This document shows positions 1-64,000 of a DNA stretch of 64,000 nt, piece by piece. Positions within the stretch are counted from its first letter, which is position 1. Each line of letters starts with the position of its first letter. The DNA comes from Citrobacter sp. MGH106 (GTDB taxonomy: Bacteria; Pseudomonadota; Gammaproteobacteria; Enterobacterales; Enterobacteriaceae), in assembly GCF_001037495.1 (NCBI RefSeq), contig NZ_KQ089823.1:630295-694294 (forward strand), given 5' to 3'. Under the pieces are notes generated by a model, which was given only the letters and a program-made list of their open reading frames with translations, searched no databases and had not been told where the DNA came from. Position numbers and translations under genes: made by a program.

Positions 1-1
1 A

Positions 2-304
2 CTGCTGGGCGTAGCGGTGATTATCGTCACCGGTATCCCATTGATTATCGCCGATAAACTGATTGGCGGCGGGGATGGTACGGCGGGGATTGCGGCTTCC
101 AGCTCTGCAGGTGCGGCAGTTGCCACGCCGGTGCTGATTGCCGAAATGGTTCCAGCGTTTAAACCAATGGCTCCGGCAGCGACTTCTCTGGTGGCAACCT
201 CGGTGATTGTGACATCAATTCTTGTGCCGATTATCACTTCTATCTGGTCGAAAAGAGCTAAAGCCAGAGCGGCGGAAATTGATATTCGCGGCACGGTGAA
301 GTAA
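2..304 (+). CDS. kdgT: 2-keto-3-deoxygluconate permease, C-terminal part (cut by window edge)
   Basis: Only the last 100 residues are present; the reading frame is open to the window edge. The product is an inner-membrane proton symporter that imports 2-keto-3-deoxygluconate (KDG), a breakdown product of pectin and hexuronates. The visible part has two hydrophobic stretches, a small-residue-rich segment ([16 protein letters not shown]) and a basic C-terminal tail ending GTVK, all as in E. coli KdgT. It sits before yiiM as in K-12, but here a DapA-family aldolase gene converges on it from the other strand. KdgR control is known for kdgT in E. coli; its promoter is outside the window. Confidence 0.93.
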
Positions 305-310
305 ATATTT

Positions 311-376
311 TTTACCGGATAGCGCTGCGCTTATCCAGCCAATGTAGGCCCGGTAAGCGTTCGCGCTACCGGGCAT
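311..376. repeat. REP/BIME element after kdgT
   Basis: Two imperfect palindromes in opposite orientation, at about 314-339 and 348-374. The second pairs GCCCGGTA with TACCGGGC. They lie between convergent kdgT and the aldolase gene and have the form of an enterobacterial REP pair. Confidence 0.85.
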
Positions 377-387
377 CAGGTGCAAAA

Positions 388-1278
388 CTAAAGGACAAAG
401 ACCTCGTCAATTGTCCGACACTCACTCTCGTTCAGTTCCCCACCTGCATTACGTGAAACCCCTGAGCAATAACCATACTTACGTGACACTACAGTTTTAA
501 TGGTGGTGACAAAATCCTCGCCAATCGCGTAGATGGACATATACGTGCCAATCTTATCCTGAATGTCGCGTAGCGCCGCCAGGTCGCCCTGCTTAAATGC
601 CTCGCGCGCGCTGACAAACAGTTCCGGCATGACGTTGTTCAACCCTGAGATAATCCCTGCGCCACCTGCCAGCAGGTTAGGAATGTAGTATTCGTCGTAG
701 CCGGAGAGCACAGCAAAATCTTCCCGCACGGCGCGGGTTGTCTGAATCATGCTGCGGGTATGCGACTGGCAGTCCACGGTGTCTTTAATACCGGCGAAGT
801 TCGGGAACTCAGCGGCGAGTGTGGCAACCAGTTCAGGCGTTAAATCACAGCCGGTACGTGCCGGGAAGTTATAGGCAAACCATTTTCCACTGAGCTTCTG
901 TCCTAGCTGGCGGAAGTAGCTCAGCAACTGTTTCGATGTTTGTCCGTAGTAGTAAGGTGGCAGGATCATGACGGCATCATATCCTGAGTGAAACGCTTCT
1001 TGCGCCATCAGCAGAACATCATTTTGGCATGTGGATGAGACATTTGCGACCATCTTCAGCGAGCTCATGGCCCGGGCCTCACGGATCAGCAACAGTCTCT
1101 CTTCCAGCGTAAAGGAGGCAAATTCCCCAATGCTGCCCATCAGTAAAATAACGTCGATCTTTGCCTCGGTAAGGCGTTTGAGATGCTGACTCAGACCGTT
1201 GAGATCGATCTTGCCATCATTGTCCATCGGCGTAATGGACGGACACCAGACGCCAGCAAATTGCGATTGACCAGTCAC
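388..1278 (-). CDS. DapA-family (class I) aldolase, likely acting on a 2-keto-3-deoxy acid
   Basis: A 296-residue protein with the length and motifs of the dihydrodipicolinate synthase / N-acetylneuraminate lyase superfamily: substrate loop GSIGEF (48-53), Tyr136 in YNFPARTG, and the Schiff-base Lys165 in GIKDT. The fold is an (alpha/beta)8 barrel that cleaves or forms a pyruvate-derived C-C bond, in the cytoplasm. It is not DapA itself, whose loop reads GTTGE and whose gene lies elsewhere. K-12 has no gene between kdgT and yiiM. Convergence with the KDG permease gene and a KdgR-like palindrome just upstream (1295-1311) suggest KDG or a similar sugar acid as substrate, comparable to YagE/YjhH. 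This is inference; a sialic-acid-lyase-like activity cannot be excluded. Confidence 0.85.
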   Translation of the reverse strand: MTGQSQFAGVWCPSITPMDNDGKIDLNGLSQHLKRLTEAKIDVILLMGSIGEFASFTLEERLLLIREARAMSSLKMVANVSSTCQNDVLLMAQEAFHSGYDAVMILPPYYYGQTSKQLLSYFRQLGQKLSGKWFAYNFPARTGCDLTPELVATLAAEFPNFAGIKDTVDCQSHTRSMIQTTRAVREDFAVLSGYDEYYIPNLLAGGAGIISGLNNVMPELFVSAREAFKQGDLAALRDIQDKIGTYMSIYAIGEDFVTTIKTVVSRKYGYCSGVSRNAGGELNESECRTIDEVFVL

Positions 1279-1294
1279 GTTGTTGACTCCTTAA

Positions 1295-1311
1295 TTGAAA
1301 TGATGTTTCAA
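1295..1311. promoter_or_regulatory. KdgR-like operator palindrome
   Basis: A 17-bp perfect-arm palindrome TTGAAA-N5-TTTCAA lies 17 bases upstream of the aldolase start codon. The core TGAAA-N5-TTTCA has the geometry described for the IclR-family repressor KdgR. Placement next to kdgT supports that reading. A GntR- or Cra-type regulator is possible. Confidence 0.45.
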
Positions 1312-1430
1312 AACCAGTTTACATTGATAGCATGTGTACCTAATTTTCATGTGAACCGTGCTCTCATTTTGAGCGACTGGGGTAAAATAAATATGGTGTA
1401 ATGGGGGAAATTTATCGGGAGAGGGAACAG

Positions 1431-2105
1431 ATGCGATATCCGGTTGATGTTTTTACAGGCAAGATTCGGGACTACATAGGAAGCCGTCCCAGTGCGATTG
1501 CGAAAGTTCAGGTCGATGGCGAGCTGATATTGACTGAACTGGGTCTGGCAGGCGATGAGCAGGCGGAAACGAAAATTCACGGTGGACCGGACCGCGCGCT
1601 GTGCCACTATCCGCGTGAACACTATCTGCACTGGAGACAAGAATTCCCCGAACAGTCAGAGTTATTTATTGCCCCCGCCTTTGGTGAGAACCTCTCAACT
1701 GAAGGAATGACGGAAGAGAATGTTTATATCGGTGATATCTTCCATTGGGGAGAGGCACTGATTCAGGTCACGCAGCCGCGCTCGCCGTGTTTTAAGCTTA
1801 ACTACCATTTTGGCATCAGTGATATGGCCAGCCAGATGCAAAACGCAGGCAAAACCGGCTGGCTGTACAGCGTTATCGCGCCAGGGATGGTGTCGGCGGA
1901 TGCCCCCTTGATTCTGACTTCACGTGTCAGTGACGTCAGCGTACAGGAGGCAATTGCTATTGCCTGGCATACGCCGTTCGATGATGAGCAGTACCACCGT
2001 TTGCTGTCGGCTGCGGGATTATCAAAAAGCTGGACCAGAACGATGCAGAAACGTCGTTTAAGCGGCAAAATCGAAGACAATTCGCGGAGATTGTGGGGGA
2101 AATAA
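1431..2105 (+). CDS. yiiM: MOSC-domain protein YiiM
   Basis: A 224-residue cytoplasmic protein matching E. coli YiiM in length and in sequence almost throughout. The MOSC domain (molybdenum cofactor sulfurase C-terminal type) is marked by the segment KIHGGPDRALCHYPREHY and the Cys in QPRSPCFKLN, a position that binds molybdenum cofactor in this family. YiiM is reported to help reduce N-hydroxylated bases such as 6-N-hydroxylaminopurine. An upstream in-frame ATG at 1401 would add ten residues. I chose 1431 because GGGAGAGGG precedes it at suitable distance and it gives the K-12 length. It stands alone between the aldolase gene and cpxA. Confidence 0.95.
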   Translation: MRYPVDVFTGKIRDYIGSRPSAIAKVQVDGELILTELGLAGDEQAETKIHGGPDRALCHYPREHYLHWRQEFPEQSELFIAPAFGENLSTEGMTEENVYIGDIFHWGEALIQVTQPRSPCFKLNYHFGISDMASQMQNAGKTGWLYSVIAPGMVSADAPLILTSRVSDVSVQEAIAIAWHTPFDDEQYHRLLSAAGLSKSWTRTMQKRRLSGKIEDNSRRLWGK

Positions 2106-2125
2106 TTCCCCCCAGCAGAAACGTA

Positions 2126-2156
2126 GACCGGGTAAGGCGAAGTCGCCGCCCGGCAC
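2126..2156. repeat. REP element between yiiM and cpxA
   Basis: Single imperfect palindrome pairing GACCGGG with CCCGGC around GGCGAAGTCGCC, between the convergent 3' ends of yiiM and cpxA. It may protect both transcript ends. Confidence 0.75.
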
Positions 2157-2167
2157 AACAGATTTAA

Positions 2168-3541
2168 TTACGAGCGTTTATACAGCGGCAGCCAGAGAAC
2201 CAGACGCAGACCACCCAACGGGCTGTCTTCGGCCTTCACCCAACCACGGTGCTGCTGAATAGCGGTTTCGACAATCGCCAGACCCAGACCGGTACCGCCG
2301 GATTCGCGGTCACGCGCTTCATCGGTACGATAGAACGGACGGAAAATCTGTTCTCTGTCTTCGGGACTCACCCCCGGGCCATCATCGTCTACGGTGATGG
2401 TAATCCCGTCTTTATCCACCGCGAAGCCAACTTCAATCTTGGTGTGCGAGTAACGCAGGGCGTTGCGAACAATGTTCTCCAGCGCACTTTCCAGCGCATT
2501 CGGGTTACCGTACAGCGGCCACGGCCCTGGCGGGAAGTTTACCGTTAACGATTTACCCATCTGCTCAGCTTCAAAGGCGGCGTTATCCAGCACTTCGCCC
2601 CACAACTGGTTTGCTTTCACGGTTTCACTGACCAGCGCGTTTTTCTGTTGATTACGCGACATGACCAGTAAATCGTTGATCATGCTGTCCAGTCGGTGTG
2701 CTTCCGTTTCAATACGTTCCAGCTCTTTGCTCTCACCGCTACGACGGCGTAGCAGAGCGGTACCCAGTTGCAGGCGCGTCAGCGGCGTTCTCAACTCGTG
2801 GGAGATGTCCGACAACAGCCGTTGTTGGCTGGTCATCATCCGTTCCAGAGCGGTCACCATCTGGTTAAAACTGGCGCCTGCTGCAAGAAACTCCTGCGGG
2901 CCTGCTTCCAGTTCCGGATGCTGACGCAGGTTACCCTGTGCCACTTCATCCGCCGCATTTTTCAGCTTACGTGCCGGTTTCGCCAGGCTCCAGGCAAGCC
3001 AGAGCAACAACGGGGAACTGACCAGCATGGTGACGATCAGCAGTAACAGCGGTCGGTCAAACAGCAGGTTGATAAAGTCTGATTGTGAACTGCTGGCAGG
3101 TCGAATGAGATACAGTTGGTAGTTATCTTCGCCATCTCTGACAGAGAAAGGCCCGACCATCTCAACGCGACCGTACTTTTTCTTTTGTGGGTGGTCGGCG
3201 TTATCCGCCTGACCAATAAAGTTACGAATGATCTGCATTTCGTTGCGTTCTGCACCGATCACGCGTCCTTCCGTCGTAACAAGCAATAAACGTTGTCCCG
3301 GCGGTGCCCACTTGTCTATTGCACGGAACAGGCGACGCCACCACATCAAATCATTGGGTGGATCGTTCGCGAGTTCAGCTTCAACGTGTTGCTCGATCAT
3401 CAACCCCTGGCGCTGTTCGCTGTCCAGTAGCTCGGTCATCTGGCGTGAGTCGAGCTTGGGTAACATCAGTACCAACATCAACACCAGTGCCAGCGTCAAC
3501 CAGAAGATGGCAAAGATGCGTGCGGTTAAGCTCCCTATCAT
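2168..3541 (-). CDS. cpxA: Envelope-stress sensor histidine kinase CpxA
   Basis: A 457-residue inner-membrane sensor kinase that phosphorylates, or dephosphorylates, CpxR in response to misfolded envelope proteins. Order seen: membrane segment 1 (about 8-28), periplasmic sensor domain (about 30-163), membrane segment 2 (about 164-187), HAMP linker, dimerisation domain with phospho-acceptor His248 in SHELRTPLTRLQ, then the ATPase domain with N box NALRYS, G1 DDGPGV and G2 GGTGLGLAI. Length equals K-12. The start overlaps the cpxR stop by four bases (3538-3541), so the pair is translationally coupled. All catalytic motifs are intact. CpxP, encoded divergently, inhibits this kinase. Confidence 0.98.
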   Translation of the reverse strand: MIGSLTARIFAIFWLTLALVLMLVLMLPKLDSRQMTELLDSEQRQGLMIEQHVEAELANDPPNDLMWWRRLFRAIDKWAPPGQRLLLVTTEGRVIGAERNEMQIIRNFIGQADNADHPQKKKYGRVEMVGPFSVRDGEDNYQLYLIRPASSSQSDFINLLFDRPLLLLIVTMLVSSPLLLWLAWSLAKPARKLKNAADEVAQGNLRQHPELEAGPQEFLAAGASFNQMVTALERMMTSQQRLLSDISHELRTPLTRLQLGTALLRRRSGESKELERIETEAHRLDSMINDLLVMSRNQQKNALVSETVKANQLWGEVLDNAAFEAEQMGKSLTVNFPPGPWPLYGNPNALESALENIVRNALRYSHTKIEVGFAVDKDGITITVDDDGPGVSPEDREQIFRPFYRTDEARDRESGGTGLGLAIVETAIQQHRGWVKAEDSPLGGLRLVLWLPLYKRS

Positions 3542-4236
3542 GAAGCGGAGACCATCAGGTAGCCGCGACCGCGCAGGGTTTTAAACCACGGGTGTCCGTC
3601 TTTACGCTCTGGCAGCTTACGACGCAGGTTAGAGATATGCATATCGATAGCACGGTCGAACGGTGTCAGACGTTTGCCCAGCACTTCCTGGCTTAAATGT
3701 TCACGAGAAACCACCTGACCGAGATGCTGTGCCAGCAAATAGAGCAGGGTGAATTCGGTGCCAGTTAACTCCAGGGTTTGTCCATCGAAGCTGGCTTCCT
3801 GGCGACCTGGGTTGAGGCTTAACGCATCCACTTCCAGCGTCGGCGAACCGTTGTCGCTGTTCTGCTGCTGTTCGCTCCAGTGTGAGCGGCGCAGAATAGC
3901 GCGGATGCGCGCGACCAGTTCACGGTCGTTAAACGGTTTCGGTAAATAGTCGTCCGCGCCCAGCTCAAGGCCGAGTACGCGATCCAATTCGCTGCCGCGT
4001 GCGGTCAGCATGATTACAGGTGTCTGGTGTGTCTGGCGAAGCGCTTTCAACGTATCAATGCCGTTTTTCTTCGGCATCATGACATCGAGCAAAAGTAAAT
4101 CGATGCTGTCATCCAGAAGCTCAAGTGCCTGCTCCCCGTCATGGGCAACCAGCACATCGAAACCTTCCATTTCGAGCAACTCCTTTAACAGGGATGTCAG
4201 CTCTCGGTCATCATCAACTAACAGGATTTTATTCAT
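3538..4236 (-). CDS. cpxR: Response regulator CpxR
   Basis: A 232-residue OmpR/PhoB-class response regulator, the DNA-binding partner of CpxA. The receiver domain (1-118) has the acidic pocket VDDD and phospho-acceptor Asp51 in LLLLDVMMP. The winged-helix output domain (about 135-230) contains DRAIDMHISNLRRKL and the C-terminal RGRGYLM hairpin. When phosphorylated it binds tandem GTAAA repeats and activates envelope folding and degradation factors, including cpxP and its own operon. It is first in the cpxRA operon and divergent from cpxP across about 150 bases that hold a perfect CpxR box. Confidence 0.98.
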   Translation of the reverse strand: MNKILLVDDDRELTSLLKELLEMEGFDVLVAHDGEQALELLDDSIDLLLLDVMMPKKNGIDTLKALRQTHQTPVIMLTARGSELDRVLGLELGADDYLPKPFNDRELVARIRAILRRSHWSEQQQNSDNGSPTLEVDALSLNPGRQEASFDGQTLELTGTEFTLLYLLAQHLGQVVSREHLSQEVLGKRLTPFDRAIDMHISNLRRKLPERKDGHPWFKTLRGRGYLMVSAS

Positions 4237-4291
4237 TGTTTACGTACCTCCGAGGCAGAAATTACGTCATCAGGCGGCGCTAATCTATGAC

Positions 4292-4306
4292 TTTACGTTG
4301 TTTTAC
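4292..4306 (-). promoter_or_regulatory. CpxR box in the cpxR-cpxP intergenic region
   Basis: Read on the minus strand the sequence is GTAAA-ACAAC-GTAAA, an exact match to the GTAAA-N5-GTAAA consensus for CpxR. It lies about 80 bases upstream of cpxP and 55 upstream of cpxR, so it can serve both promoters. Confidence 0.85.
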
Positions 4307-4386
4307 ACCCCCTGACGCATGTTTGCAGCCCGAATCGTAAACTGTCTCTCGTTGAATCGCGACAGAAAAGATTTTGGGAGCAAGTG

Positions 4387-4887
4387 ATGGGCAAAGTTAC
4401 CGCTGCCGTCATGGCCTCAACGCTGGCACTCAGCACTTTAAGCCATGCAGCTGAAGTCGTCACAGGCGATCACTGGCACCTGGGAGAAAGCGGCTCGCAA
4501 CGTAATGCGCAGAGCCACATGTTCGACGGTATCAGTTTAACCGAACATCAACGCCAACAGATGCGAGATTTAATGCAGCAGGCAAGACATGAGCAGCCTC
4601 CTGTTAATGTTAGCGAAATGGAGACAATGCATCGCCTTGTCACCGCAGAGAAATTTGATGAAAGCGCTGTGCGCGCTCAGGCAGAAAAAATGGCACAAGA
4701 GCAGGTTGCCCGCCAGGTTGAAATAGCCAAGGTTCGCAACCAGATGTATCGCCTGTTAACGCCCGAGCAGCAAGCGGTTTTAAATGAGAAACATGAACAA
4801 CGAATGGAGCAACTGCGCGACATGGCGCAATGGCAAAAAAGCTCATCGTTGAATTTATTGAGTAGTAGCAACTCACGTTCCCAGTAG
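4387..4887 (+). CDS. cpxP: Periplasmic chaperone and Cpx inhibitor CpxP
   Basis: A 166-residue periplasmic protein with a signal peptide (about 1-21, ending LSHA before AEV). Two LTxxQ motifs (LTEHQ and LTPEQ) identify the CpxP/Spy family, which forms a helical cradle-shaped dimer. It binds the CpxA sensor domain and keeps it inactive, and delivers misfolded pilins to DegP. A GTG at 4384 precedes the ATG. I chose the ATG because the GGGAG at 4376-4380 is better spaced from it and it gives the K-12 length. The mature N-terminus is the least like K-12. The 3' end also encodes the CpxQ sRNA. Confidence 0.97.
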
Positions 4888-4895
4888 TAACCCTG

Positions 4896-4953
4896 TTTTC
4901 CTTGCCATAGACACCATCCCTGTCTTCCCCCACATGATGTGGGGGTTTTTTTT
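4896..4953 (+). ncRNA. cpxQ: CpxQ small RNA from the cpxP 3' UTR
   Basis: The 58 bases after cpxP, starting TTTTCCTTGCCATAG and ending in an intrinsic terminator, match the sequence and length I recall for CpxQ. CpxQ is cut from cpxP mRNA by RNase E and uses Hfq to repress envelope-protein mRNAs such as cpxP-linked targets, nhaB and fimA. The seed region is pyrimidine-rich, and the terminator ends in eight T. The identification rests on sequence recall; processing is not visible in DNA. Confidence 0.85.
4927..4953 (+). terminator. Intrinsic terminator of cpxP/CpxQ
   Basis: CCCCCACA-TGA-TGTGGGGG forms an 8-bp perfect stem with a three-base loop, followed by eight T. Confidence 0.95.
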
Positions 4954-5034
4954 GCCCAAAATTTGACGCTCTGTTATTGCCTGACTGTTTTACTTCATCC
5001 GTTATACTAGCGGCATATCCTGGCAGGAGTGTTT

Positions 5035-5937
5035 ATGAATCAAACCTATGGGCGGCTGGTGAGCCGGGCGGCAATCGCCGCGACAGTGATGGCATCGCTG
5101 TTACTTTTGATCAAAATTTTTGCGTGGTGGTACACCGGATCGGTGAGTATTCTGGCTGCACTGGTGGATTCTCTGGTAGATATCGCCGCGTCGTTGACCA
5201 ATCTTTTGGTGGTGCGTTATTCATTGCAACCGGCTGATGATGAGCACACTTTCGGACATGGGAAGGCAGAATCGCTGGCGGCGCTGGCACAAAGTATGTT
5301 TATTTCAGGCTCGGCGCTGTTTTTGTTTTTGACCGGTATTCAGCATCTGGTCCAGCCGACGCCGATGAAAGATCCGGGCGTAGGGGTGATCGTCACCGTC
5401 ATTGCGTTAATTTGTACTATCATACTGGTCACGTTTCAGCGCTGGGTTGTGAAACGTACGCAAAGTCAGGCTGTCCGGGCAGATATGCTTCATTATCAGT
5501 CTGATGTTATGATGAACGGAGCGATCCTCGTTGCGCTTGGCCTTGCCTGGTATGGCTGGCATCGTGCGGATGCCTTGTTTGCCCTCGGAATTGGCATCTA
5601 TATTTTATATAGCGCATTACGTATGGGGTATGAGGCGGTGCAATCCTTACTGGATCGCGCTTTACCCGATGGGGAACGTCAGGAAATTATTGATATTGTG
5701 ACGTCATGGCCGGGAGTCAGCGGCGCTCACGATCTTCGCACGCGGCAGTCAGGGCCGACCCGCTTTATTCAGATTCATTTGGAAATGGAAGATAATCTGC
5801 CGCTCGTTCAGGCGCATTTAGTGGCTGAACAGGTTGAGCAGGCAATTTTGCGGCGTTTCCCGGGATCGGATGTGATTATTCACCAGGATCCCTGTTCCGT
5901 CGTACCCAGGGAAGGCAAGATGTTTAATTCGTTGTAA
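5035..5937 (+). CDS. fieF: Iron/zinc efflux antiporter FieF (YiiP)
   Basis: A 300-residue cation diffusion facilitator of the inner membrane that exports Fe2+ and Zn2+ in exchange for protons. There are six predicted membrane segments in the first 210 residues. The transport-site acids Asp45 and Asp49 are in [11 protein letters not shown], with partner residues in [11 protein letters not shown] near 153-157. The C-terminal cytoplasmic domain has a metallochaperone-like fold and binds zinc at the dimer interface. An in-frame GTG at 5029 overlaps the Shine-Dalgarno AGGAG (5025-5029), so the ATG at 5035 is the start. The gene stands alone between cpxP and pfkA. The last few residues differ from K-12. 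Confidence 0.97.
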
Positions 5938-5989
5938 AAAGTGTGCCAGGCCAGCATTTTGTGTATAAATTACCACCATTTGGCCTGAC

Positions 5990-6003
5990 CTGAATCAATT
6001 CAG
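5990..6003. promoter_or_regulatory. Cra (FruR) operator upstream of pfkA
   Basis: CTGAAT-CA-ATTCAG is a palindrome fitting the Cra consensus (TGAATCnnTTCA type). It lies 15 bases before a TATACT -10-like hexamer (6018-6023). Cra repression of pfkA is established in E. coli. Confidence 0.75.
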
Positions 6004-6110
6004 CAGGAAGTGATTGTTATACTATCTGCATATTCGTTGGATCGTTTCGATATGCGGAATCGACTTCCGGCAGCAGATTTCATTTTGCATTCCAAAGTTC
6101 AGAGGTAGTC

Positions 6111-7073
6111 ATGATTAAGAAAATCGGTGTGTTGACAAGCGGCGGTGATGCGCCGGGCATGAACGCAGCAATCCGTGGTGTTGTACGTGCAGCGTTGTCG
6201 GAAGGACTGGAAGTCATGGGGATCCATGATGGCTACCTGGGTTTGTATGAAGACCGTATGGTCCAGCTTGACCGCTACAGCGTATCCGACATGATTAACC
6301 GTGGCGGTACTTTCCTCGGTTCTGCTCGCTTCCCTGAATTCCGCGACGAAAATGTGCGTGCAGTGGCTATCGAAAACCTGAAGAAACGTGGCATTGATGC
6401 ACTGGTTGTTATTGGTGGTGACGGTTCTTACCTGGGTGCAAAACGCCTGACTGAAATGGGTTTCCCGTGCATCGGTCTGCCGGGCACGATCGACAACGAT
6501 ATTAAAGGCACTGACTACACTATCGGCTACTTCACTGCACTGGGTACCGTGGTAGAAGCGATTGACCGCCTGCGTGATACCTCTTCTTCTCACCAGCGTA
6601 TTTCCATCGTTGAAGTGATGGGCCGTTACTGTGGCGATCTGACCCTGGCGGCAGCAATCGCGGGTGGCTGTGAGTTTGTTGTGGTACCGGAAGTGGAATT
6701 CAGCCGTGACGATCTGGTCGCTGAAATCAAAGCTGGGATCGCGAAAGGTAAAAAACACGCCATCGTCGCCATCACTGAGCACATGTGTGACGTTGACGAA
6801 CTGGCGCATTACATCGAGAAAGAAACAGGCCGTGAAACGCGTTCAACCGTACTGGGCCACATCCAGCGTGGTGGTTCTCCGGTGCCTTACGACCGTATCC
6901 TGGCTTCCCGTATGGGCGCGTATGCCATTGAACTGCTGCTGGAAGGTCATGGCGGTCGTTGCGTCGGCATTCAGAACGAACAACTGGTTCACCACGACAT
7001 CATTGACGCAATTGAAAACATGAAGCGTCCGTTCAAAGGTGACTGGCTGGACTGCGCGAAAAAACTGTACTGA
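6111..7073 (+). CDS. pfkA: ATP-dependent 6-phosphofructokinase isozyme 1
   Basis: A 320-residue cytoplasmic glycolytic enzyme that turns fructose 6-phosphate and ATP into fructose 1,6-bisphosphate. Group A motifs are intact: ATP site GGDAPGMN and GGDGS, catalytic PGTIDNDI (base Asp in the TIDND loop), and MGRYCGDL for substrate binding. It works as an allosteric tetramer, activated by ADP and inhibited by phosphoenolpyruvate. Length equals K-12. The 173-base upstream region holds a Cra operator and a good -10, and GAGG precedes the ATG. Codon use is strongly biased, as expected for a highly expressed gene. Confidence 0.98.
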
Positions 7074-7084
7074 TTGTTTTTTCC

Positions 7085-7166
7085 GCGCCTGATGGCGCTA
7101 CGCTTATCAGGTCTACAGGTTGCAGAGACTTGTAGGCCGGATAGGGCGTTAGTCGCCATCCGGCAC
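7085..7166. repeat. REP pair (BIME) after pfkA
   Basis: Two inverted REP units, about 7085-7112 (GCGCCTGATGGCGCTACGC) and 7134-7166 (GGCCGGATAGGGCG to CCATCCGG), separated by a short AT-balanced linker in the pfkA-sbp gap. Confidence 0.85.
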
Positions 7167-7279
7167 ATCCCCTCGTTTTTATTCCCCCAAGTTATAGCAA
7201 ATCTTTTTTTATTCTTTAATGTTTGGATCGCTTTCTGGCACGCTTTGCTCATCACAACACAACATAAGAGAGCTGGGCG

Positions 7280-8269
7280 ATGAACAAATGGAGCGTGGGG
7301 TTAACATTATTGCTGGCATCGACCAGCGTTCTGGCAAAGGATATTCAGTTACTTAACGTATCGTACGATCCAACGCGTGAACTGTACGAACAGTACAACA
7401 AAGCATTCAGCGCGCACTGGAAACAAGAAACGGGTGATAATGTCGTGATCCGCCAGTCACACGGTGGCTCCGGCAAACAGGCAACCTCCGTTATTAACGG
7501 TATTGAAGCCGATGTGGTAACCCTGGCGCTGGCCTATGATGTTGATGCCATCGCTGAACGTGGTCGTATCGATAAAAACTGGATTAAGCGTTTGCCGGAT
7601 AACTCTGCGCCTTACACCTCCACCATCGTCTTCCTGGTCCGCAAAGGAAATCCAAAGCAAATTCATGACTGGAACGATCTGGTTAAACCGGGCGTGTCGG
7701 TCATTACGCCAAACCCGAAAAGTTCAGGCGGCGCCCGCTGGAACTATCTGGCCGCGTGGGGCTACGCGCTGCACCACAACAACAACGATCAGGCCAAAGC
7801 ACAGGACTTCGTCAAGGCTCTGTTTAAAAACGTTGAAGTACTGGATTCCGGCGCACGTGGTTCAACCAATACTTTTGTCGAGCGCGGGATCGGTGATGTG
7901 CTGATTGCCTGGGAAAATGAGGCGCTGCTGGCGACGAATGAACTGGGTAAAGATAAGTTCGAAATTGTCACTCCGAGCGAATCTATCCTGGCGGAACCGA
8001 CCGTTTCTGTTGTCGACAAAGTGGTCGAAAAGAAAGAGACCAAAGCAGTGGCAGAAGCTTATCTGAAGTATCTCTATTCCCCGCAGGGTCAGGAAATTGC
8101 AGCGAAAAACTACTATCGTCCACGCAATCCTGAAATTGCGAAGAAATACGAAAATGCGTTTCCGAAGCTGAAGCTGTTCACCATCGACGAGGAGTTTGGC
8201 GGCTGGACAAAGGCGCAGAAAGAACACTTCTCTAACGGCGGCACGTTCGATCAGATTAGTAAACGGTAA
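7280..8269 (+). CDS. sbp: Periplasmic sulfate-binding protein
   Basis: A 329-residue periplasmic protein with a signal peptide (about 1-19, cleaved after SVLA). It binds sulfate and delivers it to the CysTWA ABC importer for cysteine synthesis. The first mature residues [20 protein letters not shown] are the ProkSBP family signature for sulfate/thiosulfate. SHGGSGKQ and GARGSTNTF carry backbone and Ser/Trp contacts to the anion. Length equals K-12. It is a single-gene unit with its own terminator. CysB control is known in E. coli, but no operator was identified here. Confidence 0.97.
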
Positions 8270-8288
8270 GTGCGGATGTCGTTTTCAG

Positions 8289-8319
8289 GCCCGGTGGCAT
8301 AATGCGACCGGGCTTTTTT
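8289..8319 (+). terminator. Intrinsic terminator of sbp
   Basis: Stem GCCCGGT / ACCGGGC with an 11-base loop followed by six T, 20 bases after the sbp stop. Confidence 0.85.
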
Positions 8320-8374
8320 ATTTGTCATCATTTTGCGTTACTCTTCCACTTCAATAAGATACAGGGAACGCGCA

Positions 8375-9124
8375 ATGAAAAAAGCAGGCTATTTTTTACT
8401 GGTGGTGATCGTTATCGCTGCGACGGCGGGCATTGGCTACTGGAAGTTTACCGCTAATCCGGACGCGTTACGCCAGATTGTGCTTGAGCAATGTCTGCCG
8501 AACCAGTTACAACACCAAAATCCTGCACCGTGCGCTGAAGTTAAGCCGGATGCCGGATACGTGGTGTTCAAGGACCGTAACGGCCCTCTGCAATATCTGT
8601 TGATGCCTGGCTACCGTATTAACGGGATGGAAAGCCCGCTGTTGCTGAAATCGGGCACGCCAAACTTTTTCTGGCTCGCCTGGCAGGCGCGTAGCTTTAT
8701 GAGTCAGAAATATGGTCAGGAAATTCCCGACAAGGCAGTATCACTGGCGATCAACTCAGTCACTGGTCGCACGCAAAACCACTTTCATATTCATATCTCT
8801 TGTCTGCGTCCTGATGTCAGAACGCAACTGGATGACAATCTGGCGAAGATCGGTACTCGCTGGCTGCCTTTACCCGGTGGGCTACGCGGACACCAGTATC
8901 TGGCGCGCCGCGTGACGGAAAGCGAGCTGGTACAACGTAGCCCGTTTATGATGCTGGCGGAAGAAGTTCCTGATGCGCGTGAGCACATGGGCAGCTATGC
9001 GCTGGCGATGGCACGCCAGAGCGATGACTCCTTTGTCCTGCTGGCGACGCAGCGCGATCTGCTGTCATTGAATCTCGCCTCCGCCGAGGAAATTCAGGAT
9101 CATCAATGTGATATTCTGAAGTAA
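8375..9124 (+). CDS. cdh: CDP-diacylglycerol diphosphatase
   Basis: A 249-residue inner-membrane-anchored hydrolase that splits CDP-diacylglycerol into CMP and phosphatidate. One N-terminal membrane segment (about 5-25) precedes the periplasmic or membrane-facing domain. The HFHIHIS motif (HxHxH) marks the HIT-like active site. K-12 Cdh has 251 residues and the region after the anchor is shorter here. The ATG at 8375 follows AGGGAA and begins MKKAG as in K-12; an upstream in-frame ATG at 8333 has no such support. In K-12 the next gene is tpiA, while here two transporters intervene. Confidence 0.95.
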
Positions 9125-9197
9125 CCCCACCTAATCTGGCGTTTACTCTCTTTGCCTGTCCCCGTATTCTTGTTGAAAAAAACAACAGGAGACAGGC

Positions 9198-10502
9198 ATG
9201 TCGATCTGGCTTACGCACCCTCTGTTTATTCCTTCTCTGGTGGTTGGCATCACCATTCTGCTCTGGGCAACGTCGCTGTTACCGGAGTTTATAACCGCTC
9301 TGCTGTTCTTTTCTGTGGCGATGGTGGCCAAAATTGCTCCACCGGATGTGATCTTTGGTGGCTTTGCATCGTCAGCGTTCTGGCTGGTCTTTAGCGGTTT
9401 CATACTGGGTATCGCGATTCGTAAAACGGGACTGGCGGATCGGGCTGCGCGTGCGTTGTCGTCCCGGCTGACCGACTCCTGGCCGTTAATGGTTGCGAGC
9501 GTGGTGCTGCTTAGCTATGCGCTGGCGTTTGTAATGCCATCCAATATGGGGCGCATTGCGTTGTTGATGCCGATTGTTGCGGCGATGGCGAAACGTGCCG
9601 GAATTGCCGATGGTACCCGCGCCTGGTACGGCCTGGCGTTAGCCGTTGGTTTTGGCACCTTCCAGCTTTCCGCCACAATTCTACCCGCGAACGTACCTAA
9701 CCTGGTAATGAGTGGTGCAGCGGAAGGCTCTTACGGTATCCATCTGAATTACCTTCCCTATTTGCTGTTACATACGCCTGTGCTGGGTTGGCTGAAAGGT
9801 GTGGTACTTATTGTGCTTATTTGCTGGCTGTTCCCCGGCAAGCCTCATGCACCGCGTGATCTGACGCCACCTGAACCGATGAGTGGTGATGAGAAACGTC
9901 TGGCCTGGATGTTGACGGTCGTGCTGATTATGTGGGTGAGTGAAAGCTGGCACGGCATTGGTCCAGCCTGGACCGGCCTGACGGCAGCGGTCATTACGCT
10001 GTTGCCCCGTGTTGGTTTTATTAATGGGGAGGAGTTTTCCAGTGGCGTAAATATCCGCACCTGTATATATGTGGCAGGTATCCTGGGGCTGGCGATCACT
10101 GTGACGCAGACCGGCATTGGTAGTGCGGTGGGCGAAGCACTGTTACAGGTGATGCCGTTGGATGCGAATAAACCGTTTACCAGCTTCCTGGCGTTGACCG
10201 GTATCACCACCGCGCTCAATTTTATTATGACGGCTAACGGCGTTCCGGCACTGTATACCACGTTGGCCCAGAGCTTTTCCGATGCGACCGGGTTCCCGCT
10301 GCTGTCGGTGATTATGATTCAGGTTCTGGGTTATTCCACCCCGTTGTTGCCGTATCAGGCATCACCGATTGTGGTGGCGATGGCGTTAGGGAAAGTGCCC
10401 GCAAGAGCAGGGATGTTGCTGTGTATTACGCTGGCGGTGGCGACGTATCTGGTACTGTTGCCGCTGGATTACGTGTGGTTTAGCGTATTAGGGAAATTAT
10501 AG
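9198..10502 (+). CDS. SLC13/DASS-family permease, substrate unknown
   Basis: A 434-residue integral inner-membrane protein with about eleven hydrophobic segments. The segments SNMGRIALLMPI and, later, TANGVPALYTTL are the two repeated cation/anion-binding motifs of divalent anion:sodium symporters (SLC13/CitT superfamily). ILPANVPNLVMSG is a further family hallmark. Substrates in this family are di- and tricarboxylates, sulfate or related anions; nothing here decides among them. AGGAG at 9187-9191 supports the start. K-12 has no gene between cdh and tpiA. It is followed on the same strand by a second, different DASS transporter 113 bases later. No enzyme gene or dedicated regulator is adjacent. 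Confidence 0.85.
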   Translation: MSIWLTHPLFIPSLVVGITILLWATSLLPEFITALLFFSVAMVAKIAPPDVIFGGFASSAFWLVFSGFILGIAIRKTGLADRAARALSSRLTDSWPLMVASVVLLSYALAFVMPSNMGRIALLMPIVAAMAKRAGIADGTRAWYGLALAVGFGTFQLSATILPANVPNLVMSGAAEGSYGIHLNYLPYLLLHTPVLGWLKGVVLIVLICWLFPGKPHAPRDLTPPEPMSGDEKRLAWMLTVVLIMWVSESWHGIGPAWTGLTAAVITLLPRVGFINGEEFSSGVNIRTCIYVAGILGLAITVTQTGIGSAVGEALLQVMPLDANKPFTSFLALTGITTALNFIMTANGVPALYTTLAQSFSDATGFPLLSVIMIQVLGYSTPLLPYQASPIVVAMALGKVPARAGMLLCITLAVATYLVLLPLDYVWFSVLGKL

Positions 10503-10615
10503 TTTCATCGTGGTGTTAATTTTTTGTTTTGTGAGATGATGAATTGTTTTATTTGTGCTGATACCGGTTAATACCGGAGCGCGTACTTGCGCACTGGAAA
10601 CTCAAGGATTGATTC

Positions 10616-12088
10616 ATGGACAGATTGACCCCCATCCGCTGTTGGCCTGCCATCATCTCGATCGTTATTACGCTGACAATCTGGTTTATTATTCCTTGCC
10701 CCCCTGACGTAACTCCTGAGGCGTGGCATCTGTTGGCGCTGTTTATCGGCACGATCGCGGCGATTATTGGCAAGGCCATGCCCATCGGCGCTATCGCAAT
10801 TGTGGCGATTATGCTGGTGGCTATGACAGGCGTTACCAACCCTGGTAAACCCTCAGCGGCGTTGAACGACGCGCTAAGCGGTTTCTCGAACCAACTGATC
10901 TGGCTGATTGGGTTATCCATCATGCTGTCGCAAAGTCTGTTGAAAACGGGGCTGGGTGCGCGTATCGGCTATGGGTTTATTGCCTTGTTCGGCAAAAGAA
11001 CACTGGGTATCGCCTGGGCATTAACGCTGGCGGAAACGATGATCGCGCCCGTAACGCCGAGCAATACCGCGCGCGGCGGCGGCATTATCCATCCGGTGAT
11101 GCGGGCGATTGCAGAAAGTCTCGGGTCTCAACCCGGCGACAAGGAAAATGGTTCAACGGGGCGATATCTTGCACTGGTGAACTACAACATTAACCCGATC
11201 AGTTCAGCAATGTTTATCACAGCGACTGCACCTAACCCCTTAATTGTTAGCTTTTTGACTAAAGGGTCAGATGGGGTGCTGAATATGACCTGGGGGATGT
11301 GGGCTATCGCGGCGCTCCTTCCTGCTGTCGTCTCATTGATCGTGATGCCCATCGTTATCTGGTGGCTCTATCCACCGGCCATTACGCGTACGCCGAATGC
11401 GCCGCAGTTTGCCCGGGAAAAGCTGGGTGCGCTTGGCCCGCTATCGCTGGCAGAAAAAATCACCCTCGCAGTTTTCGTTTTGTTGCTTTGCCTGTGGGCG
11501 GGTGTTCCTGCGATGCTGATGGGCAACGGCTGGGCTGTTAACCCCACCAGTGCGGCGTTAATTGGCCTATCCATTCTGCTCGTGACGGGGGTATTAAACT
11601 GGGACGATATTCTTAAATGCCGCGGTGCATGGGATACGATAGTCTGGTTTGCCGCTCTGGTGATGATGGCGGACTTCCTGAGCAAACTGGGTCTGGTGGG
11701 TTGGCTGGCGACGAGCGTGGGCAGTGCAATTGATCATCTCGGTGTCCACTGGAGTATCGCGACACTGCTGCTGATCCTGCTTTACGTCTATTCACACTAC
11801 TTTTTCGCCAGTACCACCGCGCATATTACGGCCATGTTCGCGGCGTTCTTCGCTGCGGGATTAGGTCTCGGCGCTCCCCCGGCACTGCTTGGACTGATGC
11901 TGGGTTTCTCTTCTTCACTGATGATGTCGCTCACGCATTATGGTACGGGTACTGCACCCATCATCTTTGGTTCGGGCTATGTCACGTTGGCGGAGTGGTG
12001 GAAAACGGGGCTAGTGATGAGCGTGGTCAACCTGACTATCTGGGGAGTGACCGGAGCCTTTTGGTGGCACTGGCTGGGATACTGGTAA
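10616..12088 (+). CDS. DASS-family anion transporter of the CitT/YbhI type
   Basis: A 490-residue inner-membrane protein with about twelve hydrophobic segments and the length of CitT (487). VTPSNTARGGGIIHPV is the signature SNT motif of the CitT/TtdT/SodiT branch, and the second SNT-like motif region is HYGTGTAPIIFGSGY near the C-terminus. Relatives exchange citrate, tartrate, succinate or 2-oxoglutarate. The preceding permease at 9198 belongs to a more distant branch, so this is not a simple duplication. Upstream, AAGGA sits before the ATG. The convergent neighbour is tpiA. It is absent at this site in K-12. The substrate is unassigned. Confidence 0.87.
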   Translation: MDRLTPIRCWPAIISIVITLTIWFIIPCPPDVTPEAWHLLALFIGTIAAIIGKAMPIGAIAIVAIMLVAMTGVTNPGKPSAALNDALSGFSNQLIWLIGLSIMLSQSLLKTGLGARIGYGFIALFGKRTLGIAWALTLAETMIAPVTPSNTARGGGIIHPVMRAIAESLGSQPGDKENGSTGRYLALVNYNINPISSAMFITATAPNPLIVSFLTKGSDGVLNMTWGMWAIAALLPAVVSLIVMPIVIWWLYPPAITRTPNAPQFAREKLGALGPLSLAEKITLAVFVLLLCLWAGVPAMLMGNGWAVNPTSAALIGLSILLVTGVLNWDDILKCRGAWDTIVWFAALVMMADFLSKLGLVGWLATSVGSAIDHLGVHWSIATLLLILLYVYSHYFFASTTAHITAMFAAFFAAGLGLGAPPALLGLMLGFSSSLMMSLTHYGTGTAPIIFGSGYVTLAEWWKTGLVMSVVNLTIWGVTGAFWWHWLGYW

Positions 12089-12138
12089 AACGGAATCGCC
12101 GGATGTGACGGGAGGAGCATGCCTCCCGTCGCAACGAC

Positions 12139-12906
12139 TTAAGCCTGTTTAGCGGCTTCAGCTGCTTTAACGATCACCGCGAAGGCGTCAGCTTTCAGCG
12201 AAGCACCGCCAACCAGCGCACCGTCGATGTCCGGCTGGGCAAACAGTTCTGCTGCGTTAGCTGCGTTTACGGAACCGCCGTACTGGATGATGACTTGTTC
12301 AGCGATTTTCGCGTCAGCTTTAGCAATGTGGTCACGGATGAATTTGTGAACAGCCTGAGCCTGTGCCGGAGTTGCAGATTTGCCAGTACCGATAGCCCAT
12401 ACAGGTTCGTAAGCGATAACCACGCCTTCGAATGCCGCAGCACCCTGAGTTTTCAGAACGGCGTCGATCTGACGTGCGCAAACTTCTTCAGTTTTGCCTG
12501 CTTCGTTTTCTGCTTCGGTTTCACCGATGCACAGAACCGGGGTCAGACCCTGTTCTTTCAGCACAGCGAATTTTTTAGCGATGAGCTCGTCAGACTCTTT
12601 GTGATAAGTACGACGCTCGGAGTGGCCGATAATGATGTACTGCGCGCCGATGTCTTTCAGCATTTCAGCTGAAGTTTCACCAGTGAATGCGCCAGACAGG
12701 TTCAGGTCAACGTTCTGCGCGCCCAGGATGATGTGGCTACCGGCAGCAGCGTGTTTTGCCAGGTCGATATACATTTCCGGTGGAGCGATTGCTACTGCAC
12801 AGCCAGCTACGCCAGCCAGTTCTTTACGCAGGTTAGCAACCAGTTCGTTTACCATATGGCGGCTGCCGTTCAGTTTCCAGTTACCCATCACTAAAGGATG
12901 TCGCAT
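12139..12906 (-). CDS. tpiA: Triose-phosphate isomerase
   Basis: A 255-residue cytoplasmic TIM-barrel dimer that interconverts dihydroxyacetone phosphate and glyceraldehyde 3-phosphate. Catalytic parts are intact: NWKLN with Asn11 and Lys13, the electrophilic His in IIGHSERR, the base Glu in [11 protein letters not shown] together with flexible loop 6, and the phosphate loop GGSVNAAN. Length equals K-12. Codon bias is strong. A GC-rich hairpin (GACGGGAGG / CCTCCCGTC, 12107-12130) lies just beyond its stop and is shared with the converging transporter gene. It links the glycerol genes nearby to glycolysis. Confidence 0.98.
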
Positions 12907-13015
12907 TTCATTTCTCCACGCTTTATCAGCGAATTAAGGAATATGGCCGCCCGTCAGGGCAGCATGGTCTGTGAAACAGTATAGAGATTCATCCCTGGAA
13001 AGGCTTTGCTTTTTG

Positions 13016-13618
13016 TCATTTATTCGACTCCTCCAGACTCTCAGATAATGCCAGCTTAATCGGTTCAACAGCGAAGGTCAGCCCCTTTTCGCCGTTATCT
13101 GCAACAACATAGCGAATTGCACCCTCAGTTTCTGCGTAGTAATGCTTACCTTTGCCTGCGGTGAGCAATTTTTGCAGCTTTTTCTGGCTTTGTTCTTTGG
13201 TCAGTAAAGGGGCTACGGTGCGGATGATGGCGCTCATGTATTCCAGCGCTTTCGCTTTGGCGGCCTTTTGTTCCGGCCCCTGAATCGGCAGCCAGGTTAC
13301 CTGCATGCTTTTGATTTTCAGCGTACCGCGCTCAAGAGCAGATGACGCATACAGGTTTTCATTGATCTTACTGGCGGCGCGGGTGAGGTTTGCCTTATCA
13401 CGGCTGCTGTCGATGGCACGGAACTCATTCAATGCAAGTTTTGGATTCTGCGTATTAAAGTTTTCACGAAATTGGCTGATCGACAGATCAAACGTCGGCG
13501 CACCCGCCAGCAGGTAGGGGGCTGTGGTTGCTGTCGAGTGCTCTTCCGCCAGTGCCGTAGTGTTTACGGACAGGGCTGAAAACAATAATAAAAACAGAGT
13601 AAATCCTTGCTTCATCAA
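13016..13618 (-). CDS. yiiQ: Exported DUF1454 protein YiiQ
   Basis: A 200-residue protein of unknown function matching E. coli YiiQ. The N-terminus has a clear signal peptide (about 1-24, ending TTALA before EEH), so it is probably periplasmic. The rest is soluble and helical, rich in Ala, Lys and Gln, with no recognised catalytic motif and no cysteines. It lies between tpiA and the divergent yiiR, as in K-12. I cannot add a role from the sequence. Confidence 0.93.
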   Translation of the reverse strand: MMKQGFTLFLLLFSALSVNTTALAEEHSTATTAPYLLAGAPTFDLSISQFRENFNTQNPKLALNEFRAIDSSRDKANLTRAASKINENLYASSALERGTLKIKSMQVTWLPIQGPEQKAAKAKALEYMSAIIRTVAPLLTKEQSQKKLQKLLTAGKGKHYYAETEGAIRYVVADNGEKGLTFAVEPIKLALSESLEESNK

Positions 13619-13715
13619 TCGTACCTTTCGTTATGACTGTCCACGATTAAAACGATAACTGTCGGGCTTGTCAAAAGGGTAAACTGTTCTGAAGGCCAAT
13701 TTTAAAGGAACCTAC

Positions 13716-14138
13716 ATGACCATACAGCAGTGGTTATTCTCATTTAAAGGGCGTATCGGACGCCGTGATTTTTGGATTTGGGTCGGCCTCTGGATTGTCG
13801 GTATGCTGGTTCTGTTCTCACTGGCGAGTAAAAAATTACTCGATATCCAGACGGCTGCGTTTTGCCTGGTCTGTCTGCTTTGGCCGACGGCGGCAGTGAC
13901 GGTAAAACGCCTGCATGACCGGGGGCGCTCTGGATTGTGGGCGCTATTGATGATTCTGGCGTGGATGCTGCTGGCCGGAAACTGGGCGATATTGCCAGGC
14001 ATCTGGCAGTGGGTGGTAGGTCGCTTTATTCCTACGCTGATTCTGGTCGGTATGATTATCGATCTGGGCGCGTTTGTTGGCACTCAGGGTGAAAACAAAT
14101 TTGGCGTAGATACGCTGGATGTGAAGTATAAAGGGTAA
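13716..14138 (+). CDS. yiiR: DUF805 membrane protein YiiR
   Basis: A 140-residue inner-membrane protein. The opening FSFKGRIGRRDFW and the later VKRLHDRGRSG are the conserved blocks of the DUF805 family. About four hydrophobic segments follow (residues 20-38, 46-60, 70-90 and 95-118). Relatives in E. coli (YhaH, YhaI) have no proven function. The gene is divergent from yiiQ and followed by REP repeats. AAAGGAACC precedes the ATG. Confidence 0.92.
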   Translation: MTIQQWLFSFKGRIGRRDFWIWVGLWIVGMLVLFSLASKKLLDIQTAAFCLVCLLWPTAAVTVKRLHDRGRSGLWALLMILAWMLLAGNWAILPGIWQWVVGRFIPTLILVGMIIDLGAFVGTQGENKFGVDTLDVKYKG

Positions 14139-14140
14139 AG

Positions 14141-14211
14141 CGTAGGCCGGATGAGGCGTTGCCGCCATCCGGCAGATCGCCCGCTGGCGCTACGCTTATC
14201 GGACCTACAAA
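14141..14211. repeat. REP pair (BIME) between yiiR and fpr
   Basis: Unit 1 (about 14143-14173) pairs GGCCGGATG with CATCCGGC. Unit 2 (about 14178-14208) contains the CGCTACGCTTATC core. They lie between convergent genes. Confidence 0.85.
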
Positions 14212-14234
14212 ATCAATAAACCCACGGCAATGTC

Positions 14235-14981
14235 TTACCAGTAGTGCTCGGCAGTCATATGGCCCGGTCGACGACGCAGATGTTTGGTCATCTGCCGGGT
14301 CTCTTTCAGTAACTGCTGGGTATCGCGTACCATCTGTGGATTTCCACAAAGCATCACATGGCTGGTGGTGGTATCCATTGCCAGCCCAACTGCTTTTTCC
14401 AGCTCGCCGTTTTCAATTAGCGCGGGAACCCGTCCAGTAAGCGAGCCTGTAGCCGTTTCACGGCTGACGACGGTCTGGATACGTAATTTACCTTCGTAGC
14501 GTTTTTCCAGCCTCTGCATCAGCGGCAGGTAGCTTAAATCGGCGGCATAACGGGCAGCATGGACCAGCACCAGATTTTTAAAGCGATCAAGATCTTTACC
14601 CAACTGCAGAATCGACAAATATGGGCCGATAGCGGTGCCGGTTGCCAGCATCCAGAGCGTGTCACAATCGGGAACTTCATCCAGCACGAAAAATCCTGCG
14701 GCTTCGCTTACGACCTGCACTTCATCGCCAGGTTTCAGCGCAGCCAGACGTGGACTGAGTTTACCGTCGGGAACGGTCACCAGATAAAACTCTAAATCAG
14801 GATTATCAGGCGCGTTCACATAGGAATAGGCGCGCTGGACGCGCTCACCGTCGATCTCAAGGCCAAGCTTAGTAAACTGACCAGCAGTGAAGGGATGAAC
14901 TGGAGCTCGCACGGTCAAACTAAACAGGGCATCGGTCCAGTTATGTACCTTCGTGACTTTACCTGTTACCCAATCTGCCAT
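14235..14981 (-). CDS. fpr: Ferredoxin/flavodoxin-NADP+ reductase
   Basis: A 248-residue cytoplasmic flavoprotein that passes electrons between NADPH and flavodoxin or ferredoxin, feeding anaerobic radical enzymes, biotin and methionine synthases and redox repair. The FAD domain has RAYSYVNAP (FAD phosphate and isoalloxazine contacts) and GKLSPRL. The NADP domain has GTAIGPYLSIL and CGNPQMVRD. The C-terminal EHYW, whose Trp stacks on FAD, is intact. Length equals K-12. SoxS control is known in E. coli; no box was assigned here. It is monocistronic, downstream of and codirectional with glpX but separated by a terminator. Confidence 0.97.
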   Translation of the reverse strand: MADWVTGKVTKVHNWTDALFSLTVRAPVHPFTAGQFTKLGLEIDGERVQRAYSYVNAPDNPDLEFYLVTVPDGKLSPRLAALKPGDEVQVVSEAAGFFVLDEVPDCDTLWMLATGTAIGPYLSILQLGKDLDRFKNLVLVHAARYAADLSYLPLMQRLEKRYEGKLRIQTVVSRETATGSLTGRVPALIENGELEKAVGLAMDTTTSHVMLCGNPQMVRDTQQLLKETRQMTKHLRRRPGHMTAEHYW

Positions 14982-15027
14982 GGTTTTCTCCTGTCTGATT
15001 TGCTTGCCTTATCTTCGTTCGCTGAAC

Positions 15028-15056
15028 AAAAAAATTCCAGTCCCGGAGGACTGGAA
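15028..15056 (-). terminator. Intrinsic terminator of the glpFKX operon
   Basis: On the minus strand TTCCAGTCC-TCCG-GGACTGGAA is a perfect 9-bp stem with a four-base loop followed by seven T, 20 bases after the glpX stop. Confidence 0.93.
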
Positions 15057-15076
15057 AGCTCAATCAAACAAATCTG

Positions 15077-16087
15077 TTACAGGATGTGCGCCTGCACATC
15101 AGGATCTTTGCGATCCAGGTAGTGAATGGATTGAATGCGGCGGATCGTGCGCGATTTCCCGCGGATCAGCAGTGTTTCAGTGGTTGCGATATTGCCTTTA
15201 CGGCTAATCCCTTCCAGCAGGTCGCCTTTGGTGATCCCGGTCGCTGAGAAAATCACATTGTCGCTGCGCGCCATTTCGTCCAGACGCAGCGCTTTGCCTG
15301 CTTCAATGCCCATTGCCTGGCAACGAGCCAGTTCCTGTTCGCCAATGCGACGATTCTCTTCGCTGTCGCCCTTGACGTCGTGACGTGCCAGCAGGCGGCC
15401 CTGCATGTCGCCATCCAGTGCGCGGATTACGGCAGCGGAAACTACACCTTCCGGTGCACCGCCGATACCGTACAGTACGTCGACTTCGCTGTCTGGCATG
15501 CAGGTCAGAATTGAGGCGGCGACATCGCCGTCAGGAATGGCAAACACGCGTACGCCCAGCTTCGCCATCTCAGCGATAACTTCATCATGACGAGGCTTTG
15601 CAAGGATGGTGACGGTCAGCTCACCAAGTGGTTTACCGAGTGCGGCAGCAATGTTACGCAGGTTAGCTTCCAGCGGCAGATTCAGGTCGATTGATCCTTT
15701 CGCACCAGGGCCGACAATTAGCTTTTCCATATACATATCCGGCGCGTTCAGGAAGCAGCCTTTATCACCGACAGCCAGTACTGCCAGGGCATTCGCCTGG
15801 CCCATTGCTGTCATGCGCGTGCCTTCGATTGGATCGACAGCTATGTCTACGGCATCGCCGAGACCGGTCCCAACCTTCTCACCGATAAACAACATTGGTG
15901 CTTCATCGATTTCGCCCTCACCAATAACAATAGTGCCGTCGATGTTGACCTGGTTGAGCATAATACGCATGGCGTTCACCGCCGCGCCGTCAGCGATGTT
16001 TTTATCGCCGCGACCCAGCCATTTATAGCCAGCCAGTGCGGCTGCTTCGGTCACGCGTGAAAATTCAATGGCAAGTTCTCGTCTCAT
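15077..16087 (-). CDS. glpX: Class II fructose-1,6-bisphosphatase
   Basis: A 336-residue cytoplasmic Mn2+-dependent phosphatase that makes fructose 6-phosphate from fructose 1,6-bisphosphate. Family motifs: GEGEIDEAPM, the metal site DPIEGTR and the sugar-binding GIGGAPEG. It supports growth on glycerol together with Fbp. It is the last gene of glpFKX, 133 bases after glpK. That gap holds a REP element, which in such settings can lower or stabilise upstream message. Length equals K-12. Confidence 0.97.
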   Translation of the reverse strand: MRRELAIEFSRVTEAAALAGYKWLGRGDKNIADGAAVNAMRIMLNQVNIDGTIVIGEGEIDEAPMLFIGEKVGTGLGDAVDIAVDPIEGTRMTAMGQANALAVLAVGDKGCFLNAPDMYMEKLIVGPGAKGSIDLNLPLEANLRNIAAALGKPLGELTVTILAKPRHDEVIAEMAKLGVRVFAIPDGDVAASILTCMPDSEVDVLYGIGGAPEGVVSAAVIRALDGDMQGRLLARHDVKGDSEENRRIGEQELARCQAMGIEAGKALRLDEMARSDNVIFSATGITKGDLLEGISRKGNIATTETLLIRGKSRTIRRIQSIHYLDRKDPDVQAHIL

Positions 16088-16182
16088 TGCAAACTCGTAG
16101 CAGAAAGGAATGGCGCGAAGTGTAGCACAGGGTAAGGGGCTGGATTATTGATGTGTGTGCGTGTGCAGGGTTGAGAAGGTTT

Positions 16183-16213
16183 TGCCGGATAAGGCGTTAG
16201 CCCCATCCGGCAT
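16183..16213. repeat. REP element between glpK and glpX
   Basis: TGCCGGATAAGGCGTTAGCCCCATCCGGCA forms one imperfect palindrome inside the glpFKX operon. Confidence 0.82.
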
Positions 16214-16220
16214 TTCAGCA

Positions 16221-18597
<2,377 letters not shown>

Positions 18598-18850
18598 AAT
18601 CGGATCCTGAAGAGAGTTTAATGTTTATTGTGTTCGAGAAGGTCACTGACATCCCCGGAGCCGGTAGGCACACTGTTAATTTATCGTTAACGAGCAAAAA
18701 CGAGAAATATCGAAATTGAAATGTGTGTACTACATCAACAAAATGAGCGTTATCGCGCCATAACGAGGTATTTGTTATACAAAAAGAGTGTGAGCTGAAT
18801 CATTTCATTAACCAATATGTTAACACTTTTGAGTTATGCGCTGTCTGTCA
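18598..18850. promoter_or_regulatory. glpFKX control region within the 428-base glpF-zapB gap
   Basis: This AT-rich stretch upstream of glpF contains GlpR-like half-sites such as TTTATCGTTAACGAGC and TTATCGCGCCATAACGAGG, and a CRP-like TGTGA-N6-TCATT at 18789-18804. In E. coli glpFKX is repressed by GlpR and activated by cAMP-CRP at this place. Individual sites are approximate. The remaining 175 bases up to zapB hold its leader and Shine-Dalgarno. Confidence 0.55.
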
Positions 18851-18866
18851 CCAGGACAAAGATTAA

Positions 18867-19270
<404 letters not shown>

Positions 19271-19271
<1 letters not shown>

Positions 19272-19398
19272 TTACGCTTTATCTTTCGCGCCGTAGCAGC
19301 GTTGGCTGCGCTTAGTTACCCCCAGTCTCGTAGTTTACTATGCTCCTGGGGATACCTTCGTTTGCCGCCTTGCTACAACACGAAATCTCTCGCGTAAT
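19271..19398. repeat. ERIC-like (IRU) repeat abutting the zapB stop
   Basis: About 128 bases flanked by ATTACGC and GCGTAAT. The middle has CCCCCAGTC and ATGCTCCTGGGGATACC, which match the ERIC central palindrome, and the flank GCCGCCTTGC(TA)CAAC matches the ERIC right half. Its end coincides with the zapB stop codon, so it may form the 3' end of that mRNA. Confidence 0.7.
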
Positions 19399-19409
19399 CG
19401 CCCCTACGT

Positions 19410-19443
19410 GTAGGCTGGATAAGGCGCAAGCTGCTTCCGGTAC
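19410..19443. repeat. Degenerate REP element
   Basis: TAGGCTGGATAAGGCG followed by AAGCTGCTTCCGGTA resembles a decayed REP unit between the ERIC-like repeat and the rraA terminator. Confidence 0.5.
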
Positions 19444-19458
19444 TCAGCGATAACGCAT

Positions 19459-19486
19459 AAAAAAGGCACCTTGCGGTGCCTTTTTT
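19459..19486. terminator. Bidirectional terminator between zapB and rraA
   Basis: GGCACC-TTGC-GGTGCC stem with an A run before and six T after it. It can end rraA transcripts on the minus strand and read-through from zapB on the plus strand. Confidence 0.88.
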
Positions 19487-19488
19487 GA

Positions 19489-19974
19489 TCACTCGATATC
19501 GAGCGGGTCTTCGGAAAGGATTATCCCGGTATTGTCGGCGTACAGATGGTCGCCGGAGAAGAACGTCACGCCACCAAAGTTGACGCGCACATCGCTTTCC
19601 CCGGTTCCTTCACCTGCGGCACCCACCGGAATAGCGGCAATCGCCTGAATGCCGATGTCCAGTTCTTCCAGATCGTCTACCTGGCGGACTGAGCCGTAGA
19701 TGACCAGACCTTCCCACTCATTCTGTACAGCCAGACGAGCCAGTTCGGCATCGACCAGCGCACGACGGACAGAACCGCCGCCATCGACCAGCAGAATTCG
19801 ACCACGGCCATTTTGTTCGAGCAGATCGTACAGCAACCCGTTGTCCTCGAAACATTTTACCGTGATGATTTGTCCGCCAAACGACGACCGTCCCCCAAAG
19901 TTAGAGAACAGCGGTTCCACGACGTTGACATCTTCCTGATAGATGTCACAAAGCTCGGATGTATCGTATTTCAT
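19489..19974 (-). CDS. rraA: Ribonuclease E activity regulator RraA
   Basis: A 161-residue cytoplasmic protein forming a ring-shaped trimer that binds the C-terminal scaffold of RNase E and slows mRNA decay. It was once misnamed menG because it follows menA. The segment [18 protein letters not shown] includes the phosphate-pocket Gly and Arg residues of the wider HMG/CHA-aldolase fold. Length equals K-12. It lies 92 bases downstream of menA on the same strand and ends at a strong terminator. Confidence 0.97.
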
Positions 19975-20066
19975 AGGCTTAACGTTCAGTTGCTGCGAGA
20001 ATTTTTAGTATATCGCGCTATGTGTACTGTTGGCAAAATCATCAATTGTTAATTGATATTTGTCAG

Positions 20067-20996
20067 TTAAAGGGACCACTGACTTAAGAAAATCCCAACA
20101 ACAAACAGTAAGTTAGTTAATAGCGCAGCTTTCACGGTGCGTTCCAGCATTGGGCGCATCGCTGTAGGATCCATCTCATGCATCACATATCTTGCCTGTT
20201 TGATCAGCAACGGAGCGGCCAGAATAAACAGCCATCCCCACAGACTTTGCAGCGAGAACAGGTTAAACAGTGCCAGGCAGACCAGCGTACCCATCAGCAG
20301 GCAGGCATGGTAACGACGGGCATTGACGGCGCCTAAACGTACAACCAGCGTGTTTTTGCCATTTTCTCTGTCGCTGTTGATATCGCGCAGGTTATTGATA
20401 TTGAGCACGGCGGTTGCCAGCAGACCGCAGGCCGTTGCCGGCAAAATCAACGCGGGAATAAGCGTATGCGCCTGCAGATACCAGCTCCCCATAACGCTGA
20501 GCCAGCCGAAGAAGACCAGCACGGAAATATCGCCCAGGCCAATATAGCCGTAAGGACGATTACCTACGGTATAAGTGATAGCGGCGATAATCGACAGGCC
20601 GCCGAGTATCAAAAAGCCGACAAAATCAGTCAGCGTGTGGCAGGCCACTGCTACCAGCGCCAGACCGGACAAGCAGATCAAGACCACGGTGATAATCAAC
20701 GCGCGCTTCATTTCCTGCTGCGTGATGACCCCTTTTTGCATTCCACGTAACGGCCCTATGCGGTCGGGCTTGTCGCTGCCTTTGACAGCATCGCCATAGT
20801 CGTTCGCAAGGTTGGACAGAATTTGCAGCAGTCCTGCCGTGATTAATGCCAGCAGAGCAACCAGCGGATCGAAATACCCTTGCCACCATGCTAATGCCGT
20901 ACCGACGATGATCGCCGCGAAGGCGAGCGGTAAGGTCTTAGGTCGTAAACTTTCCAGCCAGGCTTGTGAGCGGCTAATTTGTTGTTGTTCAGTCAT
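20067..20996 (-). CDS. menA: 1,4-dihydroxy-2-naphthoate octaprenyltransferase
   Basis: A 309-residue inner-membrane UbiA-family prenyltransferase that joins an octaprenyl chain to dihydroxynaphthoate, the membrane step of menaquinone synthesis. The first Asp-rich motif is NDYGDAVKGSDKPDR and the second is NNLRDINSDRENGK; both bind Mg-diphosphate. There are eight or nine hydrophobic segments. MTEQQQ at 20996 is the start matching K-12 MTEQQ. It has one Gln more than K-12 at the N-terminus, and a four-codon upstream extension is unlikely. It follows hslU behind a terminator hairpin. Confidence 0.96.
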   Translation of the reverse strand: MTEQQQISRSQAWLESLRPKTLPLAFAAIIVGTALAWWQGYFDPLVALLALITAGLLQILSNLANDYGDAVKGSDKPDRIGPLRGMQKGVITQQEMKRALIITVVLICLSGLALVAVACHTLTDFVGFLILGGLSIIAAITYTVGNRPYGYIGLGDISVLVFFGWLSVMGSWYLQAHTLIPALILPATACGLLATAVLNINNLRDINSDRENGKNTLVVRLGAVNARRYHACLLMGTLVCLALFNLFSLQSLWGWLFILAAPLLIKQARYVMHEMDPTAMRPMLERTVKAALLTNLLFVVGIFLSQWSL

Positions 20997-21008
20997 ATTT
21001 AGCGCCAA

Positions 21009-21034
21009 TAAAAATGGGGCTTTATCAGCCCCAT
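21009..21034 (-). terminator. Terminator-like hairpin between hslU and menA
   Basis: On the minus strand TGGGGC-TGATAAA-GCCCCA is followed by TTTTTATT, 30 bases after the hslU stop and 13 bases before the menA start. It probably ends hslVU mRNA. Confidence 0.78.
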
Positions 21035-21063
21035 CAACAGTGATGAAAATGCATTGAACGCGA

Positions 21064-22395
21064 TTATAGGATAAAACGGCTCAGATCTTCATCTGCGACC
21101 AGCGCATCCAGATGTTTGCTCACATATTCGGCATCAATTGTGATGCTTTGGCCGTTCAAATCGCTCGCATCATAGGAAATATCTTCCATCAGACGCTCGA
21201 GAACGGTATGCAAACGACGTGCACCGATGTTTTCGGTGGTTTCGTTGACCTGCCAGGCCGCTTCGGCAATACGTTTAATACCTGATTCAGTGAAGTCGAT
21301 ATTCACGCCTTCGGTCGCCATCAGCGCTTTGTATTGCACGGTGATAGAGGCATTCGGTTCAGTCAGAATACGCTCGAAATCGCTGGTGGTCAGCGCCTGT
21401 AGCTCGACGCGGATTGGCAGACGACCCTGCAGTTCTGGGATCAGGTCAGACGGTTTCGCCACCTGGAACGCGCCGGAGGCGATAAACAGTATGTGATCGG
21501 TTTTCACCATGCCGTGCTTGGTGGAGACGGTGCAGCCTTCAACCAGCGGCAGCAGGTCGCGCTGTACGCCTTCACGGGACACATCCGGACCAGAAGATTC
21601 ACCGCGCTTACAGATTTTGTCGATTTCGTCGATAAACACGATCCCGTGTTGTTCAACGGCGTCGATAGCTTCCTGTTTCAGCTCTTCCGGGTTGACCAGT
21701 TTCGCCGCTTCTTCTTCAATCAGCAGCTTCATCGCATCTTTAATTTTCAGCTTACGCGGTTTTTGTTTCTGGCCGCCTAAGTTCTGGAACATGGACTGCA
21801 ACTGGCTGGTCATCTCTTCCATTCCCGGAGGCGCCATGATTTCTACGCCCATCGGTGCAGCAGCGAGATCAATCTCAATCTCTTTATCGTCCAGTTGGCC
21901 TTCACGCAGTTTTTTACGGAACGCCTGACGTGCAGCGGAAGGTTCCTGCGGCTGTTCTGACTGTCCCCAGTTATTTTTGGCTGGAGGAATCAGCACATCG
22001 AGAATACGTTCTTCCGCCATTTCTTCTGCACGGAAGCGGTTTTTCTCGATAGCCTGAACGCGAACCATTTTAATGGCTGCGTCGGTTAAATCGCGGATGA
22101 TGGAGTCAACTTCTTTACCAACATAGCCGACTTCGGTGAATTTCGTTGCTTCAACTTTGATGAACGGCGCGTTGGCCAGTTTTGCCAGACGGCGGGCAAT
22201 TTCGGTTTTACCGACACCGGTTGGACCAATCATCAGAATGTTTTTTGGCGTGACTTCATGGCGCAGCTCTTCGTCGAGCTGCATACGGCGCCAGCGGTTA
22301 CGCAGGGCAATCGCCACGGAACGCTTGGCGTTATCCTGGCCGATAATGTGTTTGTTCAGTTCGCTGACAATTTCGCGTGGGGTCATTTCAGACAT
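21064..22395 (-). CDS. hslU: ATPase/unfoldase subunit HslU of the HslUV protease
   Basis: A 443-residue AAA+ hexameric unfoldase (ClpY) that feeds proteins such as SulA into HslV. Walker A GPTGVGKT (57-64), Walker B with [10 protein letters not shown], the pore loop GYVG near 90-93, sensor 2 Arg in [12 protein letters not shown] and the C-terminal tail ending LSRFIL, which docks into HslV, are all present. Residues 110-240 form the I domain. Length equals K-12. It is the second gene of hslVU, nine bases after hslV. Heat-shock (sigma-32) control is known in E. coli. Confidence 0.98.
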
Positions 22396-22404
22396 GGGGG
22401 ATCC

Positions 22405-22935
22405 TTACGCTTTGGAGTTCAATTCTTCGATGGTATGGAAGTGGTTGGTATAAATGCAGATATCCCCTGCAATATCCAACGCTTTCTCAGCAATCTCGCG
22501 TGCGCCAAGCTCGGTGTTTTCCAGCAGAGCGCGTGCTGCAGCCTGGGCGTAGGGACCGCCGGAGCCGATGGCAATCAGATCGTTTTCTGGCTGGATGACA
22601 TCGCCATTACCCGTGATGATGAGCGATGCAGTTTCATCTGCAACGGCCAACAATGCTTCGAGTTTGCGCAGCATACGATCGGTTCGCCAGTCTTTCGCCA
22701 GTTCAACGGCAGCTTTCACCAGATGACCCTGATGCATTTCCAGTTTGCGTTCAAACAATTCAAACAGCGTGAATGCATCCGCAGTGCCGCCCGCAAAGCC
22801 CGCAATGACTTTGTCGTTGTACAGACGGCGGACTTTTTTCACGTTGCCTTTCATTACGGTGTTACCCAGTGTGGCCTGACCATCACCGGCGATTACCACA
22901 TGGCCGTTACGGCGTACGCTTACTATTGTTGTCAC
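22405..22935 (-). CDS. hslV: Peptidase subunit HslV of the HslUV protease
   Basis: A 176-residue threonine protease related to proteasome beta subunits. After removal of Met1, Thr2 (MTTIVSVRR) is the nucleophile, and Lys in NVKKVRR and the SGGPYAQAA loop shape the active site. Two hexameric rings form the proteolytic chamber capped by HslU in the cytoplasm. Length equals K-12. It is the first gene of hslVU and has a GC-rich hairpin in its leader (22970-22990). The upstream codirectional gene is ftsN. Confidence 0.98.
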
Positions 22936-22969
22936 GAGCAGACCCCTTGGTTACAAATGCAGAATACAG

Positions 22970-22990
22970 GCCCCGCACAGTGTACGGGGC
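22970..22990 (-). promoter_or_regulatory. Hairpin in the hslVU leader
   Basis: GCCCCG-N9-CGGGGC lies 34 bases before the hslV start. A stable 5' UTR stem-loop of hslVU affecting expression and mRNA life is described in E. coli; this is the likely equivalent. There is no T run, so it is not a standard terminator for ftsN. Confidence 0.6.
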
Positions 22991-23026
22991 GTAATGCAAG
23001 TATAGATGGGGGGGATTTTGGGGGTT

Positions 23027-24037
<1,011 letters not shown>

Positions 24038-24130
24038 TATCGTTTCGCTGTATTTATTCGTTCGTCAGCCCGCCATGTTACTTAAGCGGCGGGCCTTTGA
24101 CCAGACAGGGGAGTCCGAAAGCACTTTACT

Positions 24131-25156
24131 TTAAGTCAATGCCCGCGTAGAGCCCCGAATAATAAGCTCACAGTCCAGTAAACGTGAGCCACTACTGACG
24201 TTATGCCCTTGTAATTGATCGAGCAGTAACAGCATAGCTTCACGTCCGATATCGAAACGCGGCTGTGCAACGGTTGTCAGGGGTGGATCACAAAATTCTG
24301 TGAGTGAAATGTTATCAAAGCCAATAATGGATAAATCGTCAGGTACTTTTAAGCCCTGACGTTTGGCATATGAGAGTGCGCCCAGCGCCATGACATCGCT
24401 GTGACAGAAAACAGCGGTAGGCGGCTGTGGTAGCTCAAGCAGCTGTTTCAGTGCGTTTGCACCTGCTTCATAGGTAAAATTACCGCGCGCGATAAAATGT
24501 GGATCGACCGTAATCCCGCTGCGGCGCAACGCCTGAACGTAACCTTGCAGGCGGTAGTGACACAGTGGCATATCCTCTGGCCCGGCGATACAGCCAATAC
24601 GCTGATGACCCAGTTCAAGCAGATAGTTCATCGCATTAAACGCAGCGGTGAGGTTATCAATATGAACGGTGGGGAGCTCCAGCTCTGGCGCGAATTCGTT
24701 GGACATCACCATCGGTGGCAAATTGCGTTGCTCTTCCACGCTGGCATCAAACGGCAGACGTGAGCTAAGCAGTACCATGCCATCGATCTGCTTGGTGATA
24801 ATGAGGTTAAGAAAAGTCTTTTCCTCCTGGTTCTGGTGCGCGCAATCACCGATCAGCACCAGGTACCCCTGCTCCGCGGCGGTGACCTCAATGCCCCGGA
24901 TAATTTCACTAAAGAACGGGTCGCAAATATCCGGAACAATCACCAGAATGGTACGTGATTCATTGCGCTTAACGTTGCGCCCCATCGATTGGGGGAGATA
25001 TCCCACTTCCAGCGCGGCCTGCTCAACCCGGCTACGGGTGGACTGAGAGACTTTGTCCGGGTTCATTAATGCACGGGAGACGGTTGCCGTGGAGACTTTC
25101 GCCTTCAGGGCAACATCTTTCATCGTAGCGGCAGCGACCTGCTTATTCGGTTTCAC
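24131..25156 (-). CDS. cytR: LacI-family nucleoside regulator CytR
   Basis: A 341-residue cytoplasmic repressor. The N-terminal helix-turn-helix with hinge helix reads DVALKAKVSTATVSRALMNP. The rest is a periplasmic-binding-protein-like core that binds cytidine. It represses deo, nupC, nupG, udp and cdd by acting with cAMP-CRP as an anti-activator. Length equals K-12. It stands 93 bases before ftsN on the same strand, with its own 157-base upstream region. Confidence 0.97.
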   Translation of the reverse strand: MKPNKQVAAATMKDVALKAKVSTATVSRALMNPDKVSQSTRSRVEQAALEVGYLPQSMGRNVKRNESRTILVIVPDICDPFFSEIIRGIEVTAAEQGYLVLIGDCAHQNQEEKTFLNLIITKQIDGMVLLSSRLPFDASVEEQRNLPPMVMSNEFAPELELPTVHIDNLTAAFNAMNYLLELGHQRIGCIAGPEDMPLCHYRLQGYVQALRRSGITVDPHFIARGNFTYEAGANALKQLLELPQPPTAVFCHSDVMALGALSYAKRQGLKVPDDLSIIGFDNISLTEFCDPPLTTVAQPRFDIGREAMLLLLDQLQGHNVSSGSRLLDCELIIRGSTRALT

Positions 25157-25313
25157 TCTTTCTCCTCGCCAGAGAGCTGCTGGCGCAGACCTGTCCCTGG
25201 GTAACCTTCATTTGAAATATTTTTATCAGATAGTGAATAGAAGCAGTTACAGAATTTTCATAAAAAGTGTGATGGATATTTAATTTTACGATCCGCCTCG
25301 CATCATGAGGGGG

Positions 25314-27512
<2,199 letters not shown>

Positions 27513-27677
27513 TTAATCATCCTGACTTGAATTCTGGCGGGTTAGTATACACATTAGTGAGAAGCGGAATGCGGATCAGTTTGCATGAGCAGGTTAATTT
27601 CTGTATGATTCGCCGCCTTTGATACAAATTTGTATCACTGACCTATACTATTAACATCGCGTGGTGTCTGGCGTTAG

Positions 27678-27929
<252 letters not shown>

Positions 27930-27943
27930 GTTTTTCTGCTGTC

Positions 27944-27972
27944 AAAAAAAAGCGCCTTACGGCGCTTTTTTT
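27944..27972. terminator. Bidirectional terminator between rpmE and metJ
   Basis: AGCGCC-TTAC-GGCGCT stem with seven A before and a run of seven T after. It can act for both converging genes. Confidence 0.93.
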
Positions 27973-27983
27973 GTACCCGGCGT

Positions 27984-28301
27984 TTAGTATTCCCACGTTT
28001 CCGGGTCGATCCCCAGTTCACGCATAATTACCTTCGCCTCTTCAGGAATTTCATCACTGCGTTCTTTACGCAGATCATCATCGTTGGGTAACGGTTGCCC
28101 GGTAAAGGCATGCAGAAACGCTTCACACAGCAGTTCGCTGTTGGTGGCGTGGCGCAGGTTGTTCACCTGACGACGCGTGCGTTCATCGGTAAGGATTTTT
28201 AACACCTTCAGAGGAATGGAAACCGTAATTTTTTTGACTTGCTCACTCTTCTTACCGTGCTCAGCGTATGGGCTGATATATTCGCCGCTCCATTCAGCCA
28301 T
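27984..28301 (-). CDS. metJ: Methionine repressor MetJ
   Basis: A 105-residue ribbon-helix-helix repressor that uses S-adenosylmethionine as corepressor. The beta-ribbon that reads the MET boxes is in [20 protein letters not shown]. Dimers bind tandem 8-bp boxes cooperatively. MAEWSGEY at 28301 is the K-12 start; an eight-codon upstream extension is ignored. It is divergent from metB, with five MET boxes between, so it represses itself as well as metBL. Nearly identical to K-12 apart from a few residues near the C-terminus. Confidence 0.98.
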
Positions 28302-28470
28302 GAGATACCTAATCCTCTTTGTCATTTATATTGAGGCCGGAAACTGAGCCCGAGCCATAATTTCATTGCGCGTAGTTTATCGTAGTGGCGAGGCCCTGAC
28401 ACGAAGTTAGCCATCGCAGATGTGCGCTAATGCATATAATTTTAACGGCTATTTCCAGTTTGCTCAATCT

Positions 28471-28510
28471 ATACGCAAAGAAGTTTAGATGTCCAGATGT
28501 ATTGACGGCT
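28471..28510. promoter_or_regulatory. Five tandem MET boxes between metJ and metB
   Basis: Consecutive 8-mers ATACGCAA, AGAAGTTT, AGATGTCC, AGATGTAT and TGACGGCT resemble the MetJ consensus AGACGTCT. The two central boxes are the best. They lie 62 bases upstream of metB. Confidence 0.85.
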
Positions 28511-28571
28511 ATTGTAACAATGATTACTCTGGTGCCTGACTTTTCACCGGCTCAGCCAGGAACTCCTCAAT

Positions 28572-29732
28572 ATGACGCGTAAACAGGCCACCATCGCAGT
28601 GCGTAGCGGATTAAATGACGACGAGCAGTACGGTTGCGTTGTCCCGCCGATTCACCTTTCCAGTACCTATAACTTCACTGGTTTTAATGAGCCGCGAGCC
28701 CATGACTATTCACGTCGCGGCAACCCGACGCGTGATGTCGTCCAGCGCGCGCTGGCTGAGCTGGAAGGAGGGGCTGGTGCAGTGCTGACCAATACTGGCA
28801 TGTCGGCGATCCATCTGGTGACTACGGTGTTCCTGAAGCCTGGTGATTTACTGGTGGCGCCACACGACTGTTACGGCGGCAGCTATCGTCTGTTTGACAG
28901 TCTGGCGAAGCGCGGTTGTTATCGCGTCCTGTTTGTCGATCAGGGTAATGAGCAGGCACTCAAGGCGGCACTGGCGGAAAAACCGCAGTTAGTGCTGGTG
29001 GAAAGCCCGAGTAATCCCCTGTTACGCGTGGTGGATATTGCGAAAATCTGCCAGCTGGCGCGTGAAGCTGGCGCGGTGAGTGTTGTGGATAACACTTTTT
29101 TAAGCCCTGCACTGCAAAATCCACTGGCATTGGGCGCCGATCTGGTGTTGCATTCATGCACGAAATATTTAAACGGTCACTCTGATGTGGTGGCTGGCGT
29201 AGTGATTGCGAAAGATCCTGAAACGGTCACTGAGCTGGCATGGTGGGCGAATAATATTGGCGTAACCGGCGGCGCATTTGATAGCTATCTGCTGTTGCGT
29301 GGCCTGCGTACTTTGTCACCGCGTATGGAAGTGGCACAACGTAATGCTCAGGCGATTGTGGACTATTTGCAAACCCAGCCGCTGGTGAAAAAACTGTATC
29401 ACCCGTCACTGCCGGATAATCAGGGGCATGAGATTGCCGCGCGCCAACAAAAAGGTTTTGGCGCGATGTTGAGTTTTGAACTGGATGGTGATGAGCAAAC
29501 GCTGCGTCGCTTCCTGGGCGGGTTGTCGTTGTTTACGCTGGCGGAATCATTAGGGGGAGTTGAAAGTCTGATCTCCCACGCCGCAACCATGACACATGCG
29601 GGTATGGCACCAGAAGCGCGTGCTGCTGCCGGAATTTCTGAAACGCTGCTGCGTATCTCCACCGGTATTGAAGATGGCGAAGATTTAATTGCCGACCTGG
29701 AAAATGGCTTCCGGGCTGCAAACAAGGGGTAA
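28572..29732 (+). CDS. metB: Cystathionine gamma-synthase
   Basis: A 386-residue cytoplasmic PLP enzyme that joins O-succinylhomoserine and cysteine to give cystathionine. The PLP Lys is in HSCTKYLNGHSD (about residue 198). Other family marks are YSRRGNPTRD and the C-terminal SLGGVESLISHAATMTH. It acts as a tetramer. Length equals K-12. It is first in metBL, two bases before metL, and controlled by MetJ at the boxes upstream. Confidence 0.98.
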   Translation: MTRKQATIAVRSGLNDDEQYGCVVPPIHLSSTYNFTGFNEPRAHDYSRRGNPTRDVVQRALAELEGGAGAVLTNTGMSAIHLVTTVFLKPGDLLVAPHDCYGGSYRLFDSLAKRGCYRVLFVDQGNEQALKAALAEKPQLVLVESPSNPLLRVVDIAKICQLAREAGAVSVVDNTFLSPALQNPLALGADLVLHSCTKYLNGHSDVVAGVVIAKDPETVTELAWWANNIGVTGGAFDSYLLLRGLRTLSPRMEVAQRNAQAIVDYLQTQPLVKKLYHPSLPDNQGHEIAARQQKGFGAMLSFELDGDEQTLRRFLGGLSLFTLAESLGGVESLISHAATMTHAGMAPEARAAAGISETLLRISTGIEDGEDLIADLENGFRAANKG

Positions 29733-29734
29733 AC

Positions 29735-32167
29735 ATGAGTGTGATTGCGCAGGCAGGGGCGAAGGGTCGTCAACTGCACAAATTTGGTGGTAGTAGTCTG
29801 GCAGACGTGAAATGTTATTTGCGTGTCGCAGGTATTATGGCGGAGTACTCGCAGCCTGACGATATGATGGTTGTTTCAGCTGCAGGCAGCACCACTAACC
29901 AGTTGATTAGCTGGCTGAAGTTAAGCCAGACCGATCGTCTTTCTGCGCATCAGGTTCAGCAGGCGTTACGCCGCTATCAGAGCGAACTTATTAGCGGCTT
30001 ATTGCCGCCAGACGTGGCCGATGGGTTGATCGGCGCGTTTATCAACGATCTGGAGCGCCTGGCCGGTTTGCTCGACAGTGGCGTGAACGATGCGGTCTAC
30101 GCCGAAGTCGTAGGGCATGGCGAAGTGTGGTCGGCACGCCTGATGTCTGCCGTGCTTAATCAGCAGGGGCTGGAGTCGACCTGGCTGGATGCGCGTGAGT
30201 TTTTGCGTGCTGAGCGCGGCGCTCAACCGCAGGTGGATGAAGGTCTCTCTTACCCATTATTACAACAACTGCTGGCTCAGCATCCGGGCAAGCGCCTGGT
30301 AGTGACCGGTTTTATCAGTCGCAGCAATGCGGGCGAAACGGTATTGCTGGGGCGTAACGGCTCTGACTACTCTGCGACGCAAGTCGGTGCGCTGGCGGGT
30401 GTTTCCCGGGTGACCATCTGGAGCGATGTCGCCGGGGTATACAGTGCGGACCCACGAAAAGTGAAGGATGCCTGTCTGTTGCCATTGCTGCGTCTGGACG
30501 AAGCCAGCGAACTGGCTCGTCTGGCCGCTCCGGTTCTGCATGCCCGGACTTTACAGCCGGTTTCTGGCAGCGATATCGACCTTCAGTTGCGCTGCAGCTA
30601 TACGCCGGATCAGGGATCTACGCGCATTGAACGCGTGCTGGCTTCCGGTACCGGAGCGCGTATTGTGACCAGCCATGACGATGTCTGCCTGATTGAATTC
30701 CTGGTTCCAGGCGGTCAGGACTTTAAGCTGGCGTATAAAGAGATCGATCAGATTTTAAAACGCACACAGGTGCGTCCGCTGGCGGTTGGCGTGCATCCCG
30801 ATCGCCAACTCCTGCAATTTTGCTACACCTCAGAAGTCGCTGACGGCGCACTGAAAATTCTTGATGAGGCCGGTTTACCTGGCGAGCTGCGTTTACGTCA
30901 GGGGCTGGCGCTGGTGGCGATGGTTGGGGCTGGCGTGACACGCAATCCGCTGCACTGCCACCGTTTCTGGCAGCAACTGAAAGGTCAGCCGGTAGAGTTT
31001 ACCTGGCAGTCGGAAGAGGGCATCAGTCTGGTTGCCGTACTGCGTACCGGTCCGACTGAAAGCCTGATTCAGGGACTGCACCAGTCTATCTTCCGCGCAG
31101 AAAAACGTATTGGTCTGGTGTTGTTCGGGAAGGGGAATATTGGTTCTCGCTGGCTGGAACTGTTCGCCCGTGAACAAAGCACGCTTTCTGCACGTACCGG
31201 TTTTGAGTTTGTGCTGGCAGGCGTGGTGGATAGCCGCCGTAGCCTGCTGAACTATGAAGGGCTGGATGCCAGCCGCGCATTAGCCTTCTTCGATGACGAA
31301 GCAGTGGAACAGGATGAAGAGTCGCTGTTCCTGTGGATGCGCGCCCACCCGTATGATGATTTAGTTGTGCTGGACGTGACCGCCAGCGAACAGCTGGCGG
31401 ATCAGTATCTGGATTTCGCCAGCCACGGTTTTCACGTTATCAGCGCCAATAAACTGGCAGGCGCGAGCACCAGTAACAAGTATCGCCAAATCCACGATGC
31501 CTTCGAAAAAACGGGCCGCCATTGGTTGTATAACGCCACCGTTGGCGCCGGGTTGCCGATCAACCATACCGTGCGCGATCTGATTGATAGCGGTGATACC
31601 ATTCTGTCGATCAGTGGGATCTTCTCCGGTACGCTGTCGTGGCTGTTCCTGCAATTTGACGGATCTGTCCCGTTTACCGATCTGGTGGATCAGGCGTGGC
31701 AGCAGGGGTTGACTGAACCGGACCCGCGAGTGGACCTTTCGGGCAAAGATGTGATGCGCAAGCTGGTGATTCTGGCGCGCGAAGCCGGTTACGATATCGA
31801 ACCGGATCAGGTTCGTGTGGAGTCCCTGGTACCAGCGCACTGTGAAGAAGGCTCAATTGATCATTTCTTTGAAAATGGCGATGAGCTGAACGAGCAGATG
31901 GTACAGCGTCTGGAAGCCGCCCGTGAAATGGGGCTGGTGCTACGCTACGTGGCGCGTTTTGATGCTAACGGCAAAGCACGCGTCGGTGTTGAAGCGGTGC
32001 GACCAGAACATCCGCTGGCGGCGCTACTGCCGTGCGATAACGTGTTCGCCATTGAAAGTCGCTGGTATCGCGATAACCCGCTGGTGATTCGCGGACCGGG
32101 GGCGGGTCGAGATGTGACTGCTGGCGCTATTCAGTCGGATATCAATCGCCTGGCGCAACTGCTGTAG
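29735..32167 (+). CDS. metL: Bifunctional aspartokinase II / homoserine dehydrogenase II
   Basis: An 810-residue cytoplasmic fusion enzyme. The N-terminal aspartate kinase (about 1-290) starts with KFGGSSLAD and contains LLGRNGSDYSA. ACT-like regulatory segments follow (about 310-450). The C-terminal homoserine dehydrogenase has the NAD-binding LFGKGNIGSRW and the catalytic region SANKLAGAS. Together they make aspartyl phosphate and reduce the semialdehyde to homoserine for methionine. Length equals K-12. It follows metB by two bases and is repressed by MetJ. In K-12 metF comes next; here two extra genes intervene. Confidence 0.98.
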   Translation: MSVIAQAGAKGRQLHKFGGSSLADVKCYLRVAGIMAEYSQPDDMMVVSAAGSTTNQLISWLKLSQTDRLSAHQVQQALRRYQSELISGLLPPDVADGLIGAFINDLERLAGLLDSGVNDAVYAEVVGHGEVWSARLMSAVLNQQGLESTWLDAREFLRAERGAQPQVDEGLSYPLLQQLLAQHPGKRLVVTGFISRSNAGETVLLGRNGSDYSATQVGALAGVSRVTIWSDVAGVYSADPRKVKDACLLPLLRLDEASELARLAAPVLHARTLQPVSGSDIDLQLRCSYTPDQGSTRIERVLASGTGARIVTSHDDVCLIEFLVPGGQDFKLAYKEIDQILKRTQVRPLAVGVHPDRQLLQFCYTSEVADGALKILDEAGLPGELRLRQGLALVAMVGAGVTRNPLHCHRFWQQLKGQPVEFTWQSEEGISLVAVLRTGPTESLIQGLHQSIFRAEKRIGLVLFGKGNIGSRWLELFAREQSTLSARTGFEFVLAGVVDSRRSLLNYEGLDASRALAFFDDEAVEQDEESLFLWMRAHPYDDLVVLDVTASEQLADQYLDFASHGFHVISANKLAGASTSNKYRQIHDAFEKTGRHWLYNATVGAGLPINHTVRDLIDSGDTILSISGIFSGTLSWLFLQFDGSVPFTDLVDQAWQQGLTEPDPRVDLSGKDVMRKLVILAREAGYDIEPDQVRVESLVPAHCEEGSIDHFFENGDELNEQMVQRLEAAREMGLVLRYVARFDANGKARVGVEAVRPEHPLAALLPCDNVFAIESRWYRDNPLVIRGPGAGRDVTAGAIQSDINRLAQLL

Positions 32168-32172
32168 TTTTG

Positions 32173-32250
32173 TTGCCGGATGACGCTGAGTTTATCCGGC
32201 CAGTGTGATTGTTAGGCCGGATAAAGATGTTAACGCATCTTATCCGGCGG
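32173..32250. repeat. REP pair (BIME) after metL
   Basis: Unit 1 pairs TTGCCGGATGA with TTATCCGGC, and unit 2 pairs GGCCGGATAA with TTATCCGGC. They separate metL from the convergent accessory gene. Confidence 0.87.
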
Positions 32251-32259
32251 GCAGCTTCG

Positions 32260-32634
32260 CTATTCGTGAGCTGAAAAGACCTCTTTTGCAGCGAAAAGGC
32301 CATTCAGCGCGGCTGGAAAACCTGCATATACAGCCATCTGCATTATCACCTCAATGATCTCTTCCTGCGTTAATCCAACATGCAGAGCAGCGGCAATGTG
32401 TACTTTCAACTGTGGCGTCGCGTTGCCAAGAGCGGTTAATGCGGCGACGGTCGCAATTTCCCGACTGCGTAAATCGAGTCCCGGTCGGGAATAGATATCA
32501 CCGAAAGGAAATTCGAGCAGATAGCGGGCGAAATCTGGCGCAATATCTTTCAGGCTTTCCAGCACTGCGTCGCCGCTTTTGCCATCCACCTGTTGCAGCA
32601 TTTTTTGTCCGGTAATATAGCGTTCTGAAAACAT
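32260..32634 (-). CDS. Carboxymuconolactone-decarboxylase-family protein
   Basis: A 124-residue soluble protein. The segments SRPGLDLRSREIATVAAL and HVGLTQEEIIEVIMQMAVYAG are the conserved helices of the CMD family. There is no cysteine anywhere, so it cannot use the CxxC peroxidase chemistry of AhpD. It is closer to gamma-carboxymuconolactone decarboxylase, or to the many small oxidation-linked relatives of unknown function. It is divergent from a LysR-type regulator, 89 bases away, a common arrangement of a controlled enzyme and its regulator. K-12 lacks both genes at this place. The substrate is unknown. Confidence 0.85.
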   Translation of the reverse strand: MFSERYITGQKMLQQVDGKSGDAVLESLKDIAPDFARYLLEFPFGDIYSRPGLDLRSREIATVAALTALGNATPQLKVHIAAALHVGLTQEEIIEVIMQMAVYAGFPAALNGLFAAKEVFSAHE

Positions 32635-32710
32635 GGTTTATCCCTCGTTTGTCTGGTGTATGACGTGAGGATAGGTTGTGGGCGTTTCTATAGATAATAC
32701 CGTTTTCGTG

Positions 32711-32725
32711 ATACCTTTTCGGTAT
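32711..32725. promoter_or_regulatory. LysR-type operator (T-N11-A) overlapping the regulator start
   Basis: ATACC-TTTTC-GGTAT is a perfect inverted repeat with a T-N11-A core (32712-32724). A further ATACCG at 32697 repeats the half-site. It covers the start codon of the LysR gene, suggesting autorepression together with control of the divergent gene. Confidence 0.5.
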
Positions 32726-33677
32726 GACAACCCAACCGCTTAATTCTCTGGATATCCGCCTGCTACGCTATTTCGTCGTGGTAGCGGAAGAGAACAACAT
32801 GAGCCGTGCGGCACAGCGCCTGTTTATGTCGCAGCCTCCGCTCAGTCGCCATATTCGCCAGCTTGAAGTTCGCCTGGGGGTGACGCTTTTTACCCGTCAT
32901 AGCCGTGGACTCTCGCTGACGGAAGATGGGTTGCGTGTACTGGAGATGGTTCGCCCGCTGCTGACGCTACAGGACACAACCTATCTTGCGTTGAGCCAAC
33001 TGGCGAAAGCGGATGGGCAAGGGCTACGACTGGGGTTAAGCACTGCGTTTGAGCAAGGTATATTTGCATCGTTTGAGTCGCATTTGGTTGAGCGTGTCGA
33101 GACGCTGCACATTGTACGTCACGCGTCGACCGAACTGGTGCGGCAGGTACGCCGGGGTAAACTGGATGCTGCGCTGGTGGCATTACCGCTGGAAACGGCG
33201 GGGGTTACGGTGACGGATTTACCCTGGCATGAGCCGCTGATTGCCGCGTTGCCAGCCTCCTGGCCAGAAGCGGCTGAGAAATCGCTGTCACTGAGGACGC
33301 TCAATCACAGGCCGCTGTTCTGGTTTAAGAGAGAGCGTAATCCGGCCTTTTTCGACTATACCCACCAGATATTCAGACGCGCAGGTTATTCTCCTGCCTG
33401 CATTGAAGAACCTCTTGAACATGATGTTTTGTTAGCCCGAATTGCGCATGGCGATGGCCTGAGTATTCTCCCCGCCTCTTTTGCGGCTATTCAGCGTCAG
33501 GGCGTGACTTTTTGCCCGCTGAATGGCTGTGATTTGCGTATCAACACTGGTCTGGTGATATCACCAGGGCAGGAAGATCGCCTGAAATGGCTCCCGGCGT
33601 TGATAAAATCTCTTCTGCCAGCAAACCAGAATGAATTTATTTCACCTTCGCTGAGTATTCCTCACCTTCCACAATGA
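32724..33677 (+). CDS. LysR-family transcriptional regulator
   Basis: A 317-residue regulator. The winged helix-turn-helix is at residues 9-68 (NMSRAAQRLFMSQPPLSRHI), followed by a linker helix and a two-lobed inducer-binding domain (about 95-300). The opening SLDIRLLRYFVVVAEE and FTRHSRGLSLTEDG are typical of the CatR/BenM/CynR-like branch that senses aromatic or small organic acids, but I cannot name the inducer. The Shine-Dalgarno is weak, and the start codon lies within an inverted repeat. Its likely target is the divergent CMD-family gene. It is absent between metL and metF in K-12. Confidence 0.87.
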   Translation: MTTQPLNSLDIRLLRYFVVVAEENNMSRAAQRLFMSQPPLSRHIRQLEVRLGVTLFTRHSRGLSLTEDGLRVLEMVRPLLTLQDTTYLALSQLAKADGQGLRLGLSTAFEQGIFASFESHLVERVETLHIVRHASTELVRQVRRGKLDAALVALPLETAGVTVTDLPWHEPLIAALPASWPEAAEKSLSLRTLNHRPLFWFKRERNPAFFDYTHQIFRRAGYSPACIEEPLEHDVLLARIAHGDGLSILPASFAAIQRQGVTFCPLNGCDLRINTGLVISPGQEDRLKWLPALIKSLLPANQNEFISPSLSIPHLPQ

Positions 33678-33713
33678 TTTTTCAGTTGACGTCACTGCGC
33701 TTTTCCGTCATTT

Positions 33714-33737
33714 TTACATCTAGACGTCTAAACGTAT
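33714..33737. promoter_or_regulatory. MET boxes upstream of metF
   Basis: Adjacent 8-mers TTACATCT, AGACGTCT and AAACGTAT; the middle one is a perfect MetJ consensus. They end 49 bases before the metF start. Confidence 0.85.
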
Positions 33738-33783
33738 AGCAGTTCACAACACAACATATAACGACAAAAGATTGATGAGGTAA

Positions 33784-34674
<891 letters not shown>

Positions 34675-34686
34675 ACAGATGCCCCA

Positions 34687-34707
34687 GCCCTCTACGGAGG
34701 GCTTTTT
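34687..34707 (+). terminator. Intrinsic terminator of metF
   Basis: GCCCTC-TACG-GAGGGC stem with a four-base loop followed by five T, 13 bases after the stop codon. Confidence 0.9.
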
Positions 34708-34739
34708 ATTGATCATTTTGATCTACATCTCTGTAACTT

Positions 34740-34842
34740 AAAATATAAAAGGAATTAGCTATCGAATCTGTGGGTTATTTCGACTATATCTTATCTCTGG
34801 TGGTGTATATCGTAGTCAGAACACTGTAAAGGGAGCATATAG
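34740..34842 (+). promoter_or_regulatory. katG promoter region with likely OxyR site
   Basis: AT-rich region with spaced CTAT/ATAG-like half-sites (TTAGCTATCGA, TCGACTATATC, TTATC) of the kind contacted by OxyR on katG in E. coli. Exact contacts were not resolved. AAAGGGAG precedes the start codon. Confidence 0.45.
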
Positions 34843-37023
<2,181 letters not shown>

Positions 37024-37037
37024 TCTCAACGTCTAAC

Positions 37038-37078
37038 ACTTCAGCGGCTGCTTCCCGGCAGTCGCTGAAGTTTTTTTT
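37038..37078 (+). terminator. Intrinsic terminator of katG
   Basis: CTTCAGCGGCTG pairs with CAGTCGCTGAAG (one wobble) around CTTCCCGG, followed by eight T. Confidence 0.9.
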
Positions 37079-37084
37079 GAGGCG

Positions 37085-37213
37085 TATATACCGGTCATAC
37101 TTCAAGTTGCCGGTGTGTTGGCTACACTCAGAAACCCCAGTCACATAGTTATCTATGCCCCTGGGGATTTCTTCCTTTGCCGCCTTCCTGCAACTCGAAT
37201 TATTTAAGGTATA
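37085..37213. repeat. ERIC (IRU) repeat between katG and yijE
   Basis: About 129 bases of nearly full-length enterobacterial repetitive intergenic consensus. It starts TATACCGGTCATACTTCAAG, has the central palindrome CCCCAGTCAC / CCCCTGGGGA, and ends CTGCAACTCGAATTATTTAA with GGTATA. The terminal TATACC and GGTATA are inverted. Of the three copies in the window this one is closest to consensus. Confidence 0.88.
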
Positions 37214-37248
37214 GTACATAAAGGAAACGTCACTCTACGGGATTTATC

Positions 37249-38142
37249 ATGTCTGCCTCAGGAAAGAGCAACCCACTGGCTGTCAGTGGTCTTCTCGTTC
37301 TCACTCTTATCTGGAGTTATAGCTGGATCTTCATGAAGCAAGTCACGAGCTATATTGGCGCGTTCGACTTTACATCTCTTCGCTGTATTTTCGGCACCCT
37401 CGTCTTATTTCTTGTTTTGCTCTTGCGTGGTCGTGGATTAAGACCGACGCCGTTTAAATTTACCCTGGCGATAGCGTTGTTACAGACCTGTGGCATGATC
37501 GGACTGGCGCAATGGGCGCTGGTCAGCGGCGGGGCGGGAAAGGTCGCCATCCTCACTTATACCATGCCATTCTGGGTGGTGATCCTGGCGGCGTTGTTTC
37601 TGGGGGAGCGGTTTCGACGTATGCAATATGCGGCAATCGGCATTGCCGCTGTTGGACTGGTGCTGGTGATGCAACCGTGGCAGCTTGATTTCACCTCGAT
37701 GAAAAGTGCGTTGCTGGCGATCCTTTCCGGTGTGAGCTGGGGGGCGAGCGCAATTGTCGCCAAGCGAATGTACGCTCGTCATCCCAGGATTGATTTGCTC
37801 TCACTCACGGCGTGGCAAATGCTGTATGCCGCGCTGGTCATGAGCGTCGTTGCCTGGTGGGTGCCCCAACCGGAAGTTAACTGGCAACCTATTGTCTTTT
37901 GGGCACTGGCCTATAGCGCCATTCTGGCCACTGCGCTGGCCTGGAGCCTGTGGTTATTTGTGCTGAAAAATCTTCCTGCGAGCATTGCCAGTTTAAGTAC
38001 GCTGGCGGTGCCAGTATGCGGTGTGCTGTTTTCCTGGTGGTTGCTTGGTGAAAATCCAGGACCGATTGAAGGCGGCGGCATTGTGCTGATTGTACTGGCG
38101 TTAGCGCTTGTGAGCCGGAAAACGCAGGCGGATGGAAAATGA
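37249..38142 (+). CDS. yijE: EamA-family exporter YijE (cystine/cysteine efflux)
   Basis: A 297-residue inner-membrane protein with ten predicted segments in two EamA repeats (about 10-140 and 150-285). The conserved [14 protein letters not shown] and [22 protein letters not shown] blocks are present. E. coli YijE is reported as a cystine exporter that protects against cystine stress. It is four residues shorter than K-12, and the C-terminal basic tail differs. K-12 yijF, which should follow, is missing; the next gene is the convergent gldA. Confidence 0.93.
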
Positions 38143-38165
38143 AGCGACAGGAAGGACATTCAAAA

Positions 38166-38189
38166 AGACTCCCGGCGTGAGCCGGGAGT
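38166..38189. terminator. Hairpin between convergent yijE and gldA
   Basis: GACTCCCGGC-GTGA-GCCGGGAGTC is a perfect 10-bp stem. An A run precedes it, which reads as T on the minus strand and suits gldA termination; the plus-strand T tract is poor. Confidence 0.8.
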
Positions 38190-38201
38190 CTTGGTCAGAT
38201 T

Positions 38202-39305
38202 TTATTCCCATTCCTGCAGATAACGCTGACCGTACTGGTCTGCCACCAGCAGGGCGGCATAAACCTGATCGGGTGTCGCACCGCCAGGCATGTTGTGAAT
38301 TGTTTCGCCCTCGACACAGGCTGCTTGTGCCACTATGCGCATTTTGGCTGGAATATCCTGTTTGATGTCCAGCTGCGCCAGCGTAATCGGCAGACCAACG
38401 GAATGACACAATGCGGCGACGGTTTCAATTTCTTCTACCGGTGCGTTTTCCAGTACCAGTTGCGTTAGCGTGCCGAAAGCCACTTTCTCTCCGTGGTAGT
38501 AGTGATGTGCATCCGGGATTGCCGTCAGGCCGTTATGGATTGCGTGCGCGGCAGCCAGACCACCGCTTTCAAAACCAACGCCGCTCAGATAGGTGTTGGC
38601 TTCAACGACGCGTTCCAGTGCCGGGGTAACCACATGCTGCTCGGCGGCAAGCATGGCTTTTTCGCCTTCTTCAATCAGCGTGTTGTAGCACAGTTCAGCC
38701 AGCGCCAGCGCAGCCTGAGTACACTGACCACCCGCCATCGTGGTGGCGCCACTGCGTGAACAGGCGCGTGCTTCAAACCAGGTCGCCAGCGCATCGCCAA
38801 TACCCGCAGCTAACAGACGCGCCGGTGCGCCCGCCACAATTTTGGTGTCAACAATAACCCTGTCTGGATTGTTGGGCAGCAGCAGATAGCGATCGAATTC
38901 GCCAGCATCGGTATAAATCACGGACAGCGCGCTGCATGGCGCATCGGTTGAAGCAATGGTTGGCACAATGGCGACGGGCACGTCCATAAAGTGAGCCAGC
39001 GCTTTCGCGGTATCCAGCGTTTTACCACCGCCAATACCGAGAACCGCGCCACACTTCGCTTGTTCAGCCACACCGCGCAGGCGGTCGATTTCGTTTTGTG
39101 AACATTCACCGCCAAATGGCACGATTTCCAGTGATAAACCGGCATCATGGAAGCTTTTTTCTACAGCGGGTTGTGCAAAACCTAAGACAAACTTGTCCCC
39201 AACGACCAGCCAGCGTTCTGCCAGTGGTTTGAGATAGCTGCCAAGACGGGTAATAACATCTGCCCCCTGGATGTACTTACCAGGTGATTGAATTATGCGA
39301 TCCAT
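38202..39305 (-). CDS. gldA: Glycerol dehydrogenase
   Basis: A 367-residue cytoplasmic iron-type alcohol dehydrogenase family enzyme that uses zinc and NAD to oxidise glycerol to dihydroxyacetone, and also handles methylglyoxal and hydroxyacetone. [12 protein letters not shown] is the nucleotide site. Metal ligands fall in [14 protein letters not shown] (Asp), AHAIHNGL (His) and [12 protein letters not shown] (His). Length equals K-12. It is the last gene of ptsA-fsaB-gldA, 13 bases after fsaB. The grouping suggests shared handling of dihydroxyacetone. Confidence 0.97.
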
Positions 39306-39318
39306 ACTTTAATCCTCT

Positions 39319-39981
39319 TCACAGGTTGATGTGACCAAATGCGTTGTTCCAGTCCTGCTCAAACTTCTCTATTGCTGACTCTACCGCAGGGGTGTTGAGC
39401 ATTTGTTGCGCTACATCTAATGGCAGGGTGATTGCCTCACATCCTGCCAGTAAGCAATCCAGTGCCTGACGTGGCGTTTTAAAACTGGCTGCCAGCACCA
39501 TGCTGTTTGGTGCATGCAGCTCCAGCAATGTTTGCAACTCCTGTACAGTGCGGATACCGTCGCCGCCCTGAGCGTCAATACGGTTAACATACGGTGCGAC
39601 ATATTTTGCCCCGGCCAGCGCTGCCAGCAGTCCCTGCGCCGCGCTGTATACGGCAGTGCCGAGTGTTGTAATGCCTTCTTTTTTCAATTGTTTGATAGCT
39701 GCGAGACCTTCGGAAGTGACCGGAATTTTCACCACGATGCCCGGTACCGCGTTGCTCAGGCGTTTGGCTTCTTTCACCATGCCATCCGCATCCCGACTCA
39801 TCGTCTGGGCAAACAGAACGCCATTTTCGCCAATGGCCTTTTGCAGGCGTGGCAGTACGTCCCAGATGGGCTCTTTACCTGCCGCCACAATGCTCGGGTT
39901 GGTGGTCACACCTGCGATAGGGAAGATGCGGGCCAGACGTTCAACTTCCGCCACGTTGGCGGTATCCAGATACAGTTCCAT
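39319..39981 (-). CDS. fsaB: Fructose-6-phosphate aldolase 2
   Basis: A 220-residue transaldolase-like class I aldolase (also talC) that cleaves fructose 6-phosphate to dihydroxyacetone and glyceraldehyde 3-phosphate in vitro. It forms a TIM-barrel decamer. The Schiff-base Lys85 is in [12 protein letters not shown], and TTNPSIVA and the C-terminal swap helix are present. Length equals K-12. It lies between ptsA (12 bases) and gldA (13 bases), so the three are cotranscribed. Its dihydroxyacetone product is a GldA substrate. Confidence 0.97.
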
Positions 39982-39993
39982 ATAAATACCCTC

Positions 39994-42495
39994 TTAAAGT
40001 TCAAGCTCGTGTTGCAGCAGGCTGGCAATAGCATCGGCAGATGCCGCGTTAACCAGTGCGTTGCGGAATTCTTCATGCATAATGCGGCGCGCCAGGCGTG
40101 AGAAAATACGCATATGCTGGTCACCGGCGGCGTGTTTGTTGAGCGTAAGCATGATGATGAATTGTGCATCTTCATCACCCCAGCGTACAGGTGCTGTCAG
40201 GCGCGCCACGCTAATCGTGGATTGTTCAATATGTTCAGACTTGCTGTGCGGAATGGCGAAGCTAAAGCCCAATCCAGTGGAGAAGACCGCTTCACGTGCC
40301 CACAGATCGGCTTCCAGCTTGCGCGGGTAGCGACAACGATTTGCCAGCAGCAGGTTGTCAGTCATTCCTTTGATCACTTCCTCTTTGTTGCGCCAGTCGC
40401 TATCCAGAGTAATACATTGCGCCGTAACCAGCGGGGCATCCTGTTGAGACATGCGGAACTGGGCCAGCAAGTGCTCCACTTCCAGCGAGGTGCGACAGGC
40501 CATCGCCTGATTCAGTAACTGGCGGCAGGCGCGGCTGTCCAGTTGCGCCATCCGTGCTTTGGCGGCAGGAATGGATGGTGCGCTCATGCTGATTTCATCT
40601 AATCCCAGGCCAATCAGTAGCGGCAACACCGATCCTTTTGCGCCAAGTTCACCGCACAGGCCAATCCACTTACCCTGACGATGTACCGCCTGTACCGCGA
40701 AATCCAGAGCGCGCAGGAAAGCTGGATTCAGGCTATTGTAGTGGCGCGTAACCTTGGCGTTGTCGCGATCGACCGCCAGCAGGTACTGGGTCAGGTCGTT
40801 GCTACCAATACTAAAGAAATCAATTTCTTCGCAACACTGATCGATGATAAACATTATTGATGGTACTTCCAGCATGATGCCGAGCTGAATCTTCTCATCA
40901 AACGGGATATGTTCATTACGCAACTGTTGTTTGGCTTCTGCCAGCTTCTCTTTGACCCACAGGATCTCTTCCATTGAGGAGATCATTGGGATCATGATTT
41001 TCAGGCTGCCGTGTGCAGAGGCTCGAAGTATCGCCCGGAGCTGCGTAGTAAACAGCGAAGCGTACTCTTCATAAATACGGACTGCGCGATAGCCGAGGAA
41101 CGGGTTCGCTTCGGCTGGAATATTCAGGTAATCAACGGGTTTATCACCACCGATGTCCATGGTCCGCACAATAATGCTGCGTCCTTGTGCGGACTCCAGT
41201 GCCTGACAAAAAATGTTGTACAGCTCATTTTCACCGGGAGCGCTGGTGCGGTCCATATACAACATTTCTGTACGGAACAAGCCAACGGCTTCTGCACCGT
41301 TGCCAAAAGCCGCCTGTGCTTCCACGGAATGAGCAATGTTGGCTGCAACCTCCATACGTATACCATCTGCAGTACGAGCTTCCTGAGTCAGCCAGATACG
41401 CTGTTGTTTGCGCAAGGCCTCCTGTACGCGGGCTTCCTGTTGGTAGTAGCGGGCAACGGGTTCAGTCGGCGCGACGACGATCGCGCCTGCGTTGCCGTCG
41501 ATGTAGGCGGTTTGTTGTTGCCACGGCGTTAAGGCTTCAATATCCACGCCCACTAGCGTGGGAATATTGAATGAGCGTGCAAGAATAACCGTATGGGAAG
41601 TCGTGCCACCGCTTTTTAGCAATAAGCCCTTAAGGAATGTTTTATCCAGTTCGAGGAACTGGCTGGGTGTGAGTTCATCAGCCATACAGATTGCTGGCTG
41701 GCTGAGTTTGCCCGGTGCCGGGAAGCGCTGTTCGCCATAAACTTGTTGCAGAAGTTGGAAGCAGACGTCGCGTACGTCCAGTGCGCGTTCTTGTAAATAA
41801 CTGCTGCTGGAGCGGGTGAACTCATCACAGAAATGGTTGGCGCTTTCGACAATCGCCTGGGCGCAGCTTAAACCACGAGAAATGCCTGTCAGCAAATGTT
41901 GACGCAGGGAGGTGTCACAGGCCAGTGAGCGGTGAGCCTCCAGAATTGCACTGGTTGCACCATCGCTGTCGAGCAGGCGGAACTCAATATTCTTCATCAA
42001 CAGCGTCAGGCCATTATCGAGCATGGATTGCTCGGCTTCCACATCGTTGGCAGTTGGGAGTTCGCCGAGCGCGTTAAGATCCAGTGAAGAGAGAAGTGTC
42101 AGCATGCCGCCTGCACTGCCGCTGCAGACTGCCCTGGCGCGAAAAAGCTGAGGATTAAGATTCGTTAGTGACGTCGGAAGCAGTTCCAGTTCACTGTTTT
42201 TGACCTCTTCCATCGGAGCATCACAGTGAGGGAATTCATCATGTAACCACTGACTCAATCTCTGGTGAGCAGTCTCCTCATCGGCACCGGAGATCAGCAG
42301 TTGACAGTTGTCACCTGTCAGAGTGTCGGTGCCAATTAGCGCCAGCGCGCTTTTGGCGTTGCCCTTTCGGTCAGTGCGAAGATTATGCCACTCAATGCGT
42401 GAGATAAAGCTGTTGCACAGCGTTTCAATGTGGCTTGCCGGACGGGCATGTACGCCATTGGGTAGCTCACAAGTAAATTCCACAATCAGGGCCAT
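39994..42495 (-). CDS. ptsA: Multiphosphoryl transfer protein PtsA (HPr-EI-IIA fusion)
   Basis: An 833-residue cytoplasmic PTS fusion. The N-terminal HPr-like domain has His16 in PNGVHARPAS, the enzyme I domain has His301 in SGGTTSHTVILAR and the PEP-binding EVPS region later, and the C-terminal fructose-type IIA domain has His750 in FAIPHSKSEH. It can therefore carry phosphate from PEP to a IIB without the general PTS proteins. MALIVEF at 42495 is the K-12 start; a 15-codon extension is ignored. It is divergent from frwC, whose IIB partners (FrwB, FrwD) lack a IIA, so PtsA is the natural donor. Confidence 0.96.
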   Translation of the reverse strand: MALIVEFTCELPNGVHARPASHIETLCNSFISRIEWHNLRTDRKGNAKSALALIGTDTLTGDNCQLLISGADEETAHQRLSQWLHDEFPHCDAPMEEVKNSELELLPTSLTNLNPQLFRARAVCSGSAGGMLTLLSSLDLNALGELPTANDVEAEQSMLDNGLTLLMKNIEFRLLDSDGATSAILEAHRSLACDTSLRQHLLTGISRGLSCAQAIVESANHFCDEFTRSSSSYLQERALDVRDVCFQLLQQVYGEQRFPAPGKLSQPAICMADELTPSQFLELDKTFLKGLLLKSGGTTSHTVILARSFNIPTLVGVDIEALTPWQQQTAYIDGNAGAIVVAPTEPVARYYQQEARVQEALRKQQRIWLTQEARTADGIRMEVAANIAHSVEAQAAFGNGAEAVGLFRTEMLYMDRTSAPGENELYNIFCQALESAQGRSIIVRTMDIGGDKPVDYLNIPAEANPFLGYRAVRIYEEYASLFTTQLRAILRASAHGSLKIMIPMISSMEEILWVKEKLAEAKQQLRNEHIPFDEKIQLGIMLEVPSIMFIIDQCCEEIDFFSIGSNDLTQYLLAVDRDNAKVTRHYNSLNPAFLRALDFAVQAVHRQGKWIGLCGELGAKGSVLPLLIGLGLDEISMSAPSIPAAKARMAQLDSRACRQLLNQAMACRTSLEVEHLLAQFRMSQQDAPLVTAQCITLDSDWRNKEEVIKGMTDNLLLANRCRYPRKLEADLWAREAVFSTGLGFSFAIPHSKSEHIEQSTISVARLTAPVRWGDEDAQFIIMLTLNKHAAGDQHMRIFSRLARRIMHEEFRNALVNAASADAIASLLQHELEL

Positions 42496-42603
42496 AGCCT
42501 CTCTCCCATAACGATTTCTGACTACAGAATAAAAGGGCAATGCCCAGGCCTGCCATGTGACAAATCTGTCAAAAACTGGACAAATGTAATGTAAGTTTCA
42601 AAG

Positions 42604-42619
42604 TGGGATATACCTCACA
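42604..42619. promoter_or_regulatory. CRP-like site in the ptsA-frwC gap
   Basis: TGGGA-TATACC-TCACA matches nine of ten consensus positions (TGTGA-N6-TCACA). It lies 109 bases upstream of ptsA and 183 bases upstream of frwC, in a 306-base divergent gap that otherwise shows only AT-rich promoter-like DNA. Confidence 0.5.
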
Positions 42620-42801
42620 AGTCTTAATCCATTTAAGAATTCCTGGTATTCCGCAAGTTATGAGGCGGATCGCATTTTTGTACTGATATTACAAAAATCC
42701 AGTAAATGGCCTTTTTATCCACTGTCTGCGCTGCATCGGATTGCCTATTGTTTCCGCAACAACATTATGGACATGGGCCTCAAAAAGCCCGGGAGCGACT
42801 T

Positions 42802-43881
42802 ATGAAAGAGTTGGTGCAGATCCTGAAAAACACCCGTCAGCACCTGATGACAGGTGTTTCGCATATGATCCCCTTCGTCGTAGCGGGCGGTATTTTACTG
42901 GCGGTCTCCGTCATGCTGTATGGCAAAGGAGCTGTACCGGATGCTGTGACCGATCCCAATCTCAAGAAGCTATTCGATATTGGTGTCGCTGGGCTGACCT
43001 TAATGGTGCCTTTTCTTGCGGCATACATCGGGTACTCGATCGCCGAGCGCTCTGCGCTGGCACCTTGTGCGATTGGTGCCTGGGTGGGCAACAGCTTTGG
43101 CGCTGGATTCTTTGGCGCGCTAATTGCCGGGGTCATCGGCGGTATTGTTGTTCACTATCTGAAGAAGATTCCGGTGCATAAGGTGTTGCGCTCGGTAATG
43201 CCCATCTTTGTTATTCCTATTGTCGGCACCTTTATTACTGCGGGCATCATGATGTGGGGACTGGGTGAACCGGTCGGTGCGTTAACCGCCAATTTGACGC
43301 AATGGTTGCAGGGAATGCAGCAGGGCAGTGTCGTGATGTTAGCGGTCATTATGGGTCTGATGCTGGCTTTTGATATGGGTGGCCCGATTAACAAGGTTGC
43401 TTATGCGTTCATGCTGATTTGCGTAGCGCAGGGTGTTTATACCGTGGTAGCGATAGCGGCTGTGGGGATCTGTGTACCACCGCTGGGATTAGGGCTAGCG
43501 ACGCTAATGAGTCGTAAAAATTTCTCTTCTGAAGAACGCGAAGCGGGTAAAGCCGCATTGGTGATGGGGTGTGTTGGTGTTACGGAAGGGGCGATTCCTT
43601 TTGCTGCTGCTGACCCACTGCGCGTAATTCCATCCATTATGGTCGGTTCGACTTGTGGTGCAGTAACGGCCGCGTTGTTTGGCGCACAGTGTTATGCCGG
43701 TTGGGGGGGATTAATTGTTCTGCCCGTTGTGGAAGGAAAACTGGGTTATATCGCGGCGGTCGTGGTTGGGGCAGTGGTGACGGCGGTCTGCGTTAACGTG
43801 CTGAAAAGCCTGGCAAGGAAGAAAGTGTCTCTGGTTGACGAGAATGAAGACGATCTGGATTTAGATTTTGAAACGAATTAA
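42802..43881 (+). CDS. frwC: Fructose-like PTS enzyme IIC component FrwC
   Basis: A 359-residue inner-membrane permease subunit of a fructose-family PTS with about nine or ten hydrophobic segments. GGILLAVSVMLYG, FDMGGPINKVAYAF (substrate loop) and VTEGAIPFAAADP (GxPE-like region) are family marks. The true sugar is unknown. MKELVQILK at 42802 gives exactly the K-12 length; the open frame upstream is not conserved. The acidic C-terminal tail EDDLDLDFETN is kept. It is the first gene of frwC-frwB-pflD-pflC-frwD. Confidence 0.95.
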   Translation: MKELVQILKNTRQHLMTGVSHMIPFVVAGGILLAVSVMLYGKGAVPDAVTDPNLKKLFDIGVAGLTLMVPFLAAYIGYSIAERSALAPCAIGAWVGNSFGAGFFGALIAGVIGGIVVHYLKKIPVHKVLRSVMPIFVIPIVGTFITAGIMMWGLGEPVGALTANLTQWLQGMQQGSVVMLAVIMGLMLAFDMGGPINKVAYAFMLICVAQGVYTVVAIAAVGICVPPLGLGLATLMSRKNFSSEEREAGKAALVMGCVGVTEGAIPFAAADPLRVIPSIMVGSTCGAVTAALFGAQCYAGWGGLIVLPVVEGKLGYIAAVVVGAVVTAVCVNVLKSLARKKVSLVDENEDDLDLDFETN

Positions 43882-43895
43882 GTGAGGAATGAGCT

Positions 43896-44216
43896 ATGAC
43901 TAAAATTATCGCAGTAACAGCATGTCCTTCTGGTGTTGCACACACCTATATGGCAGCCGAAGCGCTGGAAAACGCAGCGAAGGCCAGGGGCTGGGAGATA
44001 AAAGTTGAGACACAGGGTTCGATTGGTCTGGAAAACGAACTGACCGCAGCGGATGTGGCAGATGCCGATATGGTGATTCTGACCAAAGATATCGGTATCA
44101 AGTTTGAGGAGCGCTTTGCGGGGAAAACCATCGTTCGTGTCAACATTAGCGATGCGGTAAAACGTGCCGATGCCATCATGAACAAGATTGGCGCGCATTT
44201 GGCGCAAACCGCGTAA
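43896..44216 (+). CDS. frwB: Fructose-like PTS enzyme IIB component FrwB
   Basis: A 106-residue cytoplasmic IIB subunit. Cys10 in TACPSGVAHTYMAAE is the phosphorylated residue of fructose-type IIB proteins. It takes phosphate from a IIA domain (probably PtsA) and passes it to the sugar bound by FrwC. It lies 14 bases after frwC with a GAGG Shine-Dalgarno. FrwD, at the end of the operon, is a second, diverged IIB of the same type. Confidence 0.95.
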   Translation: MTKIIAVTACPSGVAHTYMAAEALENAAKARGWEIKVETQGSIGLENELTAADVADADMVILTKDIGIKFEERFAGKTIVRVNISDAVKRADAIMNKIGAHLAQTA

Positions 44217-44241
44217 CTTTATATGCCAGGGAGCCTGCCTC

Positions 44242-46539
44242 ATGACGAATCGTATTCAACGCCTCAAAGCCGCTCTGTTTAAAAACCATCGTGAGATTTC
44301 GCTCGAGCGTGCGCAGCTGTATACCGCTAGCCATCAGCAGACAGAAGGGGAGCCGGTTATTCTGCGTCGGGCTAAAGCAACCGCATATATCCTTGAGCAT
44401 GTTGAAATATCGATTCGTGATGAGGAGCTGATTGCCGGGAACCGTACCGTGAAGCCGCGAGCAGGTATTATGTCGCCGGAAATGGACCCGTACTGGTTGC
44501 TTAAGGAGCTGGATCAGTTCCCGACACGTCCGCAGGATCGTTTTGACATCAGCGAAGAAGATAAGCGTCTCTATCGCGAGGTGTTGTTTCCCTACTGGGA
44601 AAAACGCTCGATGAAAGATTTCATCAACGGCCAGATGACCGATGAGGTGAAGGCGGCAGTCAGTACACAGATTTTTAGCATTAACCAAACGGATAAAGGA
44701 CAGGGGCATATCATTATTGATTATCCGCACCTGTTGAAACACGGGTTGGGTGAACTGGTATCGCAGATGCGTACACATAGTCGACTGAATCCGGATAACC
44801 ATTTTTATCAGGCGGCGCTGTTGTTACTTGAGGCCTCGCAAAACCACATTCAACGTTATGCCACACTGGCAGAGAAAATGGCGGAAAGCTGTCCGGATGC
44901 GCATCGTCGTCAGGAACTGCTCGCTATTGCTGCTAACTCTCGTCATAACATGCAACATAAGCCACAAACTTTCTGGCAGGCGTGCCAGTTGTTCTGGTAC
45001 ATGAACATCATTCTGCAGTATGAATCCAATGCCAGCTCGCTCTCGCTGGGACGTTTTGATCAGTATATGCTGCCGTTTTACCAGGTTTCCCTGACCCAGG
45101 GAGACGATCCAGCCTTCTTAAAAGAGCTGCTCGAATCGCTGTGGGTGAAATGCAATGACATCGTGCTGCTGCGTTCCACCAGTAGCGCGCGCTACTTCGC
45201 CGGATTCCCGACGGGGTATACCGCATTGCTTGGTGGGTTGACGGAGAGCGGGCGCAGTGCGGTAAACGTGCTCTCTTTCCTCTGCCTTGATGCCTACCAG
45301 AGTGTGCAACTACCACAGCCAAATCTCGGTGTACGCACCAATGCGTTAATTGATACGCCATTCCTGATGAAAACGGCGGAAACCATCCGCCTGGGCACCG
45401 GTATTCCTCAAGTCTTTAACGACGAAGTGGTGGTGCCTGCTTTCCTGAACCGGGGCGTATCGCTGGAAGATGCGCGAGATTACGCGGTGGTGGGCTGTGT
45501 GGAGCTGTCGATCCCGGGTAGAACCTACGGTCTGCACGATATTGCCATGTTTAATTTGCTGAAAGTGATGGAAATCAGCCTGTATGAGAATGAGGGTAAC
45601 CACGAGTTGACGTTCGGAGGTCTGCTGTCACACATTCGAGCCAAAATCAGCCACTACATTACCCTGATGGTGGAAGGGAGTAATATTTGCGACATCGGTC
45701 ATCGTGACTGGGCTCCGGTACCGTTGCTCTCCTCGTTTATTAACGATTGTCTGGTGAAGGGCTGCGATATCACCGATGGTGGAGCGCGTTACAATTTCTC
45801 CGGCGTACAAGGGATCGGTATTGCCAACCTGAGTGACTCTCTGCATGCCCTTAATGGGCTGGTATTCGAACAGCAGCGCTTAAGTTTTGACGAGCTGTTG
45901 TCGGTATTGAAGCGTAATTTCGCTACGACGGAGGGCGAGAAAATTCGCGCCAGACTGATTAACCGATTTGAGAAATACGGTAACGATATTGATGATGTGG
46001 ATAACATCAGTGCCGAACTGCTGCGTCATTATTGCAAAGAGGTGGAAAAATACCAGAATCCGCGCGGTGGGCAATTTACACCCGGTTCATATACCGTATC
46101 TGCACACGTACCGCTGGGATCGGTCGTTGGGGCGACGCCGGACGGTCGTTATGCCGGGGAGCAGCTGGCTGATGGCGGCTTATCGCCGATGCTCGGTCAG
46201 GATATGCAGGGGCCGACAGCGGTGCTGAAGTCAGTTAGTAAGCTGGACAACACCCTGCTGTCGAACGGCACGTTATTGAACGTGAAGTTCACACCGGCCA
46301 CGCTGGAAGGTGAGGCTGGTTTGCGCAAGCTGGCGGATTTCTTGCGGGCGTTTACCCAGCTTAAACTACAGCATATCCAGTTTAACGTGGTGAATGCCGA
46401 TACGTTGCGGGAAGCCCAGCAGCGTCCGCAGGACTTCGCCGGACTGGTGGTTCGCGTGGCTGGATACAGCGCTTTCTTTGTCGAATTATCGAAGGAGATT
46501 CAGGATGACATTATTCGCCGGACCGCACATCAACTGTGA
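44242..46539 (+). CDS. pflD: Glycyl-radical enzyme PflD
   Basis: A 765-residue cytoplasmic glycyl-radical enzyme annotated as formate acetyltransferase 2. The radical Gly741 is in RVAGYSAFF and the thiyl Cys419 is in VVGCVELSIPG. Pyruvate formate-lyase has a Cys-Cys pair; here the preceding residue is Gly and a Glu follows (GCVE), the pattern of dehydratase or lyase members such as glycerol dehydratase. The true reaction is thus probably not pyruvate cleavage. MTNRIQ at 44242 gives the K-12 length. Its 3' end overlaps pflC by 35 bases. It acts anaerobically after activation by PflC. Confidence 0.95.
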   Translation: MTNRIQRLKAALFKNHREISLERAQLYTASHQQTEGEPVILRRAKATAYILEHVEISIRDEELIAGNRTVKPRAGIMSPEMDPYWLLKELDQFPTRPQDRFDISEEDKRLYREVLFPYWEKRSMKDFINGQMTDEVKAAVSTQIFSINQTDKGQGHIIIDYPHLLKHGLGELVSQMRTHSRLNPDNHFYQAALLLLEASQNHIQRYATLAEKMAESCPDAHRRQELLAIAANSRHNMQHKPQTFWQACQLFWYMNIILQYESNASSLSLGRFDQYMLPFYQVSLTQGDDPAFLKELLESLWVKCNDIVLLRSTSSARYFAGFPTGYTALLGGLTESGRSAVNVLSFLCLDAYQSVQLPQPNLGVRTNALIDTPFLMKTAETIRLGTGIPQVFNDEVVVPAFLNRGVSLEDARDYAVVGCVELSIPGRTYGLHDIAMFNLLKVMEISLYENEGNHELTFGGLLSHIRAKISHYITLMVEGSNICDIGHRDWAPVPLLSSFINDCLVKGCDITDGGARYNFSGVQGIGIANLSDSLHALNGLVFEQQRLSFDELLSVLKRNFATTEGEKIRARLINRFEKYGNDIDDVDNISAELLRHYCKEVEKYQNPRGGQFTPGSYTVSAHVPLGSVVGATPDGRYAGEQLADGGLSPMLGQDMQGPTAVLKSVSKLDNTLLSNGTLLNVKFTPATLEGEAGLRKLADFLRAFTQLKLQHIQFNVVNADTLREAQQRPQDFAGLVVRVAGYSAFFVELSKEIQDDIIRRTAHQL

Positions 46540-47383
46540 GGTTGTGGAGATATCCGGCGAGGAGGTTGCACGCATTTTCAATATTCAGCGTTACTCGCTG
46601 AATGACGGGCAGGGGATCCGCACTGTAGTCTTTTTTAAAGGCTGCCCGCACACCTGCCCGTGGTGTGCTAATCCTGAATCTATTTCCCCGCGTATTGAAA
46701 CAGTACGGCGGGAGAGTAAATGTCTGCACTGCGCGCCGTGTCTGCGAGATGTCGATGAATGCCCTTCCGGCGCGTTTGAGCACATTGGTCGTGATATCTC
46801 CCTTGATGCGCTGGAACGTGAGGTAATGAAAGATGATATTTTCTTTCAAACCTCTGGTGGCGGGGTGACGCTTTCTGGTGGCGAAGTACTGATGCAGGCC
46901 GCTTTCGCCATCCGGTTTTTACAGCGTCTGCGACGCAACGGTGTGCAGTGCGCGATTGAAACGGCGGGGGATGCTCCCGCCAGTCGTCTGCTCCCGCTGG
47001 CAAAGTTATGCGATGAGGTGCTTTTCGATCTTAAAATTATGGATGAAAGCCAGGCTCGCGAGGTGGTGAATATGAATCTGCCGCGCGTACTAAAGAATTT
47101 ACAGCTATTAGTTGGTGAGGGGGTCAATGTGATCCCTCGTCTGCCGCTGATTCCGGGCTTTACGCTCAGCGTGGAGAACATGCAGCGTGCGCTGACCTTA
47201 TTGTCATCATTAGATATAAAGCAAGTACATCTGCTACCGTTTCATCAGTATGGTGAGCCGAAATATCGCCTTCTTGGGCAGCAGTGGTCGATGAAGGATG
47301 TGCCCGCCCCGTCAGCACAAGAGGTGGCGACGTTGCGTAAGATGGCAGAAGACGCCGGATTTCAGGTAACCGTAGGAGGTTGA
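46505..47383 (+). CDS. pflC: Glycyl-radical enzyme activase PflC
   Basis: A 292-residue radical-SAM enzyme that puts the radical on PflD. The cluster motif CPHTCPWC (CxxxCxxC) follows FFKGC. An inserted ferredoxin-like segment has further Cys groups (CLHCAPCLRDVDEC), the arrangement of glycerol-dehydratase and benzylsuccinate activases rather than PflA. TSGGGVTLSGGE is the SAM-binding GGE block. The start at 46505 lies inside pflD and overlaps it by 35 bases, giving the K-12 length. The overlap couples its translation to the target enzyme. Confidence 0.95.
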   Translation: MTLFAGPHINCEVVEISGEEVARIFNIQRYSLNDGQGIRTVVFFKGCPHTCPWCANPESISPRIETVRRESKCLHCAPCLRDVDECPSGAFEHIGRDISLDALEREVMKDDIFFQTSGGGVTLSGGEVLMQAAFAIRFLQRLRRNGVQCAIETAGDAPASRLLPLAKLCDEVLFDLKIMDESQAREVVNMNLPRVLKNLQLLVGEGVNVIPRLPLIPGFTLSVENMQRALTLLSSLDIKQVHLLPFHQYGEPKYRLLGQQWSMKDVPAPSAQEVATLRKMAEDAGFQVTVGG

Positions 47384-47384
47384 T

Positions 47385-47741
47385 ATGGCAGTCGCATCTG
47401 TTCGATATCTGGTTGCAGTGACCGCTTGCGTCAGCGGCGTCGCACATACCTATATGGCTGCCGAGCGGCTGGAAAAACTCTTTCAGCAGGACAAGTGGAA
47501 CATCAAGATTGAAACTCAGGGGGCGCTGGGAACGGAGAATCGTTTGACGGAAGACGATATTAGTCGCGCCGATGTGGTGTTGCTGATTACCGATATTGAG
47601 CTGGCAGGTGCTGAGCGATTTACGCAAAGTCGCTACGTCCAGTCGGGAATTAGCGCTTTTTTGCGGGAACCTCAACGGGTGATGAGTGCCGTACGTAAAG
47701 TACTGTCGGCACCACAACATACTCATCTTATTCTGGACTAA
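47385..47741 (+). CDS. frwD: Fructose-like PTS enzyme IIB component FrwD
   Basis: A 118-residue IIB-type protein, a paralogue of FrwB. Cys15 in VTACVSGVAHTYMAAE is the phosphocysteine. The N-terminus has five residues more than K-12 FrwD (MAVASVRYLV against MAYLV). It starts one base after pflC ends and closes the operon. Its last 14 bases overlap the convergent 3' end of yijO. Why the system carries two IIB subunits and one IIC is unknown. Confidence 0.93.
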   Translation: MAVASVRYLVAVTACVSGVAHTYMAAERLEKLFQQDKWNIKIETQGALGTENRLTEDDISRADVVLLITDIELAGAERFTQSRYVQSGISAFLREPQRVMSAVRKVLSAPQHTHLILD

Positions 47742-48588
47742 CTTTCTTGTCCGTCAACTGGCTGTGATATTGCCGACGATACTCTGAAGGTGAACGCTCG
47801 GTATTTTTTCGAAACAGGCGACAGAAGTAATTGCTGTCAACAAATCCACAGGTGTGGGCCACTTCTTTGACTTTCAGGTCGTAACCCTTTAGCAGCGTCT
47901 TTGCGTGCTCCAGCCGCGTATGGTTCAGGTATTCGTTAAAGCCAATGGTCCCTGTTTTTTGAAACAGGTGCGAAAGGTAATTTGGAGAGATGTAGAACGC
48001 CTGGGCCACGGATTCCCGGGTGAGCGGAGAGGCGTAATGTTCGTCAATATAGTCACGAATAGCTTCAAAAAGCGCCTGGCTGCGTGACGCCGTCTGGATC
48101 TGGCTTCCCAGCAGGTCGCGACAATGGCTGAGCAGACTGGAGACGATCAGTCTGGCCGTTTGCTGCTCCTGAGGCTGCATCTGCATTTCATTGAGTGTAT
48201 GTAACAGGAAAGAACCGATACGTGGCCCGCGTCGTGCGACGTGTTGCTTTGTGAGGTTTTGATACTGCTTACCATCCCACTGTACGACGCTGAAACCCAG
48301 TTGCTGTTTGCCGAATAAGATGCTCAGTGTCGTTACCGGTGTTTGCCATTGTGGGAAGTTCCAGCCACCTGCCGGGATATACAGAACATCATAAGGCGTT
48401 AACGTAGTGGATGCGCCTGCAACACTGCTATCGGTGAATTCGCCCTCCAGCACAATCTCCAGTCGCGGAAAATCAACCTGATATGCCAGCTCTGGCATTG
48501 AACCATTAGTACTGGGGAAATACACCTTGCACAGTGGTGTCGGGCCGTTAATCAGGCGGGAGAGAAGATGGCTGATGTCGTGATACAT
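47728..48588 (-). CDS. yijO: AraC-family regulator YijO
   Basis: A 286-residue putative transcription factor. The N-terminal part (1-170) is a cupin-like sensing domain (FPRLEIVLEGEF, YDVLYIPAGGWN). The C-terminal part (about 185-280) holds two helix-turn-helix motifs, SPLTRESVAQAFYISPNYLS and VKEVAHTCGFVDSNYFCRLF. Location beside frw/pfl suggests, but does not prove, control of that cluster. It is convergent with frwD, overlapping by 14 bases. Three residues longer than K-12 as I remember it. Confidence 0.93.
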   Translation of the reverse strand: MYHDISHLLSRLINGPTPLCKVYFPSTNGSMPELAYQVDFPRLEIVLEGEFTDSSVAGASTTLTPYDVLYIPAGGWNFPQWQTPVTTLSILFGKQQLGFSVVQWDGKQYQNLTKQHVARRGPRIGSFLLHTLNEMQMQPQEQQTARLIVSSLLSHCRDLLGSQIQTASRSQALFEAIRDYIDEHYASPLTRESVAQAFYISPNYLSHLFQKTGTIGFNEYLNHTRLEHAKTLLKGYDLKVKEVAHTCGFVDSNYFCRLFRKNTERSPSEYRRQYHSQLTDKKVSPE

Positions 48589-48656
48589 GTTAATCCCTTG
48601 CAGATCGCAGACAGGGAAACAGTAGCGTCGAAAGCGGGGAGTCTCAAGTGATAAAT

Positions 48657-48721
48657 TACCGGATGGCGCTGCGCTTTCCGGCCTACGGGACTGAGTGGAT
48701 CGTAGGCCGGATAAGGCGTTC
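48657..48721. repeat. REP pair (BIME) between yijO and eptC
   Basis: ACCGGATGGCGCTGCGCTTTCCGG and GTAGGCCGGATAAGGCG are two REP units upstream of yijO and just past the eptC stop. Confidence 0.85.
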
Positions 48722-48723
48722 TA

Positions 48724-50457
48724 TTACTGATTCCCGATTTGATCCCCATACGGCAGAGTATCGTAATCAATCAGGGCGTTTTTCTTGTACGGATTACCAA
48801 TCCAGCGGGTTGTTTCTTTAAACTGCGGGTTGGTAATAGCACGGGTCGGATCGAATCCATCGTAAGTGAAGCCAGCTAAATCAGACCAGGTATGGATAAG
48901 CTCAGAGCTGCTGTATTTTCGATTCACATCCTGGGAGAAATCTCGTGGATGCGCGGCCTGCCATTTTTCAGAGGTCCACAGCAGGAACGGAACCGTATAC
49001 ATATGGCGAGTTGGGTTGTCTTCATTTCGACCCTGCGTTTTATGCGGCGGTGTGTCATATACTTCTTCTCCGTGGTCAGAGAAATAGAGCAGGAAGCCGT
49101 TCGGATCGGTCGCTTTGTAATCTTTGATCAGGCTAGCAATGATGTGGTCGTTATAAACATTGGCATTGTCATAATCGTTATATGACTCCAGTTCATCGCT
49201 GCTCAGACCCGGAGGAACGTTGTCGATATTATTATCGAACTTGCCCTGACCTTCCGGATAACGGAATTTGTACTTAATGTGCGTACCCAGCAGATGAACG
49301 ATGATGAACTTTTTCGGTGCCGGGTCAGCCATGACTTCTTTAAATGGAGCCAGCACGTTGCTGTCGTATTCGCGCGCACTTTGGGTACGCTGCTGATTCA
49401 TATAAAACTGCTTGTCCGTCTGCTTAGAAAATACGGTCAGCATGGTATTACGCGCAGTCATTGTTTGCTGATTGGTGATCCAGAAGGTTTTATACCCCGC
49501 CTGTTTCATCATATTCATCAGTGACGGCTGCGTCAGATACAAATCCGGATTCTTCTCGTTAGCGAAGGTCAGCGCCTGCTGCAGGATTTCAATCGTGTAC
49601 GGACGTGAGGTCACGACATTATTGAACACGGTTAAATTAGGATCAGATTTGTGCAATGCGTCCAGCTCAGGCGTGGTTTCACGTGGATAACCGTACAAAC
49701 TCATGCGTCCACGCTGAGTTGATTCACCAATCACCAGTACCAGCGTGCGCGGGGCATCACCTGAGTTATCTTTAAAGTTAGCCAGTGGCGGCAGCGCATT
49801 GTTCTCATTCAGCAGGCTATTCAATGAGGTCAGTTGCTGACGATACTGATAGTAGCCTGAGATAAACTGCCACGGCGCGGCTGGCTCCATACGTGAAGCA
49901 AGGCCATCCAGCGTTTTCTCAAAAGGTTTGTGTTTAATAAACGTATTAACGGCCATCGGATGCAGAATCAGACCGTATAACAGCGCAAACGACACCAGAT
50001 AACGCCAGGGTGACGGAATATAGACCGGGCGCAGACGGGTCCACAGCAGAATAGCAACTGCCGTGTAGGCCAATGCGATAAGGACAATCTTCAGGCTGAA
50101 GTATTGGCTCAGGTATTCGCTGGCTTCGTTTGCGTTGGTCTCAAACATCACGTACAGAACGCTCTGCGAGAACTCCTGTCCGTAAATAACGTAATAGCTC
50201 AGCGCAGCCAGTGAAGCAGCCCACAGCACCACGCCAATAACGGCGGCGATAATGCGAATACGGTTTGGAAATAAGAATACTGGGATCAACCACAGTGAGC
50301 TGAACAGTAAAGAGTCGCGTAATCCGGTAGACCCGCTGTAACCACTGAAATAAATAACGGCCTGTAGTAAGGTGGAAAAAAACCAAAAATAGAGGAGCGC
50401 CCAACCCAGGGCTTTCCAGCTAAACAAAGGTTTAGGCTGGAGTTGTAAGGATTGCAT
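48724..50457 (-). CDS. eptC: LPS-core phosphoethanolamine transferase EptC
   Basis: A 577-residue inner-membrane enzyme (formerly YijP/CptA) that adds phosphoethanolamine to heptose I of the LPS core. Five membrane segments occupy about residues 15-190. The periplasmic catalytic domain (about 230-577) is of the alkaline phosphatase/sulfatase type: metal site and nucleophile region VLVIGESTQRGRMSLYGY, and YFSDHGEEVYD with metal-binding Asp and His. Length equals K-12. It sits alone between yijO and ppc on the same strand. Confidence 0.96.
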   Translation of the reverse strand: MQSLQLQPKPLFSWKALGWALLYFWFFSTLLQAVIYFSGYSGSTGLRDSLLFSSLWLIPVFLFPNRIRIIAAVIGVVLWAASLAALSYYVIYGQEFSQSVLYVMFETNANEASEYLSQYFSLKIVLIALAYTAVAILLWTRLRPVYIPSPWRYLVSFALLYGLILHPMAVNTFIKHKPFEKTLDGLASRMEPAAPWQFISGYYQYRQQLTSLNSLLNENNALPPLANFKDNSGDAPRTLVLVIGESTQRGRMSLYGYPRETTPELDALHKSDPNLTVFNNVVTSRPYTIEILQQALTFANEKNPDLYLTQPSLMNMMKQAGYKTFWITNQQTMTARNTMLTVFSKQTDKQFYMNQQRTQSAREYDSNVLAPFKEVMADPAPKKFIIVHLLGTHIKYKFRYPEGQGKFDNNIDNVPPGLSSDELESYNDYDNANVYNDHIIASLIKDYKATDPNGFLLYFSDHGEEVYDTPPHKTQGRNEDNPTRHMYTVPFLLWTSEKWQAAHPRDFSQDVNRKYSSSELIHTWSDLAGFTYDGFDPTRAITNPQFKETTRWIGNPYKKNALIDYDTLPYGDQIGNQ

Positions 50458-50666
50458 AGTGTGAGCCTGTCTTTAATCGTGTCGCCAAGAGTAGCGGCTA
50501 AATATTAAGAGGAACTGAAGCTTCGCGACGTAAATATCGCGTTTTGTTGATGATTTATTCATGAAATGAATGAATCAGGCTGGAAATATATTTGAAATGA
50601 AGTGGTTATGACAAGCGTTTTCGAGGTCACCCCCGCGCAATAGCACGAGGGTGACGGGGGATTAAC

Positions 50667-53318
50667 TTAACCTGTATTACGCATACCGGCAGCAACACCT
50701 GCGATAGTGACCATCAGCGCTTGTTCAACGCGTGGATCCGGTGCTTTACCTTGTTCTTCCGCCTGGCGCGAACGATGTAAAAGCTCTGCCTGTAGAACGT
50801 TTAGCGGATCAGTATAAATATTTCTTAACTGAATAGACTCGGCAATCCACGGCAGGTCGGCCATCAGATGTGAGTCATTGGCAATCGCCAGCACCACATT
50901 GATGTCAGCTTCCAGACGGTGACGCAGTTCTTCGCCCAGCGGCCAGAGCTCTTTTTTGACCAAACGCTGATCGTAGTACTCTGCCAGCCACAGGTCAGCT
51001 TTCGAGAACACCATTTCCAGCATGCCAAGACGCGTGGAGAAGAAAGGCCAGTCGCGGCACATTGCTTCAAGCTCGCTTTGTTTTCCATCTTCAACCACTT
51101 TTTGCAGCGCGGTACCTGCACCCAACCATGCCGGAAGCATCAGGCGGTTCTGGGTCCAGGCAAAAATCCACGGAATGGCTCGCAGAGACTCTACCCCGCC
51201 AGTTGGGCGGCGTTTTGCCGGACGTGAGCCGAGCGGTAATTTACCCAGCTCTTGCTCCGGGGTTGCAGAGCGGAAGTACGGAACAAAGTCTTTGTTTTCG
51301 CGAACATAACCACGGTACAGTTCGCAGGAGATATCTGAAAGCTCGTCCATAATATGACACCAGGCATCTTTCGGCTCTGGCGGTGGCAACAAGTTGGCTT
51401 CCAGAATTGCGCCCGTGTACAAAGACAGACTGCTGATGGTGACTTCCGGTAGACCGTATTTGAAGCGGATCATCTCACCTTGCTCAGTCACACGCAGTCC
51501 GCCTTTCAGGCTGCCAGGCGGCTGGGAGAGTAACGCGGCATGGGCTGGTGCGCCACCCCGTCCAATTGAACCGCCACGGCCGTGGAACAACGTCAGCTCA
51601 ATGCCGGCTTTTTCGCAGGTTTTGATCAGCGCATCCTGTGCCTGATATTGCGCCCAGGAGGCCGCCATCACGCCTGCGTCTTTTGCCGAGTCAGAGTAGC
51701 CGATCATGACCATCTGTTTGCCCTGAATAAGACCGCGATACCAGTCGATATTTAACAGCTGAGTCATAACATCGTCAGCATTGTTCAGGTCGTCCAGCGT
51801 TTCAAACAGCGGTGCTACCGGCATGGTAAAACCAATGCCAGCTTCTTTCAGCAGCAGGTGAACGGCCAGCACATCTGACGGCGTTTTCGCCATCGAGATA
51901 ACGTAGGCGGCAATAGAGCCATAAGGTGCTTCGGCAATCACTCGACAGGTGTCGAGCACTTCACGGGTTTCGTTACTCGGTTCCCAGCTGCGTGGCAGCA
52001 GTGGACGTTTGGAATTCAGTTCGCGGATCAGGAAGGCCTGTTTGTCTGCTTCTGACCAGCTTTCGTAGTCGCCAATTCCCAGATAACGGGTCAGTTCGCC
52101 CAGCGCTTCGGTATGACGGGTGCTTTCCTGACGAATATCGATACGCACCAGCGGTACGCCAAAACATTTCACCCGGCGGAGGGTATCGAGCAGTTCGCCA
52201 TTGGCGATGATACCCATACCGCAAGCTTGCAGAGACTGGTAACACGCGTACAACGGTTCCCATAGCTGCTCGTTTTGCGTCAACAAGCCTGCAGGTTTTG
52301 GCAATTTTTCGCCTTTCAGACGCGCTTCCAGCCAGGCCTGGGTCGTCATCAGGCGTGAACGCAGCATTTTCATCAGGTGGCGGTAAGGTTCTGCCGCCCC
52401 TTCTTCACCCACCAGCGCTAAGAGCTCCGGAGTGGCATCGACCATCGATAGCTCAGAAACCAGAAACTGGATGTCTTTCAGGAACAGGTCGGTCGCTTTC
52501 CAGCGGCTGAGCAACAGTACATGACGGGTGATATCCGCCGTCACGTTCGGGTTGCCGTCACGGTCACCCCCCATCCAGGAGGTGAATCGGACCGGGACAA
52601 AATCGACGGGCAGCTTATAGTTCAGATGCTCTTCCAACTGTTCGTTCAGTTCACGCAGATAGTTCGGCACACCTTCCCACAGGCTGTTTTCAACCACGGC
52701 GAAGCCCCATTTGGCTTCATCAACCGGGCTGGGACGTATTTTACGGATTTCATCCGTATGCCAGGACTGGGCGATTAACTGGCGCAGGCGGCGCATCAGT
52801 TGGTGGCGTTCGTAATCGACGATGTCTTTGTTATCCAGTTGTTTGAGGCAGGCATTGACCTCACCCATTTTATGGATCAGCGTGCGACGGGTAATTTCGG
52901 TCGGGTGTGCGGTCAGTACCAGCTCCAGAGACAACGCCTCCACTGCTTTTTTGATGGTGGCTTCATCAAGGTTGGGCTGGGCTTTCAGTTTACGCAGGGT
53001 GCGAGCAATCACTTCCGGGTTGCTGGCAGCTTCGCCTTTTGGCGAAATGCTGTGGTATTGCTCGGCGGTGTTGGCCAGGTTCAGGAACTGGCTAAACGCG
53101 CGGGCAACTGGCAGTAGCTCGTCATTAGACAGGTTCTGTAGCGTGGTGAGCAACTCCTGGCGATTAGCTTCATTGCCAGCGCGAGATGATTTGGACAACT
53201 TACGGATTGTTTCTACGCGATCAAGAATGTTCTCTCCCAGCGCATCCTTGATGGTTTCTCCCAGCACTTTGCCGAGCATACTGACATTACTACGCAACGC
53301 GGAATATTGTTCGTTCAT
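50667..53318 (-). CDS. ppc: Phosphoenolpyruvate carboxylase
   Basis: An 883-residue cytoplasmic tetramer that carboxylates phosphoenolpyruvate to oxaloacetate, refilling the TCA cycle. The catalytic His is in [10 protein letters not shown], the Gly-rich loop in [14 protein letters not shown], and the C-terminus ends MRNTG as required for activity. It is activated by acetyl-CoA and fructose 1,6-bisphosphate and inhibited by aspartate. Length equals K-12. It is monocistronic with a 366-base upstream region that carries an ERIC-like repeat. Confidence 0.98.
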
Positions 53319-53350
53319 ATGACCCCAGACACCCCATCTTTAATTTGATT

Positions 53351-53462
53351 GCCCTGTAGCTTTCACGCACAGCGGTATTGGCTGCGTTTGCTCACCCTGG
53401 TCACTATGCTCCCTGGGATGTGCCTGCTTGCCGTCTTGCTGCGCTGCGAAATCTTTCAGGCT
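53351..53462. repeat. Degenerate ERIC-like repeat upstream of ppc
   Basis: About 112 bases containing TTGGCTGCGTTTGCTCACCC, TATGCTCCCTGGGATGTG and CTTGCCGTCTTGCTGC, matching the ERIC middle and right parts and close to the copy after zapB. The outer arms CCTGTAGCTTTC and GAAATCTTTCAGG are imperfect inverted repeats. It starts 33 bases before the ppc start. Confidence 0.65.
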
Positions 53463-53684
53463 CAACTTTATTCACTTTTATAAAGCCACGTAAAACCCCT
53501 GACGTCAATTGCTGCGAAATCGGTTCAGCAAACGAATAAATGGCGGGAATTTACGAAAGTTAATTCACAACCTGCCAGATAAGAAATGCTTATGGGAATA
53601 TACAAAACTGAGCACAAAACGATCGCAGCCTGGTATGCACGCGATTGTTGGCCCGGAAAGCGTTACGCCACCGGGCAATATAAA
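53463..53684. other. Rest of the ppc-argE gap
   Basis: AT-rich DNA that must hold the ppc promoter on the minus strand; I cannot place the -10 with confidence. A single REP palindrome (GCCCGG / CCGGGC) is at 53651-53676, next to the argE stop. No gene was seen. Confidence 0.5.
53651..53676. repeat. REP element after argE
   Basis: GCCCGGAAAGCGTTACGCCACCGGGC is a REP palindrome nine bases beyond the argE stop. Confidence 0.8.
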
Positions 53685-54836
53685 TTAATGCCAGCAGAAG
53701 TGATGAACAACCTGGGTTATCAATTCGCGAGTTGGTTTAATAAAGCGTGTTTCCAGATACTCATCTGGTTGGTGCGCCTGATTAATTGAACCCGGTCCGA
53801 GTACCAACGTTGGGCATAACGTCTGGATAAACGGCGCTTCAGTGCAGTAGTTCACCACTTCCGTTTGCGCGCCCAGCAGTTTTTCAACCACTTCCACCAA
53901 TTGATGATCTGGCGGACATTCGTAGCCAGGGATGGGTGGATGCAGTTCGGATACCGTCAGACGACCCGGCCAGCGTTCACTGACCGGAGCCAGTGCATCG
54001 TTTAGTAACCCATTGAGGTCGTTGAGCGTCATGCCCGGGAGCGGACGAATATCCATGTGCAGTTCGCAGCATGCACAAATGCGGTTGGCGGCATCGCCCC
54101 CGTGGATATGGCCGAGATTGAGCGTGGGGTACGGAACCGTAAACGCCTCATAGTGATAACGTTCTTTCAGGTCATCGCGCAGCTTCATGATGTGGCCAAT
54201 CGCGTCATGCATCAGCTCGATAGCGTTAATCCCACGCGCCGGATCGCTGGAGTGACCAGACTGCCCCAAAATACGTATCGCATTAGAAATATGACCTTTG
54301 TGCGCACGAACCGGTTGCAGGGAGGTCGGTTCGCCAATGATTGCACAGTCCGGGCGTAACGAGGTGGTTTCAGCGAAATAGCGTGCCCCCGCCATGCTGG
54401 TTTCTTCATCGGCGGTCGCCAAAATGTAGAGCGGCTTTTTCAGTTTTGCGACATCCACATCGCGCAGCGCATCGAGGATAAAGGCGAAGAAGCCTTTCAT
54501 ATCCGCCGTGCCCAGGCCATAGAGCTTATTGTCGTGTTCGGTCAGGGTGAATGGATCACGCGTCCATCGTCCGTCATCAAACGGTACGGTATCGGTATGG
54601 CCCGCAAGCAACAGACCACCTGCACCTTGTCCGATACTTGCCAGCATATTGAATTTATTGCGCGTACCAGGAACAGGCTGGACTTCAACACTGAAGCCTA
54701 ATTCTTTGAACCAGTCCGCCAGCATAGTGATTAAACCTGCATTACTTTGATCGAGCGCTTCTTCCGTGGCGCTAATCGACGGTGTGGCAATCAGAGCGCG
54801 GTAAATCTCGATAAATGGCGGTAAATTGTTTTTCAT
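53685..54836 (-). CDS. argE: Acetylornithine deacetylase
   Basis: A 383-residue cytoplasmic M20-family zinc metallohydrolase that releases ornithine from N-acetylornithine. Metal-site segments are [23 protein letters not shown] and the catalytic Glu in [11 protein letters not shown]; dimerisation-domain marks include [20 protein letters not shown] at 54836 gives the K-12 length; 13 upstream in-frame codons run through the ARG box region and are ignored. Divergent from argCBH; ArgR represses both sides. Confidence 0.98.
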
Positions 54837-54860
54837 TGTTGACACACCTCGGGTCATGAT

Positions 54861-54878
54861 AGTATCAATATTCATGCA
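54861..54878. promoter_or_regulatory. ARG box 1 (argE-argC operator)
   Basis: AGTATCAATATTCATGCA matches the ArgR consensus (TGAATwwwwATTCA) best in its right half (ATTCAT). Confidence 0.75.
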
Positions 54879-54883
54879 TTATT

Positions 54884-54901
54884 TGTGAATAAAAATACAC
54901 T
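54884..54901. promoter_or_regulatory. ARG box 2 (argE-argC operator)
   Basis: TGTGAATAAAAATACACT follows box 1 after five bases, the usual spacing for a pair bound by one ArgR hexamer. It controls the face-to-face argE and argCBH promoters. Confidence 0.78.
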
Positions 54902-54991
54902 AACGTTAAGCGTAATAAAACCCACCAAGTGTAAGGTGAGGTGATAAAGGCTTATACCTGGCAACCGAATATAAGAAGGTGAACAGCCCCG

Positions 54992-55996
54992 ATGTTGAAT
55001 ACGCTGATTGTGGGTGCCAGTGGCTATGCTGGCGCAGAGCTTGTGACCTATGTAAATCGCCATCCTGATATGACCATAACCGCTTTGACTGTCTCAGCGC
55101 AAAGCAATGATGCAGGAAAATTAATCTCTGATTTACATCCGCAGTTAAAGGGCATTGTTGATTTACCATTGCAGCCAATGTCGGATATTAGCGAGTTTAG
55201 CGCAGGGGTTGACATTGTGTTCCTCGCAACAGCGCATGAAGTGAGCCATGACCTGGCGCCACAGTTTCTGCAAGCGGGTTGTGTGGTATTCGATCTCTCG
55301 GGTGCGTTCCGTGTAAACGACGGCGCCTTCTATGAAAAATATTATGGCTTTACTCACCAGCACCCGGACCTGCTGGAGCAGGCGGTGTACGGCCTGGCTG
55401 AGTGGAGCGCAGACAAACTGAAAGACGCGAATCTGATTGCCGTCCCCGGTTGTTACCCGACAGCAGCGCAACTGTCACTCAAGCCGCTGATTGATGCCGA
55501 TCTTCTGGATCTCAGCCAGTGGCCTGTGATTAACGCCACCAGTGGCGTGAGCGGCGCGGGCCGTAAAGCGGCAATATCGAACAGTTTTTGCGAGGTCAGT
55601 CTGCAGCCGTATGGCGTGTTTACCCATCGCCATCAGCCAGAAATTGCTACTCATCTGGGGGCGGACGTTATTTTCACACCACATTTGGGCAACTTCCCGC
55701 GCGGGATTCTGGAAACCATCACCTGCCGTTTGCAGCCGGGTATCACCCACGCCCAGGTCGCCGATGTGTTACAGCAGGCGTATAGCAATAAGCCATTGGT
55801 ACGTCTGTATGACAAAGGTGTACCGGCACTGAAAAACGTGGTTGGTTTACCATTCTGCGATATCGGATTCGCCGTTCAGGGTGAGCATCTGATTGTGGTA
55901 GCGACAGAAGATAATTTATTGAAGGGCGCGGCAGCACAGGCCATGCAGTGTGCAAATATCCGTTTCGGCTTTGCTGAGACGCAGTCTCTTATTTAA
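54992..55996 (+). CDS. argC: N-acetyl-gamma-glutamyl-phosphate reductase
   Basis: A 334-residue cytoplasmic NADPH enzyme that reduces N-acetylglutamyl phosphate to the semialdehyde. The Rossmann start is [13 protein letters not shown], the nucleophile Cys is in AVPGCYPTA, and VFDLSGAFR and the catalytic His region [10 protein letters not shown] are present. Length equals K-12. It is first in argCBH, seven bases before argB. The operon is repressed by ArgR through the paired ARG boxes upstream. Confidence 0.98.
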
Positions 55997-56003
55997 GGGT
56001 GCA

Positions 56004-56780
56004 ATGATGAATCCATTAATTATCAAGCTGGGCGGTGTGTTACTGGATAGCGAAGAGGCGCTGGAGCGTCTGTTTACCGCGCTGGTGAATTATCGCGAGT
56101 CGAATCAGCGTCCACTGGTCATCGTGCACGGTGGTGGCTGCGTGGTCGATGAGCTGATGAAACAGCTTAACCTGCCTGTGAAAAAGAAAAATGGCCTGCG
56201 TGTGACGCCTGCCGATCAGATTGACATCATCACCGGTGCGCTGGCGGGAACCGCGAATAAAACGCTGTTGGCATGGGCGAAAAAACATCGTATTTCTTCA
56301 GTGGGTCTGTATCTTGGCGATGGTGATAGCGTTAAAGTAACCCCGCTTGATAAAGAGTTAGGCCACGTTGGGTTGGCGCAACCGGGTTCACCTAAGCTGA
56401 TTAATACCCTGCTGGAAAGCGGTTTTTTGCCGGTCGTCAGCTCCATTGGCGTAACAGATGATGGGTTACTGATGAACGTCAATGCCGATCAGGCGGCGAC
56501 GGCATTGGCGGCAACGCTGGGCGCGGATCTGATCCTGCTTTCTGACGTTAGTGGTATCCTCGATGGCAAAGGTCAGCGTATTGGCGAAATGACCGCTGCG
56601 AAAGCGGAACAGTTGATCGAGCAGGGCATTATTACTGATGGCATGATAGTGAAGGTGAACGCCGCGCTGGATGCTGCCCGTACGCTGGGTCGTCCGGTGG
56701 ATATCGCTTCCTGGCGTCATGCAGAACAGCTTCCGGCGCTGTTTAACGGCACGCCGATTGGCACACGTATTTTGGCTTAA
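56004..56780 (+). CDS. argB: N-acetylglutamate kinase
   Basis: A 258-residue cytoplasmic amino-acid kinase that makes N-acetylglutamyl phosphate. [11 protein letters not shown] (ATP phosphate loop), [15 protein letters not shown] (substrate) and [13 protein letters not shown] (catalytic Asp) are present. It is the arginine-insensitive E. coli type, a homodimer. MMNPLIIK at 56004 gives the K-12 length; the frame extends 18 codons into argC without support. It is followed by a REP pair before argH. Confidence 0.98.
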
Positions 56781-56786
56781 GACTTT

Positions 56787-56858
56787 ATGCCCGACGGCAT
56801 TTTGCTTGCCGGGCCTACAAGACCGAAGGCTGGATGAACATAGCATCATCCGGCGGCA
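56787..56858. repeat. REP pair (BIME) between argB and argH
   Basis: GCCCGACGGCATTTTGC to GCCGGGC, and GCTGGATGAACATAGCATC to ATCCGGCGGC, are two palindromic units inside the argCBH operon. Confidence 0.82.
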
Positions 56859-56888
56859 TTGAAATCGAAGAACTTAAGGAAAAAAGTT

Positions 56889-58262
56889 ATGGCACTTTGG
56901 GGTGGGCGTTTTACACAGGCTGCGGATCAACGGTTCAAACAGTTCAATGACTCTTTGCGCTTCGACTATCGCCTTGCGGAGCAGGACATTACTGGCTCTG
57001 TCGCCTGGTCCAAAGCGTTGGTAACGGTAGGCGTGTTGACTGCGGATGAACAACTCCAGTTGGAAGAGGCGCTGAACACTTTGCTGGAAGAGGTTCGTGT
57101 GAATCCGCAGCAAATTCTTGAGAGCGATGCCGAAGACATTCATAGCTGGGTGGAAGGTAAGCTGATCGATAAAGTCGGTCAACTCGGTAAAAAACTGCAC
57201 ACTGGTCGTAGCCGTAATGACCAGGTTGCGACCGATCTCAAACTGTGGTGCAAAGACACAGTGATTGAATTGCTTTCTGCGAACCGACAGTTGCAAAGTG
57301 CGCTGGTGGTTACGGCGGAGAACAACCAGGACGCCGTAATGCCGGGTTACACTCACCTGCAGCGCGCGCAACCGGTGACGTTTGCTCATTGGTGTCTGGC
57401 CTATGTAGAAATGCTGGCACGTGATGAGAGCCGCCTGCAGGATACGCTCAAGCGCCTGGACGTTAGCCCGTTAGGCTGCGGCGCGCTGGCTGGCACCGCC
57501 TATGAAATCGATCGTGAGCAACTGGCCGACTGGCTGGGCTTTGCTTCGGCAACCCGTAACAGCCTGGACAGTGTGTCTGACCGCGACCACGTGCTGGAGC
57601 TGCTCTCCGACGCCTCTATCGGTATGGTGCATCTGTCGCGCTTCGCCGAAGACCTGATTTTCTTTAATACCGGCGAAGCGGGCTTTGTTGAGCTGTCCGA
57701 TCGCGTGACGTCTGGTTCATCGCTGATGCCGCAGAAGAAAAACCCGGATGCGTTAGAGCTGATTCGTGGCAAGTGCGGTCGTGTACAGGGCGCGCTGACC
57801 GGAATGATGATGACGCTGAAAGGACTGCCGCTGGCTTACAATAAAGATATGCAGGAAGACAAAGAAGGGCTGTTCGATGCTCTTGATACCTGGCTGGACT
57901 GCATGCATATGGCTGCACTGGTGCTGGACGGTATTCAGGTGAAACGCCCACGCTGCCAGGAAGCGGCGCAGCAGGGCTATGCTAACGCCACCGAACTGGC
58001 AGATTATCTGGTAGCGAAAGGAGTACCGTTCCGTGAAGCGCACCATATTGTGGGTGAAACGGTCGTAGAGGCGATTCGTCAGGGCAAACCGTTGGAAGCG
58101 TTGCCGCTTGCTGATTTACAGAAGTTCAGCAGCGTAATTAGCGATGATGTTTACCCGATTCTGTCGCTGCAGTCGTGTCTCGATAAACGTGCGGCAAAAG
58201 GTGGTGTTTCACCGCAGCAAGTCGCACAAGCGATTGACTACGCGAAGGCGCGTCTTGCGTAA
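56889..58262 (+). CDS. argH: Argininosuccinate lyase
   Basis: A 457-residue cytoplasmic enzyme of the fumarase/aspartase superfamily that splits argininosuccinate into arginine and fumarate. The signature [13 protein letters not shown] (catalytic Ser loop), [13 protein letters not shown] and [10 protein letters not shown] (catalytic His) are intact. MALWGGRF at 56889 gives the K-12 length. It is last in argCBH and ends at a terminator. In K-12 oxyR follows; here a sugar-uptake region begins. Confidence 0.98.
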
Positions 58263-58281
58263 CGGCATTGATCATTATAAG

Positions 58282-58305
58282 GCCTGGCGTGGTGCCAGGC
58301 TTTTT
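58282..58305 (+). terminator. Intrinsic terminator of argCBH
   Basis: GCCTGGC-N5-GCCAGGC stem followed by five T, 19 bases after the argH stop. Confidence 0.9.
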
Positions 58306-58322
58306 GTCAAAAGACCTATTTT

Positions 58323-59015
58323 TTACTGACCATAATAAGCATTATCACCGTGCTTTCTTAAAAAGTGTTTATCCAGTAACGTTTTTTGCATGGCAGTCAA
58401 ATGGGGTTGCAGTTGCTGTGTGAACAAATTCATATAGGCAATTTCTTCAAGCACGACAGCGTTATGAACCGCGTTGGCAGGATCAGTTCCCCAGGTAAAA
58501 GGACCATGACTGTTAACCAACACTGCCGGGATATGGTCGGGAGATATTCCACGTTGTTTAAATGTTTCAATGATTACCTTGCCGGTATCATGTTCATAAT
58601 GCCCATTAATCTCGTCATCAAGCATCGTTCGTGTACAGGGAATCGCACCGTAGAAATAATCCGCATGCGTTGTTCCCAGCGGCATTAAGTCTTTTCCTGC
58701 TTGTGACCAAATGGTGGCATGACGGGAATGGGTATGAACGATCCCACCGATATTTGGAAAGGCGTGATACAGAGCCAGGTGTGTGTCGGTATCAGATGAA
58801 GGTTTTTTATTCCCCTCAACAACCTTCCCGCTTTGTATGTCGACAACAACCATATCATCCAGGCTCATGCTGTCATATTCGACACCAGAAGGTTTAATGA
58901 CCATTATGCCTTTTTCACGATCAATGCCGCTGACGTTGCCCCATGTAAACGTCACCAGATGATGGGCTGGCAAGGATAAATTAGCGTTAAATACTTTTTC
59001 CTTCAGTGTATCCAT
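58323..59015 (-). CDS. Ribulose-5-phosphate 4-epimerase-like class II aldolase-family enzyme
   Basis: A 230-residue cytoplasmic enzyme close in length and sequence to AraD, SgbE and UlaF. Zinc ligands Asp75, His94, His96 and His170 correspond to AraD Asp76, His95, His97 and His171. The catalytic acid/base pair corresponds to Asp119 and Tyr228. TWGNVSG and KPSG bind phosphate. The expected reaction is L-ribulose 5-phosphate to D-xylulose 5-phosphate. The known E. coli paralogues lie in ara, sgb and ula operons; this one is beside a DeoR regulator and a sugar ABC importer, divergent across 430 bases. No kinase or isomerase is in the window. The native substrate is inferred from family only. Confidence 0.92.
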
Positions 59016-59172
59016 TTTTGACTCCAGAAATATTATTTAGCTTTATAAAAATGAGTTCTTTAATTTTGCTGGGAAATCATGTTGCTATTTAAATTACGCC
59101 GAATACATAAGATGTAAAATACAAGCAGACGATACTTATGTATAAAGCGGCTCAAACGGTCAAATTCGGAAG

Positions 59173-59220
59173 TATTCGGGCGTATTTTTCTATTTTATTG
59201 ATGCCCGTATATGCCCGTTT
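59173..59220. promoter_or_regulatory. Candidate operator cluster with repeated GCCCG half-sites
   Basis: ATGCCCGTAT (59201-59210) and ATGCCCGTTT (59211-59220) are tandem direct repeats 10 bases apart, one helical turn. An inverted half-site TTCGGGCG lies at 59175-59182. This pattern suits a multimeric repressor such as the DeoR-family protein encoded next door; binding is inferred. Confidence 0.5.
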
Positions 59221-59263
59221 AGTCGTTATGCTGTGATAGTTAAATAAGAAAAGAGATTAATTC

Positions 59264-59279
59264 TGTGATGAAAATCTCA
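59264..59279. promoter_or_regulatory. CRP-like site
   Basis: TGTGA-TGAAAA-TCTCA matches nine of ten consensus positions, in the divergent control region of the sugar cluster. Catabolite control would be expected for such genes. Confidence 0.4.
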
Positions 59280-59445
59280 CTATCGTGTTATAGAATTCAT
59301 TTATTACATCAATAAACTTAGCTTAGATCACACTGTTAATTGTGTATTATTTCTGTAAAGCAATTCTTGATACCAATCACTTTAAGTTAAGGCAAAAAGA
59401 TTAATTATGTAGACACAGTGAATTTTGTCTTGGTGGGCTGAAATT

Positions 59446-60258
59446 ATGTTGCAGGCAGAACGTTATAAAATAATTTGCGCACACGTTCAACAAATGGGCG
59501 CTGTGCGTGTAACGGAACTGTCGAAATTATGCCAGGTATCCCAGGAAACTATTCGAAGAGATTTGACAAAACTTGAACAAAAAAAGAAACTCACCCGCAG
59601 CTTTGGCGGCGCCGTATCTTTGGATGCTCCTGATTTAATATCTACGGCTATAACAGAAGATAAAACCTGGCAAACAAATAGCGTGGATCGCGCAGAGTCA
59701 TTTCGCAAGCGTACTGAAGCACATCCCGATGTTAAAGCCAAAATAACCAAGGCGGCGTTGCAGTTTATTCGCTCTGGCGATTGTATTTTGATGGATAACA
59801 GTAGCACCTGTTGGTTTCTTGCCCGGCAGATTCCGGATATTGATATTACGGTTGTGACGAATTCGTTACGGATTATCCAGGCATTAGCGTGCCGGGATAA
59901 AGTTCGCATTATTGGTATCGGCGGAGAGTATTCAGAGCGTCATGATGACTTTCATGGACCAGTAGCAGAGAGTGCGATCAGGAATTTCCAGATTAATAGC
60001 TTTTTCTTTTCATGTCAGGGGCTGAATTTGGAGAATGGAGTTAGAGATGGCAGCGAAATAAATGCCAGATTAAAACAGGTGATGCTTCAGGTCTCTGCTC
60101 AAAAAATATTAATGGTAGACTCCAGTAAGTTTGAGCAGTATGCATTCAGTAAAATTTGTATGTTAGATGAAATTGACGTCATGGTTACTAATAATTGTAT
60201 TGACGAACGTTATCGTAGCCTTTACCCGCAATTAAATGTAGTAGAAGTCGATAAGTAA
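59446..60258 (+). CDS. DeoR-family transcriptional regulator of the sugar cluster
   Basis: A 270-residue repressor-type protein. The N-terminal winged helix has VRVTELSKLCQVSQETIRRD followed by the family signature FGGAVSL. The C-terminal sugar-phosphate sensor (DeoRC, about 85-255) shows ILMDNSSTCWFLA, VVTNSLRIIQALA, GGEYSERHDDFHGP and LMVDSSKFEQYAF. These sense phosphorylated sugars. A TTG at 59425 could add seven residues, but the ATG begins MLQAERYKII, as family members do. It likely controls the divergent epimerase gene and the ABC genes downstream through the repeats upstream. The gene is AT-rich relative to its neighbours in the arg region. Confidence 0.9.
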   Translation: MLQAERYKIICAHVQQMGAVRVTELSKLCQVSQETIRRDLTKLEQKKKLTRSFGGAVSLDAPDLISTAITEDKTWQTNSVDRAESFRKRTEAHPDVKAKITKAALQFIRSGDCILMDNSSTCWFLARQIPDIDITVVTNSLRIIQALACRDKVRIIGIGGEYSERHDDFHGPVAESAIRNFQINSFFFSCQGLNLENGVRDGSEINARLKQVMLQVSAQKILMVDSSKFEQYAFSKICMLDEIDVMVTNNCIDERYRSLYPQLNVVEVDK

Positions 60259-60276
60259 TAGATGTTAGTCGTTAAC

Positions 60277-60306
60277 TAAATAATTAAGGCTGTGCCCGAT
60301 TATTTA
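60277..60306. promoter_or_regulatory. Inverted repeat between regulator and binding-protein gene
   Basis: TAAATAAT and ATTATTTA flank a 14-base centre that includes TGCCCGA-like sequence (TGTGCCCGAT). There is no T run after it, so an operator fits better than a terminator. Confidence 0.35.
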
Positions 60307-60403
60307 GCCAATACCAGAGGAAAGTTGAAATAAATAAAAAGTCAGGCTGATATTTTTATCGGGATTTCCTGACATATGAAGAATATTTCTTAAGGAATTT
60401 ACG

Positions 60404-61408
60404 ATGAAAAAATTAATCTTACCCTGTCTGATTACTGCAGCTTTGTCATCATCTGTTGTATGGGCAGAACAACCTGCAGCAGCGCAAAAAGCGAATAAAC
60501 CTTTTACGATGGGCGTCGTGGTAAAAGTTGGTGGTATTCCATGGTTTAACGTGATGGAACAAGGCATTAAGGAAGAAGGTAAAGCATTAGGTGTAGATGC
60601 CTGGCAAGTAGGACCGACAACTGCGGATCCCGCCGAGCAAGTGCGAGCTATTGAAGATTTAATCGCCAAGAAAGTTGATGTGATTGGCGTTGTTCCAAAT
60701 GATGCGAAAGTTCTGGAACCGGTGTTAAAGCGCGCCCAGGAGGCTGGTATTAAAGTCATTACTCATGAGTCACCGAACCAGGCCAATGCTGACTGGGACT
60801 TTGAGTTGCTTAACACCCAAACGATGGGCGCCAATCACATGAAAGACATGGCGAAATGCATGGGTGAAGAAGGGAAGTACGCAATGTTTGTAGGCAGTCT
60901 GACGGTTCCATTGGTGAATGACTGGGCTGATGCCGCCATTGCTTATCAAAAAGAACATTATCCTAAAATGACGCTCGTTGAGGATCGCTTTGGTGTAGCG
61001 GAGTCTGTAGATGACTCTATGCGTACAGCCAATGATCTGATGTCTAAATACAAAGATCTGAAAGGCATCATGTCTTTTGGTTCGCAGGGACCAATCGGTG
61101 CAGGCCGTGCTATTGATAAACGTAAGAAAAATGATGCAATTTGCGTATTTGGTACGTTCACCCCAGGCCAGGGCATTAAGTTGCTGGAAAAAGGTGCTAT
61201 CGATGGCGGCTACATTTCTAACCCGATGACTGCAGGTAAAGTGTTTGTTCAGGTCGCCACGGCGATGATGAACGGTGAGCCAATTAAGGATGGTGTAAAA
61301 ATCGGTGATATGGGAGAAATTAAAGTTCAGAACAACACCATTCTCAGCGATAACCCTGAAAAACTCGATCTGGAAAATACGCAACGTTTAGTGAAGTTAG
61401 GTTTGTAA
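60404..61408 (+). CDS. Periplasmic sugar-binding protein of an ABC importer
   Basis: A 334-residue protein with a signal peptide (about 1-21, cleaved after VVWA). The mature part is a cluster B type periplasmic binding protein (Peripla_BP_4) of the kind that includes LsrB and RhaS: KPFTMGVVVKVGGIPWFNVM, WQVGPTTADPAEQVRAIEDL, IGVVPNDAKVLEPVLKRA and VITHESP. The GPTTADPAEQ region resembles LsrB more than RbsB. It captures the substrate and hands it to the permease. It is the first of the importer genes, 145 bases after the regulator with AAGGA before the ATG. The ligand could be a pentose, a deoxyhexose or an autoinducer-like furanose; the sequence does not decide. Confidence 0.92.
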   Translation: MKKLILPCLITAALSSSVVWAEQPAAAQKANKPFTMGVVVKVGGIPWFNVMEQGIKEEGKALGVDAWQVGPTTADPAEQVRAIEDLIAKKVDVIGVVPNDAKVLEPVLKRAQEAGIKVITHESPNQANADWDFELLNTQTMGANHMKDMAKCMGEEGKYAMFVGSLTVPLVNDWADAAIAYQKEHYPKMTLVEDRFGVAESVDDSMRTANDLMSKYKDLKGIMSFGSQGPIGAGRAIDKRKKNDAICVFGTFTPGQGIKLLEKGAIDGGYISNPMTAGKVFVQVATAMMNGEPIKDGVKIGDMGEIKVQNNTILSDNPEKLDLENTQRLVKLGL

Positions 61409-61469
61409 TTTTAGTTTGCATCACCGGGCCTAAACTGGCCCGGAAATCCTTTGGTCGTTTAGGAACAGT

Positions 61470-62987
61470 ATGATGCCTCATATTACAGAGAAAAATACAG
61501 GTGAACCGTTAGTGACGTTAAAATCGTTAACTAAAAGCTTCGGCGGTCATCGGGCATTAAAAAATATTGATCTCACTCTAAATAAAGGTGAAGTCCACTG
61601 TCTTGCTGGTGCAAATGGTTGTGGTAAAAGTACATTAATAAAAACGCTGAGTGGTGTGTATATCCCGGATACGGGTAGCGAAATTATTATTGATAATAGA
61701 TCCTGGTCCAGACTTTCACCAGATAGAGCTCGCGAGTTAGGTATCCAGGTTATTTATCAGGATCTCTCATTATTTCCTAATTTGACGGTGGCAGAAAACA
61801 TAGCCTTTGAATATAACCTTAAGGGGTATTTTAGGTGGCACAAAAAAGCACATCTGAAAGCGGTATCAGAGAAGATTATACAGGAATTAAATTTTAACCT
61901 CGATGTTGACGCATTGGTTCAGCATTTGCCTATTGCGCAGCGCCAGCAGGTTGCCATTTGTCGTGCTCTGGTCGCAGAAGCCCGACTGGTGATAATGGAC
62001 GAACCAACGGCTTCACTTACTCGTACCGAAGTTAACCAACTACTACGTACGGTAAATTATCTCCGTCATAAAAATATCACTGTAGTTTTTGTTAGCCACC
62101 GCTTGGATGAGGTCAAAGAGATTTCCGACCGTATCACGGTTATTCGCGATGGTGAAATTATAGGTACCTGGGCAGCTGAACAGTTGTCTCCGGGACGCAT
62201 CACAGAACTGATGACCGGCAGGACCATTGTTCACCAGAAAAAATTACCGAATAGTGTTGAAGGCAAAGTTGTCCTTGAGCTGAAAAAGTTGAGCAGGAAA
62301 GGACAATTTGAAGATATTTCCCTGAAACTTCATCAGGGTGAGGTTCTGGGATTGTGCGGTTTGTTAGGTTCGGGACGAACAGAGCTGGCGTTGAGCCTAT
62401 TTGGTATTACTCATCCAGATAGCGGAGATATCTATCTGGAGGGTAAAAAAGTTGTGATTAAAGATAATACCCAGGCAGCGAAATTAGGTATTGCCTATGT
62501 CTCTGAAGATCGTCTTACATTGGGAGCGGTTTTATCCCAGTCAGTCAGTGACAATATGGTACTTTCGATTCTTAACCGGTTAAAAACACCATGGCAATTT
62601 ATTGATGAAAAACGCCAGGACGCCTTGGTTAAAGAATGGATTCAGGATCTGGATATTAAAGTCACCAATCCTGATAACCCACTTTCAACACTTTCTGGTG
62701 GTAATCAACAAAAAGTGGTGCTGGCGAAATGGATTTTAACGCGTCCAAAAGTACTTATTCTTGATGCCCCTACAGTTGGTGTTGATATAGGAGCGAAAGA
62801 CAGTATTTATCAGCTTATTCACCGGCTTTCCGGTGTAGGTATTTCAGTCTTGCTGATTACTGATGAAGCGCCAGAAGCGTATTACAACTGCGATCGTATT
62901 TTTCATATGCGGCGTGGGAAGATTATTAACGAACTGCAGCCTTCTCTCTATACCGAACAACAGCTAGCGGAGGTGATTAATGGCTAG
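61470..62987 (+). CDS. Sugar ABC importer ATPase with two nucleotide-binding domains
   Basis: A 505-residue cytoplasmic double ATPase of the RbsA/LsrA/MglA type. Domain 1 (about 12-245): Walker A GANGCGKS (47-54), signature replaced by LPIAQRQQ, Walker B LVIMDEPTASL and switch His in VFVSHRLDE. Domain 2 (about 260-500): degenerate Walker A GLLGSGRT without the Lys, canonical signature LSGGNQQK, and Walker B LILDAPTVG, where Ala433 replaces the catalytic Glu found in RbsA (DEPT). There is no switch His (LITDEAPE). Thus one composite site looks canonical and the other fully degenerate. ATG codons at 61470 and 61473 are both possible. It overlaps the permease gene by eight bases. Confidence 0.93.
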   Translation: MMPHITEKNTGEPLVTLKSLTKSFGGHRALKNIDLTLNKGEVHCLAGANGCGKSTLIKTLSGVYIPDTGSEIIIDNRSWSRLSPDRARELGIQVIYQDLSLFPNLTVAENIAFEYNLKGYFRWHKKAHLKAVSEKIIQELNFNLDVDALVQHLPIAQRQQVAICRALVAEARLVIMDEPTASLTRTEVNQLLRTVNYLRHKNITVVFVSHRLDEVKEISDRITVIRDGEIIGTWAAEQLSPGRITELMTGRTIVHQKKLPNSVEGKVVLELKKLSRKGQFEDISLKLHQGEVLGLCGLLGSGRTELALSLFGITHPDSGDIYLEGKKVVIKDNTQAAKLGIAYVSEDRLTLGAVLSQSVSDNMVLSILNRLKTPWQFIDEKRQDALVKEWIQDLDIKVTNPDNPLSTLSGGNQQKVVLAKWILTRPKVLILDAPTVGVDIGAKDSIYQLIHRLSGVGISVLLITDEAPEAYYNCDRIFHMRRGKIINELQPSLYTEQQLAEVING

Positions 62988-63972
62988 TTTATTGCACCTG
63001 CGGTTTCCACGTTCAGTCGAAGGATGGCTGGGATGGGTTATCGCCCTGATGCTGGTACTGTTTTCTCTTATGAATGATCAATTTCTGTCAATTCAAAACC
63101 TGCTGGATCTGACAGAAAGCTATGCCGTTACAGGGATCTTTGCCCTCGGGCTATTTGTTGTGCTGGTGACAGGAGGAATTGATATTTCATTCGCTGCTGT
63201 AGCCTCAGTTGTTCAGTATGTGGTGGCGTCATTACTGCTTAACGAAACAATAGCCAATCCACTGCTATGTCTCGGGGTTGCTATTTCTCTGGGTGTTTTG
63301 TTTGGCCTGATCAATGCGATCCTCATTTATTACCTCAATGTAGTTTCCATCATTATCACCATCAGTATGCAGTCGTTGTTATTCGGCATGTTGATGTGGC
63401 TGACTAATGGTCACAGCATCTATGACTTACCTGACTGGTGGATAACGCAACGTTCCCTTTTTAGCTTCGAATTTGAAGGGGAGGTTTATCAGGTTGGATT
63501 GCCTCTGGTAGTGATGCTGGGCATGGCCTGTTTTACATGGATTGTAATGACGAAAACCCATATTGGACGTCAGCTTTATGCTGTGGGCGGCAGTACAGAG
63601 TCGGCGCGGCGTATTGGTATCCGGGTTTCACTGATTTATTTGTTCGCCTACGGCTATCTTGGCGCGGCGGCGGCGATCGGCGGAATGCTGCAGGCTTACC
63701 GCATGAGCGAGGTTGTTCCCAATGCGTTGGTTGGCGGTGAATTGGATGTTCTGGCCGCTGCTGTACTGGGAGGTGCTAGCTTATCCGGAGGTCGTGGTTC
63801 GGTGATCGGTACGCTTATGGGGGTCTTCCTCATCGGCATACTCAAAAATGGTCTCAACTTGATTGGCGTGTCCAGCTACTTCGTCAATATCGTCATCGGT
63901 GTGGTGATTGTTTCGGCTATCTGCGTCACCCATTACAAAAAGCGTAAAGAAACGGACGTTGGATTTGTCTGA
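62980..63972 (+). CDS. Sugar ABC importer permease
   Basis: A 330-residue inner-membrane protein with nine or ten hydrophobic segments, of the BPD_transp_2 family (RbsC, LsrC, XylH). VLVTGGIDISFAAVASVVQYV and the late AAAVLGGASLSGGRGSVIGTLMG are the family blocks; the second includes the loop that contacts the ATPase. It starts within the ATPase gene (eight-base overlap), so it is translationally coupled. A Shine-Dalgarno and a new start follow at 63986, suggesting a second permease as in lsr operons. Confidence 0.93.
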   Translation: MASLLHLRFPRSVEGWLGWVIALMLVLFSLMNDQFLSIQNLLDLTESYAVTGIFALGLFVVLVTGGIDISFAAVASVVQYVVASLLLNETIANPLLCLGVAISLGVLFGLINAILIYYLNVVSIIITISMQSLLFGMLMWLTNGHSIYDLPDWWITQRSLFSFEFEGEVYQVGLPLVVMLGMACFTWIVMTKTHIGRQLYAVGGSTESARRIGIRVSLIYLFAYGYLGAAAAIGGMLQAYRMSEVVPNALVGGELDVLAAAVLGGASLSGGRGSVIGTLMGVFLIGILKNGLNLIGVSSYFVNIVIGVVIVSAICVTHYKKRKETDVGFV

Positions 63973-63985
63973 CAGGGGGCGTGAA

Positions 63986-64000
63986 ATGAAAAAAAAGGCA
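63986..64000 (+). CDS. Start of a further gene, probably a second permease (cut by window edge)
   Basis: ATG followed by AAA AAA AAG GCA (MKKKA), preceded by AGGGGG at 63974-63979 with six-base spacing, 13 bases after the permease stop. Only five codons are visible. A second permease is the likeliest content by analogy with LsrC/LsrD pairs. Confidence 0.5.

Follow-up and report, generated by a model that had tools for sequence, protein, structure and literature searches.

The window analysed here, a stretch of 64,000 nucleotides from Citrobacter sp. MGH106, ends within a gene cluster between argH and oxyR, an interval that in Escherichia coli K-12 holds oxyS only. The cluster starts with a gene for an AraD-like L-ribulose-5-phosphate 4-epimerase (58323..59015, minus strand), which a divergent control region of 430 bp (59016..59445) separates from a plus-strand gene for a DeoR/GlpR-family regulator (59446..60258). 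On the same strand follow genes for a periplasmic ketose-binding protein (60404..61408; Pfam Peripla_BP_4), predicted below to bind L-xylulose, a tandem-domain sugar ABC ATPase (61470..62987, with an ATG start at 61470 or 61473 and two Pfam ABC_tran stretches), an ABC permease (62980..63972; Pfam BPD_transp_2) and the start of a second permease (63986..64000 within the window). A preliminary description of this DNA had listed these five genes and the start of another; all are open and lie where it placed them, and profiles confirmed their families. The AT-richness that it noted is borne out by a G+C content of 45.3% over the whole operon against 52.6% in the window before the cluster.

The contig sequence beyond the edge completes an eight-gene block just past the end of the window. 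In window-equivalent coordinates, the second permease gene (63986..65032, plus strand) is followed by an L-ribulose-5-phosphate 3-epimerase gene of the UlaE/SgbU type (65032..65913) and an FGGY kinase gene (65924..67405), and then by the OxyS RNA gene (67469..67578, minus strand; Rfam RF00035) and oxyR (from 67674), both intact. A second permease, a kinase, an isomerase and then oxyR had been anticipated here; all were found but the isomerase, in place of which stands the 3-epimerase, and the sequence read past the window edge holds no aldose isomerase in the block or before oxyR. The sole phrase match for argH–oxyR in the open-access literature searched was a paper on the oxyR promoter of Xenorhabdus (PMC11281485).

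The 4-epimerase exceeds the cut-offs of NCBIfam NF009002 (442 bits; cut-off 386) and TIGR00760 (417; 389), shares 73% identity with K-12 SgbE and 67% with K-12 AraD, and keeps all of what we take to be the metal-binding and catalytic residues of AraD. The 3-epimerase scores 452 bits with TIGR00542 (cut-off 272), is 70% identical to K-12 SgbU and keeps all four presumed metal ligands. SgbU and SgbE, the nearest to the 3-epimerase and the 4-epimerase among the K-12 proteins compared, are encoded together with LyxK in the yia operon.

Judged by its sequence, the kinase belongs to the LyxK group within the FGGY family. Its identity to E. coli LyxK is 44% over 489 columns, compared with 22–24% over most of its length to LsrK, XylB, FucK and a paralogous pentulose kinase, and 27% and 21% to RhaB and GlpK over about 200–220 columns; AraB aligned in short pieces only. 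The kinase and LyxK fall in one clade (support 97/98, with long outgroup branches), as a sister group of LyxK and not its orthologue. None of the NCBIfam models reached its cut-off: XylB was the top profile yet lay far under its threshold, and with LyxK much closer we rejected a D-xylulose/XylB kinship, whereas TIGR01315, a pentulose-kinase subfamily model with a cut-off of 409 bits, gave 85 bits for this kinase and 701 for the Rbl-type kinase of the same genome. No further LyxK homologue in the genome exceeded 26% identity over most of its length, partial matches reaching up to 32%. The kinase is also the fastest-diverging gene of the operon (69% identity to the E. coli copy), and the specificity of an FGGY kinase is hard to read from sequence (for the FGGY family see PMC3245297). 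Kinship to LyxK, together with pathway logic, points to L-xylulose as the predicted substrate.

That logic runs as follows. The 3-epimerase stands where an isomerase was expected, so that the kinase product would be L-xylulose 5-phosphate. L-Xylulose alone needs both epimerases; L-ribulose skips the 3-epimerase, and D-ribulose and D-xylulose skip both. A LyxK-like kinase with two epimerases thus suggests a route from L-xylulose through L-xylulose 5-phosphate and L-ribulose 5-phosphate to D-xylulose 5-phosphate. The earlier proposal of a self-contained importer and regulator for a path ending at D-xylulose 5-phosphate agrees with the completed block and its enzyme families. Elsewhere (loci L168–L170), the same types of kinase and epimerase accompany a different importer and a polyol-type dehydrogenase, as would be expected if a pentitol were oxidised to L-xylulose there.

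The binding protein had been likened to LsrB and RhaS. Its comparison with solved structures, which the preliminary description had advised, instead places it by sequence in the Aau/Rbl group: it is 45% identical to each of 3d02 and AauA (9i1m) in Foldseek/structure comparisons and 48% identical to an Rbl-type paralogue of the same genome, and its AlphaFold2 model has a mean pLDDT of 90. With the curated NCBIfam models for RhaS (131 bits; cut-off 342) and LsrB (106; 384) both failing, we no longer took LsrB or RhaS as pointers to the ligand, and the literature searched on LsrB contact residues gave no further lead. For the tandem ATPase, sugar-importer profiles rank best, none above its NCBIfam cut-off. 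Importers of the Aau/Rbl group were described in 2025 as taking up D-ribulose, which in AauA is contacted by K37, W43, E118, H167, E196 and S223, with His167 bonding the C2 and C4 hydroxyls (PMC12307932). The window's protein keeps five of these six contacts and has V171 in place of H167. Over 80 loci, K41, W47, E122 and S227 are kept in all 80 and E200 in 73 (D in the other 7). The column equivalent to His167 holds V171 in 19/19 orthologues and H in 61/61 other relatives; likewise column 272, a putative pocket residue, is S in all 19 orthologues, where the other relatives have W (51) or Y (10). A sister importer group keeps the His; its one scanned member adjoins an allulose-6-phosphate epimerase, and its ligand is probably D-allulose. 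D-Ribulose (3R,4R) and L-xylulose (3R,4S) are epimers at C4, and so the pocket change and the enzymes agree.

The regulator exceeds the cut-offs of Pfam DeoRC (167 bits) and HTH_DeoR (59 bits), is 33% identical to FucR (211 amino acids of FucR compared) and, as a member of the DeoR/GlpR family, probably senses a sugar phosphate. The gap between the epimerase and regulator genes measures 423–655 bp across the 21 loci compared. In the window it contains a candidate DeoR operator cluster (59165..59220), with TTCGG direct repeats at 59165 and 59175 and inverted CCGTAT and CCGTTT at 59205 and 59215. The motif TTCGGKCA occurs 18 times in the 21 orthologous regions (in 14 of them) against 0.44 expected, a flattering expectation given that the motif was picked from those same regions and the species are related; the window's own control region has looser copies and no exact one. 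A candidate CRP site, TGTGATGAAAATCTCA (59264..59279, plus strand), matches 9 of 10 half-site bases of what we take to be the CRP consensus. The best CRP-like site per region scores 9/10 in 11 of the 21, 8 in 6 and 7 in 4, at varying distances, these being raw counts of matching bases.

The block recurs at varying sites in seven genera (Citrobacter, Atlantibacter, Yersinia, Serratia, Providencia, Pantoea and Erwinia). Of 19 orthologous loci, 17 contain the complete set of eight genes in a single order and close to full length, and contig ends truncate the remaining two; comparison of these loci revealed no ninth gene inside the block. The 3-epimerase is retained in 18/18 loci that reach that far and the 4-epimerase in 19/19, one of them cut. 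Within the host genus, 2 of 17 genomes carry the operon, and the comparison across Escherichia that had been recommended found it in 142 of 5,426 complete E. coli genomes (2.6%). The one E. coli copy inspected occupies the same argH–oxyR site and has two extra genes; we rejected the ManD and MFS genes of this copy as parts of the system, as they are absent between the kinase gene and oxyR in the window's locus. Against Atlantibacter and E. coli, pS is 0.59–0.82 (synonymous sites heavily or fully saturated) and dN 0.02–0.23, with dN/dS of 0.01–0.07 wherever computable. Saturated pS with low dN, together with the constant gene order, puts the cluster far beyond chance. In 19 of the 21 loci, none of the K-12 isomerases RhaA, XylA, FucI and AraA had a match in the flanking sequence retrieved (10 kb at most). 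The two Yersinia loci (L032 and L035) have an 86% FucI match, which lies beside fucose-kinase-like and DeoR-like genes and in no other locus; we take it to belong to a neighbouring fucose-type cluster and not to the operon.

Taken together, these results make it reasonably likely that the operon serves to take up and metabolise L-xylulose, a ketopentose. The pocket and the kinase suggest L-xylulose as the transported ligand, which the binding protein would capture in the periplasm and the ATPase and two permeases would import. The FGGY kinase would then form L-xylulose 5-phosphate, the SgbU/UlaE-type enzyme would epimerise it at C3 to L-ribulose 5-phosphate, and the divergent SgbE/AraD-type enzyme at C4 to D-xylulose 5-phosphate, which would enter the pentose phosphate pathway. 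For regulation we infer that the DeoR protein, acting on the TTCGG repeats, probably keeps both arms repressed as long as no pathway phosphate is present, and that CRP would be the activator.

The same three enzymes would also serve if the imported sugar were L-lyxose and RhaA, acting in trans, isomerised it to L-xylulose. The genome does have a RhaA, 95% identical to that of K-12, and the K-12 record calls RhaT a rhamnose/lyxose symporter. However, the block itself lacks an isomerase, RhaA turned up in only 9 of the 17 genomes with the operon that were screened (these represent 17 of the 19 loci and were taken irrespective of completeness), two of the eight lacking a match (Providencia rettgeri RB151 and PROV023) are titled as complete, and among solved binding proteins of known ligand the closest one binds a ketopentose (PMC12307932); we consider L-lyxose unlikely. 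Equally improbable, in our estimate, is a larger or modified L-xylulose compound, such as a xyluloside or pentitol, fitting a pocket opened by H171V and W272S. The loss of both His and Trp could have this meaning, since at two positions where every other relative keeps a bulky residue all 19 orthologues have a small one, and the related kinase cassette works with a dehydrogenase, but no glycosidase or dehydrogenase gene lies within the block at the orthologous loci.

Homology of the transporter parts to Rbl and Aau, with most D-ribulose contacts kept, might instead indicate an importer of D-ribulose or L-ribulose in which the epimerases are incidental. This we regard as improbable to a greater degree, as the genome already has an Rbl-type locus, the kinase falls far short of the TIGR01315 cut-off, which the Rbl-type kinase exceeds, none of the 19 orthologues has the key His, and both epimerases are retained wherever the loci reach them. 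Patchy occurrence and lower G+C would suit a decayed or passenger cluster without present function; with all genes intact and dN/dS so low, this is very improbable.

Uptake and use of L-xylulose thus being our preferred reading, we give even chances to a further claim: that this is the first ABC system dedicated to the uptake and catabolism of L-xylulose, and that it arose among ketose importers when the His reading the C4 hydroxyl was replaced, C4 stereochemistry thereby switching jointly in transporter and enzymes. The open-access literature searched, including that on L-xylulose importers, yielded no name or substrate for the operon, and a Salmonella model paper assigns L-xylulose transport to yiaMNO (PMC6138749). 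The preliminary description, its observation confirmed and its interpretation partly supported, had called the system its best candidate for an undescribed one; in the papers searched this holds for name and substrate, but the transporter group has been known since 2025 (PMC12307932). If our reading is correct, a nutrient would be named for some members of the seven genera listed above and for the operon-bearing E. coli, and generic annotations would be replaced. It would also offer a clear structure–function test, in which one pocket residue, constant in other relatives, changes exactly in the clade with enzymes for the C4 epimer. In mammals L-xylulose arises from glucuronate metabolism, and the oxidation of pentitols also yields it. 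D-Ribulose, another rare ketopentose, was recently shown to increase gut-bacterial fitness (PMC12307932).

Among known systems, the operon shares a binding protein, a tandem ATPase and two permeases, as well as the order of their genes, with Rbl of Citrobacter rodentium and Aau of EHEC, which import D-ribulose (PMC12307932). It differs from both in the Val for the key His and the Ser for an otherwise invariant Trp/Tyr of its binding protein, and in its DeoR regulator and its site. Where Rbl has a pentulose kinase and a KpsF-like isomerase, it has a LyxK-like kinase, two epimerases and no KpsF-like gene in the block. The yia operon of E. coli K-12 encodes the same three-enzyme route to D-xylulose 5-phosphate (LyxK, 44%; SgbU, 70%; SgbE, 73%) but adds a 2,3-diketo-L-gulonate reductase and symporter, a 3-keto-L-gulonate-6-phosphate decarboxylase and PlaR; YiaK, YiaMNO, SgbH and PlaR had no match in 359 open frames of the 21 loci, fetched flanks included. 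LsrB and RhaS share the fold of the binding protein (Foldseek TM 0.76–0.79) at 17–24% identity in Foldseek alignments and 27% to K-12 LsrB. The AraD/UlaF-type 4-epimerase as final enzyme is common to araBAD (L-arabinose) and ula (L-ascorbate), and the UlaE-type 3-epimerase to ula, whereas the operon has neither the arabinose isomerase and AraB-like kinase of the former nor the ascorbate PTS and decarboxylase of the latter.

The stretch between argH and oxyR in Citrobacter sp. MGH106 carries a real, intact sugar operon of eight genes. The five that the preliminary description had recognized (a 4-epimerase gene divergent from a DeoR-family regulator, then a binding protein, an ATPase and a permease) are all open, in place and carry the domains expected of them. 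Past the window edge, where that description had proposed looking for a second permease, a kinase and oxyR, all three were found. The order there is second permease, 3-epimerase and FGGY kinase, followed by the OxyS RNA gene (67469–67578 counted on past the edge; L006:10764–10873 in the stretch fetched from beyond it) and oxyR. The corresponding K-12 interval holds oxyS alone. The oxyS gene and its distance to oxyR are undisturbed, the block being inserted between argH and the oxyS end. Across the genus, argH ends within about 1.5 kb of oxyS–oxyR at 13 of 16 loci (a 17th genome lacked a full oxyR match), and the remaining three are the two operon carriers and one locus without a match. The argH–oxyR gap is 250–355 bp in the six non-reversed genus loci parsed.

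Among the best 80 of 310 relatives, we found 19 orthologous loci (L029–L047; binding protein 85–99% identical), distributed over Citrobacter, Atlantibacter, Pantoea, Erwinia, Yersinia, Serratia and Providencia. In seventeen, the eight genes are all present in the same order and near full length; the other two are truncated by contig ends, L034 within the 4-epimerase gene and L044 beyond the binding protein. The argH–oxyR interval is the site in the window genome, in Citrobacter sp. Cu233 (binding protein 99% identical), in Atlantibacter and in one opened E. coli copy; the flanks at the remaining orthologous loci differ, and the block is therefore the unit. Carriers are sparse: 2 of 17 genomes of the genus and 142 of 5,426 complete E. 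coli genomes, and in family samples that include the genome studied here, the binding protein (at least 86% identical) is encoded by 9 of 392 genomes and the kinase (at least 62%) by 4 of 198. The operon proteins are nearer to those of Atlantibacter than to those of E. coli, whereas the flanking OxyR and ArgH are nearer to E. coli, which suggests horizontal movement. In E. coli, 135 of the 142 carriers are at least 99% identical to one copy, a near-identity that fits restricted spread. The operon looks mobile. Two further genes, for a ManD dehydratase (above cut-off) and an MFS transporter, separate the kinase from oxyR in the E. coli copy that was opened (L009:19368–21932); in another E. coli copy (match H66), an IS5-type element is annotated where the match lies. 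Against Atlantibacter, the seven operon genes with computable dS show dN of 0.02–0.10 and dN/dS of 0.01–0.06; dS is saturated for the 4-epimerase in that comparison; with E. coli and Pantoea as the references, saturation affects five and seven of the eight genes, respectively.

L-Xylulose is the entry point that requires a kinase, a 3-epimerase and a 4-epimerase together, and the operon most likely serves this sugar. Its kinase is 44% identical to K-12 LyxK over its length, compared with 22–24% over most of the length to LsrK, XylB, FucK and a paralogous pentulose kinase of the same genome, 27% to RhaB and 21% to GlpK (each over about 200–220 columns), and short pieces only to AraB. In a 30-row tree with very long outgroup branches, LyxK, the operon kinases and their nearest relatives group together in a single clade (97/98). 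SgbU is the closer match of the 3-epimerase (70% identity; UlaE, 54%), and SgbE that of the 4-epimerase (73%; AraD, 67%); what we take to be the catalytic and metal residues of AraD and UlaE are all present. Elsewhere in the window genome, no further LyxK homologue exceeds 26% over most of its length (partial matches reach 32%), and another SgbU-type match, 60% identical, is taken as UlaE. An unlikely alternative cargo is L-lyxose, which would be routed through RhaA; the window genome does encode RhaA, but a search that covered 17 operon-bearing genomes (for 17 of the 19 loci) found the enzyme in only 9, and two of the eight without it are complete by title. When K-12 RhaA, XylA, FucI and AraA and the yia-only genes (YiaK, YiaMNO, SgbH and PlaR) were compared with 359 open frames from 21 loci, only two matches appeared, both to FucI (L032 and L035).

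L-Xylulose differs from D-ribulose solely at C4. An AlphaFold2 model of the binding protein is confident (mean pLDDT 90), and the solved structures closest to it are 3d02 and AauA (9i1m), the D-ribulose-binding protein of the EHEC Aau transporter. The AauA crystal contains D-ribulose sandwiched by W43 and H167; H167 bonds the C2 and C4 hydroxyls, E118 bonds C2 and C3, K37 bonds C3, and E196 and S223 bond C5 (PMC12307932). In the alignment, W43, H167, E118, K37, E196 and S223 correspond to W47, V171, E122, K41, E200 and S227 of the operon protein. We divided the best 80 loci of 310 relatives into groups according to identity rank and operon content. All 19 orthologues have valine at position 171 and serine at position 272, a possible ligand contact; the 61 others all have histidine at 171, and at 272 tryptophan (51) or tyrosine (10). 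V171 and S272 recur in the E. coli copy. In a smaller set, 18 further positions also split 12 orthologues from 21 others, and we single out 171 and 272 because they are constant or nearly so in the others. As judged from these alignments, the operon protein has a specifically altered pocket.

The divergent region contains TTCGG repeats and a CRP-like candidate site. A motif picked from the 21 orthologous regions, TTCGGKCA, is found in 14 of them, with 18 copies in all where first-order Markov copies would give 0.44; the window's own region has looser copies only and no exact one.

Several relatives combine similar parts. A sister importer at 15 loci (L048–L060, L063 and L071; binding protein 60–65% identical), mostly of Pantoea and Erwinia relatives, is probably a D-allulose uptake system, to go by the enzymes at L051, the one member scanned. 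Downstream of its permeases, that locus encodes a D-allulose-6-phosphate 3-epimerase and an allose kinase that both exceed their cut-offs, together with a PfkB-type kinase that narrowly misses the one for ribokinase. L168–L170 pair a different, one-permease importer with a zinc dehydrogenase, a LacI-type regulator, a LyxK-like kinase (53–54%) and SgbU/SgbE-type epimerases; this separately built cassette may route a pentitol (xylitol or L-arabinitol) through L-xylulose. Curated cut-offs were missed by all three proteins scanned there, namely the L168 dehydrogenase and binding protein and the L169 regulator; the dehydrogenase comes closest to threonine and sorbitol dehydrogenases. Yia-type clusters with LyxK, SgbH and SgbU/SgbE relatives (L173, L174 and L175) carry an ABC importer and have no match to YiaMNO; L174 also has, by eye, an SMP-30-like protein.

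In searches of an open-access library, we found neither a name for the operon nor L-xylulose assigned to such an ABC importer, and the words xylulose, argH and oxyR are absent from the main text of the Rbl/Aau paper (PMC12307932). The yiaMNO genes have been modelled as an L-xylulose transporter (PMC6138749), unlike the K-12 record, which gives a 2,3-diketo-L-gulonate symporter. The window genome also has, beside suhB, a locus with the same layout as the D-ribulose locus Rbl of Citrobacter rodentium (PMC12307932): a binding protein 48% identical to the operon's, an ATPase, two permeases, a pentulose kinase (above cut-off) and a KpsF-like protein (L007:885–7673; contig C1 of this genome, about 862,900–869,700). 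Set beside these systems, the operon is a new combination of known parts.
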